Below are positions 1 to 32,613 of a DNA stretch of 32,613 nucleotides, one piece after another; the stretch's first letter is position 1; each line of letters opens with the position of its first letter. Position numbers and translations under genes: made by a program. The DNA is from Chloroflexota bacterium (GTDB lineage Bacteria; Chloroflexota; Anaerolineae; Anaerolineales; Villigracilaceae). The DNA lies in the NCBI GenBank assembly GCA_024434165.1, contig QMIW01000045.1, forward strand, positions 1-32,613. The letters run 5' to 3'. The notes beneath the pieces were generated by a model. The model was not told where the DNA came from, searched no databases, and saw only the letters and a list, made by a program, of their open reading frames with translations.

Positions 1-21
1 CCCTCGAATGTGCTTCGAGGG
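1..21 (-). terminator. Hairpin downstream of the receiver gene, at window edge
   Basis: CCCTCGAA (1-8) and TTCGAGGG (14-21) are perfect 8-bp arms around a 5-base loop, 25 bases past the stop codon of the minus-strand receiver gene. A T-run would lie outside the window, so the terminator role is an inference. Confidence 0.4.
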
Positions 22-46
22 CGGCTTTGTGTTCATTCGAATATCG

Positions 47-460
47 TCACGACCCAGCCAGCACCTCCCGCAAAACTGCGAGCAGCGACTGCCACCCCTG
101 TCCCTTTTCTACAAATGCGTTACAACCGGCTTCGCTTCCGCGCTGTTTGGAGACGGGGTCGCCATGCACCGAAAGCAGGACCACCAACGGCGGGTTCGGC
201 ATGGCTTTCAACCGGCGGGTCACGGAAAAACCGTCCATGTCCGGCAGTTCGATATCCAGAATGACCAACTCCGGTTTGAGTCTGACCATCTGCTGGAGCG
301 CATCGGAGCCGCTGGACGCACTGCCGGCGACGGTCAGGTCAGGCTCGTTTTCGATGAGCCAGCCCAGGCTTTCGCGCACAGCCGGGGCGTCGTCCACGAT
401 CAGGATGCGATACGGATCCCGCGAAGGTTCGGCAGGGCGCATGGGGTTTATCCGCGGCAA
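47..460 (-). CDS. Single-domain response regulator (CheY-like receiver)
   Basis: This 137-residue protein is a stand-alone phosphoacceptor domain with no output domain. The acidic pair is D23/D24, the phosphoacceptor is D69 in 'VILDIELPD', the switch Ser is S97 and the conserved Lys is K119 in 'VEKGQGW'. It should accept phosphate from a histidine kinase and act by protein contact. The first ~15 residues precede the fold, so M7 is an alternative start. It lies 35 bp downstream of a lipoprotein gene on the same strand and may be cotranscribed with it. A NarL-type regulator and kinase lie about 5 kb away, but nothing in the sequence ties this receiver to that kinase. The family call is firm; the partner is unknown. 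Confidence 0.88.
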   Translation of the reverse strand: MPRINPMRPAEPSRDPYRILIVDDAPAVRESLGWLIENEPDLTVAGSASSGSDALQQMVRLKPELVILDIELPDMDGFSVTRRLKAMPNPPLVVLLSVHGDPVSKQRGSEAGCNAFVEKGQGWQSLLAVLREVLAGS

Positions 461-495
461 AGGGGTTATCCGATTTCATGGAGTCCGGTCTCGCG

Positions 496-1959
496 TTACG
501 GACGGAATGCGCCGATGACCATCTGCGAAGCGGTGGAAGCCGGATCGCCCTCGCCCCATGCAAGGAACAAGGTGTCGCCGGAGGCAGCCGCCGCCAGGTT
601 GAAGTTGGACAGGGCGGGGTCGAGGTTGAAGCCGTTTGCGGGGGTATCCAGCGCCCAGGTTCCGGTCTGCGGGTCGGATGCGAGATGGCGCAGCTGCACT
701 TCGAATTTGCCCGTGCCGTCATCTTCGAGCCATGCCACGTAGGGAACGTTCCCGACAAAGACGATGATGGGAGTGCGCGCATCATGATTTGGATCCACGT
801 TCAGGCTGCCGCCCACTTGCAGAAAACTGTTACGGGTGTTGGTATCGAGCCTTGAAACGAAGATCTGCCACTTCCCGTTTGGACCGATCTCGGGCCAGGC
901 AATCCACGGCACCGTGCTCTCGCCCGGAACCGTGCTGCCCGCCGTCATGGAGGCGTCCTTCGCATCGTTCAATGGGTTGATGTTCAACGCGCAGGAGGCT
1001 TCATCCTCGCCGCAGGGCGGGACGTTGATCCATTTGAACCCGCCGGGGCTGTTGGGGTCTGCCACGCCGCGCGCGGTGAAGATGCGGCTGGGTCTGTCGC
1101 GCCCGGTCTCGTGCCAGGTCACCCAGGGCACGGAGTTGGCTGTTTCGGCAAAAACAACTGTCGGGTGCGCAGAGATGCGGAAACGATCCACGTTCAACGT
1201 CTGCTCGCTGTCCTCCTTCACCTGACCGACCGTCTCCCAGCGGAAGCCGCCGATGACAGCCGGGTCGCCGGAATCGTCCTTCACGCCTTTTGCCACGAAG
1301 ATCTGCACGGACGATGGATTCGCGTCCGACACTTCCTCCCACGCCACCCACGGCACGGGGGGCGCGCCCAGTTCAGTGGAACCGCCGGTGATGAACGGGT
1401 GCGTTGCAGCGCGGTTTGTGGCAATGTTGAGACTCGCTTCGCCTCCGCCCCGATCCTGTCCAGCCTGCTGCCATAAACCGGTCTCTGCGTTGAAACGGCT
1501 TGCGAAGATCTGCGGAACATTCCCAAAGCCCGGGCTGGGTTCAGACCATGCCAGCCACGGCACGGCGCGATTTTCACCCGCGATGGTAATGGACGGCGAA
1601 TCCGCAACCACGTTGATGTGAATGTTGGCGGATGCGCCAAGCGGCGAGAACGCATCTGTACCGATCAGGCTGCTGGCAAAGATCTGACGCACGCCGCCGG
1701 AGGAATTTTCAGCCCATGCGATGAGCAGGTTGTTGGCGTTATCCAGCGAGAGCGACGGGCTTTGTGCGGCTTGCGCCGCATCACGATTGACTACGCCGAT
1801 GATATTGAAGGTCGGTCCCGCCGGTGCGGGAGGCTGCGTTGCCGCTGCTTCGGTTGGGGGAGCGGGGGTATCCGTCGCCGCCGAGCCGCCGCAGGCAGAC
1901 AGGGTCAGGCTGAGGATAACCATAAAAGGGAATATCGCTGATTGAAATAGCTTCTTCAT
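496..1959 (-). CDS. Lipoprotein with repeated 'VPWxAWxE...QIF' blades
   Basis: The 487-residue product starts with a lipoprotein signal (MKK, hydrophobic core, lipobox LSAC with Cys23) followed by a Pro/Thr/Ala-rich linker to about residue 48, so it should be anchored on the outer face of the membrane. The rest is at least five copies of a ~60-residue unit whose core reads 'VPW(V/L/I)(A/T)W.E', with a following 'QIF(A/V)' strand in most copies. This pattern is typical of beta-propeller blades of the sialidase-like kind, but no catalytic motif is visible. An SD-like AGGAG lies 8 bases upstream of the ATG. It lies downstream of, and may be cotranscribed with, the YVTN/heme lipoprotein gene. I do not recognise a named family; ligand binding or a structural role is a guess. 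Confidence 0.85.
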   Translation of the reverse strand: MKKLFQSAIFPFMVILSLTLSACGGSAATDTPAPPTEAAATQPPAPAGPTFNIIGVVNRDAAQAAQSPSLSLDNANNLLIAWAENSSGGVRQIFASSLIGTDAFSPLGASANIHINVVADSPSITIAGENRAVPWLAWSEPSPGFGNVPQIFASRFNAETGLWQQAGQDRGGGEASLNIATNRAATHPFITGGSTELGAPPVPWVAWEEVSDANPSSVQIFVAKGVKDDSGDPAVIGGFRWETVGQVKEDSEQTLNVDRFRISAHPTVVFAETANSVPWVTWHETGRDRPSRIFTARGVADPNSPGGFKWINVPPCGEDEASCALNINPLNDAKDASMTAGSTVPGESTVPWIAWPEIGPNGKWQIFVSRLDTNTRNSFLQVGGSLNVDPNHDARTPIIVFVGNVPYVAWLEDDGTGKFEVQLRHLASDPQTGTWALDTPANGFNLDPALSNFNLAAAASGDTLFLAWGEGDPASTASQMVIGAFRP

Positions 1960-2027
1960 GATCTATCTCCTAAGAATTGCAAATATCAACATGATGAGAC
2001 GATGACCATCGTCTGCTTGTTTGGTTA

Positions 2028-2171
2028 TTACGGCTCGGTGTCGGGGTCAACCCAGCCAGGCGTGAGTGTGCTGCTCCCTCGGGTCAAAGTCTGCAATTTG
2101 CCTCCACCGCTGATCAGCAGGCTTCCAATCGGCAGAAGGGAAAAGAATTTTGTTTTCAATAATTTATTCAT
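2028..2171 (-). CDS. Possible 47-residue small secreted or membrane peptide
   Basis: Between the two lipoprotein genes the minus strand holds an ATG (2171-2169) preceded by a purine-rich AGGAAAG about 7 bases upstream, then 47 codons to TAA at 2028-2030. The product begins MNKLLKTKFF with a hydrophobic stretch (residues 9-20), then SGGGK, and ends PGWVDPDTEP. The basic start, hydrophobic core and small residues resemble a signal peptide with a short exported tail. There is no cysteine, so it is not a lipoprotein. The good ribosome site and position in a same-strand series support a real gene. The short length and lack of a recognised family keep confidence low. Confidence 0.4.
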   Translation of the reverse strand: MNKLLKTKFFSLLPIGSLLISGGGKLQTLTRGSSTLTPGWVDPDTEP

Positions 2172-2193
2172 TGGGTCTTTCCTATCCTTGCAA

Positions 2194-2263
2194 TGTCACC
2201 CTGAGCGATAGCGAAGGGTCTCTGGGAGAGGTGCAGAGATGCTTCGCTTCGCTCAGCATGACA
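2194..2263. repeat. 70-bp imperfect palindromic repeat (TGTCA...TGACA)
   Basis: The ends TGTCA/TGACA continue inward as a long imperfect inverted repeat: CTGAGCG and AGCGAAG on the left match CTTCGCT and CGCTCAG on the right, and TCTCTG matches CAGAGA. Only a few mismatches are seen over ~30-bp arms. It begins 8 bp past the 3' end of the YVTN/heme gene. Elements of this look are commonly scattered between bacterial genes; here it could act as an RNA stabiliser or weak terminator. Dispersal in this genome is inferred, because only one copy lies in the window. Confidence 0.7.
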
Positions 2264-2270
2264 CATGGAA

Positions 2271-4544
2271 TTATGGATTTATCGGCTCAGTCTTGATGTC
2301 AATCGAGATCAGGAATTGAAGCAGCGCTTTGCGGCTGGCGGGATCATCCAGCAAGCCGGTCACGCCGCCTGCCTCGCGATGGACCTGATTTTCGAGGACA
2401 CATTCCAGCGTGAGGCAGGAGCCGTTATGGAAGTAGGGCGGGAAGGCGTAGATGCTCAACAGGGAGGGCGGGTTGAATCCCAGTTGACCCAGCGCCGCAG
2501 CGTTGTTGGCGTTCTTCTCGATTGGGTTTGCCGGGTCGAACGTCCCTACATTTTGCAGGAAGCGGGAGAGTTGCCCAAGCGGCGGTTCGGGCGGGGCGCC
2601 GAGTGTGATGGTCTCCGGGAAGGGCGAGACGCGGGCGTAATCCACCTGCGGGGTTGACCACTTTGGTCCGCCGTGACAAGCCTGACAATTCGCCTGCGTA
2701 AAGAGCTGGCGTCCCTGCGCAATTTGCTGACCGAGGTCGCTGTTGGGGTCCACGCCGCGATACGGCGAGACGGGCGATGTGATGCGGAACTGCGTCCAGG
2801 CGACGATGGCATCCCACGCGCCAAACCCTCCAACGTGCAGCTGAGAACGGTTTGCATTGGGCGGGTCGAACGCCTTGACATTGGGGTCCTGGTCTGTGGT
2901 GCCGGGCAGGACGATCAAGCCCGGTCCGCCGGAAACGCCGCGGATGTTCAACTCGAAATCCTCCAGTTCATCGAACACAGCGGAGTAGTTCAAAATGCGC
3001 TGGTTGCCGGTTGGGTTCTGCGGACTGAAAGTGGCATTCAGTGGAATGCTCTTGCGCGGACCGGATGCAAACGCCCAGACCACGCCGTCGCTTAATCCGT
3101 CCGGGTGACAGCTGGAGCAGGCTTGCCAGCCTTCATTGGACATGCGCTCCGAAACGCCTTCATCGAATTCGCCGCGCGAGGAATGGAACAACTCGTTGCC
3201 CGCGAGGAACTTCGCCGCATCCGACCCCGCCGGGGGCAGGTCAGTAGACTGGATGCGGGTCGTTTCAACTTCGGGCGAAGCGGTCAAATCCACCACGGAA
3301 ACATCCTTCGAGATGAAGTTGTACACGTAGGCGCGCGTATCCGCATTGTTGATCACGATTCCGCGCGGGTTCTTGTGCACGTCAATTGTCAGCACGCGGG
3401 TGGTATCGCCCTCGGCAGGCACCGATACCACGGACGGCACGCCGTTGTCATCGAGGGTGATCTTCACCAAAACATCGCTTGCCGCGGAAACGATATACCC
3501 TTCGTTGGAGGCATGTTTGAACGCCACCGCCCAGGGGTTGGCAAGGAACAACCTGGGGGTGAACGTTTGCGCTTTGACCGCGGCGTGCAAATTGATCGTG
3601 CCGCCGGGGAGTTCGGATTTCGCCGCTACATCGAAGACGGAGAGGAACGCCTGCGTATCCACGTTGAATTTAACGGGTCCCTCCGGCGAGGCGGCGATAT
3701 TGGGCAGGTAGCCCCGCCCATTCTTCAGGACGATGGATTGCAATTGATTCGGGTAGGCAAAGGTGGGTTCCTTATCGCTTCCGCCAAACGCGGTGCGGTC
3801 TGCCGTGAAACCGGTATCGTGTGCCGCGAGCGTGACCGCGCCCTGGATTTGCGTATCGTCCGTTGTGGAAATGATGAAGACCTTGCCCTCACTGCCCTGG
3901 TCCAATCCCGGTCCGCCGGATGCGGTGGGCTGGGAGAGGAACTGGGTCACGTAAACGAACTGCTGACCCGCGCCGCCGTTGTTGTTCGTAATCGCCACGC
4001 CGCGCGGCTGGACTCCGGGGATGTTAATCGTGCCGACGACCGAATTGCTGGCGGTATCAATGATCGAAACGGTGTTCGAAGCGGAGTTTGCCACGTAGGC
4101 GCGCGAGCCGTCCGGTGTGAGTGCAATACCGTACGGCTCGGCGCCGACGGGAATATCCGCCACTTTCGATTGCGAGGCGAGATCAATCACAGAGACCGTG
4201 CCGCTGATTTGGTTGGTCACATAGGCAAACGCCTTGTTCGGGGTGATCACCACGGAGCGCGGTTCCTCGCCGACTTGAATCTCGGCGAGTTTTGCATTCG
4301 CATCGCCCGCCACGTTGATGAGAGTGACCGTCCCGTTCAGCGTGTTGGCAACGACGAGCAGAGAGTCGTCGTCGCTGATGGCGATGGGGCTGGAATAACT
4401 GGAGTTTTTCGCAATGGGCCCCGCCGCCTGTTCGGGGGGTGGAGCCTGTTCGGTTGCGGCTTGCCCGCCGCCGCACGCGCTCAGGAAAGCGAGCAGAGCC
4501 ACAACCATGACTCGAAGAACCTGATGAATTAATTTCGATGGCAT
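2271..4544 (-). CDS. YVTN beta-propeller lipoprotein with two c-type heme sites
   Basis: This 757-residue lipoprotein has a signal peptide with lipobox LSAC (Cys24) and a short linker. Residues ~50-430 form a YVTN-type seven-bladed propeller; typical strands are 'AYVTNQISGTVSVID', 'AYVANSASNTVSIID' and 'AYVYNFISKDVSVVD'. A C-terminal region carries two heme c motifs, CSSCH (476-480) and CQACH (620-624), in a layout like the di-heme cytochrome c peroxidase/MauG group. It should sit outside the cytoplasmic membrane and could move electrons or oxidise a substrate. AGGAG lies 8 bases before the ATG. A cytochrome c maturation system must exist elsewhere in the genome. The domain calls are firm; enzyme activity is not established. 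Confidence 0.9.
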   Translation of the reverse strand: MPSKLIHQVLRVMVVALLAFLSACGGGQAATEQAPPPEQAAGPIAKNSSYSSPIAISDDDSLLVVANTLNGTVTLINVAGDANAKLAEIQVGEEPRSVVITPNKAFAYVTNQISGTVSVIDLASQSKVADIPVGAEPYGIALTPDGSRAYVANSASNTVSIIDTASNSVVGTINIPGVQPRGVAITNNNGGAGQQFVYVTQFLSQPTASGGPGLDQGSEGKVFIISTTDDTQIQGAVTLAAHDTGFTADRTAFGGSDKEPTFAYPNQLQSIVLKNGRGYLPNIAASPEGPVKFNVDTQAFLSVFDVAAKSELPGGTINLHAAVKAQTFTPRLFLANPWAVAFKHASNEGYIVSAASDVLVKITLDDNGVPSVVSVPAEGDTTRVLTIDVHKNPRGIVINNADTRAYVYNFISKDVSVVDLTASPEVETTRIQSTDLPPAGSDAAKFLAGNELFHSSRGEFDEGVSERMSNEGWQACSSCHPDGLSDGVVWAFASGPRKSIPLNATFSPQNPTGNQRILNYSAVFDELEDFELNIRGVSGGPGLIVLPGTTDQDPNVKAFDPPNANRSQLHVGGFGAWDAIVAWTQFRITSPVSPYRGVDPNSDLGQQIAQGRQLFTQANCQACHGGPKWSTPQVDYARVSPFPETITLGAPPEPPLGQLSRFLQNVGTFDPANPIEKNANNAAALGQLGFNPPSLLSIYAFPPYFHNGSCLTLECVLENQVHREAGGVTGLLDDPASRKALLQFLISIDIKTEPINP

Positions 4545-4586
4545 ACCGTCTTCTCCTTTTCCAAGATGGTTATCTGTTCGCCGATG

Positions 4587-4729
4587 GCGCTGGCACGATA
4601 AGACGAATCATGCCCGTCCCTTCCAGGGAAAGCGCTGGCACATCATTCGCATTTCAACCGCAGCCGGTCATGCGGAGTTGATTCCGCGACCAAAGGCATC
4701 GCGCCATGGCCTCTTCGCCAATGGCGAAG
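4587..4729 (-). promoter_or_regulatory. Structured 5' leader / possible operator of the YVTN-heme gene
   Basis: The ~180 bases upstream of the heme lipoprotein ATG hold a perfect CTTCGCC/GGCGAAG hairpin (4713-4729, loop of 3), a longer interrupted hairpin (4666-4691; GGTC..GACC outside, CGGA..TCCG inside), and a direct repeat GCGCTGGCAC at 4587-4596 and 4632-4641, 45 bp apart. The repeats could bind a regulator and the hairpins could be part of the mRNA leader. I cannot match this to a known riboswitch class. Confidence 0.3.
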
Positions 4730-4789
4730 TCTGTATGGAGTTCTCCCATGATAGAAGAAAGACCCTTCCAATCAAACCGCCTGGGGGAA

Positions 4790-4829
4790 GGGAAAGAAAA
4801 GAAATTGGTCAGCCGCTGCGGCTGACCAA
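4790..4829 (-). terminator. Intrinsic terminator of the kinase/regulator operon
   Basis: TTGGTCAGCCGC (4805-4816) and GCGGCTGACCAA (4818-4829) form a near-continuous palindrome. Read on the minus strand it is followed by a T-rich run (TTTCTTTTCTTT), as expected of a Rho-independent terminator for transcripts coming from the response regulator gene that ends at 5129. Confidence 0.6.
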
Positions 4830-4858
4830 AGTAAGTATTGCCGGGTAACGAATGTTAT

Positions 4859-4872
4859 GAAGGTAAACCTTC
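4859..4872. repeat. TAAA-apex hairpin, small copy
   Basis: GAAGGT AA ACCTTC is a perfect 6-bp stem closed by the same apical TAAA seen in the hairpins at 5087-5102 and 27480-27497. It lies in the gap between the terminator and the response regulator gene. Membership of the family is inferred from the shared apex. Confidence 0.4.
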
Positions 4873-5056
4873 GGGGCGGCGCATAGCATGAGTTATTTAA
4901 CCCGAGTTGCTGCCTTGGTTTCAAGAGGCTTCCCTCACTCCAAACAAGGTTATATATTCTGGGATGACTTCCCCAGGGCAGGGTGAGGGCTTTTGGCGGG
5001 AAACCTAGAAAATCTATTGGAAGGTGGCAACTTGAGTTATTTACTCACCTTACGCA

Positions 5057-5107
5057 GTACTGCAACATTTATCCTGCCCAGGCAAGGCAACATAAATGTT
5101 GCAGTAC
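5057..5107. repeat. Inverted repeat with 15-bp perfect arms, TAAA-hairpin family
   Basis: GTACTGCAACATTTA (5057-5071) and TAAATGTTGCAGTAC (5093-5107) are perfect complements around a 21-base loop. Nested at the right end is GCAACAT AA ATGTTGC followed by AGTAC, which matches in layout the hairpins in the dcw cluster (stem, AA loop, then GTAC). It sits 21 bp past the end of the response regulator gene and has no T-run, so it is more likely a dispersed repeat than a terminator. Confidence 0.7.
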
Positions 5108-5128
5108 GAGTAAACCGCGTACCACCAG

Positions 5129-5770
5129 TTATTTATTCCTGACCAGTTTATGCTCCACCGCGTACAATGCCGCCTGGGTGCGGTCTGCCACGCCCAGTTT
5201 GTCGAAGATCGCGCTCACATATCCCTTGACGGTCCCCTCGGTGAGGTGCAGGGCAAGCGCGATTTCCTTGTTGCTTTTCCCGCTGGCGATCAATTGCAGG
5301 ATGTCGAACTCGCGCATCGTCAGCCGGGCATGCAGGGGTTCCTCGCCGCCCGTAACCTGGCGCATGAGAAACTGCTGGGCTTCGGGGTGCAGGGCGGGTT
5401 TCCCTTCGGCGGCGGAACGGATCGCGCCGAGCAGTTCCGGTTTGAGCACATCCTTGAGCATGTAGCCGATTGCCCCCGCCTGGATTGCATCGCGGACTCG
5501 CTGGTCTTCGGAAAAGGTCGTCAGCACCAGCACGCGCGTCGCCGGGCTGATGGCGAGCACGCGCCGCGTGGTTTCGATTCCATCGAGACCCGGCATGACC
5601 ACGTCCATCAAAACCACATCCGGTTTGTGTTTTCTGGTCAGCGATAACGCTTCGTCGCTGTTGCCAGCCATGCCGACAACCTCAAAATCGCTTTCCTCGC
5701 TCAACAATATTTGCAATCCTTCGCGGACGATTTCATGGTCGTCCACAATCAATACGCGAATCGGTTTCAT
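5129..5770 (-). CDS. NarL/FixJ-family response regulator with LuxR-type HTH
   Basis: The 213-residue protein is a transcription factor switched on by phosphorylation. The receiver domain (1-~120) has D10/D11, phosphoacceptor D56 in 'VVLMDVVMPG', T84/T85 and K106. The C-terminal LuxR/NarL helix-turn-helix (~150-208) includes 'LTMREFDILQLIASGKSNKEI' and 'LTEGTVKGYVSAIFDKLGV'. Its ATG overlaps the kinase stop codon (ATGA), so the two are translationally coupled and form a two-component pair. Transcription probably ends at the hairpin near 4805. The target genes are unknown; the two lipoprotein genes just downstream are candidates by position only. Confidence 0.95.
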   Translation of the reverse strand: MKPIRVLIVDDHEIVREGLQILLSEESDFEVVGMAGNSDEALSLTRKHKPDVVLMDVVMPGLDGIETTRRVLAISPATRVLVLTTFSEDQRVRDAIQAGAIGYMLKDVLKPELLGAIRSAAEGKPALHPEAQQFLMRQVTGGEEPLHARLTMREFDILQLIASGKSNKEIALALHLTEGTVKGYVSAIFDKLGVADRTQAALYAVEHKLVRNK

Positions 5771-7713
5771 ACGTGAATCTCCTTGAGAGGCACCGCCGCT
5801 TCCACCACAGTACCAACTCCCGGCGCGGAAACGATGCGTAACGTCCCGCCCAACGTCTCAGCCCGCTCTCGCATCGTTGTCATTCCCATGCCGCTCCCCT
5901 GATTCTCATTTCCAGCCTCGGTGGAATTGGGGTCGAACCCCGTGCCGTCGTCGCTGATCGAAAAGCGGAGCGTGTTCGGTTCGCCGCAATTGATTCGAAT
6001 CGAAACACGGCGCGCGTGCGCATGTTTGATGGCGTTGTTCAGGGATTCCTGAATGATGCGGTACACACTTTCTTCGAGCATCGGTTCCCTGCCGGACCTC
6101 GAGCCCGTTCCCGGCCCAAAAAGTTTTTCGCCCTCCTTATCCACATCCACCTGAATCTTGATGCCCTCCTGCGAGTATTCCCCGGCGAGCAGGCGCAGCG
6201 CTCCCAACATTCCGAAGCGGCGGATTCTTTCCAGGGCGGTCAATGTGACGGGCAGGTTTCCACTTTCCAGATCTTCGCTGGGCTTCAATTCAAAAAGCAG
6301 AGAGCGCATCTCGCGCAGCGCCGTTTGACTCAATTCGAGCAAACGCATTATCCGCTTTTCGCCTTCCTGCGGGTCGCGCCGCCAGGCGGGGGCAATGGAC
6401 TGGGCAACCAGGGTGGCGCTGAAAAGAAGCTGCGTCACTGAATCATGCAGTTCGCGCGCCAGCCTTTGGCGTTCCTGCAAGACGGCGAGCTGTTGACCGC
6501 GTTCCTGCAGCAGGGTCTGCTGCATGCGATGGTCAATCGCAACCGCCAGTTGAGCCGCCACCGCGCAGTAGGGGCTGAGACTCTCTTCGCCCCATTGGTG
6601 CATGCCCGGATGACTTAACACAACCAGTCCGATGCGCTGGCTTCTCACCATCAAGGGAATCATTGCCAGCGCCCAACGTCCGGTCTTCACCTGAATTTCG
6701 CGCAAAGCGGGCGGCACGATGGGGTCGGTGCGCACGTCTGCAATGGCGATGGTCTGACCGGCGTCGAGAATCGGATCGAGATTATCCCGAACGTAAGGCA
6801 GTCTTTCCTGCGGGTGTTCCAACCCTGCTGTGGGCGACCAGCGTCCCCGTACCACAACGACGCTGCGTTGACCGTTTTCATCGTGCTCGTACAGGCAGAT
6901 ATTGCAGACGTATCGTCCGCCTGCGGCTACCTGGTCGAGGTAGGCGTCAATCACCCCGTCCACATCGTCGGAGAGTCCGATGCGCTGGCTGGTTTCGTAG
7001 AGCAGGCGCATTTCATCGAGCGCGCGCTGGTTGGTTTTGAACAGATTGGCGTTATGGATTGCGACCGCCGCATATTGGGCGAAGAGTTCCAGGGTTTCGG
7101 CGTCGTGTTCATTGAACCGGCGCGGCGCTTCGACGCCGATTCCGAAGAAACCGATCATTTTCTCGCCCCATCGAATCGGCACACCGATGACTGAATGTTC
7201 CGCCAGTTCGGGCAGCGTCGGCTGATTGAGGTCGCCGTACCGCTCCAGCTGTACCGTCCGTCCGTCCCGCAGCACAACGCCAGCCAGCCCGATGCCGGAA
7301 ACCATTTCCGCGCCCATTTCCTCCTCCGGCATGTTGTATACCGCCACCGTCCGAATGACGGTTTCCCCATTGCGTTCCGCCGTCAAGCCGATGGTCCCGT
7401 GCGTCGCTTCGATCAGGGTGACGGCGCCGTGGAGAATATTGGATAACAGCGGGTCCAGCGCCAGCCCGCTGCTGATGGAAGCCATGACTCGCTGAAGGAT
7501 ATCCACCCGGCGCGCGGCATCGGCGGATTCCTGTTCCTGGATTGGGGGAGGTTGGAAAGTGGAATTCAAACCGTTCTGCTTGTCTTTGAGAGAAAAGAGA
7601 CCAATAATGGATAAATTATATACCAAACATCCCCCGGAATGCAGAGAGGCTTGGAAAGCGTTTTGGAAATCAAATTTGTCCGATCCCGAACTTGCAAAAT
7701 AGGATTTCCCCAT
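5767..7713 (-). CDS. GAF-GAF-HisKA_3 sensor histidine kinase (NarX/LiaS type)
   Basis: This is the sensor partner of the downstream NarL-type regulator. From the outermost ATG it has 648 residues: two GAF-type sensor regions (~80-225 and ~240-395), a dimerisation helix with the phosphoacceptor H423 in 'RQRLARELHDSVTQLLF', and an ATPase domain with N-box 'QESLNNAIKHA' (~556-566), 'DDGTGF' (588-593) and 'GMGMTTMRER' (608-617). No membrane segment is visible, so it is probably a cytoplasmic sensor of small molecules or redox state. The start is doubtful: the first ~50 residues look non-coding, and a TATAAT box (minus strand, 7620-7615) lies inside them. A TTG at 7569 or the ATG at 7485 are alternatives. 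Confidence 0.9.
   Translation of the reverse strand: MGKSYFASSGSDKFDFQNAFQASLHSGGCLVYNLSIIGLFSLKDKQNGLNSTFQPPPIQEQESADAARRVDILQRVMASISSGLALDPLLSNILHGAVTLIEATHGTIGLTAERNGETVIRTVAVYNMPEEEMGAEMVSGIGLAGVVLRDGRTVQLERYGDLNQPTLPELAEHSVIGVPIRWGEKMIGFFGIGVEAPRRFNEHDAETLELFAQYAAVAIHNANLFKTNQRALDEMRLLYETSQRIGLSDDVDGVIDAYLDQVAAGGRYVCNICLYEHDENGQRSVVVVRGRWSPTAGLEHPQERLPYVRDNLDPILDAGQTIAIADVRTDPIVPPALREIQVKTGRWALAMIPLMVRSQRIGLVVLSHPGMHQWGEESLSPYCAVAAQLAVAIDHRMQQTLLQERGQQLAVLQERQRLARELHDSVTQLLFSATLVAQSIAPAWRRDPQEGEKRIMRLLELSQTALREMRSLLFELKPSEDLESGNLPVTLTALERIRRFGMLGALRLLAGEYSQEGIKIQVDVDKEGEKLFGPGTGSRSGREPMLEESVYRIIQESLNNAIKHAHARRVSIRINCGEPNTLRFSISDDGTGFDPNSTEAGNENQGSGMGMTTMRERAETLGGTLRIVSAPGVGTVVEAAVPLKEIHV
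7615..7620 (-). promoter_or_regulatory. Possible -10 box of the kinase operon
   Basis: A perfect TATAAT on the minus strand sits in an AT-rich stretch. No good -35 is seen 16-18 bp upstream. If it is used, transcription would begin near 7608, inside the longest reading frame of the kinase, which would force a shorter protein. Confidence 0.35.
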
Positions 7714-7737
7714 TGATAATTATCGAAACTCAAGGAG
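7692..7737 (+). promoter_or_regulatory. Promoter and ribosome site of the GH4 gene
   Basis: TTGCAA (7692-7697), a 17-bp spacer and GATAAT (7715-7720) form a good sigma-70-type promoter. AAGGAG (7732-7737) lies 7 bases before the ATG at 7745. The predicted leader is very short. Confidence 0.5.
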
Positions 7738-7744
7738 ATCACAC

Positions 7745-9130
7745 ATGACCACCGTTACCGTCATCGGCGCAGGCAGCGCTTCGTTCGGGGAAAATACGCT
7801 TGCCGCCCTCATGCGCTCGAAGAAACTCAAAGGCTCCACCCTGCGTCTCGTGGATCGCAACCCGCAAAGCCTCGATATCGTTCACCGGCTCGCCAACCGC
7901 TTGAACCGGGAATGGGATTCAGGCTTGTCCATCTCTGCGCACACGCATCACAAGGATGCGCTCGAAGGCGCGGACTTCGTGGTATCCGCCATCGAAGTGG
8001 GACCGCGCGAGGAATTATGGAAGTCCGATTTTGAAATTTCATTGAAGTATGGCGTTCGCCAGCCCTACGCCGAAAACGGCGGACCCGGCGGTTTTGCACA
8101 CGCAGCGCGTAATGTCAAACCCGTTTTGGAAATCGCCCGCGATATGGAACAGGCGTGTCCCGATGCGTGGTTCATCAATTTCACCAACCCGATGGTTCGC
8201 ATTTGCGATCTTATCCATCGTCACAGCAGGATCAGGGCGGTGGGCTTGTGCCATCAAATCTATGCCGGTTATGGCATGGTCGGCACGGCGCTTGCCAAAG
8301 ACCTCGGTATTGAAGTGCCCGAAGGTCTTGAAGGCATGCACGCGGATGTGCTTCAACATCCGCTTCAGCAACGGGTGGTGCATCAAACCGTCCCGCTGGT
8401 GGACATCCGCGCGGCGGGGACGAATCACTTTACATGGATACTTTCCATTCACGACAAGCGGACGGGGGAGGATTTATATCCCCTGTTAAGGAAGCGCTTC
8501 CTTGAACTGGATGAAACATTCGAGCCGCTCACGCGCCGCGTCTTTCAGGACTTTGGGTTGTTCCCCGTGCCTGGAGATACCCATCTCTGCGAGTATCTCC
8601 CCTGGATGAGCGACCCCGTCACCAAGCCGTGGGAGACGTTCAACATCCGCTTGTACGACTGGGACGTGATGGCGGGCTTGCGCGACTTCAGCCTCGACCG
8701 CTTGAACGAAATGGCAAACGGCGGAATGACCGTGGAAGGTCTGCTCGAAACTGATTCGGAGGGCGCATTGGAAATGATCGAGAACGTGGCTTTTGCGGGT
8801 AATCATTACCACCTTGCCGCGAATCTCCCAAACGCAGGGCAAATTTCCAATCTGCCGGCGGGCGCAATCGTTGAAACGCCCGTCCATGTGAACGGGGCGG
8901 GGATTCATCCCGTGCACGTCGGCGCGCTGCCCGAACCGGTTGCAGAGTTATGCCGCCGCGAGTTGATGGTTGCGCAATTGTGCGTGGATGCCGCCGTGGA
9001 AGGAAATTATGAAAAGGCGCTGCAGTGTCTGCTGCTCGATCCGGTCGTGACGGATATGCGCGCTGCCAGGAACATCCTCGACGATTATCTGAAGACGTAT
9101 CGCAGCCACCTGCCGCAATTCTGGAAGTGA
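7745..9130 (+). CDS. Glycoside hydrolase family 4 (NAD/metal-dependent glycosidase)
   Basis: The 461-residue enzyme has the GH4 plan: an N-terminal NAD-binding loop 'VIGAGSASFG' (6-15), 'NGGPGG' (111-116), 'NFTNP' (145-149), the metal-binding Cys/His pair C169-H170 in 'GLCHQI' and 'GTNHFTW' (225-231). GH4 enzymes cleave alpha or beta glycosides through an oxidation-elimination-reduction cycle that needs NAD+ and usually Mn2+. Substrate class tracks with the residues after CH; 'CHQI' matches none of the subtypes I know well, so alpha-galactosidase, alpha-glucosidase or galacturonidase remain open. Length is normal for the family and there is no signal peptide, so it is cytoplasmic. A strong promoter precedes it and a terminator follows it, so it is a single-gene unit. 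Galactokinase nearby is suggestive but is transcribed separately. Confidence 0.92.
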   Translation: MTTVTVIGAGSASFGENTLAALMRSKKLKGSTLRLVDRNPQSLDIVHRLANRLNREWDSGLSISAHTHHKDALEGADFVVSAIEVGPREELWKSDFEISLKYGVRQPYAENGGPGGFAHAARNVKPVLEIARDMEQACPDAWFINFTNPMVRICDLIHRHSRIRAVGLCHQIYAGYGMVGTALAKDLGIEVPEGLEGMHADVLQHPLQQRVVHQTVPLVDIRAAGTNHFTWILSIHDKRTGEDLYPLLRKRFLELDETFEPLTRRVFQDFGLFPVPGDTHLCEYLPWMSDPVTKPWETFNIRLYDWDVMAGLRDFSLDRLNEMANGGMTVEGLLETDSEGALEMIENVAFAGNHYHLAANLPNAGQISNLPAGAIVETPVHVNGAGIHPVHVGALPEPVAELCRRELMVAQLCVDAAVEGNYEKALQCLLLDPVVTDMRAARNILDDYLKTYRSHLPQFWK

Positions 9131-9158
9131 TGTGCGTTCATGGAACGGATGAAATCAA

Positions 9159-9190
9159 GGACGGGCTTTGAACAGCCCGTCCCTTTTTCT
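9159..9190 (+). terminator. Rho-independent terminator of the GH4 gene
   Basis: GGACGGGCT (9159-9167) and AGCCCGTCC (9174-9182) form a perfect 9-bp stem with a 6-base loop, followed directly by CTTTTTCTT. Confidence 0.92.
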
Positions 9191-9225
9191 TAAAGACGTT
9201 AAAGACCTTAAGAACCTTAAATATT
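9190..9225. repeat. Four tandem 9-bp units (TTAAAGACC-like)
   Basis: TTAAAGACG, TTAAAGACC, TTAAGAACC and TTAAATATT follow each other without gaps right after the terminator. They open an AT-rich 270-bp spacer that holds no gene I can support. Confidence 0.5.
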
Positions 9226-9296
9226 TTTTCATTCCCCATCGAAAAGATGTATATAAGACCTGCAAATATTTTAAGATAAATATATCTTCAAAAACC

Positions 9297-9324
9297 TTTA
9301 CATAAATCAATTGTTGTATAAAAT
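9297..9324 (+). promoter_or_regulatory. Candidate promoter of the ATP-grasp gene
   Basis: TTTACA (9297-9302), a 16-bp spacer and TAAAAT (9319-9324) lie in the AT-rich spacer, about 130 bases before the start codon. The long leader then includes an 8-bp inverted repeat at 9397-9417. Confidence 0.35.
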
Positions 9325-9396
9325 AACAACAGGTTAATGATTATTCATTGATGAATGAATCGTTGATGAACTGATGATGATGAAAATAAATGAACA

Positions 9397-9417
9397 TGAT
9401 TCAATAATGTTGAATCA
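9397..9417. promoter_or_regulatory. Inverted repeat in the ATP-grasp leader
   Basis: TGATTCAA and TTGAATCA are perfect 8-bp arms around TAATG. It lies 40 bp before the ATG, where a repressor site or leader hairpin would act. The role is an inference. Confidence 0.35.
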
Positions 9418-9456
9418 ATAAAGCGATTGTGTAGTAAGAACAACAAAGGAAAAATC

Positions 9457-10482
9457 ATGTATATCTGCATACTGACAAGCACTCCAGATGAAAACGATGT
9501 ACCCTATGACCCGTCGCCTTACATGAAGGGTTATCGCTGGAAACAGCATCATGTGGAGCCCGTGAACGTTGAAAAACAAATCAAAAGTTTAATGGACGAA
9601 GGCGTGGATGTCTTCGTCAATTTGTGCGACGGCACACCCGACGACGCGCTTTCGGGCATTGCGCTGGTAAAAGCGCTCGAAAAATACAACGCCGCCTTCA
9701 CCGGCGCGGATTCGAAGTTCTTCGACCCCACGCGCGACGAGATGAAGAACGCCGCAAAGCGCGTCTCCGTTCCCACGCCAAATTGGATCTTCGTCCATCG
9801 CGCGGAGGATGCGGAAAAGGTCGTCAAACGCCTCAAATTTCCCATGCTCGTCAAGCCGCCGCATGGATACGCCAGCGTGGGCATCCGCCGCAACTCGCGG
9901 GTCGAAACCATCGAGCAGCTGCGCGAACAATTGAAACTCGAGATCAACGAATTCGGGCGCGCCCTGGTCGAGGAATTCATCGAAGGACGCGAGTTCACCT
10001 GCCTGATTGCGGAGAACGCCGCAAACCCGGAGAAACCGTTTACCTTTACCCCCGTGGAATTCATCTTCCCCGACGGCGAGTCGTTCAAGCATTACGAAAT
10101 GAAATGGGTGGATTATGAAAAGATGTCCGTCGCGGTGGTGGACGATCCGCGCATTGACAAGACCCTGCGCGAGCAGACCGTTCGCGTTTTCAAGGAGTTG
10201 GGCGGCAACGGGTACGCCCGCTGCGACTATCGCATGGATGCAGCCGGCACGATCCACATGCTTGAGATCAACCCCAACTGCGGCATATTCTATCCGCCGC
10301 ATGAGCCGGGTTCCGCGGATTTCTCCCTCCTCAACGATCCGACCACCAACCACGCCAGGTTCATGAAACTCATCATCCGCAACGCGCAATTCCGCCAGAC
10401 GCGCGTCGCGGCGGAACGCATCATCAAACGCCAGCAGCGCAAACGCGAACGCGTGCCGGTCGAGCAGATGGCTTACACCTAA
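9457..10482 (+). CDS. ATP-grasp ligase related to D-Ala-D-Ala ligase
   Basis: The 341-residue protein is an ATP-dependent carboxylate-amine ligase of the Ddl type. The N-terminal domain contains 'VNLCDGTPDD'; the ATP-grasp Lys/Gly loop is 'LVKPPHGYASVGI', then 'EEFIEGREFTC', and the metal site is 'EINPNCG' with the Glu and Asn expected in the fold. It differs from the true Ddl in the dcw cluster (28518-29636), which has the classic 'GGRSGEHDVS' and 'LHGPFGEDG' motifs, so it probably joins other substrates. The start at 9457 is chosen because AAAGGA lies 6 bases upstream; the upstream TTG at 9427 lies before this ribosome site. Its stop codon lies in the left end of a MITE-like element. The substrate is unknown. 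Confidence 0.85.
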   Translation: MYICILTSTPDENDVPYDPSPYMKGYRWKQHHVEPVNVEKQIKSLMDEGVDVFVNLCDGTPDDALSGIALVKALEKYNAAFTGADSKFFDPTRDEMKNAAKRVSVPTPNWIFVHRAEDAEKVVKRLKFPMLVKPPHGYASVGIRRNSRVETIEQLREQLKLEINEFGRALVEEFIEGREFTCLIAENAANPEKPFTFTPVEFIFPDGESFKHYEMKWVDYEKMSVAVVDDPRIDKTLREQTVRVFKELGGNGYARCDYRMDAAGTIHMLEINPNCGIFYPPHEPGSADFSLLNDPTTNHARFMKLIIRNAQFRQTRVAAERIIKRQQRKRERVPVEQMAYT

Positions 10483-10594
10483 GTAGTCGGTCATAAGTTT
10501 TTAGAAAACAAATTTCTGCTCATGCCGCCGTCCTCGGCGGCGGGGACGCCGCCGGGAGCGTATTTTTGTAAAATTTATTTCGACCGACTACTTA
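10480..10594. mobile_element. 115-bp MITE-like element with 13-bp perfect terminal inverted repeats
   Basis: TAAGTAGTCGGTC (10480-10492) and GACCGACTACTTA (10582-10594) are exact complements. The outermost TA on each side could be a TA target duplication of the kind made by IS630/Tc1-type transposases, which would leave an 11-bp terminal repeat. The interior has no reading frame, an AT-rich flank on each side and a GCCGCC-rich palindrome (10523-10554). The left end supplies the stop codon of the ATP-grasp gene. No transposase is in the window. Confidence 0.65.
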
Positions 10595-10601
10595 ACAAAA
10601 C

Positions 10602-10632
10602 AAAACGGGACACAGCAATGTGCCCCGTTTTT
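10602..10632. terminator. Bidirectional terminator between convergent genes
   Basis: AAACGGG and CAC pair with GTG and CCCGTTT across an AGCAAT loop, with one A-C mismatch. T-runs follow on both strands, so it can end both the ATP-grasp transcript and the galactokinase transcript, whose stop codon it touches. Confidence 0.75.
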
Positions 10633-11773
10633 ATTCCTGAAGGATGCCCGCCCCCGCGCTGGCTTTGCATACATACACACCCGCTTCCAGCCCGGACCTT
10701 TGCCTGTACGCCGCGCTCACAGCCTGGGTAAACGCCTCCGCCTGATCCTCCCTCACCAAAGCCGCCGCACAGCCGCCGAATCCCGCCCCGGTCATGCGCG
10801 CGCCGTAACAGCCCTCCTGCTCCCGCGCGCACTCGACCATGAGATTGAGCGCGTCGTTCGTCACCTCAAAATCGTCGCGCAGGCTGTTGTGGCTGGCGTT
10901 GAACAACCCGCCCAGGCGTTTTACATCCCCCTTTTCCATCGCATCAATTGCTTCCAGGACACGCGCATTTTCTGTAACGATGTGGCGCGCACGCTTGAAA
11001 GCAACTTCACTTAATCCACTTTCCAAGCCCCACTTTCCCAGGTCCTCCACGCTCACATCGCGCAGCGCCTCGACCCCAAACCACTTCGCCGCCTCTTCGC
11101 ATTGGCTTCTTCTCTCGTTATACGCCGAATCCACCAAACCGCGCCGGGTGGAAGTATCCAAAATCACGATGGATATGCCCCGGGGCAGGGGAATGTGCCG
11201 GGTTTCGAGCGAACGGCAATCCAGAAACAGCGCATGACCTTCCCGACACGCCGCGCTCGCCATTTGATCCATGATCCCGCAGTTGACGCCAACCCATTCG
11301 TTTTCCGCTTTTTGCGCCAGTTTTGCCATCTTCGTTGCATCCCATTCGATGTTGGATATGGCGGCGAAGGCGCGGGCAGTTGCCAGCTCCACGGCGGCGG
11401 AGGAGGATAGACCCGCCCCGCGCGGTATATCGCCGGTCATCACGGCGTCGAATCCGCGCAGGGAATAGCCCGCCTCCATGAGTTGATGGGCGACACCTTT
11501 GGGGTATTCGATCCAGCCGGAGCCCCGGGCGAGGGAAGTTAGCAGAAAACCGGACTCAGCCCCGAGGTCCAGGGAAAAGAGGCGCACCTGTTCGTCGTCG
11601 CGCGGACGCAGCGCAAGCCATACGGCGCGGTCAATCGCCATCGGCAGGACAAATCCATCGTTGTAATCCGTATGCTCGCCGATCAGATTGACCCTCCCCG
11701 GCGCGCGGACGATTAACTCCGGTTTGGCGTTAAAATGGGCTGCATACTGTTGAGAGAGAGTTCCTGTATCCAT
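10631..11773 (-). CDS. galK: Galactokinase
   Basis: GalK phosphorylates galactose at C1 with ATP, the entry step of the Leloir pathway. The 380-residue GHMP kinase shows the galactokinase signature 'GRVNLIGEHTDYNDG' (26-40), the ATP loop 'IPRGAGLSSSAAVE' (116-129) and the C-terminal 'MTGAGFGGCAAALV'. The reading frame is open for 76 more codons upstream, but that extension runs antisense into the divergent gene and has no family similarity, so the start is set at 11773. No other Leloir gene is present. A GH4 enzyme 1.5 kb away might release galactose, which is only a positional hint. Confidence 0.95.
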   Translation of the reverse strand: MDTGTLSQQYAAHFNAKPELIVRAPGRVNLIGEHTDYNDGFVLPMAIDRAVWLALRPRDDEQVRLFSLDLGAESGFLLTSLARGSGWIEYPKGVAHQLMEAGYSLRGFDAVMTGDIPRGAGLSSSAAVELATARAFAAISNIEWDATKMAKLAQKAENEWVGVNCGIMDQMASAACREGHALFLDCRSLETRHIPLPRGISIVILDTSTRRGLVDSAYNERRSQCEEAAKWFGVEALRDVSVEDLGKWGLESGLSEVAFKRARHIVTENARVLEAIDAMEKGDVKRLGGLFNASHNSLRDDFEVTNDALNLMVECAREQEGCYGARMTGAGFGGCAAALVREDQAEAFTQAVSAAYRQRSGLEAGVYVCKASAGAGILQE

Positions 11774-11800
11774 AACCGCGTTTATACCATAGAGGACTAC

Positions 11801-13357
11801 ATGACCGATTTGGAGCTGCTTGAGCGTTATGAACCTGTGATGCGTTTTGCCAAAAGCGAGCGTTTTTTTCCGATGGCGGTGGAACCATACCTCGAACGAT
11901 GTCTGATCTTCCCAAGCGGACCGATGGGGGCGGCGGAGGCGCTTTCTCACATTCACGAACCGATGGCGGAGCGAATCGGAAAGTTGAAGAGCCATGAGCA
12001 TTTTCTGCGGTTTGTGAACAAGCCGCTGTTCGATTTCGATGCGTGGATCTGGTGGGGCGCGCTTTCTGCGCTTGCTCTGGGAGCGGGCTGGTTCACGCTC
12101 GGTTTGACGGGGTTGGAGATTGCAATCGGCGTTTCACTGATCGCGGCGCTGGTCATCTTTATGGCTGCATCGCCCATTCGCCTGCGAATCATCCCGGCTG
12201 TGCTGGCGGTTATCGTATTTCTCGTTTTGGGATTTGCGCCGATCTGGTTGTTCTTGAATCCCATGCCGTACGTCAGTATTGCGATTGAATACCTTGTTTT
12301 GCTGCCGATCTATCTGCTGCTCCTGTTTATCTGGCTGGTGAACATCCTGCGTTGGATCATCGAACGGATACTTCCCGAAGGTCCGGGTCTGGTGATGGAT
12401 ATGCTCTCGCAAGCCACGGAACGCATCGCGCGCGAGGCGTATTATCAATATGCCGATATTTTGAAGAAGCACCACCAGGCGGTGTACTACGGGCGCGTGG
12501 TTCGGGAGGAGGATGAAGCGGAGAATCTCTGGACGGTCCTGCAATATCATTTCTTTTACGCCTTCAACGACTGGCGGCTGGCGGCGAACGGATTCAATCA
12601 TCACGAAGGGGATTGGGAGATGGCGGCGGTCTATTTGAAGAATGGGGAGCCGTACGCCGTCCTGCTCTCACAGCATGGCGCGGGAAATATCGAGAGGTGG
12701 GAGAATGTCATCAAGGCGCGCGACCGGGACGGAAAGGAGACCACACATCCCGTCATTTATGCCGCGCTTGGCTCGCACGCGAATTACAGCCGCCCGGAGG
12801 TGATTCGCTCGCCGGGCATGTACAAGCCGGGAAAATTGCAGCGCTTCCTCTTTTGGTTCGACGGGTTGATTCATTATCTATTCCTGCTCCTCAACCCGAA
12901 TCAAAAGGCGCGCCAGATCGCCATCGAAGAATTCCGCGCCAGACCCGCCCATTTCCTTGCCGAGGGCGCCCTCAGCGAATTGAAGGATGAATTCGACCGC
13001 TACGTGGTGCGCCTTCCCATGGAAATCGCCACAGGCGACGGGCTGCGCATCGGATTTCAGGGCAGGAACTCGGAAGAGCCCATGGAGCGCTCGGAAAACT
13101 TTTTGAAACGGGTCATGTCGGAACGGCGCACCACGCTCCTGCCAAACCGCGAGTGGAAGCGTGTGCTATTGAATTCCGAGCCGGGTTGGGTACAATATAA
13201 GGGATTGTGGGGTGTGAAGAGTCTGCTGGGCGAGGAGTCGGGTCCGCCTGGACCGAAGTGGAGCAAGCCGAAGAAAAAACAGGCTGATGTGACCCGGCGG
13301 GTGCGTTGGGAAAAGCCGCTGGATTGGCTTATGGAGTTGGAGAACAACAAACATTAA
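11801..13357 (+). CDS. Membrane protein with Vps62-like domain
   Basis: The product has 518 residues from the ATG at 11801, which follows an AGAGGA ribosome site. An N-terminal soluble part (~1-80) leads into four hydrophobic segments (~83-105, 108-124, 130-152, 158-185). A C-terminal globular domain contains 'HHEGDWEMAAVYL' (267-279), 'LLSQHGAG' (288-295) and 'HPVIYAALGSHANYS' (316-330). The order HEGDWE, then SQHG, then HPVVY.A.GSHA is the pattern of Vps62/DUF946 proteins, known from fungi and plants and scattered in bacteria, with no settled biochemical function. The start lies only 27 bp from the divergent galK start. The gene downstream, also a membrane protein, follows after 20 bp and is probably cotranscribed. 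The reading frame extends to 11735 but overlaps galK. Confidence 0.82.
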   Translation: MTDLELLERYEPVMRFAKSERFFPMAVEPYLERCLIFPSGPMGAAEALSHIHEPMAERIGKLKSHEHFLRFVNKPLFDFDAWIWWGALSALALGAGWFTLGLTGLEIAIGVSLIAALVIFMAASPIRLRIIPAVLAVIVFLVLGFAPIWLFLNPMPYVSIAIEYLVLLPIYLLLLFIWLVNILRWIIERILPEGPGLVMDMLSQATERIAREAYYQYADILKKHHQAVYYGRVVREEDEAENLWTVLQYHFFYAFNDWRLAANGFNHHEGDWEMAAVYLKNGEPYAVLLSQHGAGNIERWENVIKARDRDGKETTHPVIYAALGSHANYSRPEVIRSPGMYKPGKLQRFLFWFDGLIHYLFLLLNPNQKARQIAIEEFRARPAHFLAEGALSELKDEFDRYVVRLPMEIATGDGLRIGFQGRNSEEPMERSENFLKRVMSERRTTLLPNREWKRVLLNSEPGWVQYKGLWGVKSLLGEESGPPGPKWSKPKKKQADVTRRVRWEKPLDWLMELENNKH

Positions 13358-13377
13358 TTCGTCACAAGGAGAATGCC

Positions 13378-14283
13378 ATGTCGTTTTCACAAGCGCTTGA
13401 AGTCGTTATTGGGTTGATTTTTGTCTATTACGTGCTGGGCTCCATCGTTTCATTGATCACACAATGGATCAATGAAGCGTTCGAGACGCGCGGCAGGTCG
13501 CTGGAAAAGCACCTGATGCGAATCGTCGGCGACAAGCAGGTGGGAGATTTTGTGAAACTCCCGCAGCTGCAGTCGCTGCGCCCCATCCGCTATAAGAATT
13601 GGATGAGCGTCTTCACGTCCGCCACGGAACCGAAGAAACTCGAAAAGATTCCCGTCGCCACGCTGGTGGATTCCTACTTCGATTTCGTCGGTCTGACCGC
13701 CACCAGGGAAGTAAACGCGGAGGGGTTGAAGAACCTGCTCAACACCCTGCCGGATACCGAGACCAAACGGGCGGTCATCCAATGGATTGACCAGGGCGTG
13801 ACTGACATCAAGGAACTGCAAAAACGCACCACGACCTATTTCGCCGGCGTGATGGATCAGGCGGCGGCGACGTTCAAAGCCAACGCCCGCAGTTTCGTAA
13901 TCGTCCTCTCCATTTTCCTCACGCTTCTGCTCGGCACCGACAGCATCGAACTTGCGCGGACGCTGTGGACCAATGCCAGCGTGCGCGCGCTTGCCGTCGC
14001 GCAGGCGGAAGCGGTCGCCCAGCAGGAAGGCGGCGAAGCGAAAATTGACGACCTGATCGAGCAATTGAGCGCCTTGAACATTGTGCGGATCGGCTGGTGG
14101 CAGATGGAAGCCCCGGACGGCAATTGGGGCGGGTTTATCGCGCTGAAGGTTCTGGGATTAAGCCTGACCGCTGCCGCGGTTTCACAAGGCTCGTCCTTCT
14201 GGTACGATTTGCTGAAGAAGGTTGTCTCTCCCTCCAAGGGCGGTGGAGGAGGCGGAGGCGACAGCGGCGAAGCAAAAGGTTGA
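13378..14283 (+). CDS. Membrane protein of unknown function
   Basis: The 301-residue protein has an N-terminal hydrophobic helix (~5-28, 'VVIGLIFVYYVLGSIVSLIT'), a soluble middle rich in charged residues, a second membrane segment near 'SFVIVLSIFLTLLLG', and a third near 'GFIALKVLGLSLTAAAVSQG'. This third segment is followed by 'SSFWYDLLKKVV' and a glycine-rich tail. The block before 'FWYDLL' resembles a recurrent motif of uncharacterised bacterial membrane proteins. The start is set at 13378 because AAGGAG lies 5 bases upstream and the gene then begins 20 bp after the Vps62-like gene; both probably form one operon. No catalytic motif is seen. Confidence 0.8.
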   Translation: MSFSQALEVVIGLIFVYYVLGSIVSLITQWINEAFETRGRSLEKHLMRIVGDKQVGDFVKLPQLQSLRPIRYKNWMSVFTSATEPKKLEKIPVATLVDSYFDFVGLTATREVNAEGLKNLLNTLPDTETKRAVIQWIDQGVTDIKELQKRTTTYFAGVMDQAAATFKANARSFVIVLSIFLTLLLGTDSIELARTLWTNASVRALAVAQAEAVAQQEGGEAKIDDLIEQLSALNIVRIGWWQMEAPDGNWGGFIALKVLGLSLTAAAVSQGSSFWYDLLKKVVSPSKGGGGGGGDSGEAKG

Positions 14284-14290
14284 TGAAAAA

Positions 14291-14319
14291 GCCTCCGAGG
14301 TTGTAAGGACCTCGGAGGC
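14291..14319. terminator. Terminator between convergent genes
   Basis: GCCTCCGAGGT (14291-14301) and ACCTCGGAGGC (14309-14319) form a perfect 11-bp stem. On the minus strand it is followed by TTTTTC, giving a strong terminator for the methyltransferase gene; on the plus strand the tail is less T-rich. Confidence 0.85.
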
Positions 14320-14323
14320 TCCG

Positions 14324-15268
14324 TTATTGGGAAGACCACCTTGCGTAGACCGCCTGCGAGAGCAGGCGGTTCGCGCTTTTTTCGCGCGTCACCAGTTCGC
14401 CGCTGTCCAACTCCCCCTTGTGGTTTTTCATCATTTCATCCACTGCCTGTGCGATGTGAATGGCGGAAGCCCGCACTGCGTACACTGTGACGATCACGAA
14501 CAGCGGGCTCGCGCTCAGGCACTGCCTGCATATTTCCAGCAAACTCGGCAGGGATTTATACACTTCCCACACTTCACCTTTCGGTCCGCGCCCGAATTTT
14601 GGAGGGTCGAGGATGATGCCGTCGTATTGGACGCCGCGCCTGGCTTCGCGCTGGATGTATTTCATCGCATCGTCCACGATCCAGCGGATGGGTTTATCGC
14701 CTAAGCCCGATAACTCCTGATTCTCCCGCGCCCATGTCACGGACTTTTTCGAAGCGTCCACGTGAGTCACCGATGCGCCCGCCGCCGCGGCTGCCAACGT
14801 TGCAAGACCGGTATAACCGAACAGGTTGAGCACGTTCGGCTGGTGATTCGCTTTCTGGATGGAATCCGCCATAAAGTCCCAGTGAGAGGCGGCTTCGGGA
14901 AAAACCCCGAGGTGGCGGCCCGGCGTCGTCATCGCCCAGAATTTCAGGATCCCCCTCTGTCCCCCCATCCCGCCTTGCGGGATAGGGGAATGAAAAGGGG
15001 GCAAGGGATAACTCATCGTCCATTTCTCGTCCACCCTTTTCTTAAACTCCCAGTGACCGCCGCTCTCCTCACCGGTGGGGATGAAGACCGCGTGGGCGTT
15101 ATCCCAATCGGATTGCGGCAGGGCGCGGCTCCACATTGCCTGCAATTCGGGGCGGGCGAAGGTGTATTTGCCGAAACGCTCCAGTTTTAACCCGTCGCCG
15201 GAGTCAATTAGTTCATAATCCTGCCAGCGGGCGGCTTCAAGCAGGGTAAAAGCGGGGGGATGGGTCAT
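14324..15268 (-). CDS. Class I SAM-dependent methyltransferase, RlmI-like
   Basis: The 314-residue protein has a beta-rich N-terminal part and a Rossmann methyltransferase domain. The SAM loop is 'NLFGYTGLATLAAA' (148-161), the acidic Asp after beta-2 is in 'VTHVDASKKSV', and the catalytic-type motif is 'DPPKFGRG' (221-228). This set is typical of the RlmI/RlmK/RsmB-like group that makes m5C or m7/m2G in rRNA, but the N-terminal PUA domain of RlmI is not obvious, so the target is open. Residues ~88-107 are encoded by a GC-rich palindrome (14963-14988) and look like an in-frame repeat insert. It is transcribed away from the dcw cluster; its start lies 147 bp from mraZ. Confidence 0.85.
   Translation of the reverse strand: MTHPPAFTLLEAARWQDYELIDSGDGLKLERFGKYTFARPELQAMWSRALPQSDWDNAHAVFIPTGEESGGHWEFKKRVDEKWTMSYPLPPFHSPIPQGGMGGQRGILKFWAMTTPGRHLGVFPEAASHWDFMADSIQKANHQPNVLNLFGYTGLATLAAAAAGASVTHVDASKKSVTWARENQELSGLGDKPIRWIVDDAMKYIQREARRGVQYDGIILDPPKFGRGPKGEVWEVYKSLPSLLEICRQCLSASPLFVIVTVYAVRASAIHIAQAVDEMMKNHKGELDSGELVTREKSANRLLSQAVYARWSSQ
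14947..15003. repeat. GC-rich palindrome inside the methyltransferase gene
   Basis: ATCCCGC (14967-14973) and GCGGGAT (14977-14983) form a stem, extended by CCCC/GGGG and then by runs of C on the left and G on the right out to about 15000. It encodes a Pro/Gly-rich stretch (PPFHSPIPQGGMGGQRG) that has no counterpart I expect in the family. Confidence 0.5.
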
Positions 15269-15308
15269 TTGGCAACGCCTTTGAAATGGGAAAAAAGTAC
15301 CATGCCAC

Positions 15309-15336
15309 TTGATTTTTCACCGTAAGACGGTATAAT
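15309..15336 (+). promoter_or_regulatory. Main promoter of the dcw cluster
   Basis: TTGATT (15309-15314), a 16-bp spacer and a perfect TATAAT (15331-15336) predict transcription from about 15343. It is the only strong promoter seen upstream of mraZ. Confidence 0.75.
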
Positions 15337-15366
15337 AAGTGGTAGAAAGTGGTATAAAGTGGTAAG
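15337..15366 (+). promoter_or_regulatory. MraZ operator: three GTGGT boxes at 10-bp spacing
   Basis: GTGGT occurs at 15339-15343, 15349-15353 and 15359-15363, each preceded by AA and separated by five A-rich bases. MraZ of other bacteria is known to bind tandem GTGGG/TGGGN-type repeats with 5-nt spacers in front of its own gene. The boxes start 2 bp after the -10 and cover the predicted start of transcription, so binding should repress the cluster. Confidence 0.8.
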
Positions 15367-15367
15367 G

Positions 15368-15386
15368 ACGCCGGGCTGCCCGGCGT
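15368..15386 (+). promoter_or_regulatory. GC-rich hairpin in the mraZ leader
   Basis: ACGCCGGG and CCCGGCGT form a perfect 8-bp stem with a CTG loop in the 5' untranslated region, about 30 bases before the mraZ start. No T-run follows, so it is not an ordinary terminator; it may protect the mRNA or be a dispersed palindrome. Confidence 0.45.
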
Positions 15387-15415
15387 TCGCGTCATTAAAA
15401 GGAATAGTAGCACAA

Positions 15416-15859
15416 ATGTTCTTGGGTCAGTTCCAGCACAACCTCGACGATAAGGGCCGCCTGATGATTCCGGCGCGCTTTCGTGAGTTGCTGGAAGGCG
15501 GCGCCTTCATCACCCAGGGGTTCGACAAATGCCTCATGGTGATGACCGAAGCGTACTTCAAACAGGTTTATGCGCGCATCGAAGCCATGAACCTCGCCGA
15601 CCCGACCGCCCGTCTCCTGCGCCGCCTGATTCTTGCCAACGCCTACCCGGTGGAAGTGGACAAGGTCGGGCGCATCCTCGTTCCGCAGAACCTGCGCGCT
15701 TTTCTTGGCATTGCGAGCGGCGAACTGGTGGTGGCGGGGCAGGGCGAGTACTTTGAAGTGTGGACTCCCGGTGAATGGGGCGGGCAGATGGCTCTGCTTC
15801 AGGACACCGAAGCCAACAACGCGCGTTTCTCGACGTTGGACCTGTCGAAATCGTCGTAG
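15416..15859 (+). CDS. mraZ: Transcriptional regulator MraZ
   Basis: MraZ is the DNA-binding repressor that governs the dcw cluster. The 147-residue protein has the two tandem SpoVT/AbrB-like halves: 'NLDDKGRLMIPARFRELL' near the N-terminus and 'EVDKVGRILVPQNLRAFLGI' in the second half. Length is typical. The start at 15416 (MFLGQF) fits family N-termini and follows AAAAGGA; an upstream GTG at 15359 lies inside the operator. It is the first gene of the cluster and has its operator right upstream. rsmH starts 26 bp downstream, after a small hairpin that begins at the last base of the stop codon. Confidence 0.96.
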   Translation: MFLGQFQHNLDDKGRLMIPARFRELLEGGAFITQGFDKCLMVMTEAYFKQVYARIEAMNLADPTARLLRRLILANAYPVEVDKVGRILVPQNLRAFLGIASGELVVAGQGEYFEVWTPGEWGGQMALLQDTEANNARFSTLDLSKSS

Positions 15860-15879
15860 CGCAATTTTCCAAATTGCGC
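15859..15879. repeat. Palindrome at the mraZ-rsmH junction
   Basis: GCGCAATTT and AAATTGCGC are perfect 9-bp arms around TCC. The left arm begins at the last base of the mraZ stop codon and the right arm ends 6 bases before the rsmH ATG, so the hairpin fills nearly the whole gap and leaves no room for an ordinary ribosome site. Confidence 0.6.
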
Positions 15880-15885
15880 AGCAAC

Positions 15886-16797
15886 ATGCACAAACCCGTA
15901 CTTTACAAAGAGATTATACACGCTCTGCAACCCCGCTCCGGCGGTCGGTATGTGGATGGCACCCTGGGCGCGGGCGGACACGCTCGCGGCATTCTGGAGG
16001 CTTGCGCGCCGGATGGGCAGCTGCTGGGTCTGGATGTAGACCCTCAGGCGCTGGCGCTTGCTCGTGAGACCTTGGCTCCTTACGAGGGGCGCATTCATCT
16101 CGCGCAAGCCTCCCACACCACGCTCGGCGAACAACTCGCTTCACTGGGCTGGGATGCGGTGGACGGCATCGTCCTCGACCTGGGTGCGTCGTCCATGCAG
16201 TTCGACAGCCCCGAACGCGGCTTCTCCTTCCTGCAGGAAGGTCCGCTGGATATGCGTTTTGGGATCAACGCGGCGATGACGGCGGAGGAGATCGTCAACA
16301 CCTTCGATGAAAAGGAACTGGCAGACATCATCTTCCGCTATGGCGAAGACCGTGACGCAAGAAAAATCGCCCGCGCCATCGTGATGAGCCGCCCGCTTCG
16401 CACTACGGGACAGCTGGCAGCCCTTATCGAAAAAATCTCTCCCCGACGCGGTGACCGTGTCCACCCTGCCACGCGCACGTTTCAAGCCCTGCGAATCGCC
16501 GTCAACGACGAATTAGCCGCAGTGGAGAAAACGCTCCCTCAAGCCGTGACAGCCCTGAAGTCTGGCGGGCGATGCGCGGTGATTTCCTTCCATTCGCTGG
16601 AAGACCGCATCGTCAAGGATTTTTTCCGCGAGCAGAGCAGGGATTTGATCAATCCGCCATACGAAAAGATTTATGAATCCGAACGCAAGGCGGTCGTGAA
16701 ACTGGTCAACAAAAAACCGATCCTGCCCTCGGAGGAAGAGATACGCGGAAACCCGCGGGCGCGCAGTGCGAAGCTTAGAGTGATCGAGAAGTTGTAA
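15886..16797 (+). CDS. rsmH: 16S rRNA m4C1402 methyltransferase RsmH
   Basis: RsmH (MraW) methylates N4 of C1402 in 16S rRNA using SAM. The 303-residue protein shows 'VDGTLGAGGHARGIL' (SAM loop), 'LLGLDVDPQAL', 'DGIVLDLGASSMQFD' and 'AVISFHSLEDRIVKDFF', all hallmarks of the family. The N-terminus 'MHKPVLYKEIIHAL' fits the family, so the start is 15886. There is no clear Shine-Dalgarno; a palindrome occupies the space. It is the second gene of the cluster, as in most bacteria. Confidence 0.97.
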   Translation: MHKPVLYKEIIHALQPRSGGRYVDGTLGAGGHARGILEACAPDGQLLGLDVDPQALALARETLAPYEGRIHLAQASHTTLGEQLASLGWDAVDGIVLDLGASSMQFDSPERGFSFLQEGPLDMRFGINAAMTAEEIVNTFDEKELADIIFRYGEDRDARKIARAIVMSRPLRTTGQLAALIEKISPRRGDRVHPATRTFQALRIAVNDELAAVEKTLPQAVTALKSGGRCAVISFHSLEDRIVKDFFREQSRDLINPPYEKIYESERKAVVKLVNKKPILPSEEEIRGNPRARSAKLRVIEKL

Positions 16798-16861
16798 CGC
16801 AAAATTCATTTTGCGGCGAAGCGAGATAAGTCTCACGGTACTGCAAAATGTATTTTGCGAG
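16798..16861. repeat. Composite TAAA/GGTACTG hairpin repeat
   Basis: Three hairpins stand in a row: CGCAAAAT/ATTTTGCG (16798-16815), GAGA-TAAG-TCTC (16823-16834) followed by ACGGTACTG, and GCAAAAT/ATTTTGC (16843-16858). The outer arms can also pair with each other. The middle part aligns with the murB leader hairpin (ATAA apex, then CGGTACTG). It fills the gap between rsmH and the ftsL-like gene. Confidence 0.7.
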
Positions 16862-16878
16862 GCACTGAAATCAACGCC

Positions 16879-17346
16879 ATGAACATACCAAACGTCAACC
16901 ACCTGATCCATGCCTACCGCATCGCTCCCTGGCGCGTCCAGCGCCAGTGGATCGGTAATGCCCTGCTGGCGGTGGTTGTCCTTGCAATGGCGGCTGCGCT
17001 GTATTTGAATGTAACCTCCCGCACCGCAATTGCCGGGCGCGAGATCCAGGACCTGACCACCGCCATTGCCCTCAGCCAGCAGGTAAGCAGCGACCTGCAA
17101 ACCCAGCTGGCGGCGTTGACCTCCGCAACCGCGATGGAGTTTCGCGCGCGCGAGATGGGCTTCCGCCCGATCGAGCCGGACGAAGTGGAATACCTGGTTG
17201 TGCCGGGGTACGTGACGCCGCAGCCGATCAACCTTTCCTCTTCCGCCCTGCCGCAGTTGAGCGCGCTGACCATCCCGCCGGAATATAACCAGTCCCTGCT
17301 CGATTGGCTGGACGAACGGCTCTCTTCTCCGCGAGGTATGCAGTGA
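16879..17346 (+). CDS. ftsL: FtsL-like septum protein
   Basis: The 155-residue protein has a short cytoplasmic N-terminus, one membrane helix (about 23-42, 'ALLAVVVLAMAAALYL'), then a heptad-like coiled coil ('EIQDLTTAIALSQQVSSDLQ') and a 'MEFRAREMGFRPIEPDEVEYLVV' stretch. This is the build of FtsL/FtsB, which link FtsQ to FtsW/FtsI. FtsL sequences drift quickly, so the name rests on topology and on its place between rsmH and ftsI. The C-terminal ~50 residues, rich in Pro and Ser, are longer than usual. The stop overlaps the GTG start of ftsI. The start at 16879 gives a normal N-terminus, though its ribosome site is weak. Confidence 0.82.
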   Translation: MNIPNVNHLIHAYRIAPWRVQRQWIGNALLAVVVLAMAAALYLNVTSRTAIAGREIQDLTTAIALSQQVSSDLQTQLAALTSATAMEFRAREMGFRPIEPDEVEYLVVPGYVTPQPINLSSSALPQLSALTIPPEYNQSLLDWLDERLSSPRGMQ

Positions 17347-19091
17347 GACAGCAATATGTGCGCCGCAGTCAGGTGCTGGCTGGGGTGCTGGCTTTTTTTG
17401 CGTTTGTCGTCATCGTACAGTTGACGCGCATCCAGAACAGCCCGGAGGCGGCGATCTTTCGCCAGCAGGCGGAGAACTACGCCTACGAATGGAAGACCTT
17501 CTATCCCAATCGCGGCGAGATCTACGACCGCAACGGTCGTTTGCTGGCGGGGCAGAAAACCGTCTACGAGATCGGTGTGGACTTGAACACCGTCACCGAC
17601 CCGCACGCCATTGCATTTGCGGTGGGCAACACCCTCGGCATGGATTACAACCAGATCATGAACGTCATCCAGAACCCGCCGGAGGGAATCACCTACATCG
17701 TCATCGCGGATTTCGTCGAGGCGCAGGATGCGCTCTATCTTCAGGAATTGAAGAAGGCACTGAACGATCAGGCTCCCGAAGGCGCGCTCGGCGGTCTGAC
17801 CGGTTTGCAGTTCAAGCCGCACCCGCAGCGCAGTTACCCTGAGAATGATTTGGGCGCGAACGTTTTGGGCTTCGTCAACCGCGAGGGACGCGGCTACTTC
17901 GGCGTGGAGGAGAAATACAACGACCTGCTGGCGGGCAACCCGGTGCAGGTGCTCGTGCCCACCGACCCCAACAAGGCATTCGAGATTCCGCGCGTGCCAG
18001 ACGGCACGACGTTGATCCTCACCATCAACCGCGACCTGCAAGCCGCCGCGGAAGACATCCTCGATACGGCGCTGGGCGAATACGGCGCGGTGGAAGGCGT
18101 CATCGCCATCATGAATCCGCAAAACGGGGAACTGCTCGCGCTTGCCACATCGCGCCGCATGGATTTGAACCAGTTTTGGAATTACAACGTGGTGTATCCC
18201 AACGCCACCGATTTCAACCCCGTGATTTCAAAGACCTACGAACCCGGCTCGGTCATCAAGATCCTCACCATGGCAGCCGCGCTGGACAGCAGCACCGTCA
18301 CCCCCAACACAACCTATCTGGATACCGGCGCCATCCTCATCGGCGGCGTGACCATCCAAAACTGGGACCGCAACCCCTGGGGCGTTCAAAACATGGTCGG
18401 TTGTCTTCAACATTCGCTCAACGTGTGCATGGTCAACCTCGCCTCGCAAATGGGCGCCAACACGTTTTACGGCTACATGGATGCCTTCGGGCTGGGGCAC
18501 CTCACCGGCGTGGACCTGGCTGGGGAAGCGGCAGGCAGGCTCAAGGTCCCGGGTGATTCGGATTGGTATCCCGTTGACCTCGGCACCAATGCCTTTGGTC
18601 AGGGCGTGGCGGTCACTCCGATTCAAATGATGGCGGCGGCTTCGGCGGTTGCCAACGACGGGCGCATGGTCATCCCGCATGTGCTCTATGCGATGGTGCG
18701 CGAAGGACGCCAGTACAATGTTCCCGCCCAGTTTGGCGGCTCGCCTATTTCCGCCCAAACCGCAGACATCCTGACCGAAATGCTCGCCATCTCGCTCGAA
18801 TCCGAATCGTCGCTCGCGCTGGTTCCCGGCTACCGCATTGCCGGCAAGACCGGCACGGCGCAGATCCCGGTCAACGGGCTGTACGACACCAGCGAAACCA
18901 ACGCATCCTTCCTCGGCTGGGGACCGGCGGACGACCCGCAGTTTATGATTTACGTCTGGCTCGAAAAGCCAACCACCTCTCCATGGGGCTCAGAAACCGC
19001 CGCGCCCGTCTTCTCGGAGATGGCAAAGAAAACCGTCATTCTTTTGGATATTCCGCCCGATTCGATTCGGCAGCGGCTCGCCTCTCAATAA
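17343..19091 (+). CDS. ftsI: Class B penicillin-binding protein, FtsI-type
   Basis: This septal transpeptidase crosslinks peptidoglycan with FtsW. The 582-residue protein has a membrane helix near residues 10-28, a dimerisation region ('FYPNRGEIYDRNGRLLA', 'RSYPENDLGANVLGFV') and a transpeptidase domain with the three catalytic motifs: S303-V-I-K306, S358-L-N360 and K502-T-G-T505. The GTG at 17343 overlaps the ftsL stop (GTGA) and follows GAGG by 7 bases, so the two are coupled. No PASTA domain is visible after the transpeptidase domain. murF starts one base after its stop, with no murE between. Confidence 0.95.
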   Translation: MRQQYVRRSQVLAGVLAFFAFVVIVQLTRIQNSPEAAIFRQQAENYAYEWKTFYPNRGEIYDRNGRLLAGQKTVYEIGVDLNTVTDPHAIAFAVGNTLGMDYNQIMNVIQNPPEGITYIVIADFVEAQDALYLQELKKALNDQAPEGALGGLTGLQFKPHPQRSYPENDLGANVLGFVNREGRGYFGVEEKYNDLLAGNPVQVLVPTDPNKAFEIPRVPDGTTLILTINRDLQAAAEDILDTALGEYGAVEGVIAIMNPQNGELLALATSRRMDLNQFWNYNVVYPNATDFNPVISKTYEPGSVIKILTMAAALDSSTVTPNTTYLDTGAILIGGVTIQNWDRNPWGVQNMVGCLQHSLNVCMVNLASQMGANTFYGYMDAFGLGHLTGVDLAGEAAGRLKVPGDSDWYPVDLGTNAFGQGVAVTPIQMMAAASAVANDGRMVIPHVLYAMVREGRQYNVPAQFGGSPISAQTADILTEMLAISLESESSLALVPGYRIAGKTGTAQIPVNGLYDTSETNASFLGWGPADDPQFMIYVWLEKPTTSPWGSETAAPVFSEMAKKTVILLDIPPDSIRQRLASQ

Positions 19092-19092
19092 C

Positions 19093-20511
19093 ATGCTGAC
19101 CCTGGCAGACGTCCTCGAAGCCCTGACCGCCATTCGCCCCGCGAATGCAACCGCCGTCATCACCGAAGCGGCAATTGATTCGCGCCAGGCGATTCCCGGC
19201 TCTCTCTTTGTGGCGATTCCCGGCGAAAGCGTGGATGGACACGACTTCATCGGCGATGCCTTCAAGAGGGGGGCGTCTTTTGCTTTAATCCAGCGGGACG
19301 TGAACGCCTCCCACCCGACTTTGGACCTGCGCGGCGGTCTGACGGCTTCCCCCACCCTCGAAGCGGATTCGCCTCTCCTTTTGCGTGTAGACAACACAGT
19401 CTCCGCCCTGCAGCAGATTGCCCGTTTCTGGCGGCGAAAACTGACAAACCTGCGCGTGATCGGAATCACCGGCAGTGTGGGAAAATCCACCACCAAAGAG
19501 ATGGTGGCGGAAGTGCTCAGCGTCCGTTACCGCACGCTCAAAAGCCCCGGCAATTTGAACAACGAGATCGGCTTGCCGCTCACAGTGCTGCGCCTGGGTT
19601 CCGGCTACGAACGCGCCGTGCTGGAGATGGGGTTCTACGTCCCCGGTGAGATTCAATTCCTGTGCGATATTGCCCAGCCGCAGATCGGCGTCGTCTCGAA
19701 CGTGGGTACGGTTCACGCCGAGCGTGCCGGTTCGCAGGAAGCCATCTTCCGCGGCAAGAGCGAACTGCCCCAGTCGCTCCCGCCGGACGGAGTCGCCATC
19801 CTCAACTTCGACGACCCCTGGGTTCGCAAAATGGAAGAGAAGACCAAAGCCCGCGTCTTCTTCTACGGGCTTTCTCCCGAAGCCGACCTGTGGGCGGACC
19901 AGATCGAAGGGCTTGGCTTGGACGGCATCCGCTTCCGCCTGCATTACAAAGGCGAGATTCTGCACACCCGCATCCCGATGATCGGGCGTCACTCCGTGCA
20001 TACGGCGTTGCGCGCCGCGGCGGTTGGGTTGAACGACGGGCTGACCTGGCAGGAAATTCTCGAAGGTCTTTCGCACGGGCACGCCCAACTGCGTCTCGTG
20101 GCGGTGCGCAGCAATATTGGCGCGTTGATCCTCGACGATACGTACAACGCTTCGCCCGAATCCATGCTGGCGGCGTTGAACCTGCTCGATGAACTCGACG
20201 GGCGCAAAATCGCCGTATTGGGCGACATGCTCGAACTCGGTCCTTACGAACGGCAGGGACACGAACTGGTGGGCATGCGTGCCGCTCAGGTGGCGAAGGT
20301 TCTGCTCACCCTCGGCACGCGCGGACACATCATCGCCGAAGCCGCCCGCCGCGCTGGAATGAAGCCCGCACATGTTTTTGAATTCGAAGAGATTCCTCCC
20401 ATTGTGGATTGGCTGATGAAAAACCTGACCTCGAACGACGCCGTTTTGATCAAGGGGTCGCATGGCTTGCGCATGGACCGCATCACCGCCGCGTTGGAGG
20501 TGCGCTCGTGA
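19093..20511 (+). CDS. murF: UDP-MurNAc-tripeptide:D-Ala-D-Ala ligase MurF
   Basis: MurF adds D-Ala-D-Ala to UDP-MurNAc-tripeptide with ATP in the cytoplasm. The 472-residue protein has the N-terminal 'IDSRQAIPGSLFVAIPGE' block, the ATP loop 'GITGSVGKSTTKEMV' (124-138; Ser where Thr is usual), 'GNLNNEIGLPLTVL', 'VSNVGTVHAE' and 'DDTYNASPESM', which separate MurF from MurE. Residues ~72-94 (SHPTLDLRGGLTASPTLEADS) form an extra loop before 'LLLRVDNTVSAL' and are longer than I expect for the family; this may be another insert. It ends with the mraY start overlapping (GTGA). Confidence 0.95.
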   Translation: MLTLADVLEALTAIRPANATAVITEAAIDSRQAIPGSLFVAIPGESVDGHDFIGDAFKRGASFALIQRDVNASHPTLDLRGGLTASPTLEADSPLLLRVDNTVSALQQIARFWRRKLTNLRVIGITGSVGKSTTKEMVAEVLSVRYRTLKSPGNLNNEIGLPLTVLRLGSGYERAVLEMGFYVPGEIQFLCDIAQPQIGVVSNVGTVHAERAGSQEAIFRGKSELPQSLPPDGVAILNFDDPWVRKMEEKTKARVFFYGLSPEADLWADQIEGLGLDGIRFRLHYKGEILHTRIPMIGRHSVHTALRAAAVGLNDGLTWQEILEGLSHGHAQLRLVAVRSNIGALILDDTYNASPESMLAALNLLDELDGRKIAVLGDMLELGPYERQGHELVGMRAAQVAKVLLTLGTRGHIIAEAARRAGMKPAHVFEFEEIPPIVDWLMKNLTSNDAVLIKGSHGLRMDRITAALEVRS

Positions 20512-21506
20512 GAGATATTGCCCTTTCCCTCAGCCTGGCGGCTTTGTCGTTCATCATGACCGCCATTTGGGGCGGACCTCTCCTGCGCATCCTGCGTCAT
20601 TACAAGATCGGCAAGATCATCCGCGTGGAGGAGCCCGGTCATCACGGCGTCAAAATGGGCACGCCCACCATGGGCGGTGTGATGTTCATCCTGCCGGTGC
20701 TGCTGCTCAGCGGTCTGCTCAATGCGGTTGCGTTGATCGGCGTGACGACCGGCGGGGTGGGGCGCTCCATCCTCCTGCCGATGGCGGTGATGGTGGCGTT
20801 TGCCATCCTCGGCGCGGTGGATGATTGGGAGGGGATTCACGGCAAACGCAAGGGCGACGGCATGCGCGCCCGTACCAAGTTCATGTTCCAGGCGGCGCTG
20901 GCGCTGGTTATCGCCTACATTCTAAAATACGTATTTGACGCGCCCGACCTCTACCTGCCCGGCTTTTTCTTTGAGATCGAAATCGGCTGGCTCTACGTCC
21001 CGATTGCCGCGTTCATCATCATCGCTGAATCGAACGCCGTAAACTTCACCGACGGGCTCGACGGGCTGGCGGGCTTGATCGCCGCGACGGCGATTGCGGC
21101 GTTCGGCGGCATTGCTCTGATTCAGGAACAGGTGTATCTCGCGCGTTTCTGTTTCATCCTCGTCGGGGCGTTGTTCGGCTTCCTGTGGTTCAATGTGCAT
21201 CCCGCCGAGTTGTTCATGGGCGATACGGGGTCGCTTTCTCTGGGGGCGGTGCTGGCGGTCGTCGCGTTGATGACCGGTCAGTGGCCGATGCTGTTGGTGA
21301 TCGGCATCATCCCGTTGAGTGAAATGTTGAGCGTGGTCATCCAGATCGCTTACTTTCGCTGGACGGGCGGCAAACGCTTCTTCAAGATGGCGCCCATCCA
21401 CCTGCACTTTGAATTGCTCGGCTGGAGCGAGACCCAGGTCGTGCAGCGCTTCTGGCTCATCGGTTTGATGTCGGCATTGATCGGCATTGGATTGTCGCAG
21501 GTGTAG
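20508..21506 (+). CDS. mraY: Phospho-MurNAc-pentapeptide transferase MraY
   Basis: MraY makes lipid I from UDP-MurNAc-pentapeptide and undecaprenyl phosphate. The 332-residue protein is very hydrophobic, with about ten membrane segments. Family motifs are 'MGTPTMGGVMFIL', 'NAVNFTDGLDGLAG', 'FMGDTGSLSLGA' and 'FFKMAPIHLHFELLGWSE'. In the last, the usual His-His-His is His-Leu-His. The GTG at 20508 overlaps the murF stop and follows GGAGG by 7 bases; the frame is open further upstream but inside murF. A 91-bp palindromic repeat follows the stop. Confidence 0.96.
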   Translation: MRDIALSLSLAALSFIMTAIWGGPLLRILRHYKIGKIIRVEEPGHHGVKMGTPTMGGVMFILPVLLLSGLLNAVALIGVTTGGVGRSILLPMAVMVAFAILGAVDDWEGIHGKRKGDGMRARTKFMFQAALALVIAYILKYVFDAPDLYLPGFFFEIEIGWLYVPIAAFIIIAESNAVNFTDGLDGLAGLIAATAIAAFGGIALIQEQVYLARFCFILVGALFGFLWFNVHPAELFMGDTGSLSLGAVLAVVALMTGQWPMLLVIGIIPLSEMLSVVIQIAYFRWTGGKRFFKMAPIHLHFELLGWSETQVVQRFWLIGLMSALIGIGLSQV

Positions 21507-21513
21507 TGATTAT

Positions 21514-21604
21514 GTCATTGCGAGGAGGCGGCAGCCCGGCGAAGCACTCTCATACTATTTGTGAGATTGCTTCGGGCAAAGGGCAAGAGCGCCCTCGCAA
21601 TGAC
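21514..21604. repeat. 91-bp palindromic repeat (GTCATTGCGAGG...)
   Basis: GTCATTGCGAGG (21514-21525) and CCTCGCAATGAC (21593-21604) are perfect 12-bp ends. Inside, GAAGCA and CTCTCA on the left mirror TGAGAT and TGCTTC on the right. The ends match a repeat type I know as widespread between genes in many bacterial genomes. It fills the mraY-murD gap and probably forms a long hairpin in the operon mRNA. Confidence 0.75.
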
Positions 21605-21616
21605 GATTGAAACGAT

Positions 21617-23038
21617 ATGACCAATTGGATCAACACCCGCACCCTCATCCTCGGAGCCGCCCGGCAGGGACTCGCCCTTGCCCGCTGGCTCTCCCGCCAC
21701 GGCGCGCGCGTGACCTTGAGCGATTCGCGCCGCGAGGAGGAACTTGCCCCCGCGAAGCAATCGCTTGCGGATGTGAACGTCTCGTGGGCGCTGGGCGGGC
21801 ATCCGCTGGAACTGCTGGACAAGACCGACGTGCTTTGTCTCTCCGGCGGCGTGCCGCTGGATTTACCCATCGTGCAGGAAGCCGTCAAACGCGGCATCCC
21901 GCTTTCCAACGATTCACAGATTTTCATGGAAGTCGTCCCGTGCAAAACGATTGGTATTACCGGCTCGGCTGGCAAGACCACAACGACGACGCTGGTGGGT
22001 GAGATGGCGAAATTGGACCGCAGACCGCAGACCATTGACCATGGTTTGTCCGCCGTCCATCGTCCATCGTCCATGGTCTACATTGGCGGCAACATCGGCG
22101 ACCCGCTCATCAACTACGTGGATGAGATGACTGCCGACGACATCGCCATCCTGGAACTGTCGTCCTTTCAACTCGAGCAGATGACCATTTCCCCGAACAT
22201 TGCGGCGGTTCTGAACGTCACGCCGAATCATTTGGACCGGCACGGCACGATGGAAGCCTATACCAGCGCCAAGGCGCGGATTTTGGATTTCCAATCTGAA
22301 AACGACACGGCGATTCTTGGGCGCGATGATAAAGGCGCGTGGAGTTTGAAAAACCGCGTCAAAGGCAGGCTGTTGACCTTCAGTTTGCAGGAGTTGGAGG
22401 AAGGCTTGAACGGCGCATATCTCCATCACGACGGTTTATTGAGCCTGCGCGAGGGCTTTGCCTACGTTCCGCTCCTGCTGCGCGAGAAGGTGCAGCTGCG
22501 CGGCGACCACAACGTGGCGAACGTATTGGCGGCGTTCACCATCGGTCACGCGGCTGGCTTCAAACTGGACGATATGCTCGAAGCCGTGGAGGAATTTCGC
22601 GGTGTGCCGCACCGCCTGGAATTTGTCCGCGAATTGCGCGGCGCGCGCTGGTACAACGACTCGATTGCCACCGCTCCCGAACGGAGCATGGCGGCGATCC
22701 GCTCGTTTGATGAGCCGATCGTGCTTCTGCTCGGCGGGCGCGATAAAAACCTCCCCTGGGGCGAACTCGCCAAACTCGTCCACGCGCGCGTGGATCATCT
22801 CGTGGTCTTTGGCGAGGCGGGGGAGATGATTCAGAAAACCGTAACAGCCGTCGGCGGGGAACGAAGCGTGGATGTCCGCCGGGCGCAGACGCTCAAAGAG
22901 GCGGTGGCGCTTGCAGCGGAGGCTGCATCCGATGGCGATGTCGTCCTTTTATCGCCGGGGTGCACCAGTTTCGACGAGTTCAAGGATTTTGCGGAGAGAG
23001 GAGAAGCGTTTAGAAAATGGGTGTTGGAACTTTCGTAA
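21617..23038 (+). CDS. murD: UDP-MurNAc-L-Ala:D-Glu ligase MurD
   Basis: MurD adds D-Glu to UDP-MurNAc-L-Ala. The 473-residue protein shows the N-terminal UDP-binding fold ('LILGAARQGLALARWL'), the ATP loop 'GITGSAGKTTTTT' (113-125), 'GGNIGDPL' (157-164), 'ELSSFQLEQM', 'NVTPNHLDRHGTMEAY', 'RGDHNVANVLAA' and 'LLLGGRDKNLPW'. Between the ATP loop and 'VYIGGNIG' there are about 21 unexpected residues (about 133-153), encoded by a heptamer array; the reading frame is kept. The start at 21617 fits the family, but no Shine-Dalgarno is visible, since a palindrome lies just upstream. Its end overlaps ftsW by 22 bases. Confidence 0.96.
   Translation: MTNWINTRTLILGAARQGLALARWLSRHGARVTLSDSRREEELAPAKQSLADVNVSWALGGHPLELLDKTDVLCLSGGVPLDLPIVQEAVKRGIPLSNDSQIFMEVVPCKTIGITGSAGKTTTTTLVGEMAKLDRRPQTIDHGLSAVHRPSSMVYIGGNIGDPLINYVDEMTADDIAILELSSFQLEQMTISPNIAAVLNVTPNHLDRHGTMEAYTSAKARILDFQSENDTAILGRDDKGAWSLKNRVKGRLLTFSLQELEEGLNGAYLHHDGLLSLREGFAYVPLLLREKVQLRGDHNVANVLAAFTIGHAAGFKLDDMLEAVEEFRGVPHRLEFVRELRGARWYNDSIATAPERSMAAIRSFDEPIVLLLGGRDKNLPWGELAKLVHARVDHLVVFGEAGEMIQKTVTAVGGERSVDVRRAQTLKEAVALAAEAASDGDVVLLSPGCTSFDEFKDFAERGEAFRKWVLELS
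22017..22079. repeat. In-frame array of nine heptamers inside murD
   Basis: Nine consecutive 7-bp units fill 63 bp: the first four are of type ACCGCAG/ACCATGG and the last five of type GCCGTCC/ATCGTCC. The halves are roughly inverted; GACCATGG (22037-22044) and CCATGGTC (22071-22078) are exact complements. Since 9 x 7 is a multiple of 3, the array reads through as 21 codons without breaking murD. Confidence 0.8.
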
Positions 23039-24261
23039 AAGAGACCCTGCCCCAGCGCGCGCCGCGATTTTCGCGCGGGTTCGACATGCCCCTGCTGGTT
23101 GCGGTGGTGGCGCTGATCGTCTTCGGTTTGGTGATGTTGTATTCCGCTTCGTGGGATTTCTCGCGCGCCGCCTACGACGGCGATGCAATGTTCATGTTCA
23201 ACCGCCAGTTGATGTGGCTTGGGCTTGGCTCGGCGGCGGCTGTTTTCCTCGCCTTCTTCGATTACCATCGCTGGCGCAAACTGGTGGTACCCGCCATGGC
23301 GTTCACCGTGCTGATGCTGATCGTGGTGTTGTTCATGAGCGAGATTCGTTTCAACGCCAAACGCGCCATCCTTGCCGGTTCGGTCCAGCCTTCGGAACTG
23401 GCGAAACTGGTTTCGATTTTGTACCTTGCCGTGTGGCTGTATGCGAAACGCGAATTTCTCAAGGATATTTCGCTCGGCTTGATTCCGCTCGGCGTGATTT
23501 TGGGGGTCGTGGGCGGTTTGATCTACCAACAGCCGGACCTGAGCGCCGCCGCCACCGTGTTGATGCTGGGCGGTCTGCTCTTCTTCCTTGCAGGCGGCGA
23601 TTTGACGCAGATCGGCGGGCTTTTGTTGATCGCCGTCGCCGCCGCGTGGCTGGTGGTCTCCATCAGCCCGACCGGTCAGGAGCGCGTTGCGGATTTCATT
23701 GCGGGAATCAAAGACCCGCTGCAGGCGTCGTACCACGTGCGCCGCTCGTTCGAAGCGATTGTCAACGGCGGGTGGTTCGGCGTGGGCATCGGCAAATCAC
23801 TCTCCAAAGTGACCGGCTTGCCCGTGCCTCCCACCGACAGCATCTTTGCGGTGGTTGTGGAGGAACTCGGCTGGTTCGGCGCGGTGGGGCTGATCGGTTT
23901 GTATGGTTTTCTGGTGTGGCGCGGGCTGGTCATTGCCCGCCGCGCGCCCGATATGCTCGGCACACTGCTGGCTTCCGGCCTGGCGATTTGGATCGGCATG
24001 GAAGCGCTCATCAACATGGCGGTCATGGTCGGCTTGCTCCCGTTTGCGGGAAACGCGCTTCCGTTTGTCAGCGCGGGCGGCTCCAACCTGGTGACCACGC
24101 TCGCGGCGCTGGGCATTCTCTTCAATATTTCGCGCCAGAAGAGCGAAGCCATCCTGTCGGACGAAGAATGGAGGTCGTACGGTGCGGTTGTTAATTTGCG
24201 CTGGTGGGACGGGCGGAGGCGTGTATCCCGCGCTCGCCGTTCACGCAGCGTTGAAGAGTAG
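23017..24261 (+). CDS. ftsW: Septal peptidoglycan glycosyltransferase FtsW
   Basis: FtsW is the SEDS-family enzyme that polymerises lipid II with FtsI. The 414-residue protein has about ten membrane helices. Key blocks are 'SVQPSELAKL', the 'GVGIGKSLSKVTGLPVPPTD' loop with the Asp that corresponds to the catalytic SEDS aspartate, 'FAVVVEELGWFG', and 'LPFVSAGGSNLVTTLAALG'. The start at 23017 lies in the end of murD and follows GAGAGGAG. Its last 26 residues (RWWDGRRRVSRARRSRS region) overlap the murG start by 80 bases and look like a basic, unconserved tail. Confidence 0.94.
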   Translation: MGVGTFVKETLPQRAPRFSRGFDMPLLVAVVALIVFGLVMLYSASWDFSRAAYDGDAMFMFNRQLMWLGLGSAAAVFLAFFDYHRWRKLVVPAMAFTVLMLIVVLFMSEIRFNAKRAILAGSVQPSELAKLVSILYLAVWLYAKREFLKDISLGLIPLGVILGVVGGLIYQQPDLSAAATVLMLGGLLFFLAGGDLTQIGGLLLIAVAAAWLVVSISPTGQERVADFIAGIKDPLQASYHVRRSFEAIVNGGWFGVGIGKSLSKVTGLPVPPTDSIFAVVVEELGWFGAVGLIGLYGFLVWRGLVIARRAPDMLGTLLASGLAIWIGMEALINMAVMVGLLPFAGNALPFVSAGGSNLVTTLAALGILFNISRQKSEAILSDEEWRSYGAVVNLRWWDGRRRVSRARRSRSVEE

Positions 24262-25279
24262 GCATCCGAGCGTCGAGACCTTGTGGGTCGGCGGCGAAGG
24301 CGGCATGGAGGAAGACCTGGTGAAACGCGCAGGCATCCCCTATCGTTCCGTTCCTGCGGCGGGCGTTCACGGCGTGGGACTGCGCGCATTGCCGGGCAGC
24401 CTCGCCAAACTCGCGCGCGGCGCAGTCGAATCGCGCCGCATCCTCCACGAGTTCAAACCGGATGCGCTCTTCTTCACCGGCGGATATGTCGCCGCGCCGA
24501 TGGCGGTTGCCGGGCGCAATGTTCCCATCGTGCTGTACGTGCCGGATATCGAACCCGGGCTGGCGCTCAAATTCCTCGGCTATTTTGCGGATGTCATCAC
24601 CGTGACCGCGCCGGACTCCAGGAAGTTTTTCCCGCGCCCGGAGCGTGTGGTCCTCACAGGCTATCCGCTTCGCGCGGACCTCAAAGCCTGGTCGCGCGAG
24701 GAAGTTCACCAACGCTTCGGGTTTGACCCTGCCATTCCCACCCTGCTGGTCACCGGCGGCAGCAAGGGCGCGCGCTCCATCAACATGGCGGTTTTGAAAC
24801 ACTTGAACGAACTTTTGGAAATGGCGCAGGTCATCCACATCACCGGCTCGTTGGATTGGGAGACCGTCGAAAGCGGCGCCCGCCAACTTCCTGAATCGTT
24901 GAAACAGCGTTACCAGGCGATGCCCTACCTGCACGAAATGGGTGCGGCGCTTGCCGCGGCAGATCTGGTACTCTCGCGCGCGGGCGCATCCACGCTGGGC
25001 GAGTATCCGCTGTTCGGTCTGCCCGCTGTGCTGGTTCCGTATCCGTATGCGTGGCGCTATCAAAAGGTCAACGCCGATTACCTTGCCGAACGCAACGCCG
25101 CCGTCATCCTTCAGGATGAACTTTTGAACGAACAACTTCTGCCTGTGATCAAAGATATCCTCACGAACGAACACAAGCGGGATGCCATGCGCGCCGCCAT
25201 GCAAAGCCTCTCCCAGCCCCGCGCGGCGGACGAGATCGCCAGCCAGTTGGTCAAACTGGCAGGAGTAGTGACACTATGA
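24182..25279 (+). CDS. murG: Lipid II synthase MurG, lacking the usual loop histidine
   Basis: MurG adds GlcNAc to lipid I on the inner face of the membrane. The 365-residue GT-B protein starts MRLLICAGGTGGGVYPALAV, with Gly13 where most MurGs have His (GGTGGH). The second family block, HEQN, is replaced by 'VPDIEPG'. Other marks are kept: 'FFTGGYVAAPMAVAG', 'VTGGSKGARSIN', 'SRAGASTLGEYPLFGLPAVLVPYPYAWRYQKVNA', with the Glu and the Q..N that bind UDP-GlcNAc. The GTG start at 24182 follows GGAGG by 8 bases and lies inside ftsW. Its position and overall fit make MurG the best call; a related glycosyltransferase is unlikely. Confidence 0.93.
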   Translation: MRLLICAGGTGGGVYPALAVHAALKSRHPSVETLWVGGEGGMEEDLVKRAGIPYRSVPAAGVHGVGLRALPGSLAKLARGAVESRRILHEFKPDALFFTGGYVAAPMAVAGRNVPIVLYVPDIEPGLALKFLGYFADVITVTAPDSRKFFPRPERVVLTGYPLRADLKAWSREEVHQRFGFDPAIPTLLVTGGSKGARSINMAVLKHLNELLEMAQVIHITGSLDWETVESGARQLPESLKQRYQAMPYLHEMGAALAAADLVLSRAGASTLGEYPLFGLPAVLVPYPYAWRYQKVNADYLAERNAAVILQDELLNEQLLPVIKDILTNEHKRDAMRAAMQSLSQPRAADEIASQLVKLAGVVTL

Positions 25280-25803
25280 TGAGCGTTGTTTACCTCTTTT
25301 GGATGTACGTCTTCCTCTTCGGAGTCATCGGCGCGATGCGCGGCTGGGCGAAGGAATTGATGGTCATTTTCAGCGTGGTCACTTCGCTGGCGGTCAACCT
25401 GCTTCTCGAAAAATACATCCCGCTGGTGCGCGACCTGGATAAAACCACCACATCCGTGTTTTGGATTCGCGTCCTCGTTCTGATTGCCCTGGTCTATTTC
25501 GGCTACCAGACGGTGAACATATCCCGCCTGGCGGGCAAAGCGGTGCGCGAACGCTTGCAGGACTCGCTCTTCGGCGCGGTGTTGGGCGGCATCAATGGCT
25601 ATCTGGTGGCAGGGACCATTCTGTACTACAACCACGTTGCCAACTACCCCTATCCCAATATCATCAGCCCGGCGACCGACCCGGCGATTGTCGAAGCCAT
25701 TACCCGCATGATGAACTACATGCCCCCGCGCTTCCTCGGCGAACCCGGCATCTACTTCGCCGTCATCATCATCCTCATCTTCATCATCGTTGTTTACATC
25801 TAA
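25276..25803 (+). CDS. CvpA-like small membrane protein
   Basis: The 175-residue protein has four to five hydrophobic segments. 'FGVIGAMRGWAKELMVIFSVVTSLAVNLLLE' near the N-terminus and 'DSLFGAVLGGINGYLVAGTILYY' near the middle follow the CvpA (colicin V production) pattern: a Gly-Arg-Gly-like turn, then a helix, then 'G...G...G' before a helix. The C-terminal 25 residues are a final membrane helix. The ATG overlaps the murG stop (ATGA). CvpA proteins have no agreed enzymatic role but are linked to envelope integrity; the position between murG and murC suggests a wall or lipid-carrier function, which is inference. Confidence 0.75.
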   Translation: MMSVVYLFWMYVFLFGVIGAMRGWAKELMVIFSVVTSLAVNLLLEKYIPLVRDLDKTTTSVFWIRVLVLIALVYFGYQTVNISRLAGKAVRERLQDSLFGAVLGGINGYLVAGTILYYNHVANYPYPNIISPATDPAIVEAITRMMNYMPPRFLGEPGIYFAVIIILIFIIVVYI

Positions 25804-25851
25804 CAACCACTCGACTACTCAACCACCTGACCACTCGACTACTTGACTATG
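25804..25851. repeat. Six tandem 8-bp units ending in the murC start codon
   Basis: After the CvpA-like stop (25801-25803) six octamers of consensus YRACYACT follow (for example CAACCACT, CGACTACT, TGACCACT); the last one, TGACTATG, carries the murC ATG. The whole intergenic space is repeat. It leaves no Shine-Dalgarno before murC. Confidence 0.7.
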
Positions 25852-27228
25852 ACTCGCGTTCACTTCATCGGCATTGGGGGCTCGGGGCTTTCTGCCATCG
25901 CGCGCCTGCTCAAAGAAAGCGGCTACGAGGTGACAGGCTCCGACCAGAACCTCTCCCCGTTTGCGGTTGACCTGCAAAATGCCGGCGTGGCCATCTACAT
26001 CGGACATCATCCGCGCAATGTGACTGGAGCCGACTGGGTCGTGCGTTCCTCCGCCATCAAGGACGACAACCCCGAGGTCGAGGCGGCAAAGCGCGCCGGG
26101 ATTCCCGTCTACAAGCGCGCCGATTTCCTCGCCCGGTTGATGTCCAAAAAGAAGGCTATCGCCATCTCCGGCACGCACGGCAAGACCACCACCACCGCCA
26201 TGATCGCATGGACGTTGTACGCCATGAAGCGCGATCCTTCCTTTATCATCGGCGGCACGCTCAACAACCTGAAGACCAACGCCCGCGCAGGCATGGGCGA
26301 CCTGTTCGTGATCGAAGCAGATGAATACGACCGCATGTTCCTCGGGCTCAAGCCGCAGATCGCGGTGGTCACCAATGTCGAACACGACCACCCCGACTGT
26401 TACCCGACCTTCGAGGATATGTATTCCGCCTTCCAAAGTTTCGTGGACCTGCTCCCGCCGGACGGCGCATTGATCGCCTCCGCCGAAGACGAAGGCTCTG
26501 CGTCCCTCCTGCCTCATGCGCGCCGGAAAGGCGTGAACGTGATCTCCTACAGCGTGCAGGGCGAAATGACCATCAACAGCCCGCAATGGATGCAGGCGCG
26601 CACCATGAAGCCCAACAATCGCGGCGGCTTCGATTTCTCGGCAATGACGAACATCGGTTCCGCATCTGCCTTGCAGGTTTCGCTGCAGGTCCCCGGCGAG
26701 CATAATGTGCGCAATGCGCTGGCGGCGCTTTCGGTGATCGCCACGCTGGGTCTTTCGCTTCAAAGCGCGGCGGAGGCGTTGAGTCAATTTGAAGGGACCG
26801 GGCGCCGCTTCGAGGTGCGTGGCGAGCGCAATGGCGTGACCCTGATTGACGATTACGCCCATCATCCCACCGAGATTCGCGCCACGCTGGCGGGCGCAAA
26901 GGCGCGTTATCCCAACCGCCGCTTGTGGGCGGTCTGGCAGCCTCATACCTTTTCGCGCACCCAGGCGTTGTTCTACGAATTTTCGCGCGCCTTTTCCGAT
27001 GCAGACGAAGTGCTCGTCACCGAAATTTACGCTTCGCGCGAATCCGCGCGGGATTTCTCCTCCGCCGAAGTGGTCAGCGCCATGCCGCACGCTTCGGCTC
27101 GTTACAGCGGTTCGATCACGGAGACGAAGGAGTATTTGCTGAAACATCTTCGCCCCGGCGACGTGGTGATCGTCCTTTCGGCAGGCGATGCCGACCAGAT
27201 CACCGCCGACCTTTTGAAGGAATTGTGA
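25849..27228 (+). CDS. murC: UDP-MurNAc:L-Ala ligase MurC
   Basis: MurC adds L-Ala to UDP-MurNAc, the first amino acid of the stem peptide. The 459-residue protein has 'HFIGIGGSGLSAIARLL' (5-21), the ATP loop 'SGTHGKTTTTAMIA' (107-120), 'EADEYDRMFL', 'TNVEHDHPDCYPT', 'GEHNVRNALAAL' and 'DDYAHHPTEI'. The ATG at 25849 gives the normal N-terminus; a TTG two codons earlier is in the repeat and unlikely. No ribosome site is visible, so initiation may rely on coupling or on leaderless-like entry. Confidence 0.96.
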   Translation: MTRVHFIGIGGSGLSAIARLLKESGYEVTGSDQNLSPFAVDLQNAGVAIYIGHHPRNVTGADWVVRSSAIKDDNPEVEAAKRAGIPVYKRADFLARLMSKKKAIAISGTHGKTTTTAMIAWTLYAMKRDPSFIIGGTLNNLKTNARAGMGDLFVIEADEYDRMFLGLKPQIAVVTNVEHDHPDCYPTFEDMYSAFQSFVDLLPPDGALIASAEDEGSASLLPHARRKGVNVISYSVQGEMTINSPQWMQARTMKPNNRGGFDFSAMTNIGSASALQVSLQVPGEHNVRNALAALSVIATLGLSLQSAAEALSQFEGTGRRFEVRGERNGVTLIDDYAHHPTEIRATLAGAKARYPNRRLWAVWQPHTFSRTQALFYEFSRAFSDADEVLVTEIYASRESARDFSSAEVVSAMPHASARYSGSITETKEYLLKHLRPGDVVIVLSAGDADQITADLLKEL

Positions 27229-27237
27229 GGTGGCACG

Positions 27238-27432
27238 ATGAGCGATGAAAACGGACAAGCGCTTCAACCCCGGACCGAGGTAATTGCCCTGCCTCCATTG
27301 AAGATGGTCCTCGTCCATGCAAAGGACGAACGCGAGAACTCGCTCGATGCGGTCATCAAAACCGCCGCGCCGCAGGAGAAGATTCAGCCGCAGGCGTTGA
27401 AGAAGATCATCGCGCATCTGGAGAAGAAATGA
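27238..27432 (+). CDS. Small hypothetical protein between murC and murB
   Basis: A 64-residue frame starts 9 bp after murC, with GAGGTGG 6 bases before the ATG. The product is charged and soluble; the second half (QPQALKKIIAHLEKK) would form a basic amphipathic helix. I do not recognise a family. The good ribosome site, tight spacing and same-strand position in the dcw cluster support a real gene. It could be a small division or wall factor, but nothing in the sequence says what it does. Confidence 0.6.
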   Translation: MSDENGQALQPRTEVIALPPLKMVLVHAKDERENSLDAVIKTAAPQEKIQPQALKKIIAHLEKK

Positions 27433-27479
27433 GATCAGCGCCGCAGCCGCTTGTCCTCGCAGAAGATTCGCGCTGCCTT

Positions 27480-27504
27480 CGCAAGATAAATCTTGCGGTA
27501 CTGT
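27480..27504. repeat. TAAA-apex hairpin with GGTACTG before murB
   Basis: CGCAAGAT AA ATCTTGCG (27480-27497) is a perfect 8-bp stem with a 2-base apex, followed by GTACTG. It is the cleanest copy of the hairpin family and lies 18 bp before the first murB ATG. Confidence 0.7.
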
Positions 27505-27514
27505 AGCCTGAAAT

Positions 27515-28456
27515 ATGTTTATGACCAAAACCCTTTCCGCCGCCGATATTGTGCGCCAGAAGTTTGGCGATGCCGTGCAGGAGAACGTCCCGCTTGCGCC
27601 GTTTACATCCGCGCGCATCGGCGGACCGGCGGACGTTCTGCTCACGGTCAAATCTGCGGATGAACTGGCGGGTGCGATGCAGTTGATCTGGGAGCATGGC
27701 ATGCCCTATTACATCCTCGGCGGCGGCTCGAATGTGCTGGTCAGCGACAGGGGCTTTCGCGGGGTGGCGGTTTTGAATCGGGCGAAGGAAGTCCGCTTTG
27801 AGACGGGCAGCCAGCCCACAGTCTGGTGTGAGGCGGGCGTCGTCATTGCCAACCTTGCCAGGCGCTGCGCATCCAAAGGATTGGCTGGACTCGAATGGTC
27901 GGCGGCAGTCCCCGGCACAGTGGGCGGCGCGGTGTATGGCAATGCGGGCGCGTTCGGCGGCGACATGACTCACAACCTCATCTGGGCTGAACTGCTGACG
28001 AAGAACGGGCGCGAACGATTTTCGCTGGAGCAGATGGGTTACGGCTACCGCACAAGCGTTTTGAAACGGCATGAAGTCGAAGGAATCGTGTTAAGCGCAT
28101 TGTTGAAGTTAAAAAATTCAACCAAAGAGGAAGTGTCTGTTAAAATCGAACAATTCAGCGAACGCCGAAAAGCCACACAACCGCCCGGTGCGAGCATGGG
28201 TTCCATGTTCAAGAACCCTGAGGGCGATTATGCCGGGCGTTTGATCGAAGCCGCGGGTTTGAAGGGCGCGCGCATCGGCAGCGCTGAGATCAGCACGCTG
28301 CACGGAAATTTTTTCATCAATCACGGCGAGACAAAGGCAGAAGACATTCGTGCCTTGATTCATCTGGCGCAAAAAACGGTGTTCGAGAAATTCAACGTGA
28401 AATTGGAATTGGAGATCGAATTGGTCGGCGACTGGCAGCCGATCACTGATCACTGA
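27515..28456 (+). CDS. murB: UDP-N-acetylenolpyruvoylglucosamine reductase MurB
   Basis: MurB reduces UDP-GlcNAc-enolpyruvate to UDP-MurNAc with NADPH and FAD. The 313-residue protein has 'YILGGGSNVLVSDRGF' (FAD binding), 'GLEWSAAVPGTVGGAVYGNAGAFGGD', 'YGYRTSVL', and 'SMGSMFKNPEGDYAGRLIEAAGLKG', with the catalytic Ser before Phe-Lys-Asn-Pro. The acidic 'LELEIELVG' closes the active site. This is the shorter, type II form found in Gram-positive-like bacteria. M3 (27521) is an alternative start. The last residues (ITDH) and the stop come from a heptamer array. Confidence 0.96.
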   Translation: MFMTKTLSAADIVRQKFGDAVQENVPLAPFTSARIGGPADVLLTVKSADELAGAMQLIWEHGMPYYILGGGSNVLVSDRGFRGVAVLNRAKEVRFETGSQPTVWCEAGVVIANLARRCASKGLAGLEWSAAVPGTVGGAVYGNAGAFGGDMTHNLIWAELLTKNGRERFSLEQMGYGYRTSVLKRHEVEGIVLSALLKLKNSTKEEVSVKIEQFSERRKATQPPGASMGSMFKNPEGDYAGRLIEAAGLKGARIGSAEISTLHGNFFINHGETKAEDIRALIHLAQKTVFEKFNVKLELEIELVGDWQPITDH

Positions 28457-28510
28457 TCACTGATTACTGATCACTGATCACTGTACCTGGAGATTAGAGA
28501 CTAGAGATTG
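28443..28510. repeat. Two heptamer arrays between murB and ddl
   Basis: TCACTGA is repeated about six times (28443-28483, one unit TTACTGA), then GAGATTA, GAGACTA and GAGATTG follow at 28490-28510. Because 7 is not a multiple of 3, the first array puts TGA in every frame; it provides the murB stop. The space is otherwise empty and ddl starts 8 bp later. Confidence 0.8.
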
Positions 28511-28517
28511 AAGTCGT

Positions 28518-29636
28518 ATGACTGAAAAGAAACTTCGAGTGGCAGTTCTATTCGGTGGGCGCTCCGGCGAGCATGATGTTTCGCTCATGTCCGCGCGTTC
28601 CGTGCTGTCGGTGCTCGACCGCGAGCGGTACGAAGTGACCCAGATCGGCATCACGCTCGACGGCGAATGGTTCACCGGCGCGAATGTGATCGAGGCGTTC
28701 GAGCAGGGCAATGTCAAGGGGCTGAACCGCGCCATCCTGCCGGGCGACCCTTCTCATTCGACACTTTACGAATTGCGAGTCACAGATCGCGGCGAAATCC
28801 TTCATAAACTCGGAGATTTCGACGTCTTCTTCCCCGTCCTGCACGGACCGTTCGGCGAAGACGGCACGATTCAAGGCTTATTCGAAATGGCGGATGTCGC
28901 CTATGTGGGCGCGGGCGTCGCCGGTTCCTCCGTCGGCATGGATAAGGGCATCTTCAAGGACGTGATGCGCGCCAATGGAATTCCAATCGTGGATTCCATT
29001 TTGGTGCTGCGCGGCGAAATCGAAAACGACGTCAATTCGGTGATTGCGAAAGCCGAAGCGATGGGCGCGTACCCGCTCTTTACCAAACCCGCCAATCTCG
29101 GCTCGTCGGTGGGGATCAGCAAATGCAGCTCCCGTTCCGATCTGGCGGAAGGCTTGATGGACGCCGCCCGCTTCGACCGCCGCATCCTGATCGAAAGCGG
29201 CGTGAAGGGCGTGCGCGAGATCGAAGTGAGCGTGCTGGGCAACGAAAACCCCGAGGCGTCCGTTTGCGGCGAAGTCCTGCCGAGCCGCGAATTCTATTCC
29301 TACGAGTCGAAGTATATTGACGGCACATCGGGGTTGGTCATCCCTGCCCAGCTGCCCAAAGAGGTGGCGGACAAAATCCGCGAGTATGCCGTTCGCGCCT
29401 ACAAGGCGATTGACTGCGCAGGCATGGCGCGCGCCGATTTCTTCGTCGAAAGGGAAACGAACCGCATCTTCCTGAACGAATTGAACACCCTGCCCGGCTT
29501 CACATCCATCAGCATGTATCCGAAACTGTGGCAGGCGAGCGGTCTCCCATATCCGCAGTTGGTGGACCGCCTGATCGAACTTGCGCTCGAACGCAAAGCC
29601 CAACGCGACCGCACGGAGCGCCGGAGGACTGCATGA
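28518..29636 (+). CDS. ddl: D-alanine-D-alanine ligase
   Basis: Ddl joins two D-Ala, the substrate of MurF. The 372-residue ATP-grasp protein shows 'LFGGRSGEHDVSLMSA' (11-26), 'VLHGPFGEDGTIQGLFE', 'GSSVGMDKG', 'TKPANLGSSVGIS' (ATP loop) and the metal site 'FLNELNTLPGFTSISMYP'. The omega loop 'YESKYIDG' keeps the Lys-Tyr of D-Ala-D-Ala enzymes and lacks the features of D-Ala-D-Lac (vancomycin-resistance) ligases. The start at 28518 has a weak ribosome site within the heptamer-derived leader. The stop overlaps the ftsQ ATG (ATGA). Confidence 0.96.
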   Translation: MTEKKLRVAVLFGGRSGEHDVSLMSARSVLSVLDRERYEVTQIGITLDGEWFTGANVIEAFEQGNVKGLNRAILPGDPSHSTLYELRVTDRGEILHKLGDFDVFFPVLHGPFGEDGTIQGLFEMADVAYVGAGVAGSSVGMDKGIFKDVMRANGIPIVDSILVLRGEIENDVNSVIAKAEAMGAYPLFTKPANLGSSVGISKCSSRSDLAEGLMDAARFDRRILIESGVKGVREIEVSVLGNENPEASVCGEVLPSREFYSYESKYIDGTSGLVIPAQLPKEVADKIREYAVRAYKAIDCAGMARADFFVERETNRIFLNELNTLPGFTSISMYPKLWQASGLPYPQLVDRLIELALERKAQRDRTERRRTA

Positions 29637-30628
29637 CCCAAAAACGCGACCTCACCCGCGCCGAGATCGTCCGCAGACGCCGAAGCGAGCGCGCCCTGAA
29701 GGAAATGGCGCAGACCCGGGAACGGGCGGTAAAGCCGCCGGTCAAAGTAACCTCGCGCGCGCCCACCGTTCCCATTGTGATTGTGCCCAGGCAAAAGGAA
29801 CGCCGCCGATATAACGTGGCGCTGGGTTTGCCCGAAATCCACCTGCGCAAGCCGAAATTTTCCATGCCGCGCTTCCGGGCGAACTGGCGGCTTGCCTCGT
29901 TTCTCATTGTGTTCGCGCTCGGCGTGACGATTTACCTGGCGCTCACGCTCCCGTATTTTCAAGTGCCGGCTGCCACCGTGCTGGGCAACAACCGCTACAC
30001 CCGCGAAGAGATCAACTCCGTGCTGGGCGTGGCTGGAAAATCCATATTCACGATCCAGCCGGAACAGGTGCGGGTGCGCCTGCTCACGAACTATCCCGAA
30101 CTGCTCTCGGCGGAGGTAAAGGTCTATTTGCCGAACCATGTCTACGTCACAGTGACGGAGCGCCAGCCGGTCATCCAATGGCAGCAGGGCGGCGGCTATA
30201 CCTGGATTGATGCTGGGGGAGTTGCCTTCCGTCCCAAAGGCGCGCTGGAAGGGCTGGTGGTCGTCAACGGTTTGGATGCGCCCCCCGCGGGCATTGCGGT
30301 TACAGATGACCCGCTCAGCCCGCCGCCGTTCATCACGAAAGAGCTGGTGGATGCGATCATCGCTCTTTCTCCGCTCGTGCCTGCGAACACGACCATGACC
30401 TACAGCGCCGCCGACGGTTTGGGCTGGACCGATCCGCGCGGGTGGCGGGTCGCCTTTGGCACAAGCGCGCATGACATGCCGTTGAAGATTCGAGTCTATC
30501 TCGCGCTGGTGGATACGTTGACCGCCAGCAGCAAGGTTCCCGAATTCATCAGTGTGGTCCATCCCGACGGTCCGTTCTACCGCATGGCGGAGAACGGCTT
30601 CGAAGAAATCACGGAAGAGAATCAATAA
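29633..30628 (+). CDS. ftsQ: Cell division protein FtsQ/DivIB
   Basis: FtsQ is the bitopic scaffold that brings FtsL and FtsB to the ring. The 331-residue protein has a basic cytoplasmic N-terminus (~90 residues), one membrane helix ('ASFLIVFALGVTIYLALTL'), then a POTRA domain ('VPAATVLGNNRYTREEINSVLG' to 'VKVYLPNHVYVTVTERQPVIQW') and a beta domain. The start at 29633 overlaps the ddl stop and follows GGAGG by 5 bases; the frame is open upstream only as an out-of-frame read of ddl. FtsQ is poorly conserved, but POTRA plus the position just before ftsA is diagnostic. Confidence 0.93.
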   Translation: MTQKRDLTRAEIVRRRRSERALKEMAQTRERAVKPPVKVTSRAPTVPIVIVPRQKERRRYNVALGLPEIHLRKPKFSMPRFRANWRLASFLIVFALGVTIYLALTLPYFQVPAATVLGNNRYTREEINSVLGVAGKSIFTIQPEQVRVRLLTNYPELLSAEVKVYLPNHVYVTVTERQPVIQWQQGGGYTWIDAGGVAFRPKGALEGLVVVNGLDAPPAGIAVTDDPLSPPPFITKELVDAIIALSPLVPANTTMTYSAADGLGWTDPRGWRVAFGTSAHDMPLKIRVYLALVDTLTASSKVPEFISVVHPDGPFYRMAENGFEEITEENQ

Positions 30629-30639
30629 GACAGGCAGCA

Positions 30640-31884
30640 ATGGAAGAGATTGTCGTTGGTATTGACGTAGGCACCACCAAGGTTTGCACCCTCGTCGGAC
30701 GGGTGGAAGACAGCGGCGATATGCGCATCCTGGGTGTGGGCATCGAGCCTTCCGAAGGCATCCGCAAAGGCATTGTGGTTGACCTCCCCGCCGCGTCGCA
30801 AGCCATCAAACGCTCGGTGGAAAAGGCGGAAGGCACCTCCGGTTTGGAAATTACCACCGCGCTGGTCAGTCTGGCTGGGGCGCACGTATCGTCCGTCAAC
30901 AGCCGGGGGGCGGCGGGCGTGCCCGGCGGCATCATTGACGTGACCGACCTGGCGCGCGCGCTCGACCAGGCGCAGGCGATTGCCATTCCGCACGACCGCG
31001 AGATCGTGCACGTCATCCAGCGCGGCATCACCGTGGACGGGCAGGAAGGCGTGAAGACGCCCGTCGGCATGCACGGCTACAAACTCGAAGTGGAAACGCA
31101 CATCATCACCGCCGCCAGCGCCACCGTGGATAACCTCCGTCAGTGCGTGGGCGCGGCAGGCGTGCAAATTCAACAGTTCGTTTTGAACCCGCTTGCCTCG
31201 GCGGAAGTGGTGCTGACCGAGCAGGAACGCCAGATGGGCGTGGCGGTCTGCGACATCGGCGGCGGCACCACCGACCTGGCGATCTACGTGGACGGCGACG
31301 TGTGGCACACGATGGTGCTTGCCGTGGGCGGGAACCACGTCACCCAGGATATTGCGCACGGCTTGCGTTTGAACCTCTCGCAGGCGGAGGAAGTCAAAAA
31401 ACAGCAGGGACACGCCGTCCGGTCCGAAGTGGGAGGCGAGGAGTATTTCCTCATCCGCCCGTTCGGCGAGGAGCGTGATGTGCGCATCAACCGCCAAGAC
31501 CTGGCTCACATCATCGAAGCGCGCATCGAAGAGACCTTCGGCTTGATCCTTCAGGAAATCAAACGCTCCGGCTACGACGGTTTGCTCCCTGCCGGCATGG
31601 TGTTGACGGGCGGCACCGCTGCGCTGCCGGGCATCAACAAGATTGCGAGCGCGGTGCTGGGCATTCCCGTGCGCGTGGCGCAGCCGGAAAACCTGAAAGG
31701 GCTGGTGGATAAACTCAACTCGCCCGCCTATTCCACGAGCATCGGTCTGCTGCGCTGGGCGACCGCCATGCACGACCATGAAGTTGCATTGACGAGCGGC
31801 GGTAAAAAACGCCGCAGATCGCGAGGTGAATCGAATATGAATCTTGAAGCGATCAAGAATTGGTTGAGTCGTTTATTGCCGTGA
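30640..31884 (+). CDS. ftsA: Cell division protein FtsA
   Basis: FtsA is the actin-like protein that tethers FtsZ filaments to the membrane. The 414-residue protein has 'VGIDVGTTKVCTLVG' (phosphate 1), 'VAVCDIGGGTTDLAIY' (phosphate 2), 'MVLTGGTAALPG' (adenosine), and a 1c-like domain 'SLAGAHVSSVNSRGAAGV'. The C-terminus is a positively charged linker (KKRRRSRGE) and an amphipathic helix 'NLEAIKNWLSRLLP', which is the membrane-targeting tail. It starts 11 bp after ftsQ. A 126-bp gap then separates it from ftsZ. Confidence 0.96.
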   Translation: MEEIVVGIDVGTTKVCTLVGRVEDSGDMRILGVGIEPSEGIRKGIVVDLPAASQAIKRSVEKAEGTSGLEITTALVSLAGAHVSSVNSRGAAGVPGGIIDVTDLARALDQAQAIAIPHDREIVHVIQRGITVDGQEGVKTPVGMHGYKLEVETHIITAASATVDNLRQCVGAAGVQIQQFVLNPLASAEVVLTEQERQMGVAVCDIGGGTTDLAIYVDGDVWHTMVLAVGGNHVTQDIAHGLRLNLSQAEEVKKQQGHAVRSEVGGEEYFLIRPFGEERDVRINRQDLAHIIEARIEETFGLILQEIKRSGYDGLLPAGMVLTGGTAALPGINKIASAVLGIPVRVAQPENLKGLVDKLNSPAYSTSIGLLRWATAMHDHEVALTSGGKKRRRSRGESNMNLEAIKNWLSRLLP

Positions 31885-31893
31885 CGAATTTTA

Positions 31894-31911
31894 CAGAGGG
31901 CAGCCCCTCTG
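31894..31911 (+). terminator. Hairpin after ftsA, weak terminator or stabiliser
   Basis: CAGAGGG and CCCTCTG form a perfect 7-bp stem with a CAGC loop, 10 bases past the ftsA stop. No T-run follows, so it may only attenuate or protect the transcript before ftsZ. Confidence 0.4.
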
Positions 31912-31963
31912 GGAAAAGATTCACAATCGAATAAAAGTGATCTGTTATAGACCTGTTAAAAAA

Positions 31964-31992
31964 TTGCATTCTCGTTTAAGATATGGCATATT
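31964..31992 (+). promoter_or_regulatory. Possible separate ftsZ promoter
   Basis: TTGCAT (31964-31969), a 17-bp spacer and CATATT (31987-31992) lie in the AT-rich part of the ftsA-ftsZ gap. The start of transcription would fall close to the AGGAGG at 32000-32005, giving a very short leader, so this is tentative. An extra ftsZ promoter is common in other bacteria. Confidence 0.3.
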
Positions 31993-32010
31993 CCTTGCCA
32001 GGAGGAACCA

Positions 32011-32613
<603 letters not shown>

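Follow-up and report, generated by a model that had tools for sequence, protein, structure and literature searches.

Rickettsia palindromic elements (RPEs), as excerpts of their description have it, are dispersed repeats of 105-146 bp that lie in intergenic DNA and, fused in frame, in conserved protein genes; one host enzyme that was tested kept its activity (PMC2229807). REP elements of the GTAG/CGTC families are described in the available parts of PMC3733652 as short inverted repeats inside ORFs, many of which are replication and repair genes. The cyanobacterial STRRs are 7-bp, hairpin-capable, intergenic repeats, and at one genic site, P6b of the Nostoc tRNA-Leu intron, degenerate heptanucleotide repeats of two motif classes occur together with indels of other sequence (excerpts of PMC2670836 and PMC3488679). 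In Beggiatoaceae, TAACTGA heptamers form direct repeats that are mainly intergenic; 10 sets lie inside ORFs in reverse orientation, and the forward orientation gives stops (PMC4679880, in part). Archaeal Borg tandem repeats are portrayed in the accessible text of PMC9879509 as recently formed, located in ORFs in about half of the cases, and making disordered segments. In the literature searched, which was largely without subscription journals, no description was found of translated heptamer arrays in Anaerolineae, nor of a recurrence of many heptamer families at a single coding site and across several core genes.

The array considered here lies in a 32,613-nt stretch of Chloroflexota DNA (the window) from a draft genome of 4.4 Mb in 173 contigs. 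The host ORF matches the TIGR01087 murD profile with 365 bits (cut-off 212, E 5.3e-109). Its neighbors, likewise assigned by profile search, are mraY upstream and ftsW, murG, and murC downstream, with the ftsW match falling under the curated cut-off. The named relatives found with MurD are mostly labeled Anaerolineales, Anaerolineae, or Chloroflexi; one nearer relative is Candidatus Villigracilaceae. The whole array takes up positions 22016-22078, i.e., 63 bp or codons 134-154 of murD, and encodes 21 residues (Table 1); the peptide stretch DRRPQTIDHGLSAVHRPSSMV comes from this array-bearing loop. Nine in-frame heptamers had been read here by the initial annotation at 22017-22079, which is the same array, one base on, and this reading is confirmed. 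Tandem Repeats Finder (score 40) detects just the 3′ portion of the array, at 22054-22078.

Table 1. Features of murD and its heptamer array (positions in the window).
Feature	Position	Strand	Basis
murD (UDP-N-acetylmuramoylalanine--D-glutamate ligase), array-bearing, 473 aa	21617-23038	+	TIGR01087, structure model
Conserved left border, P-loop and helix GKTTTTTLVGEMA	21971-22009	+	MurD comparison
25-residue variable loop KLDRRPQTIDHGLSAVHRPSSMVYI (10 residues in plain relatives)	22010-22084	+	MurD comparison
Left arm, four GACNNNN heptamers: GACCGCA GACCGCA GACCATT GACCATG	22016-22043	+	sequence
Right arm, five inverted heptamers (NNNNGTC): GTTTGTC CGCCGTC CATCGTC CATCGTC CATGGTC	22044-22078	+	sequence
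Conserved right border GGNIGD	22085-22102	+	MurD comparison

The heptamer periodicity of the murD loop is not due to chance. Its identity at lag 7 is 0.63 versus a mean of 0.26 in codon shuffles, a value matched by none of 2000 shuffles and by none of the same-length control stretches within the same murD. The two halves of the array are inverted, as had been noted, with imperfect 16-nt arms that are 88% complementary. The hairpin they had been proposed to form is weak, with an RNA fold little better than that of shuffles (z -1.79; 10/200 shuffles fold equally well).

Repeats also occur at the murD start. Most of the mraY-murD gap in the window is filled by a palindromic repeat (21514-21604), which consists of GTCATTGCGAGG/CCTCGCAATGAC arms plus an inner inverted pair. 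Nine relatives (L042, L045, L046, L050, L051, L052, L057, L059, and L065) carry heptamer arrays at or directly before the murD start, in a short gap, and the families of these arrays, judged by eye, differ from those in the loop. The MurD reading frames of L058 (10001-11371) and L036 each contain one stop in the assembly, and L058 was omitted from alignment A2 because of it.

That the array is absent from some close relatives was borne out by plain 10-residue loops, KLAKGDRAFV in G018 and KIARGERAFV in G025, both in MurDs that are 85% identical to this one over the aligned part. With 25 residues here versus 10 in the plain loops, the net difference amounts to 15 residues or 45 bp, the 21 array-coded residues replacing about 6 residues of the plain loop. 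The initial annotation had expected relatives to lack exactly 63 bp, which is not the case; its gain of 21 residues holds for the residues coded by the array, not for the net length. Compared to two solved MurDs, the loop forms a 16-residue excess.

MurD loops were read in 52 of the 57 genomes of the genus, and G003, G014, G017, G030, and G034 have no usable loop. Fifty loops were tested together, and those of G078 and G080 were added on the tree without a p-value from this test; L046, whose loop is identical to that of G080, gives p 0.000 of 500 shuffles. The murD genes of G004 and G005 are partial, as is that of G064, which was kept off the tree. Twelve of the 50 loops have 10 residues, one has 12, one has 13, and 36 have at least 14. 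Eight of the twelve ten-residue loops end with RAFV, and similar 10-residue loops are found in the sister clade (L055, L056, and L061). Tested against codon shuffles, 29/50 loops have a lag-7 signal at p<0.01, which follows length: 29/36 loops of at least 14 residues, 0/1 of 13, and 0/13 of up to 12 residues reach this level. In the remaining 7/36 long loops, no significant period 7 was detected. Four of 18 MurD loops from other families of the order also show period 7 at p<0.01, with four different units (L247, L249, L252, and L262).

The reading frame is open through each of the 52 loops read in the genus. The observed lengths (10, 12-18, 20, 23-25, 34-37, and 43 residues) follow no steps of 7 residues, and the proposal that heptamers must come in multiples of three is unsupported; spacers and partial units set the frame. 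Relatives in which unrelated DNA of the same length encodes conserved residues at this place were not found; all ten 25-residue loops of the genus carry heptamer arrays, which belong to the GAC kind in nine cases and to a different one in G064. The interpretation given by the initial annotation is thus partly supported overall.

At least six heptamer kinds occur in the MurD loops of the genus: GAC, GGATGAA/TTCATCC, GCATTCT, AATTCAG, ATCGTAA, and AAGTTGA/CAACCTT (G064). The loop of this genome belongs to the GAC kind, which includes a GACCGAG/GGACAAA form. In L051, which is not in the genus list, the MurD loop is filled by a palindromic repeat of a different design. Loops of L218 (AroA), L065, and L245 (both MurD) combine heptamer arrays with a CCCTGAGC..GTCGAAGG-like stretch, whose peptides read ALSKVEG, ALSEVEG, and ALSEAEA.

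The same MurD loop has probably been entered many times in the order by different repeat families. Their turnover was followed on a single-gene MurD tree of 62 rows that was built by a quick method with the loop cut out, and in which support is strong for 14 and weak for 21 of the 59 inner branches. G081 stands in this tree for L049, with which it shares the loop. Nine loop states were labeled by hand. The loops of G010, G024, and G028 are mixed, and the decayed loops of G004, G011, G015, G026, G067, and G068, in which no GAC pair at spacing 7 is left, were nevertheless labeled GAC because the aim was a low change count. The nine states need 30 changes on the tree, and the distinction of repeat versus none needs 14. 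When GAGGACA is merged into GAC, 29 changes of state are left, and 26 when nine uncertain rows are also removed. Starred branches alone force at least seven changes of the GGATGAA label and at least four of the plain one. Sister pairs with unlike states are L056 (plain) with L057 (GGATGAA) and L059 (GGATGAA) with L061 (plain); a slower tree of 51 rows joins the same pairs.

A search of the genome for the same array, as outlined in the initial annotation, revealed a dispersed kind, with 198 matches to the four-unit GAC pattern when overlapping matches are counted. The pattern is present in 52 of the 61 genomes searched (own genome included), with up to 620 matches, and the other nine have none. 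The reversed pattern was not taken as a null because its counts are high and differ between genomes, and heptamer arrays may themselves take the form of a reversed pattern. GGATGAA doublets were found in 36/61 genomes, GCATTC triplets in 12/61, and AATTC triplets in 9/61. Among 32 genomes compared, the GCATTCT pattern is most frequent in precisely the three whose loop is of the GCATTCT kind. Family abundance, in counts that include matches inside the loop itself, predicts the loop family for GCATTCT (p 1e-4, three holders) and AATTCAG (p 0.02, one holder); the relation is not significant for GAC (p 0.10) and GGATGAA (p 0.17). The loop repeat of L051 recurs at no fewer than 39 places besides murD in its own genome, with 85-93% identity over 73-92 bp. 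These figures come from 40 of 104 candidates scored, in which 43 matches correspond to 40 places, three palindromic places being matched on both strands.

Arrays are dispersed and mainly intergenic. In a lag scan of 79 named loci and the window (1.49 Mb), 42 arrays were found for lag 7 at a threshold of 0.72, compared to 18 for its harmonic 14 and 0-13 for other lags; at a lax threshold of 0.64, lag 7 does not stand out and several lags give as many. From 49 arrays in the 80 loci, 27 lie outside conserved ORFs, which sum to 89% of the DNA scanned, 6 lie at ORF ends, and 16 are internal (11 in murD from 10 loci, 3 in murG, and 2 in murC). A GATCACT array of about six units at 28427-28491 in the window spans an ORF end and the gap before the next ORF, and a similar unit is translated in the AroA of the relative L219.

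The build of the GAC element was studied in 40 stretches round GAC places (up to contig C88) and the window, a non-random sample of 240 kb with 56 clusters. Among the 23 clusters with both orientations, 21 have GAC units followed by inverted ones, with 3-5 units per arm and a gap of -4 to 30 bases. In 21 elements chosen for carrying GAC, adjacent units resemble each other no more than non-adjacent units do (0.566 versus 0.567), and the match of the arms in hairpin register (0.53) shows no gain over off-register matches (0.51-0.68). Snap-back copying of one arm into the other is therefore unsupported in these elements, as the register match is no better and neighboring units are no more alike.

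Genes other than murD harbor such arrays as well. Thirty-eight of the 56 GAC clusters fall into crude ORFs, and 20 of these are at least 15 codons away from both ends. The ORF belongs to a recognized family for 16 of these 20 interior clusters (15 by Pfam, murD by NCBIfam), and the hosts include RecJ, a molybdopterin oxidoreductase, a NuoE/NuoF-like protein, shikimate dehydrogenase, MutS, MutL, and EPSP synthase (AroA). AroA and RecJ exceed solved structures at the array, by 18 and about 16 residues, respectively. In shikimate dehydrogenase, the GAC-type array aligns to solved relatives without a gap, and a second repeat-like peptide, QIENRKSKIVNRKS, makes up a 12-residue excess. Array-like DNA in the thiamin pyrophosphokinase, an acetylpolyamine-type deacetylase, and an amine oxidase of the own genome aligns with no gap or a gap of one residue. 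Not every genic array is an insertion, because the array-like DNA of four proteins aligns with a gap of 0-1 residue; some look like overwriting or chance. For the NuoE/NuoF-like protein, the alignment to solved structures begins after the array and is uninformative about it. A MutS encoded on the minus strand of the own genome (L186:1-3216) has an intein-like region after about residue 638 and a TCAGTGATCAG-type array translated at about residue 392.

AroA was matched in 52 of the 57 genus genomes and read in 50, with partial genes in G005 and G013. At site 1, the loop is longer in 38/50 genomes, with period 7 at p<0.01 in 32 and at p<0.05 in 37; the remaining 12 loops are short, and 11 of them take the form E(A/S/T)xN(N/D/A)CPPV. 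This result depends on the window of sequence taken for the test, since with wider stretches only 18/30 loci reach p<0.01. Families identified by eye at site 1 include GAC, AATGCAG, AACGTTA, CATTCTG, AATTCAG, GGTCACT, CATCCTT, and GATCACT. Site 2 (L198-L243) was not found in 5/50, and 33 of the 45 parsed stretches have p<0.01, a count kept as obtained although one of the 45 (L236) is wrong. In most species, site 2 has a strong period 7 while keeping to a constant 12-13 codons, a pattern more suggestive of overwriting under fixed length than of insertion. In MurG, heptamer-like inserts at residues 26-31 (judged by a lag-7 value of at least 0.45) were found in six genomes (L049, L051, L052=L143, L074=L145, L088=L141, and L147). 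Near residue 155, the MurG of G041 (L285) is extended in frame by about 26 residues, and this insertion contains CCTTCGACTTCGC and GCTCAGGG stretches; it shows little period 7 (0.30) and resembles a palindromic repeat, not a heptamer array.

The MurD model has a mean pLDDT of 92 and finds its best match in the MurD structure 8dp2 (Z 43.6, rmsd 2.3 over 432 residues). It places the variable loop between helix 120-134 and strand 154-158. Residues 139-145, its only segment of at least three residues with a pLDDT below 50, lie within the loop. The initial annotation had proposed to test the array-coded residues for a surface loop; the low-confidence segment falls where this would be expected, and a position at the surface, away from the active site, is predicted from the siting of the loop at the far end of the P-loop helix.

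A heptamer tandem that is stop-free on one strand is open in its every frame because 7 and 3 share no factor. Among exact period-7 runs of at least 21 bp in MurD and AroA loops, 14/14 lack stops in each of the three frames, and 8 of these 14 are closed on the other strand. Seventy-one of all 85 exact runs, a count that includes related, non-independent sequences, are open on the coding strand. Where only one strand is open, it is the coding strand in 34/42 runs versus 6/9 for non-coding arrays, and this one-sided orientation bias is not clearly above that of the non-coding arrays.

The analysis shows that the array lies in frame, that relatives have plain forms, that copies are dispersed, that the loop state changes many times on the tree, and that arrays recur in other genes. 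Very probably, a dispersed inverted heptamer element, of which the array represents one copy, entered the MurD loop as one of many mainly intergenic repeats that enter or overwrite tolerant protein loops. The element would have entered the loop after the P-loop helix, where its 21 coded residues would supplant about 6. Different repeat families would enter this loop repeatedly in the order, and arrays would likewise reach loops of MurG, two sites of AroA and, in the own genome, RecJ, MutS, MutL, and others. Disorder and a surface position of the loop may explain why the peptide is tolerated, and arrays that land elsewhere in genes would mostly be purged. Survivors would be those that introduce no stop and whose total length preserves the frame, and a stop-free heptamer that is open in every frame of its strand would make this repeat class suited to invading genes.

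The arrays could also arise on the spot, with slippage and template switching making heptamer tandems in a loosely constrained loop without any donor copy. The many unit families at one site, with sister species that differ, speak for such an origin, as does AroA site 2, where period 7 comes with little length change in most species; a survey cited in the available part of PMC4679880 found that heptanucleotides outnumber the other repeat classes in most genomes, and polymerase slippage was proposed. The repeat of the L051 loop, however, stands at 39 or more other genomic places (40 of 104 candidates scored), the two-arm build is stereotyped among GAC elements, and the 21 elements chosen for carrying GAC bear no recent tandem-duplication or snap-back signature. 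We consider an origin without a donor unlikely. A step less probable still is an insert kept for its function, with murD or its neighbors regulated by a binding site or by a hairpin (RNA or DNA) within the mur operon. Its arms are inverted, and there are the arrays at the murD start of nine relatives, yet the fold is weak (z -1.79) without pairing in register, 12/50 genus loops have the plain length, and the same pattern occurs in unrelated genes. A selected RNA hairpin was rejected, as its fold is weak. Most sequences stem from metagenome assemblies, which could raise the question of an artefact or contamination in draft genomes; with all 52 genus loops read open in frame, and aroA arrays on a contig of 4,742,491 bases (L226), the chance of this is negligible. 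A RAYT transposase was considered as the mover and set aside, since Y1 transposases, matched over the family cut-off in 55/61 genomes (three matches in the own genome), are so common that their presence alone tells little.

Under the favored reading, in which dispersed elements enter the loop, one loop of an essential enzyme is used repeatedly by mainly intergenic repeats of several unrelated families, and other core genes are used likewise. The relatives would provide dozens of natural replicates for measuring entry mechanism, enzyme cost, and turnover rate, and the suitability of 7-bp repeats for coding DNA would find a simple explanation in their openness independent of frame. A further, more speculative idea that we hold only tentatively is that loops of Anaerolineales housekeeping proteins serve as permanent entry sites for heptamer arrays: once an array is in place, its inverted arms might make the site fragile, and repair might rewrite it with another family, intergenic-type DNA thus replacing the coding loop in frame again and again. 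If this were true, frame-independent stop-free units would let genes and intergenic arrays exchange DNA freely.

Among the known systems, the STRRs share with these arrays the tandem 7-bp units and the dispersed, mainly intergenic location. In contrast to P6b, which is an intron RNA stem, the arrays here are translated in essential enzymes. TAACTGA differs in being one fixed unit that is repeated directly with one inverted exception, and the consulted text of its description mentions no recurrent landing loop. Borg ORF repeats, as excerpted, have perfect units with a length divisible by three, whereas the units here are degenerate and count 7 bp. The repair-type hosts MutS, MutL, and RecJ recall the REP elements; these are palindromes tagged at one end by a tetranucleotide, unlike the tandem heptamers in two arms found here. 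CGTC does occur inside the right arm of the murD array, with no single tagged end, and the L051 loop repeat may be nearer to REP. With the RPEs, the arrays have in common the in-frame presence inside conserved protein genes, here MurD, MurG, AroA, and RecJ. They differ from them in that 63 bp of degenerate heptamers with imperfect arms take the place of a 105-146 bp palindrome with terminal inverted repeats, and in that several unit families replace each other at one site. By analogy, the array would thus work like an RPE without being a member of that family by size and build, and the phenomenon stands outside the intracellular bacteria in which coding palindromes were described.
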